Origin: Lojkania enalia
Taxonomy: Eukaryota > Ascomycota > Dothideomycetes > Pleosporales
Assembly (NCBI GenBank): GCA_010094045.1
Contig: ML986658.1
Coordinates: 102,837 to 166,836, forward strand
Direction: 5' to 3'
DNA length: 64,000 nucleotides
Shown here piece by piece: positions 1 to 64,000 of the stretch (positions within the stretch are counted from its first letter, which is position 1; each line of letters starts with the position of its first letter). The notes under the pieces were generated by a model, which did no database searches, was not told the origin of the DNA, and saw nothing but the letters and a program-made list of their open reading frames with translations. The position numbers and the translations under genes were made by a program.

Positions 1-607
1 TGCTAAAATTGTTTAGAATTAGCAAGTAATAGTTTCATCTAAAATTCTCGTCTCCGGGGAGAGCATAGTTATATATAGCTTTTCTCCGCCTCTTTACGTT
101 TAAAACTAGAAGAGGCTTTGCTCTATTATTCTGATTTCACTTTTACTTGTTTCCAACTAAAAATATCTCTCTACTCTTCTTATGATCCTTGCTTAGATTT
201 GCCTGAGTAATTCATTATAATTTTATCCCAAAAAATGTAAGAAAAGCGGGCTATGACGGTGCATTAGATGGAAGAAATGATAAGTAAAAAAGGGTGAGCA
301 AGATGAAGATAGAGAATCTTAATTTAAATCTCAGAGTAGGCGCTACACCTGACGAATGTAAAATAGGATTATCTCCTGAAGATAATACGGAAGTTGTAAA
401 GAAATTTGTTGATTTCGTTGCGGCTTCATTATCATTCCTTCCGAGCAATCTATTTCAATTCGACAGCGGACGGCATGAGAGTACATCCTCTCTTCTTCTC
501 TTGGACTGTCCACCCACAAAATTGGCAAAACCAACCGCCAGGGGCCTAGTACGTTACCTGTTGTTACAAAACGCTGACTTACCGGTAGTATCGCCGACAC
601 TGCTAAG
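1..607. other. Intergenic, nothing recognised
   Basis: A-T leaning sequence downstream (3') of the broken transporter. Short open frames are present on both strands but none shows a recognisable domain, a good initiation context or splice-supported extension. Confidence 0.5.
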
Positions 608-2267
608 CTACGCAGCAGCTACGGCAGCTACCCTGAAAAGTTTCTCCCGCTTCATACACAGCGCCGATAGGAGCATGACGCTCCCTGCCATAGGAATTAG
701 TACGAACACTTTTTGCATCGCGTTCACAAAAGCCCAGATGACCTCCTCGCGCAATGGCCCATCCACTTGCTCCAGCACCTTGCTCTGAACGCCCACAATA
801 GCGCTTTCGATATCTTGTTTCAAAAAATTCTGGCTAGACAGCACAGTCCATAGATTTCTAACTGCCGTCGAATGGAAGAGCTGGCTTACAACTACGAGGG
901 CGATAACCTGGCCTCCAAGTTGCGACACGTTCTGCATGCTAAGGGCCGCCCCAGCATTCTCCGATTTCGTTGTAAGCGAAGCGATTGAATAGCCTGTCAA
1001 CATGGCTAGGCCACTGCCGATGACTGTGACCACACACAAGCCGTAAAGGGTTCCAGTTGACGTGGACGGGTTCAGGTACATGGTGAGGAGGGCGCCGCCG
1101 ACAGTTAAGAAGATACCACCAATGATGTAGATTAACATGTACACCTTTATGGCGCTGAGAAAATATCCCGAGGCTAGATTTATCGAAATGGCAACGATAA
1201 CAAAAGGAAGCAAACGAACGGCCATTTTCAGGGCACTATCTCCATTCGTGAACTGGAAATAAATGGGAATGAAATACATTGCAACGTATAGTGTCGTGAT
1301 GCTCGCCGAGGTCTCGATATAGAGGAGGACCTGGGTGCGTTCGCGCAATAGATGGGCTGGGAATGAACGGTGAGCTTTGTTCGTGAAGAGGGCGAATGCC
1401 TGCTGGAGAACATATGCGACTAGGGTGACTCCAAAAACAACAAAAGTGGCGATGGCCCTTCCATCGTCCCACTCCCATTGCCCGCCTACCATCGATATCG
1501 CCAAGGGAAATGTAGCCCAGGTGCCAGCACCGAGGAAGCCGACAAGTCAAGACGGGCGATCCGTGCCCGTACACCGACGCCTTGGGAGGGATAAATTGAG
1601 GGAAGGTAAAAGACATAAGCGGGAGCCGAAAGGGCAGAGATGATAAGATTGATGTAGAATGCCTACCGCCAGGTGGCTGAGGATGTTGCAAATACTCTGC
1701 CAATGACAGGACCCAAGATGGCACCGATGCCCCAACAGCTTCCAATAAGTGCCATGTAAAAGCTGCGTTCCTCTGGCGCCGCCATGGCCAAGAAGTAGTT
1801 CAAGGAGTCAAGGTAGATTGCGCTACCTCCTACGCCGGTGATAACGCGACCGACGATTAAAGTACTCATGGTTGGAGCGGCTCCACAAATAACTGAGCCG
1901 ACCTCGAAAAGGACCACGGTTGTGAAGAAGACCCATTTGATATTGAAAGCGTTGTACAGGTTTCCAAGGGGGAGGACGACACATACGGAGCCAAGAGGAA
2001 ATCTTGCTCTAGCCTACGCCAGTCGTTCAACGTGACCAAACTGCTCAATGACGGAACCCTGCACATCCGCCACAATAGTGGTACCAAGCCCATAAAGAAT
2101 GCAGCTGGCGTAGGGAGCGACGCAGATAGCCAGCCAGCGAATACCGCGGATCTGTCGGTCTTTGACCTTCGGCGTGGGATCGTCAAGTCTCTTCTCCTCA
2201 TGCTCGGCTTTCGTATCAGCACACGAGCCCCTGGCGGTTGGACTAGAACGGCAGACTGAGTAGACAT
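608..2267 (-). pseudogene. Broken MFS drug-efflux transporter (DHA2/14-TM type)
   Basis: Read right to left, three frames together spell a fungal major facilitator of the multidrug/toxin-efflux type. It includes an N-terminal piece (YGLGTTIVADVQ), FEVGSVICGAAPTM, the helix-4/5 region IVGRVITGVGG, WGIGAILGPVIG, and a 298-codon C-terminal block of about eight hydrophobic segments ending at 608. No single frame is open. TAG stops sit at 2014-2016 (after HVERLA, where the family has Trp) and 1663-1665 (after SSATWR, again a family Trp). A one-base frameshift lies near 1540-1550 between ARIARLD and LVGFLGAG, and the ATG frame at 2265-2267 also differs from the downstream frame. Both nonsense changes fit TGG to TAG, a TpG to TpA change. 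I see no intron signals that rescue all four lesions. The intact protein would presumably have exported a compound or drug at the plasma membrane. Sequencing error is the main alternative. Confidence 0.85.
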
Positions 2268-2480
2268 GGTGCTGGCGGATGGTGAATAAGGTACTGATGG
2301 GCCATGGTATAAAGAAGGTATACGTAACTTATTGCATGCCAGCTCGACATCTTTATACCAACACAAACGGAATAAACATAGATAAAAATGTTGGAAAAGC
2401 TCGTCAACTCGGAGATTTTGCATGATAAATGGGTGTATTTCGCATCCGATGCATAAGCTTGATCGGATCCTGGGCCTTAT

Positions 2481-2660
2481 CGGAGCCGCATGCGGAACCC
2501 ATAGAAGTGCAAGGTTGGCTGATAGTCAGGGGGTTTAGGACATGTAGAGTGTTCACGAGGAGGTCTGGAGAGCCTCCGCGGAAGCTTCAAAATTGACGCT
2601 AGGGTGGTCTTCAACTTTCGTATTTGTCAGCGACCAATCGAAATGTGCCTCCACGGAGGC
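2481..2660. promoter_or_regulatory. Cluster of CGG half-sites and GCCTCC inverted repeats
   Basis: The region between the broken transporter and the Zn2Cys6 gene holds CGG-AG-CCG at 2481-2488 overlapping CCG-CATG-CGG at 2486-2495, CCGCGG at 2576-2581, and a perfect inverted repeat GCCTCC-AC-GGAGGC at 2647-2660. A related AGCCTCC occurs at 2571-2577. CGG triplet pairs are the known binding pattern of Zn2Cys6 proteins. That the neighbouring regulator binds here is inference. Confidence 0.4.
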
Positions 2661-2856
2661 TCTAAAAGAACTTCGACTCATTTCACAACTTATGATTATG
2701 GAGTCATCCCAGTCTATCGTACAGTAAATGAGAGGATTCTTGTTACATATTTATTAAGCTTGGTCAATATCGTTAGAACGACGATGGAAGGCACAAAGAC
2801 TACTAGAAAAGTACAGACTGCGATTCCTACTTCGTCGCGAAGGAGGTCATTAGCTA

Positions 2857-4722
2857 ATGCAGAAAAAGTCCTGCGACTTGTGTTACCGGCGCAAGATGAA
2901 GTGCGATGGACAGAAGCCTCGCTGCTCACATTGCATCACGTATGAGATAGATTGTACCTACACAGCACCCAGCCGCACGCCTGCACAGAAGAAACGACGG
3001 AGCTACGCAAAGGGTGAGGGCGATGTCAGTAATACACAAGGTCGCTTGGGACGACTAGAATTTCTGGTCCAACAGGTCACCGAGCGTCTAGATATTGTTG
3101 AGAGAAAAAATGAAGTTGAGCCTCTGCTCCAGCACGAGGAGGCGAGTGCGATTACCACAGTGATGCCGTTAAAGATCACAAGAAGCGAAGACGACAATAA
3201 TTCTCCCCAATCGATGGTTCTACCTCCTTTAGAGCAGGTCCTGCCTATCATACAAATCTACCTCCAGGACTTCAACTCAGTATTACCGCTATTCCATGCC
3301 GATACTCTCCTGCGGTTGGTCCACGATTGTTATAGTGTTGGACCCCTACAACGCGACCCAGTAGTATGGGCTGCAATAAATGTTGTGTTGGCTCTCGCAC
3401 GGCGACACAATTTTGTGGCTAGTCATGATGTTCCGTCTTCGGCTGCATGTCTCAGCAGGGCCGAGTCGGTGCTGTCGAGGGTGGTGCTAGGCGATATCCA
3501 GCTACTCAACGTTCAGGTTTTGGTGGGCATGGTGATGCTGCTTCAGGCCTCGCAAGATCTTAAGCCTGCACTGGTTTTAATTGCCACAACAATACGTCTC
3601 GCACATGCAATTGGCCTGCATGACCGGACCTACTCGGCACACCTGGGTTCTCTCCATGCGAGACAGCGAGCTTGCGTATTCTGGCTGGCGTATATCCTCG
3701 ACAAAGACCTCAGCATGCGCTCGAAACAGCCCTCGATCCAGATTGATGATGACATCAATCTTGACTTACCTTCGCCAACAGTCCTACAATATAACGAGGA
3801 TAGGAGCAAAATCAACAATACTGACGACGCTACGGGTGTTATTACTACCGCCGACGGAACCATCAAAATGAACTACCTTACGGCACGCATTAAATTAGCT
3901 GCTGTTGAAGGCGGTGTATATGATTATATATATTCAACGCGCTCTCGAAAACGCAGTCCCGAAGAGCGGTCCCATGCATTGCAGAGCGTAGCTTGTGCAC
4001 TTGAGCAGTGGAAGGTTTCTATCCCATCTGAGTTCAACGCCTCAGCGGGCTCAAGAAGAGTAGCTCCCGGTATGCTACGCTTTCTTGGAGCATTGCACTC
4101 CACGAGCCTGGCTTGCACAACTCTTATAAACCAAGCCCATGCCTGGGACGTTGAGTGGATTGCCAGTATACGCAGGTATGGTAGACAAGGCATTGAACCA
4201 CTGCTGCCACCGCAGTGGGAGGTGTTGGTAGGTGAGGCACGCGATTTGCTGGTCTTATTTGGGGCACTGGGGGAAACAGATCGCTGGAACTTCTGGTGAG
4301 TATCCGAGGCTACTACATACTTGTTCGATATTATAATTTCCGTCCACTCTCGCATGTATGCTGTGTATCGAATACTGTTTAACAAAGCTGACTAGCAATG
4401 ATATTGTAATAGGACAACAGGATGTTCTTATATGACAGCTATGGTGCTTTTAATAGCTAATAGCATGCACAGACCGAAACACGGTGATTTGTCCTTGGAT
4501 AGACATCTTGTGGAAATTGGTTTACAGACAATTGACAAAATGGTGAAGGAGACCGAGAACAAAACGTTGCAGTCCTTTCAGGCTACCTGTACTGAACTGC
4601 ATCAGCGCACGCAACAAAGATGTGCTGAAGCAGCCATAATGGCCAGCAATGTCGACTGTTCTTCGTGCTTTGTAGATATACAGCATGGAATTGAGGGAAA
4701 TAGCCATCATGATGATTTCTAA
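2857..4722 (+). CDS. Zn2Cys6 fungal transcription factor
   Basis: Two exons, 2857-4295 and 4413-4722, joined by a GTGAGT...TAG intron of 117 bp; the product is 582 aa. The zinc cluster is at the extreme N-terminus, with Cys at 6, 9, 16, 23, 26 and 33 (CX2CX6CX6CX2CX6C), followed by a basic linker and a coiled-coil-like stretch near residues 60-85. The middle (about 125-330) has the fungal-specific regulatory domain, with the typical RLAHAIGLHDR and FWLAYILDKDLSMR segments. Such proteins are nuclear DNA-binding regulators that recognise paired CGG triplets. It lies between the broken MFS gene (divergent) and the SDR (same strand), the arrangement of a pathway-specific regulator in a small metabolic cluster. 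The pathway cannot be named. The gene is intact, unlike the transporter beside it. The first ATG gives the complete zinc cluster, so I keep it. Confidence 0.9.
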
Positions 4723-5193
4723 AGTATAAATACAAGTGCCGTAACTATAGGCTAGATCAATAGAAGACGGAAGATATTCTAGATATGGTGAGAATTTTTA
4801 TCAACTCTCACGAGTCTAGGACATACGTCCATCCGCGTAGTATCGCTAAAGATGTGCATAGTGATCGAGTAAGCAAAAAGCCACGGAAGCTCTTCCGGTG
4901 CCATCCATTCTAAATGAGTTACCAATCCGGAAGAGTTTCTACAGTGCTTATGGAGGCGATTAGTAAGTATCTCCACTATAGAATTGTTAGTAGGCTTACC
5001 GTCTTCCGCGGAACCACGATACAATGCAATTGTCAGGGCCCCGCGCCGAACAAAATTTGAAATGATTTCGTTACTCGTGGGCACTGGTACGAAATTCTAG
5101 TTGGATACGGCATTTCTGCATATGTATTTAATCAGCCTCAACCGTCGCCAAATCAGATATCTTCTCTCCCTCAGAACGACAAAAAAAAGGCGT

Positions 5194-5217
5194 CGGATAC
5201 CCGATCATACTATAAAT
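5194..5217 (+). promoter_or_regulatory. CGG-N4-CCG palindrome plus TATA box upstream of the SDR
   Basis: CGG (5194-5196), ATAC, CCG (5201-5203) form an inverted pair of zinc-cluster half-sites. A TATAAAT element follows at 5211-5217, about 40 bp before the chosen ATG at 5257. The placement supports the 5257 start rather than an in-frame ATG at 5101 and suggests control by a Zn2Cys6 protein, possibly the adjacent one. Confidence 0.5.
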
Positions 5218-5256
5218 CTCACTTCTATCTATTCAGAACACTGTCCTTACGCAAAG

Positions 5257-6247
5257 ATGGTTAGCTACGATGGACCTCATCAAGGAACTAAGTTGTTTAA
5301 GTCCTTCACCAGGACTTGGCACAGCCAGTCTTACCCTGAGATCTTGCCTTCCCGCCCCGAGCTGAGTGCTGTTGGAAAAGTTGTCTTCATTACGGGTGGT
5401 GGTAGCGGGATTGGTAAGGCCACGGCGATTGCTTTCGCGCAGGCCGGTGCCAAAGTCGTCGCCATCTTCGGACGTCGCGTCGGGAATCTGCAGTTGGCTG
5501 CTGAGGAAGTCAGCAAGGCTAATCTCGCGGGAACCACCACTGTGATCATTGAGAGTGTTGATATTAGCCAGCGTCTAGCTTTGGAGGCTGCTTTCGCCAA
5601 CGCTAGTAACAAAGCTGGCGGGGCCAAGGTTGACATTTTTATCAACAATGCCGGTTCCCTGAAGCCACCAAGCCCTCTCACTACATACGGCGAGAAGGAA
5701 TTGCGCGAAAGTATTGAGGGTAACTTAATCGGCTCGTTCAACGTGGTCCAGGCGGTAGTTCCCTTGCTGGCGCCCAAAGCAAAGATCTTGAACATTAGCT
5801 CGGGCATTGCACATATCAACCCGATTCCCGGATTCTGGGCTTATGCATCGCTCAAGCTAGCTATCGTTAAGATGTTCGATTTCCTCCAGGCTGAGCATCC
5901 GGACCTCAGCGTTTTCAACATCCAACCTGGGGTAGTTGCAACTGAGCTCAACCAAGTTTCCAGTTTCCCGGGGCAAGACGACGGTAAGCTAATTTTCCTT
6001 TAATTTCCAGATATCTTCCGTGTCAATGAATCCTTTTCTTCCATTTGTCTATATATTGCGTTAGCTGATTAATATTTTAGTCACGCTCCCGGCTCACTTC
6101 AATGTTTGGATTGCTTCTCCTGAAGCCGAATTCCTTAAGGGGAAATTTGTCTGGGCCAACTGGGATGTGGATGAACTAAAAGCTCTTGCTAAAGAGGTTA
6201 AAGAGTCAATGCTTTTGAGGATATATTTGAATGGCGTGCCGATGTAG
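5257..6247 (+). CDS. Short-chain dehydrogenase/reductase (SDR)
   Basis: Two exons, 5257-5983 and 6081-6247; 297 aa. Classical SDR features are complete: TGGGSGIG nucleotide-binding loop (about residue 45), NNAG (about 128), the ISSG serine (about 188) and the YASLK catalytic Tyr/Lys pair (about 203), then a PGVVAT segment. The family catalyses NAD(P)H-dependent oxidation or reduction of alcohol or carbonyl groups on small molecules; the substrate is not predictable. No signal peptide is seen, so it is probably cytosolic. The start was chosen because it follows the TATA element and matches the usual family N-terminus; an upstream in-frame ATG at 5101 would add 52 unlike residues. It sits downstream of a Zn2Cys6 gene on the same strand, 534 bp away, consistent with a regulated accessory pathway. 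Confidence 0.93.
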
Positions 6248-7339
6248 AGCTCAAGCTGAGAAGCCTATTAACTTGTAATAGGTGCAAAAGGCTGGTGCCT
6301 AGGAGTCTTAACATGAATCTTATTTATGTAGAACAGTCACAATTCCACTCTCATAAGACTGCGTTTCTCTGTTTCTCTATTAGCTCCCAGTCCTATTCTT
6401 GAATCCCACCCTATCCCTTCCGATTTTTTCCCCGCCTGCACATCTCCTTCCGCCTGGCCCCCGACTGTCATCGCCTATATATCCCGAGGAATACAATGGA
6501 TGTTATTATGCAACAATCCAGGAACCCCAACGAATATTTCTTTTTGCTTAGGTCAATGAGGCAAAGGTGTTTTGCGCTCGACTCAAACTTTCCAAGTCGG
6601 CTTGAGTTTCGAGGAATACTCAAAATGCTACTTGAAAAAGAGTACAGATAGGGCTGTAGCAGTGTTTGGGCTGTAGGATCGCCTTGTAACCTCTCTTGGC
6701 AGCGGGGTGTTTTCGGACGCTGCCTTCTCTACAATCTCTAATGGCATGCGTCTCGAACCAGACTGGAGCGCATGGAATATTCTCGCGAGGAAGTAGCATC
6801 ATGGTGTTGGATGGCATATACCGGAGCTATCCAGTTTACATAGCCACTGTCCCGAATTGGATGAAACGGCAAACTACCTTTCGATCATGAGAATCCATCG
6901 GCATTGATTGCGGCTTATGTAGACGAAATCCAAAATTGCATATCAATTTTAGATGAGATAGATTGTTTCTTTTTTTTTTTTTTTGAATCTGAAAAATGTG
7001 AAACGAGAGTGAGTACGGTATGATGTTGTGGAGTTGGTGGGCCTTGCTGAGGTGTGATACGTGCTTGTAGAGAGCAAGTTTCTTTCAATAGCAAGTCGTT
7101 TATATCGATTGTTAGAAGAACGAGTGCAGAGGGAAATTATGAGGCATCAGTGCCCGACCAACTACATGACTTGCTCGTGACCTCGGCCGGAAATACCTCG
7201 GGACAACATTCCATAGATTTGGACAATGAACCGAAGTACGTCCTGTTTATATATTTGGCTAATAAAGGTGTTTCGGACTGCGCATTAACCAGGCTGCCCT
7301 CCGTGCTATGGCCTGAATTCCTCTTTTTCCCTACCGTAC
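6248..7339. other. Intergenic, with a 15-nt poly-T run
   Basis: No gene recognised. A T15 tract lies at 6970-6984. Short frames at 6620-6890 and 7054-7437 have no domain and no splice partners. A tandem ATCTGAT repeat occurs just after the chosen start of the next gene, near 7425-7440. Confidence 0.5.
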
Positions 7340-8173
7340 ATGGCGTTCGCGCCGTCCTTCATACGATTGTTCTTGACCTCTATGAGCTACTACTCCCCTT
7401 TCAACCGCGCGCCGTTTCGATCATATCTGATATCTGATATCTTGCTATGCCTAGCCGCCGGTAAATCGGGAGTTGTCTATGGGATTGATGACCAGAGAGT
7501 CCTGAAAGAATACCACGATTTTGACGGACGTGAAATTGAACATTGCGCTGATCAACGCCTCGGTTCGCACCCTAATTTCGCGAAGGTGCTAGATGTCCAG
7601 AAGGACGCTTCCATCATTCTCGAACTAGGCGAACTTCTCCAATCAGCCTGCCGAGAACCTTACGCGAAGACGATATCGTTACAAAGGAAACTAAAATGGT
7701 TACAAGACGCCGCAGAATGCTACTAGTACACTCATAATCATAGCGTAATACACGAGGATGTAGGGTGTAATAATCTAATATTGGCACGGAATGGTCGTGT
7801 AAAACTGATTGACTTCGAAAGCTGCAGCATTGACAAGGAACCGGCAGGATCTTGCTATGAATGGTTCAGCTATCGCCCATCTATACCTAGAGTGAGTCGG
7901 CAAACAGATATCTTCGCCTTCGGCTGCGCAATCTACGAAGTCATGACTGGGAGGCTCCCGCATCATCATCTCGAGGCATTGGATGATAAATTCAAGGAGG
8001 TAGAAGATTTGTATACAAAAAACAATTTCCCGGATATTATAGATATCCCCCTAAGACAGTTTATATTGAGGTGTTAGTATAGCGAAGTCGGTTTTATAAA
8101 GAAAATCATCAAGGAGTTAGACTCTTTAAATGAATATCACGCTAGTAGTGTGGCCTATAGGCAGCCGCTATGA
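7340..8173 (+). pseudogene. Broken protein kinase-like gene
   Basis: One reading frame carries a protein-kinase fold interrupted by stops. Visible parts in order: a glycine-loop-like AGKSGVVYGID, VLKEY with the probable ATP-anchoring Lys (about 7502), ASIILELGE, then TAG at 7724-7726. The frame continues through IHEDVGCNNLIL (catalytic-loop Asp and Asn present), LIDFESCS at the DFG position, FSYRPSIPRVSRQTDIFAFGC (activation segment to helix F) and EVMTGRLP. A second TAG lies at 8075-8077 after LRC, and a final TGA at 8171-8173. This resembles the expanded, divergent kinase-like family of filamentous ascomycetes. The two TAG codons lie in frame with family sequence on both sides, so this is a decayed gene and not two genes. 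No intron removes either stop. The 5' start is uncertain; homology begins near 7440. Confidence 0.8.
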
Positions 8174-9317
8174 ATCCTATTCATTAATCACTATCTCATC
8201 AATTCGCTGTTGTCTAAGCTTCCGCAGTTTGCCCGCAATATGCCCTGGATGCCCAAATATTGATATCCACCTCAGCTTTAGAAGCCGCATTGCAACGTGA
8301 GAGCAGTAGATGGGTGCACGGTAGGCTGAGACCCAGGGACGCTAAATGCAGACGGATTGATAGAGCGCGGCGCTTCGTTCACACGTCAAGGGTAGCATTC
8401 GTCGCTGTCGGGTTGAACACCTATGTGGGAGACTAGGAGAATTTTATCAATATAAGACGAACAACAGAGATGGGCGGCTAAGGCTGGCTGCATTCTGGAG
8501 TGGTGGAGCAAGGCTGGTGCAGGCACGACCGACAGGTGGTCGCGAACCTAGTCATTAAAGAACAACATTGTGACGGACAGGCCGTGCATCAACTGGTAAA
8601 TTACGTTATTGGTTGAGCTAAAATCCAACACATGTCTACGAACATTTCTTCACAATTCTGCATGCCTGATATATAAACCTAACAAAACCTATATCTACCG
8701 CGATCTTATTTCTTATAAGGTTATATAAGGCACAATTCCTACTGAGGACTAGCCTTGATACTATGCGACACCAGGCTAGAGAGTGTGAATAGCCATGACC
8801 ATCTATAAAGGTTAATCAGCGTAGTTCCTCTCATCTATCTTAACGCCTTACATTTCCAACAATTCAATAGCTCATTTCTATGCAGTACTCCAGTTCTAAA
8901 ACATCGTATCTGGCGATTCTATGCACTACTCGGGCTCTAAAAAAGCTATATACAAAGTACCTCATGTCTAAAACCCCCCCGCCTCTGCTCGACTCTATAC
9001 CTATTTGCAGCTACTAAACCCTTGCGGACGAAGATTTGATGTGTGAAAAGACGCCGATGGCTTTGCGAAGCACAGTTCAAAGTTAAATGGTTCCCCAGAA
9101 ACATTTGCTAGGGAAATGGGTGGGCGCTTAGCAGATGTTGTGGAACGGGACGTAAGATTATATGGTAGCTAGTTTGAATAATCGAACGTACGTCGGGTTT
9201 TCATATTCATATCTTCATACATACTACATTGGCCGTGAAACAACATTATTCAACTCATTCATAAATGCATAATTCACCCTGCTTCATAAAACAACAAACA
9301 ATACCAGCTAAACAATC
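8174..9317. other. Intergenic, nothing recognised
   Basis: Over 1.1 kb without a supported gene. Near 8870-8980 two loosely similar segments occur (TATGCAGTACTCCAGTTCTAAAA and TATGCACTACTCGGGCTCTAAAAA), possibly a degenerate short duplication. No transposon ends are seen. Confidence 0.45.
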
Positions 9318-10817
9318 CTACATCATCCCTAAAAAACCCCTCAACCTCCTCACAATCTCCCTCCCCATAGCCCTTCTCGTATCTTCGGTCCGCATTGCCG
9401 CTTCCTTATTCTCACTCGCCCTCCGAAGCAAGAAATTTAGGCATTCGGTCGTGGTACCCCAGGTCATGCATTTGGCGACGCGGGCCTGCGTATCCTTCTT
9501 CTGGTTCTCATCCTGCACCAACTGCTGCGAGATCTCGTCCGCCATGCCCCAGAGCTGTGCGTAGGTCAAGCGGGGCAGAGAGTCTGGTAGGGAGGTAGCG
9601 AGTTGCGCAATGCGGATTGCTTGTGCTTTGGCGATGGAGGCGGCGTTGTGGGTGGCAAGGAAGACATCGAGACGGGGAAAAGGTGTGGAGGTGTGGCCTG
9701 GGGGAGCTGGGAATGTGGGTGTCCATTGTTGTTTGAGGATGGCTTCGGTGCACGAGTCGTAGCAGGCGTCAGTGCCCTCTTTGGATTCCCAGACGAGGTG
9801 CCGGGGCTCACTGGCTAGGTATGCGCCACGGACGAGCTTGATGCCTGCGATGTAACCTTCCTTTTGTGCGGTTACGAGGTGTTGGGCGATTCGGGAGGGG
9901 ATACTTTTGAGGTAGCATTGGTAGGTTGTGTAGATGATAGCGCGACCGCGCTCGGGTGTGTTGTATTTTTTCTGGAATTCGAGGTTCCAGGATTCCAAGC
10001 CGTGGTTCGTGATTTCTTCCTCGGCGCCAGGGAGCAGGGCGATGTTCTTTGCGGCAGCAGCGTCGCAGGCGGCAGTGATGGCCGAGCACATCTCCGGGGT
10101 CGGGGGCTGACCATTTTGCAGGAGATGGAGGGCGTGGCGTCCGAGGCCGGACCATCTATTTAGCTATTAGGATCCTACAATCAAATAAAATATGAAGGTT
10201 TCTTACTTCAATCCGACGAAATCACCCTCCTGGGCTACTCCAATGGAATCCAGCATGCCCTTCTTCCAGGTTGCAATCTCCCTACTGGTCTCCTCCGCTG
10301 TTGACGCCGCTCCTCCTCCCAACACTTCGAGAGCAAACTCGAGCATAATAGCATCGTATCCTAGAGCCTCTCGCGCTATAGTTGTGTTAGTCTGGACTTC
10401 CTTGGGAGATTCGCCGGCGCAGAACTGAGCATAGAATGTCGACTTGAGCAGCTTGGCGAGTAGAGGATTCCGTTCAATGCTCATAATATACGTCTTGGAG
10501 TCCAGCATCCGCCGTAGGACGTTGAAGCAGAGGGACAGCAGAGCTGGGGAGGAGGACATTCGCATGATGAGGTAGGATCGGAGCACTGAGGACATGGGTA
10601 GCCGCGAGAGGGTTGAGAATGAAGACTCATGTCTAGAAGGGGTAGAATTTTGCGGTGATGCGCTGGGGAGTAGCTGAGGGGTAGAGTTGGACGGCACCGG
10701 AGCGGCGGATACATGCCGGCGGGCGCTCGAGTGGACGAATCGGGGTGTTTGAGTGAGCGTGCGGTGGGATAAGGACAGGGCATCCAGTCGGTGGAGTTTG
10801 CGTGCTTGCGAACGCAT
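9318..10817 (-). CDS. Proline dehydrogenase (mitochondrial)
   Basis: Two exons on the minus strand, 10817-10207 and 10155-9318, joined by a 51-bp intron that completes the Lys of FVGLK; 482 aa. The enzyme oxidises L-proline to delta-1-pyrroline-5-carboxylate with FAD in mitochondria, the first step of proline use. Family marks include FVGLKWSGLG, AIIYTTYQCYLK, the substrate-loop IKLVRGAYLASE, ATHNAASI and QLWGMADEIS. The N-terminus (MRSQARKLHRLDALSL..., rich in Arg and Ser, no acids) looks like a mitochondrial targeting sequence, which is why I prefer the ATG at 10817 over the in-frame ATG at 10985. Length matches fungal homologues (Put1/PrnD type). No P5C dehydrogenase, permease or prn-type regulator is nearby, so there is no proline-use cluster here. 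Confidence 0.93.
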
Positions 10818-11939
10818 TGCGAGGTATACAACTATGGAATTGGTTGTGAATTGGAGCGCAGGCGGGGTACTGGGAGGTTCTATGTATAATGACGGCGATT
10901 GTGCTCGCGTGGTCTTGTGGTCGTGAGTGCTGTCGCCACAGAACCGCCAGCGCACAGCGCTATTACTCAAGATGCGAGTTTCCAAGGCTCAGCGGGCGTC
11001 ACAAGGGCAGCCTTTAAATGCATACGCAGCCATTCCTTTTGCTATGGTTAGCATGCACGACGTCGACGGGTTGCGATGTAGGAGCGGCTTCCGTCGGCAT
11101 TCCCAATGTTGACGCTAAATGACTACACTACAGCGTGTACAGTGGACGCGACCCAGACTACGCTTCCGCATTCGGCAATTCATTATCGCCACTATCGACG
11201 CTCTCTGATTGGCGCGCTTATTCGACATGCCTGAACCGAGAATACCCAGCCTTCACCAGTCCTCACCCCCTACTATCGTGTTTTTTGGATTCGGATGACA
11301 AGTAGAAACTCCACTCGAGGACCCTCTCTAGCCGGTATCGGATGCATTGATGAGCACTCGGGGCATAGAGCGGTTGATCGAGTGCCTGCTGAAGATCTGG
11401 AACTTTTCGGCGCGCCTGAGGCGTGAGGGGAGTGAGGGCCAGGGGTGCATGCAAGGTAATCATGATCTGACAAGACGGACCACAGACAGCCACTCCGACC
11501 AGCAAATCCCGTCATTCTACGCTCAACTTCACTTCATTGCTTAGTTTTGTTATCAACGACGCGAGCCTTCCGCGATCATAGAAAGGTGAAGAAGCAAACG
11601 GCACCTATAGAGTTTCCGAAAAGCAGCAAAGGTCACTGAAAGCCAGTGGTCTAGCTCTCTAATTATACACACTTTGCATCATCAAATGGAGACAATAGCA
11701 GCTTTCTTCAGTGTCCAGGACCACATCCACAATACGCCTGATAAGCACCAAGAACACACAGCTATCTATACATCCCAGTATTAATAGCCTATACCGTCCG
11801 GTGCCGCAACCCTGGCCCCATGAGAATCAGACAAGCCCAAAGAACCCAACATACCAGCACCCTATAACGCCTATCTACGCGCACCCGATGCCAATACCCT
11901 AGAAAAATCATCGAGACTCGTCTTCTCTCCTTAACTTCC
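10818..11939. other. Intergenic / promoter of proline dehydrogenase
   Basis: About 1.1 kb without a supported gene. Short overlapping frames around 11263-11545 have no domain. The sequence just upstream of 10817 is in frame with the enzyme back to 10985 and is probably 5' leader. Confidence 0.5.
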
Positions 11940-12533
11940 CTAAGTCTTCCTAAAAGCCAAGCTCCCCTTCCTCATCTCCTCCCCCTCCCTGTCCCTATCC
12001 TCCTCCCAACCTCCTACCTCCACACTCCCCGTCACGCTCACACTCACACCCCCCTCCGCCCCGGCCATCAAGCATGCGCCCTCCAAATACTCATCCCACC
12101 GAATCTCCGTCACGACTTCGATCTCCCTAGCTCCTAGCCTGCTCCCTTCTCTCTTCCTAAAAAACTTCTTGACTCTATCTTTCAGCCTCCTAGTTTGCCT
12201 GAGTCGCACGCCCGGCATTACGGGTAGCGGTTTGTTGACTGGGTTTCCAGTGTGTAGGGGCTCTGTAGTTTTCGTGAATTACATAAACCTCAACGAAAAT
12301 CGAGAATCGGGAATCGGAGACGAAAGATGGAGGGGAGCATGCTCACTATGACCGACGTCCGCGCCCATCCGCCACGCCTTCGTCCGCGCCATCTCGCTCG
12401 CGGCCGTTTGCTCGGCCACCATCTTGCGGTGCTCGATGAGCTCGGTCGCGGACCGGGCAGTCGACAACTGGGTTCCGAAAGGAAGGTTGGGCATCTTTGT
12501 TCGCCGGTGCGGGGGCAGTGGTGGAGCGGTCAT
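11940..12533 (-). CDS. Small hypothetical protein
   Basis: Two exons, 12533-12347 and 12238-11940, joined by a GTGAGC...CAG intron of 108 bp that keeps the frame (VGH-INKPLP); 161 aa. I do not recognise a family. The N-terminal half is predicted helical (TELIEHRKMVAEQTAASEMARTK region), the middle is strongly basic (RLKDRVKKFFRKREGSRL), and the C-terminal third is acidic and Gly/Glu-rich. Support for a real gene comes from the good splice sites, preserved phase and coherent composition across the junction. No signal peptide or membrane segment. It could be a lineage-restricted fungal protein. Confidence 0.55.
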
Positions 12534-13194
12534 CTAGATGGCGTGTGAGATTTACGGCGAGCGAGGAAGAATGGACGAGAGAAGTACTGCTAGGAGAGCG
12601 AGATTGGTGGCAGGGAAACCGGCCATGGATGCGAATTGGATGAGGTGTGATAGGTTGGTGGGGTTGTTTGATGGTGGTGTGTTGGAAGGGCGGGATGCTA
12701 TGTGCTCCAGGAGTGTCAGGGCAGTTGGAATCTTGCGGTTTATGATTGGGCGGGTGTGAATATCGTATGGTGGATGAGGGCTTGAATATAACAATACAAC
12801 AAAGTATATATATAAACAGATAGGCTACGCATTAAGCATGTTCACAACTTAGAAAGAAAGTTTGCAAAGCCGGTGAGGCACTCTGTAGGTAACCTTATGA
12901 CCTGTAAGTGAATTGCGTCGAACCAGCATGACCATACATTTCTATATAGACACGTTTAATGGCGGAGTGAGGCTGGCCTGTTGCTTTCTTTCTGGATTTT
13001 TATCCTTGGAGGATCGGGAACATTAGGGCCAATGTCTTTAGAAGAGTTCTGCGAAACAATATGTACGTCTATTCCAGGAAATACCAGTGTTGCGGTCTAT
13101 TTACACCTAACCCTCTCTATATTTTGACTGCGCTATCTATCTATGTATTCCCTCATCTATGTCTTCCATATTCTTCGAAAAAGATATCAATGAA
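12534..13194. other. Intergenic, nothing recognised
   Basis: About 660 bp between two minus-strand genes. Two overlapping open frames near 12540-12794 on opposite strands lack a domain, and I treat them as chance. Confidence 0.45.
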
Positions 13195-14511
13195 TTAACC
13201 TTGCGCTCCATCACTAACTCCCTTGGCTCGCCCCCCGCCGATCTGCACATCCACCCTCCCAATATTTTTCCTCCCCTGCTCGCCCTCCGCCGACTTCTTA
13301 AAGCCCTGCAGTAAATCTTGCTTTAGATCTTCCCAATTCTCCGCGCCTGTACTAACTCTTAACAGAGTCTCGTCAACATCCGCATCGCTCATCCGCCGCC
13401 ACTCAATCAAGCTTTCCACACCACCGAGACTCGTCGCATGATGGAATAGGCCCAACTTGGATGGAAAGCTCTTCGCTTGTAGAGGCTCATGCATGTATAT
13501 TGAGAATACAGGACCAAAGCCGCCGGGCATCTGTTTCTTGAGCCAGTCAAAGTCGGAAGTTTGTAATGAGGCATGCTTGATATGCTTAACCACTTTCTTA
13601 ACCGCATCAGCATCGGGCCCAGAGCCAGATAGCGATGTGTGAAGCCACTCAACTAGCTTGGTGGCATTAGAAGACTGGCGTTGCACGCGGAGTTCAAACG
13701 TTCGTAGACTGCGGACCCCAAGCCAGCCCTCCAGACTTCCCATAACGGAACCGAGGAATATGCGCTCTTCTCGGAGTATCCGCGCGCGTTTGGCTCCTTC
13801 TGGCCCTTTGGGTGTTGCCAGCACGCCGCAGAGCATGTCAGAATGTCCGCCAATGTATTTAGTGCCAGAATGCATGACTATATCCGCTCCCCATTGGAAG
13901 GGGTCTTGCAGCCCAGGGGGTCCAAAGGTGGCATCGACGGATAATAACGCGCCCCTCTTGTGTGCGCGCTCTGCGAAGTGCTGGATAGGATACGCTTCAC
14001 CGGTCGGGTTGAGCGGTGTTTCCAGATGTACGATATCACCTTTTCCAAGCCCGGCTTCCTCCCAGGCAGCATCATCAGCGTGCAAATCTACAGTCTTGAC
14101 TCCATGCATCTTTTTGTGCAGGCTAATCACCCCATGGCACCCGTGGTACCCGCCGCTGATAGCAATGACCTTGGGTACGACATTGACGAGTAGGGCATGG
14201 AAAGCGCTAAGTCCTGAGCTGTAGCTGATGACATGGTTTGCTAGTTCTTCCAGCTCTTGTTCCGAAGTGCCGGGGAATAGTAGGGGCGCGAGTATCGTCT
14301 CGAGGCGGTTTATGTTTGCGGATGTGAGGCGTGAGTATACGAGCGGGGTGGATAGATCGAGATATTCGCCTTCTACGGGAGCTGGCTTGAGAAGGTCGGG
14401 ATTGCGCGGGTAGCGAAAGGTAGTCGAGGTGTGAATGGCGGGAGCAACGTCTGTTAGGACATTGACGCGGTCGTCGGCGTGGATGCCCAGCGTCGCTTGC
14501 GCGAAGGGCAT
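13195..14511 (-). CDS. Cystathionine gamma-synthase-like PLP enzyme
   Basis: Uninterrupted 438-aa ORF of the Cys/Met-metabolism PLP-dependent family (fold type I). Visible residues: YSR at 60-62, aromatic GYHG near 121-124, LETPLNPTG at 163-171, SVDATF with the cofactor-binding Asp at 193, and HSGTKYIGGHSD with the PLP-binding Lys at about 218. The family performs transsulfuration chemistry (cystathionine or O-acyl-homoserine substrates) in the cytosol. It has a C-terminal basic, Gly-rich tail after residue 415 that is not part of the fold. Fungal relatives of this branch are often annotated only as trans-sulfuration enzyme family proteins, so the exact reaction should not be assumed. A long CT/GA tract lies about 105-150 bp upstream of the ATG. 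Confidence 0.88.
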   Translation of the reverse strand: MPFAQATLGIHADDRVNVLTDVAPAIHTSTTFRYPRNPDLLKPAPVEGEYLDLSTPLVYSRLTSANINRLETILAPLLFPGTSEQELEELANHVISYSSGLSAFHALLVNVVPKVIAISGGYHGCHGVISLHKKMHGVKTVDLHADDAAWEEAGLGKGDIVHLETPLNPTGEAYPIQHFAERAHKRGALLSVDATFGPPGLQDPFQWGADIVMHSGTKYIGGHSDMLCGVLATPKGPEGAKRARILREERIFLGSVMGSLEGWLGVRSLRTFELRVQRQSSNATKLVEWLHTSLSGSGPDADAVKKVVKHIKHASLQTSDFDWLKKQMPGGFGPVFSIYMHEPLQAKSFPSKLGLFHHATSLGGVESLIEWRRMSDADVDETLLRVSTGAENWEDLKQDLLQGFKKSAEGEQGRKNIGRVDVQIGGGRAKGVSDGAQG

Positions 14512-14613
14512 TCTCGAGGGATTAAAAAGGAAATTGAAGAATGCAGCTCGTCGGAAAAGAGATACCGCTCAATACTCCAGACTGCAGTATGGGAATATGC
14601 AAAGGAAGAAGCT

Positions 14614-14615
<2 letters not shown>

Positions 14616-14659
<44 letters not shown>
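14616..14659. repeat. (GA)22 microsatellite
   Basis: Perfect GA dinucleotide run of 44 nt, read as (TC)22 on the coding strand of the PLP enzyme whose ATG is at 14511. Pyrimidine tracts before starts are common in fungal promoters and leaders; this run is also a likely length-polymorphic marker. Confidence 0.95.
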
Positions 14660-14662
<3 letters not shown>

Positions 14663-15204
14663 GTAGATATAGACGAGAGATGAAAGAAGGAAACAAATAA
14701 GTGAGTCGCAACAAACAAGACATGCACGCCCTACAGACCAAGCTACCGCTTATGTGTTGGCTCCCTCGACGCGCTCTACATGCCATTCGAGCCCAGTACA
14801 TAGATCGCGGTATACGCTCAGGAGCGTGCCGTCGGCGGGCCGAGTCGGCGAATAAGAGGGCGCTGGCACAATGACGACTCCAAGGTCCTAGTTTAGTGCG
14901 GGGTTGCTGAGCTGAGTGGGGTGAAGCTGTGCCCCTCGACGAAAATTTTGCGGCACCCCTCGCCGGCACGCGGCTGTCAGCTATCAAGTGGTTTAGTCTA
15001 CAATCATCAAAAGAAGCTGTAGGCAGATGTAAATGAGATATTGATATCAGTAACTGAGGTTTGGCATTGGTTGCTACTGATTGGGCCGTCCGAAACTTTT
15101 CATTGCAATCAACTGCCCCGCGCTGGGACGGTCAATTGCACCCAGAGAAACCCATACATTGCCCCACCGTGATACTATCCCATCATACATTTCATACAAT
15201 ATGT
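14660..15204. other. Intergenic, nothing recognised
   Basis: Promoter side of the PLP enzyme and 3' side of the cyclophilin gene. No coding or RNA feature seen. Confidence 0.45.
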
Positions 15205-16147
15205 CTAGAGCTGGCCAGCCGCGGTGATGACCGGCGGTTTCGTGTACTTGATAGTGCCAGTTTTGGAGCCGCAGGCCTCGACGGCCTTGACGACGCGCAT
15301 CGACTCAGTGTCGCCCTCGGGGACCTGGCCAAACACGACGTGCTTGCCATCGAGCCACGAGGTGACGACGGTGGTGATGAAGAACTGCGATCCGTTGCTG
15401 CGGGGAATGTCAGGCCATGCCCATAAGCGATGAGGGGTCAGCGTGAACTTACGTGTTGGGGCCGGCGTTGGCCATAGAGAGGAGGAAGGGCTTGCTGTGT
15501 TTCAACTTGAAGTTCTCGTCGCTGAACTTCTCGCCGTAGATGGACTTGCCGCCGGTACCCTGTTGCCTGTCAGCCATCTTGCCCCCCACCTTGTGTGTGC
15601 ACGCAGCTCCTGCCGGGAGGGGTAGGAGGGAAGAAACTCACGTTGCCGCGGGTGAAGTCACCGCCCTGGAGCATGAATTGGGGAATGACGCGGTGGAACT
15701 TGGAGCCAGCGTAGCCGAAACCCTTCTCGCCAGTGCAGAGGGCACGGAAGTTCTCGGCCGTCTTGGGGACGACATCGTCGAAGAGCTCGAAGTTGATGCG
15801 GCCCGACTGGTCTGCAAAGAGAGCAGTGTTAGCAATTGGGTCTCGAGTAGTGCGGCGATGGAAGGGTGATGGAATTGCAGGCGTCTCTTGATGGTGACGA
15901 TGCCGCAGAGGGGCAAAGGAGGGGTCAATGGCGGCAGCTTACCCTTGACGGCACCGGTCGATGTGACGTTGCCCTGAGAGTCGATCTGGACCTCGGGGCC
16001 CGTCCAGGTGAGGTCAAAGTATGTCTTGACAACCATATTGGGTGCTGAGGGATGGAAGAAGCGTCTGTTGAGAGGAGTGCGGGTTGGAGTGTTTGTTGCA
16101 GAGCGGACAGCAGAGAGGAGAGTAGAAGACCTGAGGTGGGGCTGCAT
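15205..16147 (-). CDS. Cyclophilin (peptidyl-prolyl isomerase) with two in-frame starts
   Basis: Four exons on the minus strand: 16147-15943, 15811-15642, 15559-15453, 15397-15205; 224 aa, in frame throughout. The single cyclophilin domain shows [39 protein letters not shown] (active-site Arg, Phe and Gln), [15 protein letters not shown] and [10 protein letters not shown]. It catalyses cis-trans isomerisation of peptidyl-prolyl bonds and is the expected target of cyclosporin A. The first 37 residues are Arg/Ser/Thr-rich without acids, like a mitochondrial presequence. Met38 ([11 protein letters not shown]) sits exactly where cytosolic cyclophilins begin and would give 187 aa. In Neurospora one cyclophilin gene is known to make both mitochondrial and cytosolic forms, so dual targeting is likely here. 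Intron positions split conserved motifs, a useful check on the model. Confidence 0.95.
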
Positions 16148-17150
16148 AATGGAGGGGCTGTGAAAGCGTTTACCATGTTAGCTTAGCGCCGGAACACGCG
16201 ACGCCCCGACCCAGAAGCCCGCCAAGCCAGAGCAAGGCCTGCTTCTGAGTCCTGACCTGCTTTCCATCGCCATTGCATATGCAGAGGCAATCCTGTGGTT
16301 GGCATTCGCTACGGGACGCGCACTAGCATTGGGGGGAGTGCTCGCTTACCGGACGAAGAATCTGGAAAGCTGGGTGGTGCTACTGTTGTATTGTACAACC
16401 GGCAGGGCGGATAAGGAGAGGAATGCGAGTGCTCGTCAAGCGGGATGAGCGGCGGAGGAATGAGGGGTCAGAGTTGGGCAGCTATGCAATACAAAATTAA
16501 GCATTCAAAGAAGATGACTATTGGTACAATCGACGAGATGACTGCGTCGGGGCGGCAGATGAAGGTGAATCTGATGCAGGCAAAGATGGAAAAATTTTGG
16601 GAGCTTTGATCCTGATACGGGCAATCTCGTAGCCCAGGAGACAGACGTCTTAGCGCAGGCCGTTTAGGCGTGTCAGCTGTCGTGCCTCAAATGACGATGC
16701 AACGACACACAAGAGGCACACGGCGTCTAGAATGGGGAGGGAATCATTCGATGGCGCCTGAAACACGTACTACATAATTCCAGGACTCACATTCTATGTC
16801 TTTCTGTATACATAGTACGGATGAAAGCACTGCATTTTGGGTGCTCTCTGCCAAGGTGCAAAAGTACTAATATACGCCAAGATATTGTCACGTGAATTTC
16901 TCTCTGTCTACCTCCATCGTCTCTTAATTATGGCGGTTTACTGCTTAAACGGATTTCAGGCGGCCGGTGCATTCTCTATGCTACACTCTACCTTCAGCGG
17001 GTACTCGACTTCGTGAACTGAATACATTTCCACGTGCTCCGACAGGGGTCTTGGATCTGAAGCGTTCCGAAGCGCGGTCAATAATAAGCTGCCACTTCAA
17101 CATCTTGCCGCTCCCCACAATCCCGACATCGCCCTCCATTTCCTGCAAAA
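16148..17150. other. Divergent promoter region, cyclophilin / epsin
   Basis: About 1 kb between the minus-strand cyclophilin and the plus-strand Ent3 gene. No gene recognised; short frames around 16967-17236 overlap the Ent3 leader and first exon in other frames. Confidence 0.5.
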
Positions 17151-18918
17151 ATGGACTTCGCAAGTCTCAAGGACCAAGTGAGCAATCTAACCCTCTACGA
17201 CATCAAGGCGGGGGTGCGAAAAGTGCAAAATGGTAGGATTTCAGACCGCGAACCGGTTTCGAGTACTGATTCGCGGGGGCAGCCGTTATGAACTACACTG
17301 AGATGGAGGCTAAGGTTAGAGAGGCAACGAACAATGAGCCCTGGGGTATATCTGTCTACTGCCTGTTCGAAAATTAGCTGCTAACATTCCCCAGGTGCCT
17401 CATCATCGCTGATGCAGGAAATCGCCAATGGTACCTTCAATTAGTGCGCTGCCCTCTCAAGGCTTGCTGGACTTAGACTGATTTCTGTAGTCAAACTTTG
17501 AACGAAATTATGCCTATGATTTACAAGCGCTTTACCGAAAAGGCTGCTGAGGAATGGAGGCAGATTTATAAGGTGGGCATTTATCTACTACACTATCCCG
17601 CTCACTGCTAATAGGCTAGGCCCTCCAACTGCTAGAGTTTCTCATCAAGAATGGTTCAGAACGAGTCATTGATGATGCGCGCTCCCACATATCCCTCCTT
17701 AAGATGCTCCGGCAATTTCACTTTATTGACCAAAACGGCAAAGACCAAGGAATCAACGTGCGAAATCGAGCAAAGGAGCTTGCCGAGCTTCTTAGCGATG
17801 TCGACCGGATACGCGCCGAGCGGAAAAAGGCACGAGCGAATAGGAACAAATTTGGCGGTGTGGAAGGGGGCATGGGACTGGGCGGCGGCTTCTCGGGTAG
17901 TGGAGGTTTCTCAGGGGGTAGTAGTAGTAGATATGGAGGCTTCGGAAGCGAGTCCACGGATTTCGGTGGATATAGTGGAGGCGTATATGGCGATGGCGGC
18001 GGGTTTGGCGGAAACACATCCGGATTCTCAGACGTGCAGGCTCGCAGGGATCGGTTTGAAGAGTACGACGAAGACGACGACGGCGAAGCTTCTGCGCCAC
18101 CGCCGCGACGAAGCGAGACACGACCAACTTCGAACCAGGTCAAGAGAGAAGTCAAGAAGGAAGAGCTGCCAAAACCTCAGGAACCGGTAGCTGATCTGCT
18201 AGCATGGGACGACGAGCCAGCGCCAGCATCCACCTTGGCCGGAAAGCAGCCAGTGACCTCTTCGGCGAACGATCTTGGGGCCGACGACGACGACTTTGAC
18301 GATTTCCAATCTGCTGCCCCCGCAGCTCCGGCCGCATCCACATATACCCAGGCTGCGGCACCAGTCATTGCACCGCCCGCCTCGACCTCAACCATAAGTT
18401 CCTCAACTCAATTTGCTGCTCCGCAGCCGCAGTCTGCTGCTCAGAACAACAATTTGAGCGATCTATTTTCAGCGGTATCTCCTCCACCGAGTGCCAATAA
18501 ATTGGCTTCTCCGCCCCTTTCCACCCCAGCTTCGACAACGTCGAGCATGGCTCAACCATACCGTCCATCAGGCTACCAAGCGACCGGACCCAATTACTTC
18601 ACCTCTGTGCCAGTCGCCTCAAACACAGCTCCGTCAACAGGGTCAACGTCTTCGGTTTTGTCTCCGTCGATTGGCGCGAATAAGCCCGCTCCTACGACGG
18701 CTAAGTCATCCGGTGGGGATGCATTTGCGTCCCTCCTTAGTGGAGCCAGCAGCGTTAAGAAAACCAGTACCCCGACACAAAAGCTCACCATGGCGGATAT
18801 GGCCAAACAAAAGGCCAGTGCGGGAATCTGGGGTACTCCCGCTTCAGGTTCGAGCACACCAGCTGCACAGAAGCCAGCAGCGCCACAAGGGGGAGCTTTA
18901 GGTGATCTTCTTGGCTAA
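17151..18918 (+). CDS. ent3: Epsin-like ENTH protein Ent3
   Basis: Five exons: 17151-17232, 17283-17345, 17395-17443, 17491-17572, 17620-18918; 524 aa. All phases agree. Residues 1 to about 145 form an ENTH domain closely resembling yeast Ent3 (VMNYTEMEAKVREATNNEPW, ALQLLEFLIKNGSERVIDDA, GINVRNRAKELAELLSD). ENTH domains bind phosphoinositides; Ent3 is a clathrin adaptor at the trans-Golgi network and endosomes that brings SNARE cargo to GGA and AP-1 coats. After the domain come a Gly/Ser/Phe-rich stretch (about 165-235), an acidic patch, and a DFDDF motif near residue 315, the type of peptide that binds the ear domains of GGA/AP-1. A long Ser/Thr/Pro/Ala-rich tail ends in GDLLG. The first exon carries the standard MDFASLKDQVSNLTLYDIK start, fixing the N-terminus. 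Confidence 0.93.
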
Positions 18919-19303
18919 CAAGATGCAATATCTCATCTTACATTGTGTTCTCGATTTGGAAGCTTTGTAATGGAGTAAGGAAGATGTCTGGGATTATGGT
19001 CTAAAAGGCAGCCTTGGAGTTTTTGCCGTTCGAGGGAGCCTTTGGCAGTATACAAACTAGCTAGAATATTGTTAACTTATCTAAAGACACAATCCCGGAT
19101 CTATGTGCACCTAATCAAGGTATGTGATGTGCGATCAATCTGTGAGAGGTTCCAGGCGCAAACCCCCTGTTCCCCCAAAATAATCTCCGAGCCCCTATGC
19201 CGCGCAACTTCGGCCGCCTCTCATGTCGATGCAACGTTCTCTCAGTCACATCGCCTTCCTCTTTCCTTTGTAACCACGTTTACTCAACCTCGAGAATGCT
19301 TCA
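18919..19303. other. Intergenic, 3' region of ent3 and leader of next gene
   Basis: 385 bp, no feature beyond probable untranslated sequence. Confidence 0.5.
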
Positions 19304-21043
19304 ATGCAGCTCTCGCGCTTCTTCTTTTCGGTAGCGTTACTCCTATTTCCTCTGTGCCTTATTGCGACAACATGGCTGTATTCCTACCCGCCCCTCCACG
19401 GCTGCAACTTCCCACATGCATCCCCGAACTCAAGCGCACCCTTCCGGCTCCTGGCGCTAGGTGACCCGCAACTCGAAGGCGACTCCAGCCTCCCAAAACC
19501 GGGCGCACACGTCTTCCCCTCGCTCGAGTTCCTGGTGCGGAATGTACGAAAAGCGGGGACCTGGAAGAGGAGATGGTATTTCTTGAAAGGGGCGGCGAGA
19601 GATGCTTTGACGAAGGATCTACCAAAGTGGGGTAAGGGGGTGAGGAAGAGAATTGATCTGTGGGGAAATGATTTGTATCTTGCGCACATTGTTCGATGTA
19701 CGAGGTGGTGGACACGGCCGACACACGTCGCCGTCCTGGGCGATTTGTTGGGGAGTCAGTGGATTGGGGATGAGGAGTTTGAGAGGAGGGCGGGGAGGTA
19801 TTGGGATACGGTCTTCAGGGGCATGGAGAAGGTTCCGGAGGAGATAATGGGTGGCGTGGAAGATGAGGGCGATAGAGGGCTCTGGGGCAGCACGACAGAG
19901 GTGCTAGGTCATAACAAGAGTTGGGAGAATCGGGTGATTAATATTGCGGGCAATCACGATATTGGGTATGCCGGTGATCTGGATGAAGGAAGGATTCGGC
20001 GGTTCGAAAAGGCGTTTGGAAAGGTCAATTGGGATATTGCGTTTGAACTTCCTCACGAGCCTAATTCGGCCAATGATTCGAAGCCGCCAGCGTTACGCCT
20101 CGTCGTCCTAAACTCCATGAACCTTGACACTCCCGCTCTATCCGAACCTCTACAGCAATCGACATACTCGTTCCTAAACCATATTATCTCCACCTCCCGG
20201 CCGGTAACCTCCAGAACGCACGCCACAATCTTGCTCACTCATATCCCACTCCACAAAACTCCCGGGATTTGCTACGACTCACCTTTCTTTTCCTTCTTCC
20301 ATACCGGGTCCGGGATCCAGGAGCAAAATATGCTTTCCGAGCACGGTTCAAAGACCATCCTCGAAGGCATCTTCGGTCTTAGCAGCAATCCCCATGCAGA
20401 AGGGCAAGGCCTTGGAAGACACGGAATTATTATCAATGGCCATGATCACGAGGGCTGCGATGTCATACACTACATTCCGCAGTCAGAAGAGTATCAACCG
20501 AGCTGTGTAGATCCGATTGAGCCCGTTGAAGCTAGCACAGATCACCCCGTCGATGGCTCCAACTCACCTATTCCATACGAAGCTAAATGGGGTGCGTTTC
20601 GACTCCCCGTTTCACCCTCACGACCGGAGAAGCCAGTATATCCGCTCGCGAAAGTAATTCCTTGTACACTAGGCGAAGAAACACCCGCCATTCGAGAGAT
20701 CACGCTTAGGAGTATGATGGGTGATTTCTCGGGCTATGCAGGGTTTCTTAGTGCCTGGTTTGATGAAGACAAGGGTGAGGAAGGGGAGTGGAGACTCGAG
20801 TTTACGACGTGCGGAGTTGGCATTCAGCATTGGTGGTGGGGCGTACATATTATGAATCTGATCTTGCTAGTCTTTCTAGGTATGGGAGTAATAGTGCGTC
20901 TGCTAGAGTGGAGTCAAGTCGACAATAGACAGGGTGTGAAGGGAAATAGGGCGGTTGAACCTAGAGTGGTTCCGGACTCATCCACACTTAAAACGAAGAA
21001 CACTATCAATTGCAGTGTGGATAAAGAAATGGGGAAAAGATGA
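19304..21043 (+). CDS. Ted1/Cdc1-family membrane metallophosphoesterase
   Basis: Uninterrupted 579-aa ORF. An N-terminal hydrophobic segment (about residues 5-27) is followed by a lumenal-type metallophosphoesterase domain: GDPQLEG at about 52 (Asp and Gln as metal ligands), VLGDLLGS at about 145, NIAGNHDIGY at about 215, THIPLH at about 308, and NGHDHEGCD at about 385. A second membrane segment lies near 525-545 (NLILLVFLGMGVIVRLL), leaving a short basic tail. This matches the Cdc1/Ted1/PGAP5 group, which removes ethanolamine phosphate from GPI anchors in the ER and affects exit of GPI proteins. All metal ligands are present, so it should be active. Length is somewhat above yeast Ted1 (473 aa) because of loops after residue 400. 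Which of the Cdc1 or Ted1 branches it belongs to needs a tree. Confidence 0.85.
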   Translation: MQLSRFFFSVALLLFPLCLIATTWLYSYPPLHGCNFPHASPNSSAPFRLLALGDPQLEGDSSLPKPGAHVFPSLEFLVRNVRKAGTWKRRWYFLKGAARDALTKDLPKWGKGVRKRIDLWGNDLYLAHIVRCTRWWTRPTHVAVLGDLLGSQWIGDEEFERRAGRYWDTVFRGMEKVPEEIMGGVEDEGDRGLWGSTTEVLGHNKSWENRVINIAGNHDIGYAGDLDEGRIRRFEKAFGKVNWDIAFELPHEPNSANDSKPPALRLVVLNSMNLDTPALSEPLQQSTYSFLNHIISTSRPVTSRTHATILLTHIPLHKTPGICYDSPFFSFFHTGSGIQEQNMLSEHGSKTILEGIFGLSSNPHAEGQGLGRHGIIINGHDHEGCDVIHYIPQSEEYQPSCVDPIEPVEASTDHPVDGSNSPIPYEAKWGAFRLPVSPSRPEKPVYPLAKVIPCTLGEETPAIREITLRSMMGDFSGYAGFLSAWFDEDKGEEGEWRLEFTTCGVGIQHWWWGVHIMNLILLVFLGMGVIVRLLEWSQVDNRQGVKGNRAVEPRVVPDSSTLKTKNTINCSVDKEMGKR

Positions 21044-21351
21044 GGATTCGGTTTTTAATAGTTGATGCTTCTATCGCTATTTTATCTAATAATGTGACCG
21101 CAGCGTTTAGCAGTTCGATGGGCATTGCAGTGAAGATTTGCCATGATAGAGGTCGTTTACACGTCGTTATTAGAACTAGCTTTGTACGGCTTTCGATCAA
21201 ATAAATATACTTTGACGGAAAGTTGAATGGGGAGGCATTCCACGTCTCAGATTTCCTTTATGATCAAGCACTTCTATTAGGAATTAATTATTATCTGGGC
21301 AAGAGAATTTAACTGACTCGGACACTATCAACTTTTCACTTTCCTTTCTCA
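21044..21351. other. Short convergent intergenic region
   Basis: 308 bp between convergent genes; A-T rich, no feature recognised. Confidence 0.5.
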
Positions 21352-23454
21352 TCACGAATCTTGCCCCTTCTTCGCGTCCTCCTTGATCATTTCCGCAGCT
21401 CCCTCTCCAATCCCATACGCCACCATCTGCGTATGCCCATTATTCACTTTTGGCACCACACTAACATCCGCAACTCTGAGGCCTCTCACACCTTTAACTC
21501 TCAGCCTCGAATCCAGAACAGCCATCTTGTCATCTTCAGCACCCATTTTGCAAGTCCCGCTAGCGTGGTAGCCTAGTGTCTATCAGTACTCCATCACACA
21601 AGAAAAGACCAAGGCGTAAAGTAACAAGTTAATCTAGAGAGAAAACTTACAAGTCGTAGCATGCTGCCTAATATACGGAACCCACTCATCTCTTGTCTCA
21701 AACCTGTGATGGCCTTCCCCCTCCGGCCAACTCCCCCTAACTACATCCCTCGTACCCCTCCCCTTCATAACAATCTCATTCGCCATCCTACACCCCTCGC
21801 TCAGAACCAGCATGTCCAGATCGTCAGCGAGGTAGTTGTGATCGACGAATGGATTATCCGCACACTCCTTACTCCTTAGCGCTACGGTGCCACGGCTCCG
21901 TTGATTGAACAGCAGCACGCAGATTGCGAACGCCGACTTCCCATCCTCGACCGGGAAGTCGGTAAACTGCTTAGGCCCGCCATAGAGCTCTGTGTTCCAG
22001 AACTCGATATTGGGCTGCGAGGGCGCGAGGCCCATGGGGTCGCGGCCGTTCTTCCTGGGCGCCGTGGTCCAGAGCGGGGAGGATGCGAGGCGGGAATCTA
22101 GGCGGGCGTAGCCAAAGATACCGAAGGGGAAGGTGGAGAGGACGCCGGTTTTGTGCTCACGGTAAAGGGCGTAGGAGGTGGTGAATGCGTTGTTGTGGTA
22201 GACAAGGTGGTCGTTTGTTAGGTGTGGTTTGGAGACTTCGTAGAAGATGAAGCAGAGCTTTGGGGAGTGTTAGCATGCATTTGTTATATTGTCACTATTG
22301 CGTTGGAGTGATTTGGGTTTGGATGGAAGGGAAAGGGACATACAACGTGATCCATAAGATTCTTTCCCACGCCTGGAAGATCGACTACGCAGTCTATACC
22401 GTGCTCTTCGAGTTCGTCTTTTGCACCGATGCCGGAGCGCATGAGGATCGTTGGACTGCAGTATGCGCCTGCGCTGATGATGACTTCTTTTCGCGCGTAG
22501 TACGCCCTCTCTTGCCCGTCCTTAGACACAGTTAGAACGCCGGTTGCAGTAAGGTCTCCGTCTTTCTTCTCCAAAAGGATCTTGTCGACAGTGGCGTCTG
22601 TTTTTATGGTGACGTTTTCCCTTCTGTAGCCCTTTGTGATAAAATCCGCAGCCGTTGACCGAATGCCTTGGTGAACTGTACGTAGGACATCACCACACCC
22701 TTGTGGCGTCTCCCCAGTGGAGAACATATCGGAGTGATATGGGAGACCCTGATCTATCATTGATTCTTTGAAGAGCTCGGAGATGGGGGCTAGATCATGC
22801 GGTTCGGTGTGAAGAGGGCCAGATTCTCCATGGACTGAAGCATCAGCTTTGAACCAGTCTTTGTCATGGAATGTTTCTGCCTGCTCAAATATAAATACCT
22901 AAGAAGTCATGTAGAAAGAGTTAGTGGGTGATTACCTTGGCCATATATGTCCACATCTTCTCTCCAGTCCACTCGTCTAAGCACCAATCATCATAGTCTT
23001 GCTTCGTACCTCGAATACACAATGTGCCATTGACACCACTAGAGCCTCCAAGAAAGCGTCCCCGGCTACATTTCACTTGGCGGTTGTTCACGGTTGGCAT
23101 GTGCTCAGTCACAATATTCCAATCAGTCTCGCTATCAAAATTTTGGCTCCATCTAGGCAACGTGAGCGATGGCTCGGGCTAAAGAAAAGAGTGAAGTAGC
23201 TTACCCACCGGCCATGTGAACGTTTTCGAGGTCCGCATTGTCGGGCCCGGCTTCAAGGACGAGAATTGTTGCATTGAGGTCTTCTGCAAGTCGACCTGCT
23301 ATTACACAGCCTGATGTGCCTCCACTGAACTTTGTGAGTTTGCATGTATAGATGGCGTGAGTACAACACATCAGGACTCAAGCGATATAAAACCGGCTTA
23401 CCCGCAAACAATATAATCATAAACTTCTTCTGCTTCAACACACGCAGGAGCCAT
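21352..23454 (-). CDS. GMC (glucose-methanol-choline) oxidoreductase
   Basis: Six exons on the minus strand: 23454-23402, 23324-23205, 23152-22936, 22880-22344, 22257-21651, 21572-21352; 584 aa, all phases consistent. The FAD-binding N-terminus reads YDYIVCGGGTSGC with LVLEAGPDNAD. The first GMC signature is GRFLGGSSGVNGTLCIRG, and the second is SAGAYCSPTILMRSGIG. The C-terminal active site has YHASGTCKMG (catalytic His) and VVPKVNNGHTQMVAYGIGEGA (second catalytic position). The family uses FAD to oxidise alcohols or sugars with O2 or another acceptor; the substrate cannot be told. No signal peptide is seen in the first exon, so the enzyme is probably intracellular, unlike secreted lignocellulose-acting AA3 members. 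It stands alone, convergent with the metallophosphoesterase gene. Confidence 0.9.
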
Positions 23455-24763
23455 TTCCCGCAAAACCAAGAACCTTCAATTCAAGTATTCAACGAAGGAA
23501 TGAGCAATGGAAAATTGCGTTACATATAACTACCTGCCCCTCCGTACTCTATTTATCTAACGCATCCTCACGGAACGCCTCCGCACCCTAGTCCCCCATT
23601 CCGCAGCCCGGCATCCAAGAAATGATCATCCTCTTCCCCATCGGCTACCACCCCATTCACCCTTGTTCAATGCGGCAAACAAAATATATTTCTCTCACAT
23701 AAGATGCCAAATCTATCGAGCTGCGGACGCCCTCTTCTCGTGCTTAACAAACTACCTAGCAAGCATGCAATCAGGGGACAGAAAGCTCTCGTTTCGGAGC
23801 CGCAGGTACGGAGGCCATGTCGGATAGACCTGGCCATTTTCCCCGCGTGATGGATTGCGGGGGTTCGGGAGGCGGTGGGCTAAGGGATGATGGCTGACTA
23901 GCGCGGTCCTAATCATGTATTTGATCACATGGAGTAATGGGGAGCAACTTATCTACCTAGCTAGGCAGGTTTCTGAAGGCTTATAAGCGTGAATAATCTG
24001 TTCTGCACGCTGTTCTACAGAGTGAAGAAGGTGGTTGTTGCAGGGAGATTGAAAGGGCTGACGTGAGAGATTGCTTGGGTTGTGGTTAGATGGCAAGGTG
24101 GAATTCCATCTTTTGATTACATCGCCTCTATGAGGCATTTTCGTGGAGAGCATGGGAGGGCCGCTTGTTTCATGAGTCCGTTGGATGGGATTCGAGTCTG
24201 TTGTGCGTTCCAGGGTCGGGTAGAGGGTGCCGGGATCTTTTCCTAATCGAGACATTAAAAGCTTGCTCTACCATCTTCACATCTCCTACCTAGACAATAT
24301 CAAATCCTATATGGATTATTCGGAGCCTATAAGATTCTGTTTCAACATAGTAGCGACAAGAAGCCCCAATAGAGAGTCAAGAGATCCTTTACATCGGGTG
24401 ATGTAGTAGGCCAGCCTCACGTTGATCATGCTCCGAAACATGCACGCCTCCAAACTCCCATCTCCAGACAAGACATGCGCCATCAACGGAGCATGAAACC
24501 AAAGCGCCCAATCAATATGACAAGCATGCGGCTCTTGAGCTTGACGGGGTAGACAAGCCTTTGGAAGGTGACAAGGGTATGACCTTGGCGGTTTGGGCTA
24601 CCTCTGCGATGTTTGAAATACCACAATGGGAATAGCGAAACGTGCAGAGCGTGGCCCGCAAAGTTCTTCTACTATCGGTACTTGACGATATCTCTTCTGC
24701 CCATTCATTGAGTTCTGGTGTTTATCGGCCGGTCCGTCTTTTTTTCTTGTTCAATAATCTCTA
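23455..24763. other. Intergenic, 1.3 kb, divergent promoters
   Basis: Between the minus-strand GMC gene and the plus-strand secreted hydrolase. A minus-strand open frame at 23953-24255 has no recognisable domain and poor composition. No repeats or RNA genes were seen. Confidence 0.45.
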
Positions 24764-25960
24764 GTGCTGTGCACTCTGTTTCCCTTCAATATGTACATGT
24801 ATATATTAAACTTTGTTTATTTTGGTACGCTTGCGAGTGCATTCCCGCAAAGAGGGAATAGAAATGGGAATGGAAGACAGAGGGCAACGGCTCAGCAACA
24901 GGCGGCGCAGATTCCGCAGGGGATATCAACGGCATCTGATGGAGGCACAATCTTGGATGATACCGTTAACGTGAAGTATGCAAACACTGATAGTGAGTGA
25001 ACGAGTATCTCAAGATTAACACGCTCCTAGCGGCCTGCCTATCCGATTCCGCATCGCAGCTCCTGCAAACCAGTTCATAGCCGGTGCTGGCGTCCCTGGC
25101 GCTGCGGCAACGTCTCCAAATGGCACGATGGGTATATCACTCCTTAAGATATTCAACTACAAGATCCCATACTAATCTATCAAGGCGTGAACATCCTCCT
25201 CCACGGTGACGGCGGTCAATCCTTCTTCGACTTCCCCAACCAAGCTGTCCAAGCCAATACCATGGGCGTCGCTCTCCTCGCACCAGACCCAAACCTCTTC
25301 TGGGGCGGCGGACAAGGTCTCGAACGGACCGACGGCGTCGCCCACGCTCAAGCCGTCAACGACTTCATCCTAACCGAACTCCCACAGCGCGTAGCTTTTG
25401 ATAGCTCCGCGGTCGTCTTCACCGGCGTTAGTGGCGGATCCCTACTAATGTCCGGCTTCTTCATCCCCGCGCAGATGCAGAATTACCCCAACAGCGCCGT
25501 GCTGCTAAACTGCGGGGCAATGCCGCCGCAGGTCGACTTCGTGGATGTGGCGACCGTGATGCCGCAGACGACTATCCATTTCCAGAGCACGCAGTCGGAA
25601 CTTCGGCTCCTACAAGACAGCATTCCGCAAGCGGTTGTCGCGTACGAGCAATTGGCGGTTCAGCAAGGTCTTTCTGCAGATCAAGTCAATACGCTTCAGA
25701 CGGTAGATAATACCCCGGCTGGGGGCCATTGCGAATTCGATGGCCAGGATTTTGTGTCTGGCGTTCAGGTTATGGCAGATAGCTTTTCGAATGTTGTGCA
25801 GCCTGGTGGTAATGGAATTGTACAGGGTCTTGGAGCGCCGAGTAATGGGCAGGTACGCACAGGAGTTGTGGGAAATGAACGGTTGCAATTTGTCGGCGGG
25901 CGGAAGCGGAGTGGTATGCCTGTAGAGAAGAGATGGGTAATAGGGACTGATGAACCCTGA
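24764..25960 (+). CDS. Secreted hydrolase-like protein (GxSxG)
   Basis: Three exons: 24764-24996, 25031-25131, 25185-25960; 369 aa. The first 26 residues or so are a secretion signal (hydrophobic YILNFVYFGTLASA). A Gln/Arg/Asn-rich linker is followed by an alpha/beta-hydrolase-like core: LPIRFRIAAPA, NILLHGDGGQSFFDF (an HGDGG oxyanion-type loop), and TGVSGGSLLMSG, whose Ser is the candidate nucleophile (G-V-S-G-G). A late GGHCEF supplies a candidate catalytic His. Similar secreted fungal proteins are mostly uncharacterised and sometimes described as esterase or depolymerase-like. The 34-bp first intron is very short; the GAGTGAAC context offers competing donors, and I chose the one that keeps NTDSDGLPIRF in frame. 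A basic tail (RKRSGMPVEKR) contains a possible KR processing site. Confidence 0.75.
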
Positions 25961-26194
25961 GGCACGACAGCATTGCCTAACTGTAATTTGAGTAGTAGAA
26001 CTTGTTCATACGCATCAAGGTAGAAAATTGTAGGATTTAGGGGATAATCAGATCGGGCAATCATAAGTTGGCTTTTTGGAATGTTTTCATTGCTATGTGT
26101 GCAATGGCTACACCTCGAGCCTTCGCCCCATCAATGCATTTCGCCGTTCCCAATGGACCCATATTGTTGGAAAAAGAGCTGAAAAAGAAACATC

Positions 26195-26856
26195 TCACAT
26201 CACGACACCAGAGTTACTGGCAATACGCGGCCACAGTTCAGCGGCTTCCTTTCCGACAGGACCAGTAATGGCAGAGCCCTTCATTTCGCCCTTAGGGTTG
26301 ACAATCTGTGTACCCGTGTCAGCCGATATCCTTACCTAATATTTTCCAGACGACATCAAGTGACACTCACCACACCAGCATTGTCCTCGAAGTACAGGTA
26401 TACACCGTCAGCCCTCCTCCATGGCTTGCTCTGTCGAACAACGACCGCAGGCATGACCTTCTTCCTGAGCTCAGGCTTTCCCTTCTTGACGGTTGCCATG
26501 ACCATGTCGCCAACGCCTGCAGCGGGGAGACGATTGAGACGCGCACCAATGCCCTTGACGGAGATGATGTAGAGGTTTCGGGCGCCCGAGTTATCGGCGC
26601 AGTTCATGACGGCTCCGCTACGTGTTCGTTAGTTTTCCTTCAGTCCCCAAATATATTCGCTGGCAATGCAGAAGTTTCGAATCGACGGTAGAGAAGCTCG
26701 GAGACGTACACAGGCAGACCGAGGGTCATCTTCAGCTTGTTGCCGGAAGCACCACCGCGACTATACTCCAGTTAGCACATTTCCCATGCTGTCTTCCAGC
26801 ACAGCGCATTATTCAAGGTAATGGGAGTAGGGCTAATCATACCCTCGCTTAGACAT
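26195..26856 (-). CDS. rpl23: 60S ribosomal protein uL14 (L23)
   Basis: Four exons on the minus strand: 26856-26843 (14 nt, MSKRG), 26760-26710, 26617-26371, 26305-26195; 140 aa, the usual eukaryotic length. The sequence is highly conserved: [97 protein letters not shown]. uL14 sits at the large-subunit interface that contacts the small subunit and initiation/quality-control factors. The tiny first exon and early introns are typical of ribosomal protein genes. The C-terminus reads SNSGVVM. Confidence 0.97.
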
Positions 26857-27916
26857 TGTGACTGATTATGGGGGGAGAGGTTCGGAGGGGATTCGTAGGG
26901 TGCGTCGTCGCGGTTTGCCGTTGGTGTCGTAAACTTTCCTTTCGCCGAATCGAAAATTGGCGGTTCCCATGTGCGTCGGCATTTCGCTTGAACGAAATTC
27001 CGATCGCGCGTAGTCTAAAAGTAGTTAGTGCGTAATTTGATAGACTTGGCTCGCCAAAGTCACATGGTAAGCGTCACTATCAGCATCACTTCACTTTCAC
27101 TAGTTATAGCAATTATATTGCATCGGAACTAGAGGTTCCTGGTATAGTAAACCGTATCGTGAGATATTCACGACTCCCTGGACCTGGTCCTCCCCCCTCC
27201 ACCACGGCTCGAAAGGTTTCTTCGTGATCAATAGCAAGAACTTTGAGTCTCACTGATGGAAAGTCTGCGGTATTATGTTGTTCATACAAAATAACTCCTC
27301 ATATCAAATTAGTAAATCGCCTAGAAAACCGTGCACTTTGCGGTGGCCCAAATGGTGATGGCCATATCCGTCCTATAGCATATGCACCACACTCTATATC
27401 CATCCCCATTATTACGCAATGCTGCTAGAATTGCGTCACGGTTCCCCTTCAGTCTCTTAGTTTTTATCATGCTAAGGTCCTATCTTTACCCATTGTCACG
27501 CTATGCAGCTCAATGGCACCTGCCTATGAAAGGCCATATCACCGTCACCAAGAAGATTTGAAGATAGGCCATGGCCTCCCACGGTGCTCACGCCTTCGAG
27601 CATGTGCTGCTTCACCTGCGCCTTCCTTCTTAATTGGTGACGCGGTGGGGATTGCAAGCTGCAAGTGACCAGTTGGACGTGCTCTGGTGCTCATGGACGG
27701 AAGGCGCGAGAGGAGCGACACCTTTTTCAGTTACAGAAGGCGCTAGCGCGTCCGCCTTCACCTCAGTTCCAGAGAAAAGCCCCCGTCCCCACCGCACCTC
27801 TAAAAGCCATTCCCTCTTTTCCTCCTCCGCTTTGTCCTTTGCAACCACTCTCATTTCTCTTCTTCGTGTATACCACCTACACTCGTTTCGTGTCTACGTG
27901 CAATCAAATCGTCACC
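26857..27916. other. Divergent promoters of uL14 and the Ser/Thr-rich protein
   Basis: About 1.06 kb. An open frame from 27665 runs in phase into the next gene, but it precedes a clear signal-peptide start at 27917 and its sequence is pyrimidine-rich leader, so I treat it as 5' untranslated. Confidence 0.5.
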
Positions 27917-29966
27917 ATGAAACTCTACAAGTCTAGTTTATTGCTTTCCGCCGTGCTTCAACTCACCGGCGGCATCTCAGCCAAGTACCACTCAAAGAGC
28001 TCAACCCAGCTATCGAAACCTCCAGTCACTACAGACGCGGTATCCACAACTCTTAATCAGGCTTCTATCGCCACGCATCCATCAATCATCAATGGGAGCG
28101 TGACTGCCTCGATGACTTCTGTCATATCATCTAGCATAGAGTCCTCGAGAATGTCCACCAGCTCAGGTAAATTGACCGGCCTTGAGTCTTCATCCGGCTA
28201 TGCGGCACCTTCGACTAGTTCTTTATCATCCATGACCGCGACGACGATCAGAAAGATGTCGGGATTGTTATCTGCATCTCGCGATGGCAGTTCCTCCACG
28301 GCGGCGTACTCGGTTTCTCCTCTATCGCCAACCGTTTCTTTGGAATATTCCCTTAAATTGACTTCAACAGTTTCCTCGATCCGTACTAATTCGCTCGGTA
28401 TCATTAGCATGTCGAGAGAAGCGAGCTCAACCGTACTGCTTGCTGATGCAACCCCTCCGAGCTCTGTTACCTCCAAGGATAAAACGTCATCTGGCCCTCG
28501 TATTACCTATCAGATTTCGTTCCCTATTCCTTCTTTAACTCCGTCTACGTCACGGCCGATGTCTTACTCTCTGTCTTACACTTTTAATATACCATGGACG
28601 TATAGGACTAGACATTCACCCTCATTGTCGCCTTCAATAACTCCTTCCATGCCCAACAGTGTGACAAATAGCCTGAGCAAATTTGACTCTGCTTCGCTCA
28701 CGGATCGTCCGTCATTGTCTCAGCCTTTTTCTTACAGTTTCAGTCTGCCATTGACGTTTAAGGCTACCACCAGCCCCGATCCTACAACATATTCTTTGTC
28801 TTACACCTTCAGTGTGCCATGGACGTATAAGGATCATCCTATACCAACATACTGGCCTTCAATCTCTATCCACGAAATTCAGCGCTCTTGTACCACTGTT
28901 TATGGGAGCTCAGCCACTGATGCAAGGACATTCTGTTCGACACAAAAAATCTCTACAAGCAACACTATGACGGTTCCGCCGAATCTCACTAGTACGCCAA
29001 GTATCAACAGCGAAGCACACTCGACTGCGTCACCAATTAGTGTACACTCGTCAAGGTCCGTAAGTGGCAGTTGGACACGATCGCGGAAGACTACAACTTC
29101 ATCTCGTCCCCTACCTCCTAATTCCAGCAACGGGGTCTTAACGACTCCCTGTACTACTGCCTCTGGTAGTTCTGCCACCGATGTGACTAGCCTAATTGTG
29201 TCGAGCTCTTCTCACGCATCGACCGACATATTTCCATCAAGCTTCCTTACGTCAACGAATAAGCCATGTTCGAGCCCTTCTCACGCATCTCTCGGCGGGA
29301 GAACATCCGCAGCCCCGCACTCTACGAGCTCAATCAGCGCGCCATACTCACCGACTCTTCCAACTGGAGAGACTTGGTCACTCTCACTCAATCTAACGGG
29401 TATGGATTTCAGGTTTCTCTTTCTTTATCCTAACATAGTATTTTAGTTCCATGCACTACCGCCAAATTAAGCCCGGCTATTCTGCCAAGTAACCAGGCTT
29501 CGACAAGCTCACTGTCTACAACTACTCGTAACAAATTGTCGACTATGTTGAGCGTTCCAAGCAGGCCCACTTCATCTACTCATGCAACGGGCTCTCGCTT
29601 ATCAAGCTCCGCCCAATCGACAGGTAATCACAGTCATCTCTTTACCACGTGCTTCTATTGATAATTCACTCAGTCCCTTATACCTCAGATGGAGTGGTCC
29701 CAGCCCCACCAAACACCACGAAAGAAATCAACTCATCTACCTTCCAAACGTGTATAAGCTCAACAAGTTTCCAAAGCTCGACAGGTATTCGCCATTAAAT
29801 TTCTTACTTTGTGTCACCGTTAACGACCTATTTAGTTCCCTTTATCTCTGAGAGAGTGATCTTCACCCCACTAGATGCTACAACACCATCTGGTTCCCTC
29901 TCTTGCCCCACTAAGAGGACCTCTTCAACATTGAAAATAGTTACAAGATCTGTCCCCATTTTTTGA
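27917..29966 (+). CDS. Secreted Ser/Thr-rich cell-wall-type protein
   Basis: Four exons: 27917-29399, 29447-29623, 29674-29784, 29836-29966; 633 aa. All three introns are phase 1 (G|GT...AG|T). The ATG at 27917 starts a good signal peptide (KSSLLLSAVLQLTGGISA). The mature chain is mostly Ser, Thr and Pro, suited to heavy O-glycosylation, like fungal mucins and adhesins. Inside are repeated aromatic blocks: YQISFPIPS, YSLSYTFNIPWTYRT, YSFSLPLTFKAT and YSLSYTFSVPWTYKD (about 28508-28835). Two Cys-containing blocks follow, CTTVYGSSATDA and CTTASGSSATDV. No C-terminal hydrophobic GPI signal is visible; the chain ends RSVPIF. It probably sits in or is shed from the cell wall. No named family recognised. 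Transcript data could move the 3' exons. Confidence 0.75.
28505..28835 (+). repeat. Degenerate YSxSYTFxxPWTYK coding repeat
   Basis: Four copies of an approximately 17-residue aromatic block spaced by Ser/Thr/Pro linkers (roughly 70-90 nt apart). The second and fourth copies are nearly identical in the core LSYTF-x-x-PWTY. This suggests tandem duplication followed by divergence within a surface protein. Confidence 0.7.
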
Positions 29967-31083
29967 GTAGGCTTCTGTAAAGCCTTAAATTCTGCTATGG
30001 TTTGGTGACGTTAGCTCGACTATGTTGACCTCACGAATGTAATTCTCGGAAACTCTTCAATAGATCTCCTCAGGGTTAATTATGCAGGCGCGTATATCCC
30101 GGGCCTCTTAGGCTATCCTAATGTGGTGGAATCTGTGAGAACGTCGGCCGATCTGAGATGATGGGATGGCACGGGATATAAGGAACGACTGGGAATATGT
30201 GGCGAATGGCAATCTCTGAGATGAATTGAGTAATATAACATTGGCTTTTCTCTGACGTTTGAGTTTGTTGCTGTGACATGATGGGTTAGCTTTCAAGGGC
30301 ACGCGTCTGTTGACTTGAAAAGCTGAGTCTTAAACTATCGAACGTTTCTTGCAGTATATTATACAATCGTTTAAGTTTAGGAAGATCTAACCTGCTCTGA
30401 ACAAAGGCCACTTTGGCCCTATCTTGTAGCCTATGTACGGTGGAGATGTCAAGACCAATTTACGTATACTGCACTCTTTGGTTGATGGGATAGAAATTCA
30501 TAGGTGTTTATGTATGTTGCTCCGCGAAAATGGGCAAGTAGTGAAAATTATCTATGACACTGAATAGTTCTTAGTATAATATCAGTATCATTTCGAGCAA
30601 TCGGTGTTAGAAGATGGATTTGTAGGATTGTGGGTACTGTCATCTATCCGGTTGCTGAGGGATGGAACTGAATTGGACGTTGAAGTGTTTAAGGATTTTC
30701 AAGGGAAAATGGAGATTTGGGGAACGTAGTGGTGTATTGGATATGACTTTGGTAGGGAGATTGTGGCGAAGCTCCTCATACTTTTATTGTGCTTGATATG
30801 GAAGAATAACGCGCATGTATATGCCATTGAAATCTGTTTCTTGCATTTTGTTTGGTTGTCAACAAACAGCCTCTTATAAACAAGGAAATGCTGCAAAGAA
30901 TCATTATGTCTCACCACAACGCTTCATAAGTCTCTAGCCAGGGTAATATTCAAGCACTTTAAATCCAGAACCTCCCGACAGCAAAACAACTTCGAACGGG
31001 GAATCTCTCATATTAGACCCCCTATTTAGTCACGTTTATCTTCACTCTTCGGGTTCCTTCCTTATCCGTGCCATCTCTTCACC
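29967..31083. other. Intergenic, nothing recognised
   Basis: 1.1 kb without a supported gene; short minus-strand frames at 30108-30302 and 30699-30917 show no domain. Confidence 0.45.
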
Positions 31084-31944
31084 ATGAAGCGAAAACACAC
31101 TCAATGTCCCAATTGGGGAAGCAACGGCTCATATCCACCCTTAGCACCTGACAAGCACCTTGCCGCCAACCCTACAATGAATCCTCAATACAATCAGCAA
31201 CCTCCAGTAGCCTTATGGCCAACATCTCAATTCTTATCGTCCTCTCCAGCGAAGCATCACACCTACCAACCTGGCTTTCACCCTCCCGACCAAGCCATCC
31301 AAAACAACAACAGACGCGCCACTACAACACCAACAATGCACCAACGTCCACCGCGCAAAAAGGTCCATGATACTCCTAGAAAAGCACCTCAAAAAGCGCC
31401 TAACGAAACACCGAGCCCCTCACACCCGAAGCCCCGCGGACGCCGCCCTCAAAACAAGAAATCCGCGACCGCAAGACAGACATGCACGCCTGCACGAGGC
31501 GAAACACGTGGATCGGAGGATGTAGGGAAAGATAGATACGGTGGTGCTGGAGGCGTCGTCCTCGCCTCAGGCATAACCACACGCTCGCACCGCAACCCCA
31601 CGCGCTACGCCTTCACGCCCACGCCATCCCGCTCCCTCACGCCATCCACTCGTCGCTCCCCATCTATATATCAGGAGTCCGAGCTCCCCAAGGCACAGGA
31701 CGCCATACCAAGTAACTTGCGCGGCGCGAAGGCAGCGATGGGACAGGTAGTCTGGGATCAGTATGTTGCGCTAGTGGAGGCATATGTAGATAGGGAAGTA
31801 GGCGAAGAGGAGTTCGAGAGGGGAAGTAGGAAGTTGTTTTTGATGGGTGATGAGAGGGCGGGGGTGTTGTTGAGGGAGAGGGTCGGGGAGATGGTGGCTA
31901 GGGGTAGGGAAGCCGAGGGAGGTCGAATGCTTGGTTGGCTTTGA
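31084..31944 (+). CDS. Hypothetical basic, disordered protein
   Basis: Single-exon 286-aa ORF. I do not recognise it. Residues 1-195 are low-complexity, rich in Pro, Thr, Gln, Lys and Arg (for example PPRKKVHDTPRKAPQKAPNE and SHPKPRGRRPQNKK), with several basic clusters that could be nuclear-localisation signals. Residues about 210-280 form a compact-looking amphipathic helical region (QYVALVEAYVDREVGEEEFER, LLRERVGEMVARGREAE). No signal peptide or membrane segment. The coherent C-terminal helical domain and regular codon use argue for a real gene rather than a chance frame. It could be a chromatin- or nucleic-acid-associated protein, but that is only inference from charge. Confidence 0.6.
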   Translation: MKRKHTQCPNWGSNGSYPPLAPDKHLAANPTMNPQYNQQPPVALWPTSQFLSSSPAKHHTYQPGFHPPDQAIQNNNRRATTTPTMHQRPPRKKVHDTPRKAPQKAPNETPSPSHPKPRGRRPQNKKSATARQTCTPARGETRGSEDVGKDRYGGAGGVVLASGITTRSHRNPTRYAFTPTPSRSLTPSTRRSPSIYQESELPKAQDAIPSNLRGAKAAMGQVVWDQYVALVEAYVDREVGEEEFERGSRKLFLMGDERAGVLLRERVGEMVARGREAEGGRMLGWL

Positions 31945-32208
31945 GGGTGTTAGGGTGGGAGAGGTGCTGTTCAAGGATTCGGGAATATAGTATGGAGTTT
32001 GGGCGATTTAGGAGGAGAGGGGAGGTAGGATTTCTCTTCTCGTGGAAAGCGCGCGTTCTGGTCAAGTGCAGGGGAACTCGCGAAAATGGCTGCGGGGGAA
32101 GGATATCTAATTCGTGTATTCTCTGAAGATTTTGTTTTCCTGTCCGCAGGAAGGAGACGACCATATGGTCCTCTTCCCGCTCTGCTGATCATTACTACAA
32201 TACATAAC

Positions 32209-34110
32209 TCAGTAATCTGCTACTGGATTCTCGACTCTGACTTCGGCGCCATGCAACCCCATTTGTGAATCTTCTAATCTCACCTTAAAAATTAGAACCT
32301 CCAATTCCTCTAACTTGGATAGAGCAATTCCACGTCCATATGTGGTTTGAACACTATCGAGCTCAGGCCAAAGCGTCTCACCCAGGAGAACATTCTTCCC
32401 GGGAAACCGAATTTCCGTATTATTCCGCGTCGCCTCATACGCCATGTGCACAACACTGACCAAGGCCTCCTCATTCAGCAACCAAGCTGAGACATCGACT
32501 AGCCCATCTCCGCCTACAACACTCGGTCTCATAAGCTCCGCCCCAAGCGTGAACTTCGTGACTTTCTCGGACGTTACAATCTGCGCAAGACTAGACGTTA
32601 CATCTTCAATATCCCTACTTGTCGGATAAATCCACGCCACGATGCCCTTAGCCCCATGATTCATCCGCAAAATGCCCATAACAGCTTCCTCTAGTTTACT
32701 TGGAAATCGCTGCCAGAAGCTGCCAGCGTCGTAGAAGGCCTGGGGCACACCCCAGACGGGCTTCTTGGCACGCCAGCCCAACCATTCCTGGTAGAGGTAG
32801 AGCGCATCGGTGCGATGAATGATGTCGAGGAAACGGTTGAAGACATAAGCGGGGTAAGATGGGTCGCCGGCGTGACAGTTGTCGCAGCCGCAGTCACCAT
32901 ACGTTGCGTTGCACACCGTATGATATACGCTCGAGAATGACGTGTTGACGGCAATCGGATACGTGTCTTCGAGTACGATGTCCGCCGCACCGTCTACGTA
33001 GTTTCTAAAATAAAAGTTCTCGCAGTTGAGTACGAGGGAGATGGGGTGATATGGGTCGAGGGATTGAATGTGCTGGTAGCTGAGCCGCGTGGCGTTGAGC
33101 GCGTCGCACCACCCGTCTGGTTCGTCGGCGGTATAGTACAAGAGTAGAGAGGGATGGTGTTGGAGGAGGGAGAGTTGCTGGGTGATGGAAGTATGGTTTT
33201 GGTATGTGTGGCGCATGTCGTACATTACGTATAGTTCTAAGCTATCGCATATCTTGAGAAACTCTTCGAAAACCGTGTGGTTGAAAGGATCGGAGCCGCC
33301 GGGTGGTACGGGGTGTATGATATTGTATCCTAGTTGGCGGAATGTGGTTAGGTTCTTGGTGGCGGAGGAGTTGTTTATGGTGCTGCTGATCCAGTCCCAG
33401 GATGTGTAAAATGAGTATGGGAATATTGGCTTCCACTGTCCATTGGTGAGGCTGGATTTTACCTCAATAGCGCCATACAGGTTGTCAACTCGGGCGACAC
33501 TGCCCCTATCATTGCGATCGGGGAGTATCACGAGATTCGCATATTCGTGGTAGCTCCATATTGCGTTTTTGGAATTTCCCAAGGCGTAGATTTGGTGGTC
33601 TTTCCCGTTTTGGCTAATCGAGATGTCGGATAGGGCGATTGTGATTGAGTTCCCGGTGCTGTTGACTGGGATCTTGGCTTGCGCGATCACATTGTGCCCT
33701 TCGTCGCGTAGGTCGACGTAGAGGGTAGTGAACGGTACTCTTCCGGTGGCGTTGACGGTCCAATTCTCATACGGCGTGCCGTGTGTCAGGGATAATGGAG
33801 CATCCACGATAAATTCCACACTTTTCTCTGACAAAAGATACAGGCTCTTGCGAGGATACACCCTGAGGTCGAGGCGCAATCGATTGTCTCCAGGCGGCGT
33901 GGGTTCGGTAAGTCTCCCGCCAGGATCGAACGAGGAGTTCTACCAAGATGAGCCCGTCATTTCTTCACGGAATACGCACTAGGTATGACGCACGGTCGCA
34001 TGATATGCCTTGCCGCACCAAATATCGACCCCGGGAGGATTATTGAACGGCGGCTCCGAACTTACGCTTTGGCCGAGTAGAAGCTGAAGCAGGACGACGA
34101 GAGGTAGCAT
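32209..34110 (-). CDS. Secreted glycoside-hydrolase-like (beta/alpha-barrel) protein
   Basis: Two exons on the minus strand, 34110-33994 and 33939-32209, with a 54-bp intron; 615 aa. The N-terminus (MLPLVVLLQLLLGQSVSS) is a signal peptide. An N-terminal beta-rich part (about 40-190) precedes a barrel-like segment with FPYSFYTSWDW, FRQLGYNIIHPVPP, LYVMYDMRHTY, LLYYTADEPDGW and VLEDTYPI. A C-terminal beta part follows. The ADEPDGW loop, with adjacent Asp and Glu at the end of a strand, is like the acid/base position of retaining glycosidases, but I cannot name a CAZy family. Many N-glycosylation sequons and a cysteine-rich loop (CNATYGDCGCDNC) agree with extracellular location. The first exon is needed because the large ORF has no upstream ATG of its own. 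Confidence 0.72.
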
Positions 34111-35063
34111 AACTGCTGGGATGAAGCAATAATAAAGGCAAGACGAGGACATTATTGCTGGAGGACCGCAGCCTTATTTATCCGTAACCAGGACCAAGAG
34201 ATGATGCTCGATAGGCCGGGGCGCATGTTGGGCGTAGCGCCATATGCAAGGGCAACAATCAAGATCAGGGAGGTGCAAGCATTAATTAGAGCGGGGTAGC
34301 GGCGGACCGGACCCTTTTGTCGTGAGGAAGCGTGATACGAGTATGATACAAAGCAGATCGAGGCGAACCGTTGATCTCGTTACCTTCTATGGATCCTTGG
34401 AAATGCGACTTCAGACATCACGAGAATCTGCAGGCATCCCTCTTCTCCACTAGCAACTATATGTCGAGCTGGGTCGAGCGTATAGGCGCCACTGGAAAAG
34501 CCAAACGATCTGAGATAATTATCAGCAATCTGTATAGGCCGTTCAGAGACGCTCCAAAGAGAGGAGAGTTTGTCCGATGGATTGTATAGTAGGGCTTCCC
34601 TATGTAGGTACTCGTGGAACGTGCACGTGATGAGAGGCATACTTTGAGATTCTCGCGGACGTCTGGTTTCGCTACATTGTGCAATAGATGTCCCCATTAC
34701 TTTTCGTCGCTTAGAAATTTTAGTGTTTTGGGTGTGCCATCTTTCTGCATGCATTCTAGTTTTATAAAGCATGGTCTGGGTAAGGCACGTGGGGTATATA
34801 TTTTCAATCCTTTAATCCCCCACGCAATTCCACTACACGCACTTACTAGGATCCACGCGCCATCCGATAGACCATCAAGAAAAAAAAAAAAACCTCCGAT
34901 GCTGTAGTCCGCCCTTGCCGAGCCATCAGATTATCTCTAGATTAAACAAACCCCAATCAATCACCGGCTAATAAACATCAGACAAGCAACAGAACAACGC
35001 AAGGTGGCATATCGTGGGCAACAAACACTTCTGCCATCTATTTCTCACCTGTAAGCTCTCACA
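34111..35063. other. Divergent promoter region with A13 tract
   Basis: About 950 bp between the minus-strand hydrolase-like gene and the plus-strand SET gene. Overlapping frames at 34371-34907 lack domains. A 13-A run lies at 34880-34892. Confidence 0.5.
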
Positions 35064-36525
35064 ATGCATCTGAGAATGCAAATTCTGGCAAGCAGCACAT
35101 TCATTTTATTATCTAGCATTGGATACTTTCAACATGCCGGCGCATCGGGCCCTCTACTCGACATCCAACATCTTCTCAGGCCCGAAAGTACATCATCCTC
35201 ACCTACCCAGCACCATCCAAAGCATGCATCGAACCCTAAAACAAGCGACAAAAGCTACGCTCCATGGGCCCACAAGCCGCACTGTATATACCCGCAAACC
35301 GCGCCCAACAAGCGCGAGAGATTCTGCGTCCACACCTATCACCGCCAATATGGACCCAGCATCAGCATAATCGGCAAACCAGAAATGGCTACGGACCTCC
35401 TCCCAAAGCTTGACGAGGATCCATTATCAATATTCCTCACTCCCACCCAGGCCTCCGAATATCTCACGACGCCTCGTAAATACGACGTCCGCCCAATTCC
35501 CGGAAAAGGCATCGGCGTCATCGCAACTCAGAAAATCCCTCAATACTCCACCTTCATGTTCGATCAAGCTTCGATTGTAGTAGATCTCGAGCCTGATGAG
35601 AAAAAAAGTGCTCCGGAATATGGACGGCTTCTGCATCTAGCAGTGGGGCAGTTGAGGGAGCCAGTAGTAGTGAGGAACCTGAGTACGGCGAATGACGAAC
35701 GCGGGCTGAGAAAGAGGGGCGCTGAGTTGGAGGGGGATGTCATGGAGACGAATAGTTTTGCGACAAAGGTGGAGGATGCGCAGACCAAGGCGTTGTTTCC
35801 GCTTGTTTCGGTACGTCTAGCCATGCATATTACGTTAGAGGGGAAATGAATGCTAACATGAGTTAGAGAATAAATCATGCGTGTAATCCGAAGTAGGTCT
35901 TCTGGAAGGGAAAGTGGGCACTGAAGAAACTGATAGCTGGCTAGCGCATTCGTTATGTTCTCTCCTAGCGGAGTGTCCATCGGCATCAAAGCCTACCATG
36001 ACATCCTACCCGGGGAAGAAATCACCATAAGCTGTGAGCCACTAACCCTTCACTCTAATCTCTCAGTATTAATCAAGCTTCGCAGACCTCTTCCTTGGAT
36101 TGCCCACTCTTCGGCGCCACGAAAGGCTCGAGAAATGGGGCTTCAAATGCACATGCCCGCTCTGCTCCGCCTCCCCCAACGCCCGCTTCGCTTCAGACAC
36201 GCGGCGCATCCGAATCGAGGAGGCGGAGAAAGAAATCATAGACCTATGGCGTGACGGCCAGATCCAAGCCGCCATCAGAGTTGCCGAAGAAGCCGTCGAG
36301 CTGATGAAAGAAGAGGACCTGACGCCCATGCTGACGGATGAATATATGATGCTTGCGCGGCTGCACATGCTGCGACAGGAGATAGAAGAGTCAGAGGATT
36401 ATGCCGCGATGACGGCCGAGATTTTGAAGAACCTGGGGTTCTTGGGACCGGAGCCAGACATGGGGGAGTGGGGACTCGAGAAGATGCTGGAGGCGTATGG
36501 GGAGGGCGTAATCTATCGAGCATGA
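35064..36525 (+). CDS. SET-domain protein with N-terminal signal-like segment
   Basis: Four exons: 35064-35810, 35867-35892 (26 nt), 35945-36033, 36086-36525; 433 aa, in frame. The SET fold is visible as the N-terminal strand KYDVRPIPGKGIGVIATQKI, then RINHACNPNAFVMF (the NHxCxPN core, split by an intron), GIKAYHDILPGEEITISY, and the post-SET cysteine cluster GFKCTCPLC. The split-domain layout is like SMYD/SET5 proteins, which methylate lysines using S-adenosylmethionine. Helical C-terminal residues 320-430 resemble the TPR-like tail of that group. Unusually, residues 5-27 (MQILASSTFILLSSIGYF...) look like a signal peptide or anchor, followed by a Ser/Pro/Lys-rich stretch, which would route the protein into the secretory pathway. 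The insert between SET halves (about 180-245) is variable. Confidence 0.83.
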
Positions 36526-39173
36526 ATATAATTGCGATATTCGTTCTATTCCATACCATAGGACCTATTGACCGTAGGCGCGTCTTTGCGGGAGAGTGAC
36601 CTTGGATGTCCATCGGAGACGAACCCCGCTTGACGCTGAAGTATCTAATCGCAATCAGCAAGATTGAACATCCTCGGCGCATTGAGATCCGTCCTCATAG
36701 TGCTTTTTTGGTATCGAGAGTCGTGCCTTCGTGTTCTGGATAAGTCAACAGGTTTACCACGCTAGCAGATGAAGCCTGCCGCCGCCCCAAGTATTATGGC
36801 ATGAGAAGAGAATAGAGAATCGGCAAAAAAATATAGCAGTATCATGCCCACTCAGTTGCTGTATCAGTAGAGAGCCGTGTAACGTAGAAGAGATCGCGGC
36901 CTCGATAGATCTCTAGGTATTCTTCAGAAAGAGGGTCGGGCGCTTCAAGGTAGGTGCAACGGACAGAGATTCTGCCTTGATAGACTCATTATCCACCGCA
37001 GGCTATTACCTGCGGCCATATGACACGTACATGTACCAAAGGCGTTGCCAATTCTCTCGGGTACGTGAGTATATGATGAGCTGTGGCTCTGTTTTGTTTG
37101 TGCTGCCACCTCACAGATGCGCAAGTGCTTCATTTTAGAACTAAAGGCTTCGTAAGGTAGCAAGACCAAGAAATCATAAATATCTCAAACCTGAAAATTA
37201 TAGCAAAGCGGTAGATGCAATCTAGATACACCTCTCAAAACCACAAAGAACCGCGTCGTGACTCTACCCCGAAGAGTGAAGACACAACAAAGTTCACACA
37301 ATACCCAAATAGGCCGGAACCTAGGTAGGGAATACCTCTTCTTCGACACCATGGCAAATGCCACAGGAAGCAACGAAAAGATATAGAAAATCTAAAAGAG
37401 AGTTGTCAAAAATTCCCAGTCGGCCCGAAGGCCAACTGGAGCAGTCAGTAGTTGTAGTTTTCAACTAGCAAAAATCCAGGCTCAGACATAGTCTTCACTG
37501 CCATGGATAAAGCCCTTGCACTGGGATGGAGAAGAAAAAGGAAAAGAAAAGCACAAGTGGGAGGCCAGATGGGCGTATATAAACACCAGATGATGCCAAG
37601 GCACTAGTAGTGCGCGGGACGCTACTGCCTGTTCCGCCTGCGAGGTCCCTAGAACGTTCCATGAAAATCTTAGATGGAATGTTTTACCGAGATGGCGTTC
37701 TGCGGTGTTGCAGGTGAAGGTGGTGGGTGAAGGAGAGTTGGCGATATTGCTATAGATACCAGGGACCTGCCGTATTTTGGCCAAAACAAGTTCAATAAGG
37801 TATAAAGGTATTTCGAGTCAATAGCGTATATTGCACCTAAGCGTCATTGGCAGATGGCAGTTACATGTGGACCTAACATCTCCAGGTCTCTACCCTCTGC
37901 CTTCCGTTTCAACACTGCTCTTTTAATAACCCTCCAGAATCTGTGCATCTTATTCGATTAAGAGCACATAATATGATGATTAAATGGCACACGCAACACT
38001 TGCACAGCGAGAAGCTTGATACCGGAATATCAAGGATTGGGAGCAAAGCCTGACTCCTATTGTAATCATGATAATCAAGACGTTATTTTCCCAACCGCAC
38101 AGATCTGGCGGCCATGGAGCCCTCATAGTGAATGACTTAGTTACTCGCTGTCAGAGACACGAGTAATTTGTTGCTAGTCAAGGTATGTCCAATCTTAGTA
38201 ACGATAATCGGTGTCACGCGCAACTATCCATCACCTTCGCGACGTGGCGCTCATACGTGACTTGTAGGCAGCCAAAACAAAATTACCAATAAACAATGGA
38301 GTGAAGTCGCAAACAGGTCCTGCGATTATTGTGTTGAGTGCGCGCGTGAGGAAAGTAAAGCCTCGAAGGTTGAATCTTCGCGTGCTGCATTCTTCTTCGG
38401 ATGCCGTGTTCTCGCGTTGATCCTAGAACGAGACTCTCAAATTTTACCGCCTCGGCTTCGCTCCACGAACACTTTTGGAGCCCAGCGCGTATATTGATGT
38501 TATTTTTGCGTCTTAGAAACTTAATTCTACTTTAGGAAACTGTTATGGGCAGACCGCCGCTCTTATATAGCATCCAGAGCAGCTCAATAGACGCTAGTAA
38601 CTGCTGTCACGTTCGACGGATTTCGGGCTAGGTTTTATGACACGAGAAGAGCAGCAATTCTTCTATATTTGAAGTTTTAGTGAGGAGTTGAAATAATCAA
38701 GTGCCTCCAAGGCATATGCCAATACACATATTGTAGAAATCAAAGATTGCTCCATGTGAATGACCACGGGCAAGATCAGTGATCATACGTCTCGGTTCAA
38801 CCCCCGATATGAATTGTTTAAAAAAAAAATCCACCTACCAGAAGTACAGCGATAGTATTATTACTCCCTTTATAGGTCGCCACCGCTTACTCACTCACTC
38901 AATTTATAGACGATGGCTATGCCAAAGTGTAGCACCGCTCCTTCCTCCTTTCAATGTCAGGCTTGGCAAACCGGGCACTTCGTGTATTCCTTCTCATAAA
39001 TAAATCCACTTCCAGTCCTGCTTTTCTTACAACTCCCAAACCATCTCGCCAAACGTAATAGCCCACAGGAAGCCAACAACAGCACTCCAAGCCGCCAGAC
39101 GTTCCACCCAAGCTCCACTTCCTACCTCCCCGACCCAGCTGCAGCTGAATCCGTATATTTTCGTAGTAGCCAT
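36526..39173. other. Long intergenic region, 2.6 kb
   Basis: The largest gene-poor gap outside the transposon block. Small frames (36945-37373, 37482-37784, 38779-39003) have no domain or splice support. A GGTTCAACCCCCG string near 38794 resembles a Pol III B box, but no tRNA fold can be built. An A10 run lies at about 38820. It may hold the unresolved 5' exon of the following gene. Confidence 0.45.
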
Positions 39174-40298
39174 ATGGATCTCAATTTCCCATCTCAACCA
39201 TGTACCCAGACGGCACAGGAAATTCCGCCGCAAATCGACATCGACGACTTTTTTGAAGCTAGAATTGCGCACCCCACGCACTCCAACCTATACTGACCTC
39301 CCTGCAGCGCTATAACCCCTCGCCTCCCCGCTACCCATTCGGCGAAACGGGGCCCCTGCATCTCGATGGTGCCGAAGAATCGTTTGGCGAGCAGGACGCC
39401 GCACCCTACGCGCCTCCTAACTCCGAAGCCGTAGATATCCAGAACTCGGACGCTTTGCCCCGGAATCTCCAGGAAGCGCTCCAGCATCTGCGCACGCCGA
39501 AATGGATTCCTATATCGGGGAGCCACAGCGTACCACACACCGCCCAGGACCGTCTAGAATATGTGAACAGGGTGGCGGATGCGCTGCAGAATGTCTCGAG
39601 CGTGCTAGACGGTGCAGTGAATTGGAGACAGATGTCCCGGTTTCTGGACGGTGGAGTGTGGACGCGGGAGGATGTGTATGCTACGGCGCATGTTGTTGTG
39701 GTGGGTAGTTTGACTTGCTTGAGTATGAGAGTGATGGTTTACTTAGCACTGGTTGCATAGGATATGGCGGTCCGGATGCATACGATCGGCGCCGTTTCGA
39801 TGACGTTTAAGGATCCGGATATGCAGCCCGATGCCACGAATGCGGGGCTGACGTTCTCGGATCGGATGGAATGGTTTTGTATGCTAGTTAAGGTATGGTG
39901 CTATATGTTTGTTGGTGGGGGGGTATCTTGCGGTATGCTGATGGGAAGATAGGAGTTCAAGGGTGCGGCGGATGTGATTATGCACGGTCGGGATATCGAA
40001 GAATTCCTCGCTGGAGCGTTGTCCTCGCAGCTTGTAAGCTCATATGCATTCTATCACTCTACTATACTAGGACGCACTAATATATCGTTTGTAGGGGTAC
40101 GAGCGCAGGTACGCACCTGAGATCTACCAAGCACGTAGGAACCCAGCCCAGCAATCTCACCGCCAATTCATTTTCCCTGCTTCCGACCCGATCCCAACTG
40201 TAAGCCCGTACATCCTAGCAGAGCAAGCATCAGCCAGACTCCAAGCTGTGCTCGGGCTCCAGCCCGGACAAGTTCCCAATCCTGAGTTCCTGAAATAG
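39174..40298 (+). CDS. Hypothetical protein, 5' end unresolved or frameshifted
   Basis: The 3' part is well supported. A frame open from 39263 to 39700 is followed by exons 39761-39892, 39953-40033 and 40095-40298. Three phase-0 introns have good GT-AG ends, giving a coherent protein (RLEYVNRVADALQNVSSVL, MSRFLDGGVWTREDVYATAH, VRMHTIGAVSMTFKDPDMQP, RQFIFPASDPIPT, SARLQAVLGLQPGQVPNPEF). This frame has no early ATG. A protein-like start at 39174 (MDLNFPSQPCTQTAQEIPPQ) is in another frame and stops at TGA 39294-39296, just where the two frames would join smoothly (HPTHSNLY then TSLQRYNPSPP). So either one base is missing near 39293 or a 5' intron lies upstream. No family is recognised; there is no signal peptide or membrane segment. 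Confidence 0.6.
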
Positions 40299-41246
40299 AT
40301 AAGAGTCTCATCGGCGCACGAACAGCCAGGACCAAGTCTGCGGCCCTGATAATCATTCAACCAACACAATATCGAGCCGCGCCACCGATTGATATGAAAA
40401 CTTGTGTACAGTCTGCTACCTAGATTTTCCTTTGCATATTCGGTGGAGGTGTTTCAAAGATGATGTGTTCTGTTGGAAAGATTGCTTGTGAAGATCAATC
40501 TTATATTTGTTGAAGGCAAGTGCCATCAAGGTGCCTGGTAGGAGCAGCTCTAGTGTTTGTTTACGTAATAGGACTAGTGCACATATAGGTAGCCCTATTC
40601 GGAGTTCCCTCACTTTAACAATATACCCTTGTTTTCATCAAAACCTACTAGTTCCTCTCCGCCCCCCTTAAGCCCCAGCCCTAACAACACTCTAACAGCA
40701 CAGCCAACACCAGCCAAAACCTCAAATCCCCACGTACATAATCGTTCCACCCAACCCTATCCAACCACCATCCATCTAGTCAAAACCCTAGCAATCCCAA
40801 ACCCTCCTCATTATCCGTAGAGAAGAATATCGCACTCTCACTCCACGCAACAGCACAATTGTATAGACCTTCTCACATCTTTCATCTTCATCGAAGTTAG
40901 GCTCTATGAGCTGCAAGTGCTGGGATGATAGGGGGAGTAAGAGGTAGTAGATGGCCGTGGCGCGGGATTGGACTGATATGTACGATAAAAATAGTAAAAA
41001 GCACGGGCAGTCTGTTACAGTCACCATAAGAAACTATAGAAATCCTCCAGCTAAAAACAAGATTCCCAGATATAAAATTCTATTTTTCTTTCTTTCTTTC
41101 TGCTTATCTACCTGCCTACCCGTAAATAACATGCTACACATCCTATCCCCTCAAACTTCCTCCCCGCTCTACTATGCCTCAAGTTCCACCTCCCCCCAAC
41201 CCATACAACCTATCAACAGCACACAAATCACACCATCGCCCAAACT
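40299..41246. other. Intergenic, nothing recognised
   Basis: About 950 bp. A (TTTC)4-like tract occurs near 41087-41102. Pro/Thr-rich short frames at 40629-40820 and 40951-41250 have no supporting features. Confidence 0.45.
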
Positions 41247-42039
41247 CTAACCTACATATGCCACGCACTCAATCTCCACCGGCACCCCCTTGGGCAACTG
41301 CCTAACCGCCACACAGCTCCGCGCTGGCTTATGCGCAAAAAACTTCTCGTACACGCCGTTCATCTCGCCGAAATTCGTCATGTCGTCCAGGAAAACGTTG
41401 ACCTAGTCCCCCCAGCCATTAGCTCGAGCCAATCCCTGTGTAGTGGAATGGGCTGGGGAATTGGGGATCCACAACGAGGGAGGATAGTAGAGGGGGAATG
41501 CCCGTCGTACGTACCTTGACGACACGCGAGATGTCGGTGCCGGCCTCCTTGAGTATGGCAATGATGTTGCTGCAGCACGCCTCCGTCTTGTCAGCAATCG
41601 ATCCCTCCACGAGATTCCCGTCCTTATCAGCAGGGATCTGGCCCGAGACGAAGATGTTTGGGCCTGCGACAATAGCTTGGGTCTGTATGCGTTTCACCTC
41701 GTCAGTGCGTGTTTCGTTGTGTTTTGTTGGGTGCCTGTTGGGCAGGGCTTGTTGGGACGTACGTAGGGTCCGGCGGCTGTTGATTGTTAGCAGTGAGCTG
41801 GTTCTGTTTCTGCGAGAGAGGGAGGGAGGGGTGTACGCACGCGGGCAGGCAGCCGCAGTGAAGACTTTCTTGATATCGGACATGGTGCGCTGCTGCTGGA
41901 GGAGCGGCGGCGGTGGCTGCAGCAGACGGCGTAGTTGAGAGGATGCAGGACGCAGACAGGGAGCTCTAACGATTGCGTGTCTGCAGGACAAGAGGCGAGC
42001 AGGACGCAAAAGGCGCGATGGTGCAATGGGTTGATGCAT
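41247..42039 (-). CDS. RidA/YjgF/YER057c-family enamine deaminase, two starts
   Basis: Four exons on the minus strand: 42039-41841, 41776-41763 (a 14-nt micro-exon encoding the PAGPY part), 41682-41515, 41402-41247; 178 aa from the first ATG. RidA proteins hydrolyse reactive enamine/imine intermediates (such as 2-aminoacrylate) made by PLP enzymes. Hallmarks: AAGPY-like loop, TQAIVAGPNIFVSGQIP, the conserved VVKVNVFLDDM and the C-terminal ARSCVAVRQLPKGVPVEIE, including the substrate-binding Arg. The first 52 residues are Arg/Leu/Pro/Ser-rich with no acids, like a mitochondrial presequence. Met53 (41883, MSDIKKV) gives a 126-aa protein, the normal cytosolic length. One gene may therefore supply both compartments, which yeast does with separate Mmf1 and Hmf1. 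Confidence 0.93.
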
Positions 42040-42586
42040 GGGCGCGTACCATTACTAGCTACCTAGCGACTTATGTCACCCAGCATTTCCCATCCCCATC
42101 CAAGCATCGTGCCGAAGCGAGCGGTTGGTGTGCGGGAACCGTCGGTCAACGCATCGGCGCTTGCAGAATTAATGAGGAAGGTGGGGCTGCCGGGCTCGGA
42201 GACCTGAGCCGGTGCCGGTCGCGCTGGCCCGATGCGGTCCATGGAGGGGCAGCGCTGGGCAGACCGGCCCGACTCGACTCAATCCAATTATTTTTTTTCC
42301 GCGACAGCGAAACCGCTCCACCCAGAGGAAGGTGCCCGAGATTAACATGATTCATACCCAAGCCCGCCCTAAATCCCTGTCTATGTACCATTGACGAGGC
42401 CTTGTGCCATTATAGTAAGTAGAGAGAAAAAGAAAATCCAACATGTTCCTTGTGTCCGTCACTGCCCGGGTGGGCCGGGGAGAGACCCTGTGATGATGCC
42501 GACCAATAGATCTGTGAAGATGAAAAATCCAAAGCGCCTTTCCATGCAGCTTCCATCCGTCTATATCGCGCATAAAAAGACAGCCG
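42040..42586. other. Intergenic, nothing recognised
   Basis: Leader of the RidA gene and 3' region of APRT; no feature recognised. Confidence 0.45.
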
Positions 42587-43332
42587 TTACTTTTCCTGAC
42601 TCGATAAGAGAGTGTAGACAGGCGCATCGAGCTTTGCACGTCCCTTGAGGAAATCGAGCTCCATCAAGAAGACGTAGCCCAGGAGGGTGCCTCCCAGCTT
42701 CTTCACCAGGGAGCCCGCAGCTGCCGCGGATCCTCCTGCGGATAGCTAGTTAGTGATGGCTTTGGATAGAAGAGGATGGCAACGGCCGTACCTGTTGCGA
42801 TGATGTCGTCCACCACCAGCACTTTCTGCCCTGGCTTGATCCCGTCACTCTGAATTTGGAAGAAGTCCTCGCCGTACTCCTTCTGGTACCCCGCCGTCTC
42901 GCAGGGCCCTGGCAGCTTGCCCTTCTTCCTCACAGGCACAAACGCAGCGCCGAGCCGCAGTGCGAGGCTGGGACCGAAGAGGAACCCGCGCGCCTCGAGG
43001 CCGACTATGACGTCTGGCTTCTGGTGCGACTGAGAGATGTGTAGTTCAAGGGCACGCACGAGGGCTTCGTGGAGCGCAGGGCTGGCGAAGATGGGGAGGA
43101 TGTCTTCGAACAGGATGCCTGGGGAGGGGAAGTCTGGGAACTGGCGGGTGGCCTGTTGCAGCCTTACCGTAAGACGGGAGAGTTCGGCGGCGGCGGCGGC
43201 ACTGGTGGCGGAGAGTCTTCTTTGGGAGGCATTGGACTCGAGCGTGGGATCGGGCTTGCTGGCGGGCGGGTGGGCGGCGGTAAAATCGGGGTCGTGAGGC
43301 TGCGGTGCGCTGCTGATGGGCTGCGCGGACAT
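42587..43332 (-). CDS. Adenine phosphoribosyltransferase (APRT)
   Basis: Two exons on the minus strand, 43332-42792 and 42735-42587; 229 aa. APRT converts adenine plus PRPP to AMP in purine salvage. Visible marks: FPDFPSPGILFEDILPIF, VGLEARGFLFGP, FVPVRKKGKLPG, and the PRPP loop VLVVDDIIATGGSAAAAG. The intron falls inside this PRPP loop, splitting the first Gly codon after IATG's Thr. The ATG at 43332 (MSAQPISS) is preferred; an in-frame ATG at 43539 would add 69 Pro/Ser/His-rich residues unlike the family. The first 55 residues after the chosen start are still an unusual disordered extension (Pro/Ser/Ala). It lies 1.3 kb from, and on the same strand as, the homoserine kinase-AIR synthase fusion, giving a purine-related pair. 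Confidence 0.93.
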
Positions 43333-44663
43333 GGCGGAGGGGAGAAGAGGGGGAGGAGGAGAGGCAGAAAAAGAAGAAAAGAGACCCGCTGGGTGGTGAG
43401 AGGCGCGGTCGAAACGGGCAAGAGTCTGGAAGACAGCCAGCTGCGGGCCTGGGCTGGCTGTGGGCGGACGGTGAACAGTGGGTGAGTGGACTATGGACTG
43501 TGGACAGCTGCAAACGCACTCTGGGCGCTGGGCCTGCACTCTGCGGTGGGCGAATGGGTCCCGACCGTGGGATGCAAATATTCATGGCGTCGTTGTCGAC
43601 ACCAGGTGCTAGCCACTCTCAGACACCGCACGGGCCCCCAAGCCTGCTTAATCTCGAAGGCCTGAGCATTGCGAAGAGTCAAAGAAAAAGATTTTGTGGG
43701 ACGGCCGCACCCACCGCTCGATAGGCGTTGCGATAAGCCCTTCCGTCAGCGCCAGAGGAGAGGCCCGATGGGGCAGCTTGCAACCCCTCTACCACATCAG
43801 TCTCATGGCTCCCAACAAAATGCCCACCCGTCCACCCGTCCAGCTGTTCAGCATCGTGTCCGCCGGTGAGCGCTAATATTGCCCAATCTACGCGCCCCTC
43901 CCGTCAACCCATCAATAATATTACCAAACCTCTGCTCCGGCGTGGGATCCGCAACACCAGCGCGCTGGTATCCGCTGCATCACTCGCAGTGACATGCCTG
44001 CCACTATTACACCTTGATATGAGATAAAAGGCCAGCCGCAGAAGCACCTGTGGCTGCAGCAGGCTGCAGCGTGGCGTGCTTATTGTGGAGAAGGCCTGCA
44101 AGAGGCGTTTCACCCGAGCTGCCATGGCCCAAAGCCAGCCAGAGGCACCAGCTGGCCCGTAATACGTATCTAAAGCGCCTCTACCCTGGAAGCACTGATG
44201 GTCAGGTCACTATCGCTTGTTGGGTGGAGACAGCAGAAGCACAATGCTCGCAAGGGGGCCGGGGAATCGACGGCTGCCCGCTCTATTTCAGGTACTCTAC
44301 ACTATGCTTATTGAGATCTCTAAAGCTGCGCCCCGACACATTGCGCGAAATCGCGATCGTGTTTGCGAAAATATGCATTACGCGCTGCCGCAGATTCTCT
44401 CAGATCTCAGCGCCATCAGCTCTCTGGGGCGGTATAATAGCTCCGAGGCGCATAATTTTGGCATCTGAACAAGTGGATCCTGGCGAACTGGTTGAGCCCT
44501 TCAAGAGTCTACGAGTATCCAGGGTTTACACTACGACAACCCATCACTACCACAATTCAATGTCTCCACCAGAGGTGCCACGATTGTCACGGATTGTTAC
44601 GGATTGTCCTTGGAGCGGTCGAGGTCTCCAAAGAATAATCATGTGGTATCGGTGGGTCCCAGA
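43333..44663. other. Intergenic, 1.3 kb
   Basis: Between the APRT start and the 3' end of the homoserine kinase-AIR synthase gene. A long plus-strand frame beginning at 44050 continues across the fusion gene on the opposite strand and has no domain, so it is a shadow. Nothing else recognised. Confidence 0.5.
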
Positions 44664-46793
44664 TCATCTCCAGACATCCATGTTGCGAACTACGCATTCC
44701 TCTGCCGCCTTGTTGATCAACGACCCAATGGTAAATACCTTTTCTCCATGCTCTTGGAGGATCTCCGTCGTCGTCCTTGCATTTTCAGGGCTAACGACGA
44801 GCACCATGCCCAGACCGGTATTCCAGGTCCGGCAGAATTCAGTATCCTCAATGCGGCCTGTCTGCTTGAGCCATTTAAATACGTTGGGGACAGGCCAGGA
44901 TTTTGCATCCAGCTCTGCCGCAAGCGACCCGGGGAGCATGCGAGGAATGTTTTCAATTAGGCCGCCTCCGGTGATGTGGGCCATACCCTTGATGAGTCCT
45001 TTTCGGGCTGCGGAGAGGAGGGGTTTGACATATATTCTCGTCGGGGCAAGAAGACTTGCGCCGATGCTCACAGTGGAATCCCATGGCGCGTCATCATGGA
45101 ATGAGAGTCTCTTTGTCTCCAGGATCTTGCGGATCAAGGAGAAGCCGTTCGAATGCGCTCCGTTGGATGCAAGGCCTAGGAGGACATCACCTACCTCCAT
45201 TGCATCTTTGTCCGGTAGGATCTTGGCCCCCCTTTGTATAGCACCTATCGCGGCACCCCCCGCGTCGTACTCCCCTTCCTTGTATAGACCGGGCATTTCT
45301 GCCGTTTCCCCTCCTACGAGAGCGGAACCCGACTGCCTGCAGCCATCAGCAACCCCGCGGATGAAGGCAGCCGCGCTCTCAACATCTAGTTTGCTGCACG
45401 CATAATAATCGAGGAACATGAGGGGTTCGGCGCCTTGGACGACAAGATCATTGACATTCATGGCCACGAGATCGATACCGACCGTGTCGTGCTTGCCCAT
45501 TTCGAAGGCAACCTTAACCTTGGTTCCGATACCGTCAATGGCACCCACGAGGATCGGTGGCTCTGAGTAGCCGGCAATCTTTAGGTCGAGCAGGCCTCCA
45601 AACCCGCCAATCTCGGCATCCGCTCCTGGACGCTTCGTTGTTGCTACAGATGCTTTGATTTGCTTGACCAGTTCATTCCCAGTGTCTATGCTCACTCCAG
45701 ATGATGCATATGTCAAACTCTCGCTCGGTTCTAGAGATGCCGATGCCCGCGTAACAGTAGTACCCTCTTCCGCAGGTTGGAGCAACTTCCAGTCACAAGT
45801 AATGCCCTCCTTCTTAAACTCTTCAAGCAAATGACTGGCAATAGTGTCGAAATTGCCCGTTGCCAAAGCCAGAATGGTAGGTCCCGCACCTGACAAGCAG
45901 ATGCCCAAAAGTCCAGGATGCGACTGGGGGGTAACAGACTTCAAAATTTCCGTGAGCCCGGGAATGAGCCCTCTGCGGTACGGCTGATGGAGCTTATCTT
46001 GCATGGCAGTATAAATATTCTCTGGGTCCGGAGGAGATTCGCCAAGGGCGTATGTGAGGAGGGCCAACCTCTGCATGTTGAAGATGGCATCCTTTCTAGA
46101 ATACGATGCCGGTAGCACCTCTCTCGCCTTGGCTGTAGATACCTCAAAATCTGGAATGATACATATGCACTTGATTTCCGGCGCCCACCTAAATTTCTTG
46201 AAGTGGCCAATATTGCACGGGGGTTGTGGGGGTTGCAGACCAGTGTCAACACCGCCTGCAGGCTCCGGTAACACCTCACTGAGTGGGATCTCCAGTCTCC
46301 CGGTATCATCTGGAGACAGCTCGTTCAGATATGTTCCGACGAAACCGCCATACAGCGCCGCAGCGACATTGTCCGGGTGACGCTCTTCCATCAAGCAATA
46401 ATCCAACATCCTAGCTTTTGACAGTTGCAGGTTTCCGATCTCATTGGCTATGTTGACTCCAGCAACAATTGCAGCGCCCGATGATCCCAAACCTCTGCCG
46501 AGGGGAATGGGGTTCTTGATGTGAACATGGGTCTCGGCCGGGAAGGCTCGAATGCCGTGGCACCTAAGGACGTAGACGGCGGTCCGGGTGACGAGATTAT
46601 GTTCGGCGACGAGGGGCACCGAGTCTGCGCCGAACCCTTCATAAGTGATGCGACAATTGAGGGAGTGCTCGGAGGTAGTCTTGCGGGTGACAGTGACGTG
46701 CACTTCGAGATAGACGTTGAGGGCGAGGCCAATGACATCGAAACCAGGGCCAATGTTTGCGGAGGAACACGGGACCTTGATTATGGTCACCAT
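44664..46793 (-). CDS. Homoserine kinase fused to AIR synthase (PurM)
   Basis: One uninterrupted 709-codon ORF with two complete enzymes. Residues 1-348 are homoserine kinase of the GHMP family: VPCSSANIGPGFDVIG, the ATP loop NPIPLGRGLGSSGAAIVAG (94-112), and LSGAGPTILA near 300. It phosphorylates homoserine for threonine synthesis. Residues about 356-700 are phosphoribosylformylglycinamidine cyclo-ligase (AIR synthase), purine step 5: YASSGVSIDTGNELVKQIK, AIDGIGTKVKVA (419-429), NVNDLVVQGAEPL (446-458), LVGGETAEMPG (492-502), SNGAHSNGFSLIRK and AHITGGGL. A short linker (about 340-358) joins them. In most fungi AIR synthase is the C-terminal half of Ade5,7 (GAR synthetase-AIR synthase), while homoserine kinase stands alone. 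I see no stop, frameshift or intron between the halves. Both active sites look intact. Whether it replaces or duplicates Ade5,7 cannot be told from this window. Confidence 0.95.
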   Translation of the reverse strand: MVTIIKVPCSSANIGPGFDVIGLALNVYLEVHVTVTRKTTSEHSLNCRITYEGFGADSVPLVAEHNLVTRTAVYVLRCHGIRAFPAETHVHIKNPIPLGRGLGSSGAAIVAGVNIANEIGNLQLSKARMLDYCLMEERHPDNVAAALYGGFVGTYLNELSPDDTGRLEIPLSEVLPEPAGGVDTGLQPPQPPCNIGHFKKFRWAPEIKCICIIPDFEVSTAKAREVLPASYSRKDAIFNMQRLALLTYALGESPPDPENIYTAMQDKLHQPYRRGLIPGLTEILKSVTPQSHPGLLGICLSGAGPTILALATGNFDTIASHLLEEFKKEGITCDWKLLQPAEEGTTVTRASASLEPSESLTYASSGVSIDTGNELVKQIKASVATTKRPGADAEIGGFGGLLDLKIAGYSEPPILVGAIDGIGTKVKVAFEMGKHDTVGIDLVAMNVNDLVVQGAEPLMFLDYYACSKLDVESAAAFIRGVADGCRQSGSALVGGETAEMPGLYKEGEYDAGGAAIGAIQRGAKILPDKDAMEVGDVLLGLASNGAHSNGFSLIRKILETKRLSFHDDAPWDSTVSIGASLLAPTRIYVKPLLSAARKGLIKGMAHITGGGLIENIPRMLPGSLAAELDAKSWPVPNVFKWLKQTGRIEDTEFCRTWNTGLGMVLVVSPENARTTTEILQEHGEKVFTIGSLINKAAEECVVRNMDVWR

Positions 46794-47593
46794 TGCGGCA
46801 TATCACTCAATTACGCCGGTAATTTCGGAATTGAGATGCGGCGGCCTACTTATATGAGTTGTGTTGGAAAGAAAAATATCTAGTGGGCTTGTGACGCATC
46901 CCTCTTCATCGGCCTCTTGGGCTCCGATATCGCGGCGGCGCTAGACCTCATTCGGGAGTCCTAAGTACAAGTTGAACTCCACGGCGACGTATCTCCCCTC
47001 TACTCCAGACCGTTGCATGATGGGTGCCTGGTGTGACTGCAATAGGTATGGCATGGTGGCCATAGATAATGCGTAGAAAGGCCTCCCGCTCGGATGCGGT
47101 CCAGGGCGCTGCACTGCCACCTACGCCACCGACTGGACCCTTGTGACTATGTAGTCCATACCGGGTGCTCTACGACGTGGCATAGCAGGATGCAGCGCGA
47201 CTTCGTCCACTCAAGCGTGCAGCTCGGGGGTACGAACACGTGCGCAGGCATCAAAGGCAGACATCGCCCCCATCGACGGAGCCGATCACCAGGCAGCACA
47301 ACCGAACGGCACACTCACTCAGCCTTCCATGACTCGACTTCCATTTCACTAGCCCCAGATTCAGCCAGGCAGCAGGTCACCCACCTACAAAAGCTTCGCT
47401 ATATCGCCCGTTCTGCTTTTCAATCTCGTCTCACCTCGTTCACTCGTGATCTGAGAAGAGGTTCAGCTCTTAGCCTCATCTCTCTCGCTAATTTGCACTT
47501 GGATCCCACGTCTTCATGGACAATTCTTCAGAAACTTCTTTCCGCCATCCCATACTTAGCCGTAAAATCATACCCTTATCCAAATTGCCCAAA
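46794..47593. promoter_or_regulatory. Divergent promoter, fusion gene / AAA+ ATPase
   Basis: 800 bp shared by the minus-strand homoserine kinase-AIR synthase gene and the plus-strand ATPase. I see no clear GCN4-type TGACTC palindrome or Bas1-type element by eye. Open frames at 47094-47606 overlap the ATPase leader and are not supported. Confidence 0.5.
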
Positions 47594-49773
47594 ATGCCAG
47601 CTTTAGTTCATTCCAGCTCCAAGTCCAAAGGATCTGCATCCAAGGATATCACCCTCAATGGCAGAAGGATCAAGGGCGCCGTCAACTCAGAGAATACCAA
47701 TGACGAGAATAGTGAGAGCGAGCCCGAGGAGCACTATGATCCAGGCATGAAGAGTGGCAAGAAGAACTTGTACTCGGGCAAAGAAGACAAGAAAGGCCGT
47801 TATCAGTGGCAAGATAAGCCTCCAAAGGATATTGGTAATCCGGCAGAAAACGGCAAGACAGCCAAATGGGCTCTACTTGTCAGAAATGTCAAAGTCTACA
47901 ATGATCCGCGCCGGGTACTCGCTATCCACTCCATCGTCGTCCAGAGTCCGCTCCTCAAAAAGCTATTAGCAAAAGTTTTGAAGAATTATCCTGGCGTCAC
48001 CGTAGGACTGCAGCGGTTAGAGTTCTCTGGTAGATTTGAGCCTCTGATCCACCGATGGGTAGAGTTGCAAAAGGCCATTTCCAGGCTTGGAAACGAAAGT
48101 GAAGAAGATCGCCTCACCAAGGAGCATGCGGACTTGTTGCTTGAAATTCTAAGTAGCGAATTCAAGAGCCTCATTGATACCTCACAGGACATGATTTCTA
48201 AGAGAGTCATGACTTATGAGCACCTGTGGACCTTGTTCCAGCCAGGCGCAACAATCTTTTCCCGCCAAGATGGGCAGGAGACGGCCATGACTCTTCAAGA
48301 CACAAAGTACGGCGTAGACGCAAAAGGAATGCCTTGCTTCTGGCTCACATGCAAATACGTGGATTGGGATGGCACCAAATTCGGGACAAACAAACTGAAC
48401 CTTTCTATTTCGGGTTATAGTGGTACACGACATATTACGCAGCTACGGGTTTTCCCCCTTGAATATCATCACGATGCACAAGCACTTCGCACCCGGTTGA
48501 TCGAACGCGGTGCCAAGGCCGAGTTGCTTGCGGGACCGAATTATAAGGCCTATTCCGGTGTTGCATGGCGGCTCGGTGCGTTTGGCACAAAAGATAAGCA
48601 CAATATCAAAGAGCGAATTGTGATTGACACGTACGGATGGAACCGTTTCAACCCAAGTACTGCCATTTTTGTAACACCCTTCGCTCAAAAGGAGCCGTCA
48701 AAGACAACTGATAGACTTGACAAAGAGGACGAGAGCGATGTCGAGGAAGAGAGTGATTTCGAGAACGATGACTTCGACGCCGATGACGATAGCGGAATGC
48801 CGATTGACGGACACTTTGCAGACGAAGATGATGCAGCTAGGCATGTACCTCTGACAATCGAACAGAAGCTAATTTGCACCCCACTTCTTCGTGGATACAG
48901 CCTTAAGAGCAAGCTCTGGTTGAACTTCTTCGTCAACTGTGTGAAAGAGATTGAATGGCAAAAAGATGCGTTTGATCGGTTAGTCCTACCGAAGAACCAG
49001 AAGGAGCTCATCCTTGGGTTTACGGAGTCTCAGCGCAAATACCGTGAAACTTTTGACGATGTAATTGAGGGTAAAGGTCGAGGCATGATCCTCTTGCTTT
49101 GCGGGCCGCCTGGAGTCGGCAAAACCCTTACCGCAGAGTCAGTGGCAGAGGAGATGAAGGTCCCTCTGTACATGATGAGCGCTGGCGACCTGGGCCTTGA
49201 TCCCCGTGGCGTGGAAAGGAAGCTCCAGGATATCCTTGAAATGTGCACGCGTTGGAATTCAGTGCTGTTGTTGGACGAAGCGGATGTCTTCTTGGAACAG
49301 CGTTCACTACACGAGCTAGAGAGGAACAAATTGGTTTCAATCTTCCTCCGCGTCTTGGAGTATTACGAAGGTACTAGATCCCTAATTTTGAGCTTTCACA
49401 TACTAACCTCATAGGCACCATGTTCCTCACCACAAACCGTGTGCAAACCTTTGATCCGGCTTTCCAATCCCGTATCCACATTTCGCTCGATTATCAAGAG
49501 TTGTCGATTGATTCTCGCAGGACAGTGTGGAAGAACTTTTTGGAATCTTCTCAGCAAGAACACACAATCAACAAGCGCCAATTAGATGACCTTGCCAGGA
49601 TGAACATGAACGGCCGCCAGATCAAGAATATTCTCAAAATTGCTCGCCTACTTGCTTCGCGCAAGGACGAAAAGTTGAGCCACGAGCACATCATTACCAC
49701 CCTAGAAGTCACCCAACATCTCCATAACGAATCGCAATTCACGGAGAGGGCACGGGGGAGCATCTATCATTGA
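47594..49773 (+). CDS. Fungal AAA+ ATPase with large N-terminal domain
   Basis: Two exons, 47594-49370 and 49415-49773; 711 aa. An acidic/basic low-complexity N-terminus is followed by the domain common in filamentous-fungal AAA proteins (YEHLWTLFQPGATIFS, FWLTCKYVDWDG, RHITQLRVFPLEYH). A very acidic linker comes next (about 375-415), then RGYSLKSKLWLNFFV. The AAA core has GPPGVGKTLTAE (Walker A, about 504), LLLDEADVFLEQ (Walker B, about 558) and TTNRVQTFDPAFQSRIH (sensor 1 and arginine region), ending in a helical lid. Such proteins are numerous in Pezizomycotina and their substrates are unknown. ATG 47594 has an A at -3 and is preferred; an in-frame ATG at 47516 would add 26 residues. The 44-bp intron interrupts YYE-GTMFLTTNR, well inside the core, confirming the join. 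Confidence 0.9.
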
Positions 49774-51143
49774 CCGTCCATACTATATATATCACACAAA
49801 ATCTGATAGATGTGGTTTTGAAGTTAAAGTGCTTAGTCTTGAGCAAAAGGGTTTGAAGGCGCTCATTCAGGGCCTTGGTGGTGGCGCGGGAAGGTTTTCA
49901 GTACATTCATTTCTAGCTCTTTTCTCCTCATGAATTGGGATCATGATTAACGGAATCCGCTAACGTATGATGGCCATAATTAAATACCGATCTACGTAGA
50001 TGAATAGTGGATCATGTACATATTGAACTCTACGCGCGCCCATGTCTCTCCCCGACTGCCCTGCTCGTATACTGACATTCTGGTCCACCATATCCTCGAT
50101 CAAGTCTGATCTCGAACAAGCTATGTTGCAAGGCCGGAGTCTTGAGGTGGAAAGAGACTTTATAACGCACTTTCTCCATAATTTTTGCTTTCGCCTAGAG
50201 AAGTGGAGCGGTTGGATACTACGCCACTTCATCAAACGTAACCTAGGGCTTCATATTCAGTGGCCCCTTCTCTCCGTTCTCCTCGACGCCTTCATCGCAT
50301 ACCCTTGACGCTTTAAAGGATACTTCAACATATTCTCAATACTCACGACAATGAATGGTAACAGTGTTGAGTAGCAGACGACCAATTATATCACCAATGC
50401 TTTTCGAATTCAACTACTTAAGGCGACATAAGGTGAATATTTCTACATCGGTACTAAATGCATTCTTCGTTCCGTCGTCAATTGAAGTGATGCAAAAGAC
50501 TCTGTAGGCGCTAAATATATAGGTAGGGGTCGTGAACTAGCTGGGCGATTTGAAGAACCGGAACGAAAGGGGGAAGAGCGATGCAGAATCTCATTTTCCC
50601 AAAGGCTTTGGAATATGCAATGGGTGAGGTGATATTTAGGGTGACACTAAATAGTCTGTTAGCGAATAGAGTTCTCGATCAATTGAGCGATATGTTAGGA
50701 TTTCTGAAATAAGGTTGGGTAGGGCCTGCTACATTTTAGTTTTGGCAAACTTCTCGTGGGAATACCCGCAATGGTAAATCATATTAAGAATGAAATGACT
50801 AGTCATGTGAATGGCATTTTACGTAGGTACCTCTAGTTACCATATAAGAGTATAGAGGGCCGCCCTAGACCTCTCTAGGGGTCCCAGAAGCCGATCTATA
50901 CTTCAATGCAATCCTAAAATAATATCGGACTGTAATTCCAGTAATCAAAAGAACCATAATTATTGTCCCTTTAAATCGACGTCTCCGCCGGGGAGATTAG
51001 AACACTTCGAGTAAAAGCACTAAATGAGTGTTGTGTTACTACAAATGATCTTTCCAAACGGAATGGTTTGGTACTTTCAGATATAAAATTGTCCCTGGCA
51101 ATGCGGGTTCTTCATTTCAAAATTAACATTTCTAAGTTGAAGT
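49774..51143. other. Intergenic, 1.4 kb
   Basis: Convergent 3' ends of the ATPase and the second Zn2Cys6 gene. Composition becomes more A-T rich after about 50.6 kb. A short plus-strand frame at 50042-50308 has no domain. Two copies of a CCTCTAGTTACC/CCTCTCTAGGGG-like string near 50830-50890 are not convincing repeats. Confidence 0.45.
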
Positions 51144-52906
51144 CTACCATTCAATAAACTTCTCCGTCCATTTTAAGCCACCATCAGGTCCACCAGTTCT
51201 CTGGACACACTGTATAAGAGAAACGCGCTGTGGAGGGCGATGACACTTGGCGGTCAGGATTGCTCTCGATGATTCCGGAATAAATCTATCCACCATACCT
51301 TCTTCCTCGACCTCTATTATAAACCGACCTATTGCCACAATGAGCAAAGGATCCCACCAACATTCCACATGCCAGGTGTTTAAAATATCAATAGCATGCC
51401 GACGCAGGACTGAATCTCGGCATCTCAGAAGCACAAGAAAAAGCGGGACAATGAGTCCAAGGTCAAGAAGGAAACTGCCCGCCCAGAAGTCGTGATTGGG
51501 GATCGAATGGCGCACCCTGGCGACATCTTGCGAAAGGCGAATTATTTCTTTGAATTCTGGAAGATACGCATCGTACAAAATCTCTTGGGTGAAAACAACG
51601 CCTGCCAGATGTATTTTTGCCGATAGAGCCTGAATTTGAAGCATGGTCGCAATTACATATTCCCGCAAAGTGATGTTATCGTTTCTTCGTATTCTGAGAA
51701 GCGTAGGTTCGAAAGCCTCGAGCCAACGAGATATTTCGACGGAATATCGCCTTTGACCAACTCTAACCCTCTCACCAACCTTGACAGAAGTGGTGTGGAT
51801 GGTGTCTCCAACAGTGACTACCACACCTCCAGGAACCTTTGTGCTGAACTCTCGAGCTAATGAGCTTGAATCCGTTCGCCGCCAAGTTGTGGCGATGAAA
51901 TGACACGTCCTGCGCATAATCAAGTTCCAATAACTCCTGGCTTGATCCAAGCTACTAAATCCGTGTGGCATAGACCCTATTATGGATGAGTCTTGTCCCA
52001 TTAGGCCTTCATGAGTTTCGAGTGTGCGCCTATCACTGACAGTGATGATTTGAATGTCGAGATTTCGAAATGCTTCCACGATCTCATCTTCTACATCTAG
52101 AGGGGAGGGCGACACTACACTAGGTTTATTATCATACTGGAGTCTATTTTGGCTAGTCCAATGCTGCAAAATCTGGAGCCCATAGCTAGCATGCAACATA
52201 GCTTTGTATCTGTTTCCCGTATGACTCTCAAAGCAAACGACAAGCAAGCACGCGATTAGGGCAAGTCGCGGTCCAGAATTAGTGTCAATCGCAACTTGCA
52301 TCTTTTTCAAGGCTTTCCCATATGTGAGGTACGCGAACTCACGATGTAATTTTGCCATTGGGTCAGCCATATCGGCAGGTAGCTCTTGGCCTGTGGAGGA
52401 AGATGCACGCAAGGATTTATGGAGAGCGCCAATTGCGACAACAGCGTACCGCACGAAAGCTTCACGATGACATCCTTGAAGCACAAGGCGATTCCACAGA
52501 GTCCAGTCCCATGCGCTCTGGAATCCAGATGTCGTTTCTTGGTGGAAGTATCTGAGATATCGATTCTCGATCTCTGTCTCGTTTGGAAGGATCCCTGTGG
52601 GCTGCAAGGATAACAGTTGTGCAACACCGTCAAGTTTTGGTAAGATGGGTTTAGATTTCTTTTCGGGACATTTCGTCGACGATGATGTGTCGGAATAGCT
52701 GCAATGTAGATTGGCTTTGAGACAACGTATACAGTGCGGATGGCTTTCATCACACTTGACACGCCGGCGCCTGAAGGTGTCCAAGTCAGAAACCATAATA
52801 ATTGCTTCACTGTATCGATTATATCTTACTTGCAAGTTGAACAACCCGCTCGGGATCGCCGAGTGCTTGCACGCCGTTGTACTAGCTTTTCTTTTTTGGC
52901 TTGCAT
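51144..52906 (-). CDS. Zn2Cys6 transcription factor, divergent from P450
   Basis: Two exons on the minus strand, 52906-52830 and 52770-51144; 567 aa. The short first exon (MQAKKEKLVQRRASTRRSRAG) carries the first two cysteines, and the 59-bp intron lies inside the zinc cluster (GCSTC-K-RRRVKC). Cysteines fall at 22, 25, 32, 39, 42 and 49 (CX2CX6CX6CX2CX6C). An ATG at 52844 inside the intron would lose half of the cluster, so the spliced start is right. The long C-terminal part resembles the fungal transcription factor family seen with secondary-metabolism genes (ENRYLRYFHQETTSGFQ, HREAFVRYAVVAIGALH, ACLLVVCFESHTGNRYKAMLH). It is a probable nuclear regulator; its closest neighbour and likely target is the P450 transcribed away from it. 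Confidence 0.9.
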
Positions 52907-53330
52907 GGCTGATTTGCCTGCATATCGCTATTAGTCTCTAAACGAAATCGACGCCGCTTGGTCTTCACACCGAATGTGGATAATCTGAACTAGCATGTCA
53001 ATTGCGTCGAACATCGTAGGTTGTGCGGCGCAGAGTGAGATAAGATAATTCAGGCCTCCCAGCTCTGTCTTACATGCCCCACATATCGAGAAGCGAGCCA
53101 ATCATAAATTTGAGATCTGAAACCCCTCGTCAAAGAAAGCCAATGAAAACCATCTTGTCATGTGATCTTTTTCATGGGATCATGTGAAGGGTCTGGGCCT
53201 GTTCCCCAACATTCTCAGTCTTATCATTTCTTCCCAATGTTATAAATTTAGTAGAATTCCTCAGTGATATTCGCCTTTCCTTTGTAACCCAATCCCCACT
53301 ATTGCCGAATCTACTTCTCGCACTGTAGTT
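52907..53330. promoter_or_regulatory. 424-bp divergent promoter with GATA pair and CCAAT boxes
   Basis: Between the Zn2Cys6 gene and the P450. Visible elements are two adjacent GATA cores at 53039-53042 and 53044-53047 (GAGATAAGATAA), CCAAT at 53098-53102, 53140-53144 and 53234-53238, and an A-T TATA-like TATAAATTTA at 53241-53250, about 80 bp before the P450 ATG. GATA pairs suggest nitrogen-regulator input. Factor binding is inference. Confidence 0.5.
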
Positions 53331-55047
53331 ATGGTGTTCCCCATTCTTTTATCCCTATTGGGCGCCTCGATTGTATACGTAGCTCTTATTGTGTATCATC
53401 GATTGTTTTCTAGTCCGATTTCACATTTTTCAGGTCCGAAACTCGCTGCTACTACCTATTGGTATGAATTCTATTACGACATTATTCTGGGTGGAAAATA
53501 CATCTGGAAGATAAAGAGCCTTCACGAACAGTATGGACCAGTCATTCGTATCAATCCTCATGAGTTACATGTAGCCGATCCAGACTTCTGGGATGTAATG
53601 TATACGGCTAGTACCAGCAATAACAGACGTGACAAATGGACCTGGCAAACCAAGGGATTGGGGATCCCCGCTTCCACCTTAGCGACGGCGGAACATGCAT
53701 TACATCGTCACCGAAGAGGTGCCCTTAACTCATTCTTCTCCATGCAAAACGTACGCAAGCTGTTGCCGGTAGTTGAAGAGCGGGTTGAAGCATTAGTTCG
53801 GCGATTGAGATCACTTGGGGAACAAGGCGAGATTGTGGCAATGGCGTATGCATATTCGGCATTCACGAATGGTACTGGACCCGATATAAATGTCCCAAAG
53901 AGAGATGCTAACTCATTAGTCCAGATGTTGTGATGCAATATTGTTTTGGTCGGTCAGATCAGTACGTGTGTCGTCACGATCACGCTTTCACAGAACTTTA
54001 TTAACGATTACCTTATTATTAGCCACATTGAAGCTCCGGGCTTCGATCCTGTATACCACGACACGTCATTTTCAGCTGGCAAAGTCATTGCTCTAATGAA
54101 GCACATGAACTGGATCGTTACGATAATGCGAGCATTGCCAGAATCTATTGCTGTAAAGATGGGTGAAGAAATATCATCAAGTGTTAAATTGAAAAGGGTA
54201 AGTGAACACTAAACATCGCGCCCGGGCCGCCATCCTAATATAATTCGCGTGCAAGGAACGCATCAACCAGATCGAAGAAATTCGTCGAGAAGATTCAAGC
54301 AAGTATGAGGATCAACACACCAAGACAATCTTCCACAGTTTGCTCCAAAGCGACCTTCCCGAAAGCGAGAAAGAAACCGGTCGACTTGCAGAAGAAGCTG
54401 TTTTGCTAGTTGGAGCTGGAACACATACCACATCCTGGGTCATTACCGTCATAACCTTCCATTTGCTTTCAAATCCGACCTTGCTCAGACGGCTGAAAGA
54501 CGAACTCAAGTCTGTAATTCCAGCTCCTAGCAGCAAGCCTTTATTACACGACCTAGAGAAGCTTCCATTCCTGACGGCCGTTCTGAAAGAAGGACTACGA
54601 TTAGGGTATGGAGCAACCGCTCGAAGTGCACGCGTCGCACCTGATACTTCCTTAAAGTGTGGTGATTGGACTATTCCTCCCGGGACTCCAGTGAGCATAA
54701 CCATACCTCTGACGCATCACAACGAAAGTATTTTTCCCCAGTCAAATTCCTTTAATCCTAATCGCTGGCTCGGAGACAAGGCTATCGGCCTGGATAAGTA
54801 CCTCGTGTCATTCACTAAAGGATCTCGAGCGTGTCTAGGTATGAATTTAGCCTGGGCTGAGATGTATCTCTCCGTAGCTGGCGTTTTTAGCCATTTTGGT
54901 TCGCATGGGGCCAATGACGCTTCCGATATAGGCATATTAGAGCTTTATGAGACGGACGAAGGAGATGTAGCCTTGGTAAGTGACATGTTCTTTCCCGTGC
55001 CTAAAGAAGGCTCGAAAGGAGTGAGAGTGAAAATATCGGTCAAGTGA
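53331..55047 (+). CDS. Cytochrome P450 monooxygenase
   Basis: Four exons: 53331-53871, 53925-53961 (37 nt), 54023-54197, 54256-55047; 514 aa, in frame. An N-terminal membrane anchor (residues 3-25) is followed by YWYEFYYDIILGGKYIWKI and HEQYGPVIRINPHELHV, typical of a fungal P450 branch found in secondary-metabolite clusters. The K-helix KEGLR (ExxR) is present, the PERF-like segment is FNPNRW, and the haem loop FTKGSRACLG has the ligand Cys at about 444. The oxygen-activating I-helix reads GAGTHTTSW, with His where most P450s have Asp or Glu. It should act at the ER membrane with a P450 reductase on an unknown small molecule. The intron at AFTN-DVVMQYCFGRSD was resolved by choosing the acceptor that restores the family motif. 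It is divergently paired with a Zn2Cys6 regulator. Confidence 0.9.
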
Positions 55048-55781
55048 GAAGATGTTAGCACATTGGTATGTGGGAGTAGTTGGCTTTGGGAATTTAGATT
55101 TGCGCAGTAGATATAATTCGCTATAATGCATTCAATAAGGACATGTATACGTCAAAGTTGCTAGGAGCGCTATTTACATCCTAGATCCCTCGTTAAGCAC
55201 GCGTTTAGCATTGACCCTCGCCATCCAACATTAGAATATAGTTTACATTTCGTACTGCCTCGGATACCGATTCTAATTAAAGGGTACTTTGTTGAATGTG
55301 CGCGACTGCGAAATCATTTCAATATTTATTTCTATGTGAATGCCTGTGTCCAAATGAATACCATGTCCAGGACTCCTTGAAGATACGCTGTAATATATTC
55401 GAGTCCATAGAATTTTAACCATGTTCCAATAATAAGACATCAGCTGCTTTTAACAACTATAATGTGCGCGGCGCCGCGAGTCCACGGCCACCGGCCTCGT
55501 AGATCCTTCAATGTCCCGCGCGTCTCTGTAATTTACAGTACCTTCTTCCCCCGAGTAATTCGCTTATTCATATTCACCTTATATTCTATAGGCTACCAAA
55601 ATTAAATTAAGAGGAATGGGATTAGGTAATGATATAATTATATTAACGTACCTTCGTTAAGAGTAAGTCAAAGTACAATAACCTGTTCGTTCGCTATAAG
55701 TCCCTTGCAAGATTACAGGCACTCTCTGCTTATATACAGCCATGTCCTCTGGCATCCAACCCGATGCAGCTTTCCTATTTT
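55048..55781. other. Intergenic, nothing recognised
   Basis: About 730 bp between convergent genes, A-T rich towards 55.6 kb (ATTAAATTAAGAGG...ATATAATTATATTAA). No coding or transposon sequence recognised. Confidence 0.45.
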
Positions 55782-57062
55782 TCAAGGCAATTTATTGCTC
55801 TCGATGATATATACTTCACTCGAACTTGGGCTAGGAGACCTCGCTTTTTCCCTCTCCCTATCTTCAGATACTCTTTCAATTCGATCAATGCGCACTTCTG
55901 TTGTCGTCGTCTTTAACACGCCATCACCTTTCAAACTTTGTAGTACAAAGTCGCTACCGCCATGTCCATGATCATCCATTCTGGCGTACGCCCCTGCGGA
56001 ATGACCTAAACCTGACGCACCAGGAGATCGGATACCTGAATGTATGGTCGACCGCTGATTCCCTGAGGTGGTATTCGTGTACCGATGAGAGCCGGAAGTT
56101 GTAAGTGGAAGCGACGCATGTTCCCGGAGTGTGCCTTTCACAAGGTCGATGAGCTGATTCAGGATCGTGAATTCCATCTTGAGTTTGATCGAGTAAACGG
56201 CGTCTTTGTACGAGGTTTGGATGTCATATACTAGTTCATAGGAAATGTTAGCGTAATGCTCCCGCAGATAATCTAGGGTAGGAGGGTTGCTTATCATATC
56301 GACGGGTAACAGTGGTTACTAGAATTCATAGATCAAACAAAGACAACACCTACATCCCGAAAACTCAAGAGCGACGAGGGTAATATCCAAACAAATGACT
56401 ATTGAACTCATCACAATTGTCCGCAGCAATACCTTCCGCCCTCTCTTCCCCCTTACGTTCCTATTAACGGTGGACAAGGGTCCCTCGACTCGTAGCATAG
56501 CGGTAGTTTTCCATATATATATGGAGCTCAGGATAACCTCCTGTATGAAGAAAAGCGTAACTTGGATCCTCTCAATAATTGAGTATGGGCCTTTGTAGGT
56601 CTCTGGATGATGTGAAATATTTGTCAAGAAGGTGAGAACACCTGTAACTCCATGTAGAACCACGGCGTTGAAGATAATCATGAAAAGGATCCATCTGGTC
56701 CAAGAGACTTGTATTCCAACCAGATGTAATCGAGACCAGAGCACGACGGATTGGCCAGTAACCATCATTACCCAACCCACCCAGCCAATAACTGTGTTTG
56801 CAATCTTGTGACCGGGCAACTCCGAGTTGAGCTTGAAGAATTTGAGCAATGTCTCCAGTCCATGGAAGAATACACCCCAATTAGCAACTAAAAGCGAGTA
56901 GTAGTATAGTCCAGAATGCCGCTTGAAGAAGGTTTGTATTAGGATGGTGAGTTCCAGAACATTGTACCAAGCGATGGCTAGAAAGCAAGCAATGACAATC
57001 GAATTAACGTACGGGACCTCATACTGAGTTCCCATGCCACTGTCCTTTGGGGCTGGGGCCAT
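55782..57062 (-). CDS. Multi-pass membrane protein of a fungal-specific family
   Basis: Two exons on the minus strand, 57062-56354 and 56230-55782; 385 aa. The first 245 residues hold about seven hydrophobic segments (IVIACFLAIAWYNVLELTIL, YYSLLVANWGVFFHGLETLL, IGWVGWVMMVTGQSVVLW, WILFMIIFNAVVLHGVTGVL, VTLFFIQEVILSSIYIW, IVMSSIVICLDITLVALEF and a final one). YDIQTSYKDAVYSIKLKMEF follows across the intron. The cytosolic tail is Ser/Gly/Arg-rich and charged. This layout matches an uncharacterised integral membrane family of filamentous fungi (I recall it as DUF7703, to be checked). The intron acceptor at 56230/56231 was chosen because it joins LEFSG to LYDIQTS; an earlier acceptor changes frame. 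No link to the neighbouring P450 is evident beyond proximity. Confidence 0.75.
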
Positions 57063-58837
57063 GATGGGCGATTGTGGGCCGAGCGAGAAATCCGAACTGG
57101 ATTGTGGATGGGATCGTCGGCTCGCTTTATGACCATGCAGTTGGGAAATTCGTTCATTCTGGCCTGACCCATAAGACCTTGGAAATTCTCATATACTCAA
57201 GGGATTTTAGCTATTGTATTAAGCCGTAAGCCGGCCGTATCCAGAGGAAAGGGTGCTAAGCGGATTGGCTGTTCCATAGCGGAATGACATGGCAAGTATG
57301 GTCGAATATGTACCTCGCGACAAGGTTGCAACTCATTTTCCACACGAAGCTACAGATCGCTTCGTTCGTTCTCGCCTTCTGATTGGATTGCTGTGGAACG
57401 TGCCAGGCCGCACCACGTTGGTGTGGGTGATGCAGGATCGAAAGTTTGGCATCCTTCACGCACGGACGCGAAAACGTCCGCCCCCCCCCCAAAAAAAAAA
57501 ATCGCCCATCAGCTTGCTAGCCTTGTTTCATGAAATTGTCTATTTGAAGCTAGGGAGTTCATAGCTCTGCAAGTTTAGGGAACAGCGCTCGAATCATGAA
57601 TTAGCGCTGTCCCCTAGACTTCGATGCCTTAATTCGTCGATAATATCACTCTAGAACACTAGAGCCTACTATTCTGAAAGGCAAACGGGCATACTGAATT
57701 CTGCCTCATGCGCCAACGAAACAAGAATCGAGCTTTCAGAGGCGCCACCATTATCGTATTCATGTGAGCTTCGCGAGGCAGGATTGTATCGCGTGCTTAA
57801 ATGCACGTGTTTGGGATCTTCGACCAATATAAAGGCTCGGATCGATCCTTCGCTGCAAGTCTTCCGAGCTTATCACGTCTATTAAGACCGTGCAGTACAT
57901 AATCTGACACACGTGGTTCGATACCACCACGAATATTATGATCACGAATATTATGATGGTGCCCGCGTAGCGCGATTCCAGAAATCCTCAATTTTCATTC
58001 ATTCGATAGTTGTCAGCGCGGAAGCAAGTAGGGGTCGGTACGACCCGTCCCGCGTGGAGACTGGCCAAAAGACGGGTGGAAAAGCAAGCGGCCCAGCTAT
58101 TCCAAAATAGCGTGAAACGAACACACGGTCGAGTAATCATTCCCAAACTTGGGTCAGGCGGTCGGCCTGCCATCCCGAATGTTACGTCTATGCACGTGAA
58201 TGATAAGTGGTCCCCTATTAGCACGTTGAAATAGTGAAGCTTGGAAACTATTCGCTTGATACTTATTTGGGACTGTTGTGTCTCTGCAACTGTCCCATTT
58301 GTACGATGTCGTGCATGATCGCGCTCCGTTGGGTCGGTAGCTCCGTATCTACTTCCCCATGGGCAATGCATCGGAGCGGCGTTGATCATCTTGGTATGCT
58401 CGGGCGTGATGTTTCAATATTCCGTTGAGGCTGCGACCCAGCGAATAAAACGGCAAACAACGCGAACGCACTTAATGTCACACAACTAATCAAACGAATG
58501 TTTTCTTGGTTGAAGATACCTTAGACCGGATTAGGTTGTTCAAAAGCCCATTTATTACTGCGTCAAACTTGGTAGGTATAGAGATTATCATAAAACTCTG
58601 AGCGAGGCTTCTTAACATACCTGACTCGATAAAGATGATATTTATCTGCAGCTACGATTTCCTTTCGCCGACCGCCGACAAAGTTATTTCAAAGTTCTAT
58701 AAGTCCATTTTGCGCTTATTCTATTAACCCGCTGAAGATATCTTAATGGACACTGCCTAGCACTCCAGGCCTCGTTTTCCGCACAGGATTATTCTGTATG
58801 CTCATATTTGCTATAACATAACGTACCTTACCGTGTC
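57063..58837. other. Intergenic, 1.8 kb, with C10A11 tract and short duplication
   Basis: A C10 run directly followed by A11 lies at 57481-57501. A 15-nt direct repeat (ACGAATATTATGATC / ACGAATATTATGATG) lies near 57931-57960, next to a small GTGG...CCAC hairpin. Frames around 57289-58430 have no domain. This stretch flanks the transposon block and still has normal CpA/TpG content. Confidence 0.5.
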
Positions 58838-59561
58838 CGTGCGCGTAACGCCCGGATTCGCGTAACGCCCCGCCCACCGAAATCAACCCCAACTTCAACA
58901 CGCGATAACTCCACCAATATGGACCCGATCCAGGCTGCGATTGAAGAAATCGAATCGCTGGAACCAGGAGAAGATTTTTCATATATGAAAATGGCAGCTA
59001 GATACTGTATTAATCGCTCTACGCTCAGCCGAAGATACTAAGGCCCTCAGGCACCTCGGAAAGCTAAGGCAATTAACCAGCAGAAGCTTAACTTATAACA
59101 AGAGCAAGAGCTTATATAATATATTAAAGGACTTACAGAGAGATATATACCCCTTATAAGAGAGATAATACGAAATTTTACTTCTATAATAGCTAAAGAG
59201 GCAGTTAGCGAGAGCTAGGTTACTCGCTTTATTAACCGGCACAGTATTTATCTTATCTCGCAATAGGCAGTCGGCATGGATAGTAATCGCTATAAGGCTA
59301 ATTTAGAGGATAAATATCGCCTCTATTTTCAGCTCCTATATAGTAAAATTAATCAATATAAGATAGATCCTTGTTATACCTATAATATAGATAAGAAAAG
59401 CTTTTTAATTAGTATTATTAGCAGATTAAAAAGGGTATTTAGTAGGTAAATATAGGAGAAGAAGGCTATAGTATTACTATAGGATGGTAATTACGCGTAA
59501 ATTACACTCCTAGTATATATCTATATTAATAGATTAACTCTACTATTAAGCTTTATTTATA

Positions 59562-59632
59562 ACGTATAGTATAAGCGAGCTAATTACCTAAGCAAGCTAA
59601 TTATAATGCTAAGACTATACTAAAATCGCGAC
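59562..59632. repeat. Left terminal inverted repeat of nested element
   Basis: Begins ACGTATAGTATAAG and runs about 70 bp to ACTAAAATCGCGA. The right copy (61363-61433) is its reverse complement, and most mismatches are C/T or G/A, as RIP would produce. Confidence 0.9.
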
Positions 59633-61362
59633 TACTTTTCGCAAAATATTATACTTTCTTATATTCTATTATACTATATAGTAGAGTAGTCTATTCTTCT
59701 ATATCTATAATATTATTTTTATACGTCCGCGAGTTATATCTAGCCTTACTATATTATCTATAGTACTTTTAAGTTAGCTAGCCTCTATTAATATATACTT
59801 TCTTTCTACCCTTCTTTTTATTAGTATAAGTGTTAAACTCTTTTAGAGTAGTTAATTAAACGCCTTCTTTAATTATTAGGTTACTTTTCTTCTATATATA
59901 CTTTCTTTTATATAATTAATATTATATAGTAGCTTTATTAGCTATTTAAAGTTTAGTAACTTAAACGTATAATAGTATATTTTTATATATTATATATATA
60001 GCACTTTTTATAAACTATTTAAACGCTTCTACTATTAAAGTAGATAAGCTATCTAAATACTTTTAAACTCTTAATTAAATATATATAGATTAAGACTTAA
60101 ATTTAATAAAATTACTTAGTATTTTTAACTTTTAAAGAGTATCTTTAATTATAAAAAATATTAGTATATATAATTAAATTTTAAACTTTAATAATATTAT
60201 ATTTAGGTTAAATAGAACTAGACTAGTATTTTAAAAGCTATTTAGGATATTACTCTTTATAATTACTATATTAAAAGCTACTTTAAAATAGAATAAGAAC
60301 TTAATTTTTATAATATAATTAATATAACCGTATATTAGCTACTTAACTTAGCGCCTATATATAGTTTTTAAAGGCGAGAAACAACCTATATCTAGTAGCT
60401 ATAGTAGGTATAATAAATATAGAGGTATATAGAGAGTAATAATATTCTTTTCTTTATAAAGCTACCTAAATTTAAGTAAGTTATAGTTCTTATAACTATT
60501 AAGAATTAGTAATTAATATATACTAATAGTATAATCTTTTATATATATATTAAAGTACTTTAACTATTTAATACTAATATTATTTATTATCTAGCTATTA
60601 TTAGTAACCTATATAGTCTAGATTAGTAGAATATTATTTTCTTTATACTATATAGAAAGGTAGTAAATACCTATAAAGATAATAAAAAGTAGTGTTATTT
60701 ATCCTATTATATTAATACTTTAGATAACTATAGTTTACTTATAATTATCTAGCTAGAGCTACTTTAGTTAATTCTATCTTTTAGAGCTAGTAACTACTAC
60801 TTCTATTAATATTACACCTATTATAAAGTCTAATTTATTAAAGTTGTATATATTTTTATTAATAATACTATATTTAGCCTTTATATTTTATATAAGGTAG
60901 AACTAGCTTTTTATAACCTTAGAATTCTTATATTTAGTTTTTAAATAGTTATACTTTTAATTAAATTTAACCTTAAGTTTAGGCGTATATTTAATAAAGT
61001 TCTCTATTTAGTTCTTTCTAATCTAGCTAGTAGAGCGTATAGCTAATAGTAAATTAGCTATATTTTAAATAGTAGTAAGCTATAGTAGAATTCCTCTTAT
61101 ATCTAGATCTAATATATATTAAATAATTATCTACTCCTTAATCTTATTAAGCTTTATTAAATTAGACTGGTAATCGCGTTATAGAGCTATTTTTTACTTT
61201 TATATACTAAGTATACTTTAAGAAATATTATAGATTAATATAATATAATATATAGTTAGTATTGCGTTTTATTAAAAAGCTTAGAGTATAAGTTATATTC
61301 TAGCTTCTTTCTAAATTAATTCTACAGTTATTAGTTATAATATAATACTATAAAGTATAATT

Positions 61363-61433
61363 ATCGCGATTTTAGTAGAATTTTAGTATTATAATTAGCT
61401 CGCTTAGGTAATTAGCTTACTTATACTATACGT
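61363..61433. repeat. Right terminal inverted repeat of nested element
   Basis: Reverse complement of the left repeat, ending CTTATACTATACGT before the TA duplication. Confidence 0.9.
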
Positions 61434-61954
61434 TAAGGCTGCTAATAAGAGTATCTAATTAAGCTGGGTAGAAGATATTAAGATAGAATATTATAAAGTT
61501 TTTATTATCTTATTATTCTTTAACTAGATAAATAATAACATTAGACTTATTTAGTTTAAATAGATATATAATTACTATATAAAAGAGAAGATTTAATAAT
61601 TATATTAACTTTTAATTCTAGATAATTATAAATCTTATATTATTATAGACTTTATTAACTACTATAATTAGAATAGAATTCTTCTTACTATTCTACCTTT
61701 TTATTTAATTTATATACTTTAGCTACTTAATATTATAATATTTAAGCTTTTATTAATAGCCTATTTAGTAGAACTATTAAGCTACTTTTATAAAAGTTAG
61801 AGTCTAGCTTCTATTATTAAAAATAACTTCTTCTTTCTATTCTAAAATATATAAAAGGTTTTCTTTAAGAAATTAACTATCTTTAACTCTTTTAAAGTAA
61901 TAGATATATTATCTTCTAATTCTAATTAGGCTGGTAAATAGGGTATATAATACC

Positions 61955-62110
61955 TTACCTAGGTTAAGATTAGGTTTAAAGTTCTTAGTACTAGAGTTAA
62001 AGTTAAGGTAAAGTTCTTAATACTAAAGTATAGATTAGATAGAAGTTCTTAATATTAAGGTTAAAGTTAGAGTAGAGTTTTTAGCGTTAGGGTATAAGAT
62101 TAAGGTAGGG
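61955..62110. repeat. Degenerate GTTCTTAGTACTA-type tandem repeat
   Basis: About four imperfect copies of a 35-45 bp unit containing AAAGTTCTTARTAYTARRGTT, between the end of the first transposase and the third element. It may be the mutated subterminal region of the first transposon or an independent minisatellite. Confidence 0.5.
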
Positions 62111-62188
62111 GTATCTTATAAGGTTCTTCTATAATTATAGGAAATAATTATATATTATATATTTATTATAATATATTCTACTATTAAA

Positions 62189-64000
62189 GTAGCAAAACTA
62201 TTAAAGCAGCTACTTTTTCTTAATATAATAAATACTATATACGAAAAGTTAATTTACTTAATATTAATAAGAGATTCTATATATAATATACTTTTATCTA
62301 ATTTAGAATTTTCTCTACTATCCTTTTAGCACGTATAAGTATTATATCTAGTCTTACTATAGTTATTATAGTAGTATTAAGCTAGTTAAGCTCTTTCTTA
62401 AGTATCAGTACTATAAATCTTTTTAAAGGGCTAAGAGTTTATAGATACTTTAGCAGCTATATATAAAGATTCTTTACTATATAATACTATACTACTATAC
62501 TAAATATACTTTCTTTTATATATTTTACACTTAGTTACTTCTTCTAATTACCTTTTAAGCTTAGAGTTATAAGTTTAAAGAAGTATATTCTAATATAGTA
62601 TTAACTTAGCACCTTTTATAAGCTATAAAAATCCTTCTTATACCTCTTTTAGTAATTATATAAAGGACTTTTATATAAATATTAATTATAATCTAAATTT
62701 ATATATATTATTTAGAGTTTTAAACTATTAAAAGTCTCCTTATAAAAGTAGTTCTAGTAGAGTATATAGTTATATATTAAGGCGATCTAATATAATCTAT
62801 ATATTTAGAGGAATAATTTCTATTACTTTAAAGACCTTTTAATAGTTCTTATACGTAAATATATTAAAAAACGCGTTTTTAAAGGCTGGAAGGAAGCTTT
62901 TTTTATTAATATAGTAGACGTATTAATATACTAAATCTTATATACGCTATAAATACTTTAACTTTAATAGTAAGAAGTAAACTATATTAAAAGGCTAAAA
63001 TATATATAATAAATATAAAGGTATATAAAGTATTAAGATCTTTTATATAAGATAGTAATTTTTAAATTCCTAGTTAAGGTAGCTTTTATAGCCGTCTAAA
63101 ATAAGTAGCCTATATAACTCTATCTAATATATCTTTATATACTTATTAAAGTACTTTAGCTACTTAAAACTAAGTATATTATTTATCCAACTGTTCTTAG
63201 AGACTAAAATTTTCTAATTATATAATATACCTACTTCTTTATACTATATAGAAATATAGACATATTTTTTATAGATAATAAATAGCGGGGTTATATACGT
63301 AGTAGTATAAATACTCTAGATAATTATAACCTACTCGCAATTATCTAGCTATATAAAAGTAAGCCTTATATAATATTCTAAACCTATAACAACCTTTATA
63401 GTATTAATAATACCTATCTAAAAGTCTATCTTATTAAAGTTATAGATATTATTATTATATATACTATATTTTACAATTATATCCTATATAAACTTAAACT
63501 ATATATTAATAACCTCTAGATTCTCTTATTTTATTCTTTAATAATCCTTTACTTAATTAAAAGCTATTTTAAACTTATTTATACACGCTATAAATTATTT
63601 AGGCTAATTCTTTTCTATAAGTATTCTACTATATACGCCTAATAGTTTATCTACTATATCTACTACCTTATATAGCTAGAGCGTAAATCCTTATAAATTA
63701 AGGTTAAGAATATATTATATAATTATTTATTCTTCGGTTATTATAAGCTTCTAGCGATTTAATTGTATATAAGAGTAAAACGTAATTCTATAAAGTTAAG
63801 TAGAGAGTTGTTAATATTATATATTAAAAGCTATAGTAACACGTTACACGCTCTTAAACTAGCCTAATTTATACACCTATAAGGTAAGCTTAATTCTACC
63901 TTCTTATTAAATTAATAGAAGGTTATATTATAGATTTATTATAGTTCGTACGTAGTATTTATAATACTAAGAAAAAGTAGCCGCTTTAATAGTTTAGCCG
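62189..64000 (-). mobile_element. Third RIP-mutated pogo-type transposon, reaching the window end
   Basis: Inverted repeats of over 50 bp are seen at 62191-62245 (AGCAAAACTATTAAAG...) and, reverse-complemented, at about 63946-64000. On the minus strand a stop-filled frame from about 63430 to 62810 spells a DDE_1 transposase: IYTTTYITPLFIIYK, LLILDGYKSYLN (D-G-x-K/E-S-x region), LTLYIPLYLLYIF*PFNIVY and SFLPAFKNAFFNIFTYKN. It resembles, but is not identical to, the nested element. CpA and TpG are nearly absent. The outer right boundary lies at or just beyond the window. Confidence 0.85.

Follow-up and report, generated by a model that had tools for sequence, protein, structure and literature searches.

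Why do a homoserine kinase and an AIR synthase, enzymes of threonine and of purine synthesis, share one open reading frame, and how did they come to do so? The question arises from a locus in Lojkania enalia, within a 64-kb window (the whole stretch of DNA that was analysed, 64,000 nucleotides), for which an earlier note had claimed a single 709-codon frame encoding both enzymes in full.

A single open frame encodes both enzymes

This claim was borne out. The fusion is a single open frame of 709 amino acids plus a stop at window positions 44664..46793, and both NCBIfam equivalog models score above cut-off; the coordinates of the earlier note hold, and the strand, which it had left unstated, is the minus strand, with 15 stops interrupting the plus strand over the same stretch (44664-46793). 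The homoserine kinase (GHMP; HSK) half covers residues 1-349 (45747..46793, minus strand) and matches thrB (TIGR00191) with 339.4 bits against a cut-off of 168.25, residues 5-349 aligning to positions 3-303 of the 304-position profile. The AIR synthase (PurM; AIRS) half covers residues 360-709 (44667..45716, minus strand) and matches purM (TIGR00878) with 413.7 bits against a cut-off of 236.35, residues 360-694 aligning to positions 1-331 of 332. The junction between them (residues 350-359; 45717..45746, minus strand) is a variable stretch rich in T, S, A and P, and the raw DNA frame of the window contains neither a stop nor an intron at the join. Pfam profiles GHMP_kinases_N, AIRS and AIRS_C were also above cut-off, GHMP_kinases_C marginally so (21.2 against 21), and the frame carries no GARS domain, so that it does not combine GARS and AIRS in one protein as Ade5,7 does.

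A protein search with the window protein returned 4449 matches, the best 120 of which comprise the window protein itself and 119 relatives. All 120 have HSK followed by AIRS in identical order, at overall identities of 68-100%, and 102/120 are 700-720 amino acids long. Identity to the window protein, which is included in the 120, ranged over 72-100% for the HSK half and 66-100% for the AIRS half; because similarity extends across both halves, the fusion is not a chance join.

We counted catalytic motifs over the same best 120 of 4449 matches, window protein included. CSSANIGPGFD, PLGRGLGSS and LSGAGPT were taken as GHMP motifs 1-3 of homoserine kinase. PLGRGLGSS and LSGAGPT were present in 120/120 each, as were DG[VI]GTK, M[NS]VND, HSNG and HITGGG, while ERHPDN and GGETAEMP were each found in 119/120 (P0032 reads EHHPDN, and P0098 lacks the GGETAEMP stretch). 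Motif 1 of the HSK half was exact in 105/120 and differed by one or two letters in 13, the two others, P0097 and P0105, starting too late to include it. The catalytic motifs, described earlier as intact on both sides, are thus present in the window protein and near-universal among the 120 listed proteins.

Gene models do merge at this locus elsewhere, the Bipolaris maydis model P0099 joining the fusion to a neighbouring gene, and an error of assembly or gene prediction that fused two adjacent genes would produce a similar picture. Such an artefact is hardly credible here: the frame is open in raw DNA with no spliced model involved, and 119/119 other listed proteins agree with it. The assembly join error raised in the earlier note is contradicted by these 119 relatives with the same domain order, and we rejected it; the HSK-AIRS fusion is confirmed as real.

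The fused arrangement is ordinary in the Dothideomycetes listed

The domain order, which the earlier note had proposed to search for in databases, is thus common to the best 120 of 4449 matches. The taxa that we looked up among the listed fusions (six organisms or genera) belong to Dothideales, Microthyriales, Mycosphaerellales, Botryosphaeriales, Gloniales and Aulographales, all of them Dothideomycetes, and many other listed carriers are, to judge by their names, Pleosporales. Correspondingly, 0/120 of the best GARS relatives listed carry AIRS. In one of these, P0218, part of a SAICAR synthetase domain (PF01259) precedes a free-type GARS, possibly a further purine gene fusion or else a merged model.

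When GARS and AIRS were joined into one query, 120/120 best matches were GARS-AIRS proteins, in agreement with the earlier statement that AIRS is fused to GARS in other fungi. Of these, 113 were at most 1000 amino acids long and 7 were longer, the named long ones coming from a fish and from insects. By our own count 54/120 carried an organism name, 5 of them animals and 49 fungi, and no Dothideomycete was among these 54 as the names read. Four of the fungal carriers were looked up and belong to Xylonomycetes, Lichinomycetes, Leotiomycetes and leotiomyceta incertae sedis; the remaining named ones we read as Leotio-, Eurotio-, Sordario-, Pezizo-, Candelario- and Geoglossomycetes and similar classes. 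PMC9502316 describes the Ade5,7 of Magnaporthe oryzae as a homologue of GARS and of AIRS.

In the listed matches, therefore, HSK-AIRS is the ordinary state of Dothideomycetes, and exceptions to the pattern may exist outside the best 120 matches of each search. Arthoniomycetes are the sister class of Dothideomycetes; none was found among the named carriers in any of the listed match sets, so that the age of the fusion is bounded on one side only. The earlier note had also considered that the architecture might already be described as normal for the whole class: ordinary in the listed Dothideomycetes it is, and the literature searched, with most subscription journals outside its reach, yielded no description of an HSK-AIRS fusion or domain swap. 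PMC9925542 makes no mention of homoserine, purine, AIR synthase, Dothideomycetes or GART.

One copy of each enzyme was found in the genome

We searched the 58.1-Mb assembly of the same genome (400 contigs, the window being part of contig C81) for further copies. Whole-protein, purM and Pfam AIRS searches all found AIRS in the fusion gene alone. Similarly, thrB was above cut-off in the fusion gene alone, with one weak second match that is IspE-like, and four other GHMP matches resembled galactokinase, diphosphomevalonate decarboxylase, mevalonate kinase and phosphomevalonate kinase. For GARS a single match passed the cut-off, with 514 bits across almost the whole profile; it lies on contig C28 and has no AIRS attached. 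Three more GARS matches were weak. This GARS is identical letter for letter to the Lojkania enalia protein P0121, bar an in-frame stretch of 17 codons, bounded by GT..AG, that is evidently an intron. Neither the separate Ade5,7 nor the separate Thr1 that the earlier note had proposed to look for was found in this assembly, in which GARS is free of AIRS, and the fusion gene is the sole copy found in this genome of both AIRS and HSK.

These counts bear on the possibility that a duplicated AIRS half was attached to HSK and took on a new role, the normal Ade5,7 being retained. It is plausible in principle that AIRS was duplicated and the old copy later lost; nevertheless, neither the family model nor the Pfam domain revealed a second AIRS in the 58-Mb assembly, GARS lacks AIRS here and in 120/120 listed relatives, and the fused AIRS has two near-fixed differences (see below) with its motifs intact. 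Such a duplicate, suggested earlier, is contradicted by a single AIRS with GARS lying apart; we consider it very improbable, and it was rejected on the grounds of the one AIRS found in this genome and an unattached GARS.

The IspE-like (MEP pathway) kinase is an observation in its own right. It lies at G000:C151:78749-79561 (L004:1393-2334), scores 292.9 bits against the NF002870 cut-off of 286, and has an ORF encoding a NUDIX protein next to it; a search of the fungus's own assembly for Dxr found none. The gene may have an orphan function or lie on a contaminant contig.

The AIRS half likely derives from fungal Ade5,7

To place the fused AIRS, we built a tree of 69 rows, comprising 25/120 fusions, 34/120 GARS-AIRS proteins and 10/10 bacterial loci. 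A branch supported at 99/92 separated the 25 fused AIRS from all other rows, and they were nested in a fungal clade (100/99) apart from the 10 bacterial rows; the branching does not settle where among the fungal rows they belong, and the program flagged long branches for three animal rows and one bacterial row. In a corresponding GARS tree (26/120 free and 34/120 fused GARS), the fungal fused GARS formed a group at 99/86, and the free GARS fell on one side of a branch with weak support (35/81), so that the GARS side alone is no proof of a single event.

Horizontal transfer from a bacterium, with displacement of the native AIRS, could be suggested by the top score among solved structures, which went to Neisseria PurM, a chain with greater coverage of the query than 7lvp from the fungus Cryptococcus. 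Against this stand the fungal clade at 100/99 and the identities, which were 48-66% to GARS-AIRS proteins (median 62, animals included) and 44-51% to the 10 fetched bacterial loci, a small set found by query-specific patterns. The linker-edge motif LTYASAGVSIDAGN, common to fungal Ade5,7, likewise argues against transfer. We regard a bacterial origin of the AIRS half as extremely unlikely, and rejected it as contradicted by the tree.

The same motif helps to locate the break. In rows picked from each set of 120 (24 fusions, 15 free GARS and 16 GARS-AIRS proteins), and with small variations throughout, the outgroup GARS-AIRS linker reads ..YRKDIAHRAF-(variable)-LTYASAGVSIDAGN.., the free GARS terminates at ..YRKDIAGRALK, and the fused AIRS picks up at ..LTYASAGVSIDAGN, the motif shared with fungal Ade5,7. 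As judged from these sequences, the genomic break falls in the linker between GARS and AIRS, and fungal Ade5,7 is the likely source of the AIRS half.

We scored an AIRS column as near-fixed when 90% or more of 119 fusions departed from 90% or more of 113 GARS-AIRS proteins (the incomplete P0099 being dropped), and two columns qualified. A new AIRS function is unlikely because of these two near-fixed differences and the persisting catalytic motifs, and the neofunctionalisation raised in the earlier note found no support, the stem branch of the fused AIRS measuring 0.085 in the AIRS tree.

Linkage of the GARS and HSK-AIRS genes

In the window's genome the fusion gene and the GARS gene lie on separate contigs (C81 and C28). 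We examined their linkage in the 26 named fungi with both genes among the listed matches, comparing the longest contig for each protein; for Parastagonospora and Phaeosphaeriaceae sp. SRC1lsM3a, which have several contigs per protein, the longest one alone was compared. In 4/26, namely Lasiodiplodia hormozganensis, Aplosporella prunicola, Saccharata proteae and Dothideomycetes sp. NU459, the two genes were on contigs identical in size to the base, which we take as being the same contig. In L. hormozganensis this contig measures 37,940 bases, and in NU459 the GARS/HSK-AIRS pair carries gene numbers 5807 and 5819.

By subclass, the genes are seemingly on one contig in 4/4 named non-pleosporomycetids vs 0/22 pleosporomycetids, the 22 unlinked fungi being those that we assign to Pleosporomycetidae. 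Three of the four linked fungi belong to Botryosphaeriales, and NU459 groups with Delphinella at 100/99 in the AIRS tree; the four amount to about two lineages, so that the Fisher value for 4/4 vs 0/22 should not be read literally. The shared contig in 4/4 vs 0/22 nonetheless points to a local rearrangement, and the simplest reading would be a split and re-fusion within one neighbourhood, with the genes later separated in pleosporomycetids.

A model for the origin of the fusion

Combining these results, we consider it very probable that HSK-AIRS is a bifunctional enzyme that arose by a swap of domain partners of Ade5,7, most likely in a single event. An ancestral fungal ADE5,7 gene (GARS-AIRS) would have been cut in its inter-domain linker. 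GARS would then have persisted on its own, and AIRS would have been appended, in frame, behind the homoserine kinase coding sequence. Going by its sequence, each half most likely catalyses its ordinary reaction: the HSK half would convert homoserine and ATP to O-phosphohomoserine, and the AIRS half FGAM and ATP to AIR, such that the fusion, as the single copy found of both enzymes, would serve threonine and purine synthesis together. The origin is, in our reading, a partner swap that most likely happened once, rather than duplication, transfer or the gain of a new function.

Retention of the fusion

A new regulatory link, as put forward in the earlier note, may exist. The fusion might have been kept as a functional coupler, the tether between HSK and AIRS co-regulating threonine and purine output through equal dosage, shared stability or allostery. 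Threonine cleavage might, for instance, supply the glycine of purine step 2, or threonine-derived enamines might feed phosphoribosylamine. Retention in all 120 listed proteins is consistent with such a role. Moreover, threonine can be cleaved to glycine, a substrate of purine step 2, and the genome holds two genes for PLP aldolases of the threonine-aldolase group, both above the cut-off of the GntG-family model and below that of the low-specificity threonine-aldolase equivalog; the absence of any obvious metabolic logic, as asserted earlier, was therefore too strong a statement.

Two genes downstream on the same strand could also speak for coupling. The next gene encodes adenine phosphoribosyltransferase (APRT; approximately 42590..43539, minus strand, in at least two pieces) and is followed by a RidA-family (YjgF/UK114) gene at 41253..41682 on the minus strand (pieces 41253-41402 and 41509-41682). 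PF01042 is above cut-off in both of the latter pieces (C81:144089-144238 and 144345-144518), and TIGR00004 is below cut-off for the first piece taken alone. According to PMC3416771, threonine is a precursor of phosphoribosylamine in Salmonella ridA mutants. Yeast threonine-pathway enzymes act in rDNA silencing, as reported in PMC11442984, the abstract of which draws no purine link. Against the coupling, this neighbourhood was read in one genome, with one gene model in addition for APRT. General-control regulation gave no help either: TGASTCA, which we take to be a Gcn4-type site, was found 0 times in the 64-kb window and 0 times in the GARS locus, so that no common general-control site was seen.

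The predicted structure likewise argues against coupling. The linker is short and variable, 12-25 residues rich in T, S, A and P in the 102/120 listed proteins that matched its pattern, and the model, computed from 53/120 aligned listed proteins, has two folded domains (mean pLDDT 75.3) placed relative to each other without confidence (pTM 0.49). Residues 351-355 and 357-369 have pLDDT below 50, as do catalytic loops in both halves (e.g. 98-100, 421-432 and 497-509), so that low values at the join give weak support to a flexible linker. In Foldseek searches each half had matches of its own among solved structures, PurM for one and homoserine kinase for the other, the best PurM rows reaching a TM-score by target of ~0.9 for a model of moderate confidence. 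We therefore favour independently folded modules on a short tether as the probable arrangement, and a fixed interface or a dimer contact between the halves may exist.

Finally, the fusion appears to be the sole copy of two biosynthetic enzymes, a status that would be enough alone to keep it from loss and that accounts for retention without coupling. We regard the coupler as unlikely. Quite improbable, too, is the specific version in which the fusion would be a selected device that sets threonine and purine flux jointly within the HSK-AIRS/APRT/RidA neighbourhood, with threonine passing to glycine or phosphoribosylamine. The partner swap, with retention probably through sole-copy status, is the reading that we favour.

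Other features of the window

HSK-AIRS, APRT and the RidA-family gene lie on one strand (the latter two at window 41253-43539), a small threonine/purine-flavoured neighbourhood in which the RidA adjacency was seen in the window's genome only. In Bipolaris maydis, the model P0099 lacks the last AIRS residues and continues into an APRT that matches the window APRT at 67.5-70% identity; it is probably a mis-spliced model, and implies that APRT adjoins HSK-AIRS there too. For TGASTCA, the expectation in the window is 7.3 by shuffles and ~5.4 by a higher-order estimate against the 0 observed, which may be chance, and 6 occur in 68 kb of loci from the same genome, some of them overlapping the window. 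Elsewhere in the window we found a U4 spliceosomal RNA gene (37390-37527, minus strand, 100 bits) and a Cys/Met metabolism PLP enzyme of the cystathionine gamma-lyase/synthase group (13198-14568, minus strand), which scored too low to pass the cut-off of any of the 25 NCBIfam models listed. Within 59000-64000, G+C falls to ~20% from ~59.5 kb onward, and this AT-rich end is perhaps a mutated repeat block.

Significance and comparison with known systems

Dothideomycetes are a very large fungal class, and the partner swap seems to offer a rare and clean genomic marker for it: a conserved fusion of two enzymes was taken apart and one half joined to an enzyme from an unrelated pathway, apparently once. 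HSK-AIRS also tests whether long-lived fusions require a shared pathway. In databases the fused proteins are variously named homoserine kinase, cyclo-ligase, AIR synthase or 'Bifunctional purine biosynthetic protein ADE1', and the monofunctional GARS is likewise labelled 'Bifunctional ... ADE1', with the consequence that a metabolic model or a knock-out read by one name misses the other half. Loss of the fusion gene should give a double requirement for threonine and adenine.

Fungal Ade5,7 resembles the fusion in having an AIRS of the same fungal clade, with the same linker-edge motif, at its C-terminus, and differs in its N-terminal partner, which is GARS, whereas in the fusion it is HSK and GARS is a free gene. 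ThrB/Thr1 (TIGR00191) shares the full-length GHMP domain with its kinase motifs, but the solved homoserine kinases that it matched have chain lengths of ~300 or <335 residues, to which the fusion adds a C-terminal AIRS. The metazoan GART system (GARS-AIRS-GART) also holds AIRS within a multifunctional protein, and in it GARS is able to exist alone, the short product being free GARS. This metazoan split arises by alternative transcript ends, whereas the fusion involved a genomic split and a new partner. A title cited in PMC9502316 reports that the human GART gene yields two proteins. The folB-folK-folP enzymes of eukaryotic folate synthesis, as described in PMC4224340, are similarly fused biosynthetic enzymes that undergo fission in evolution; unlike HSK and AIRS, which come from different pathways, they catalyse consecutive steps.
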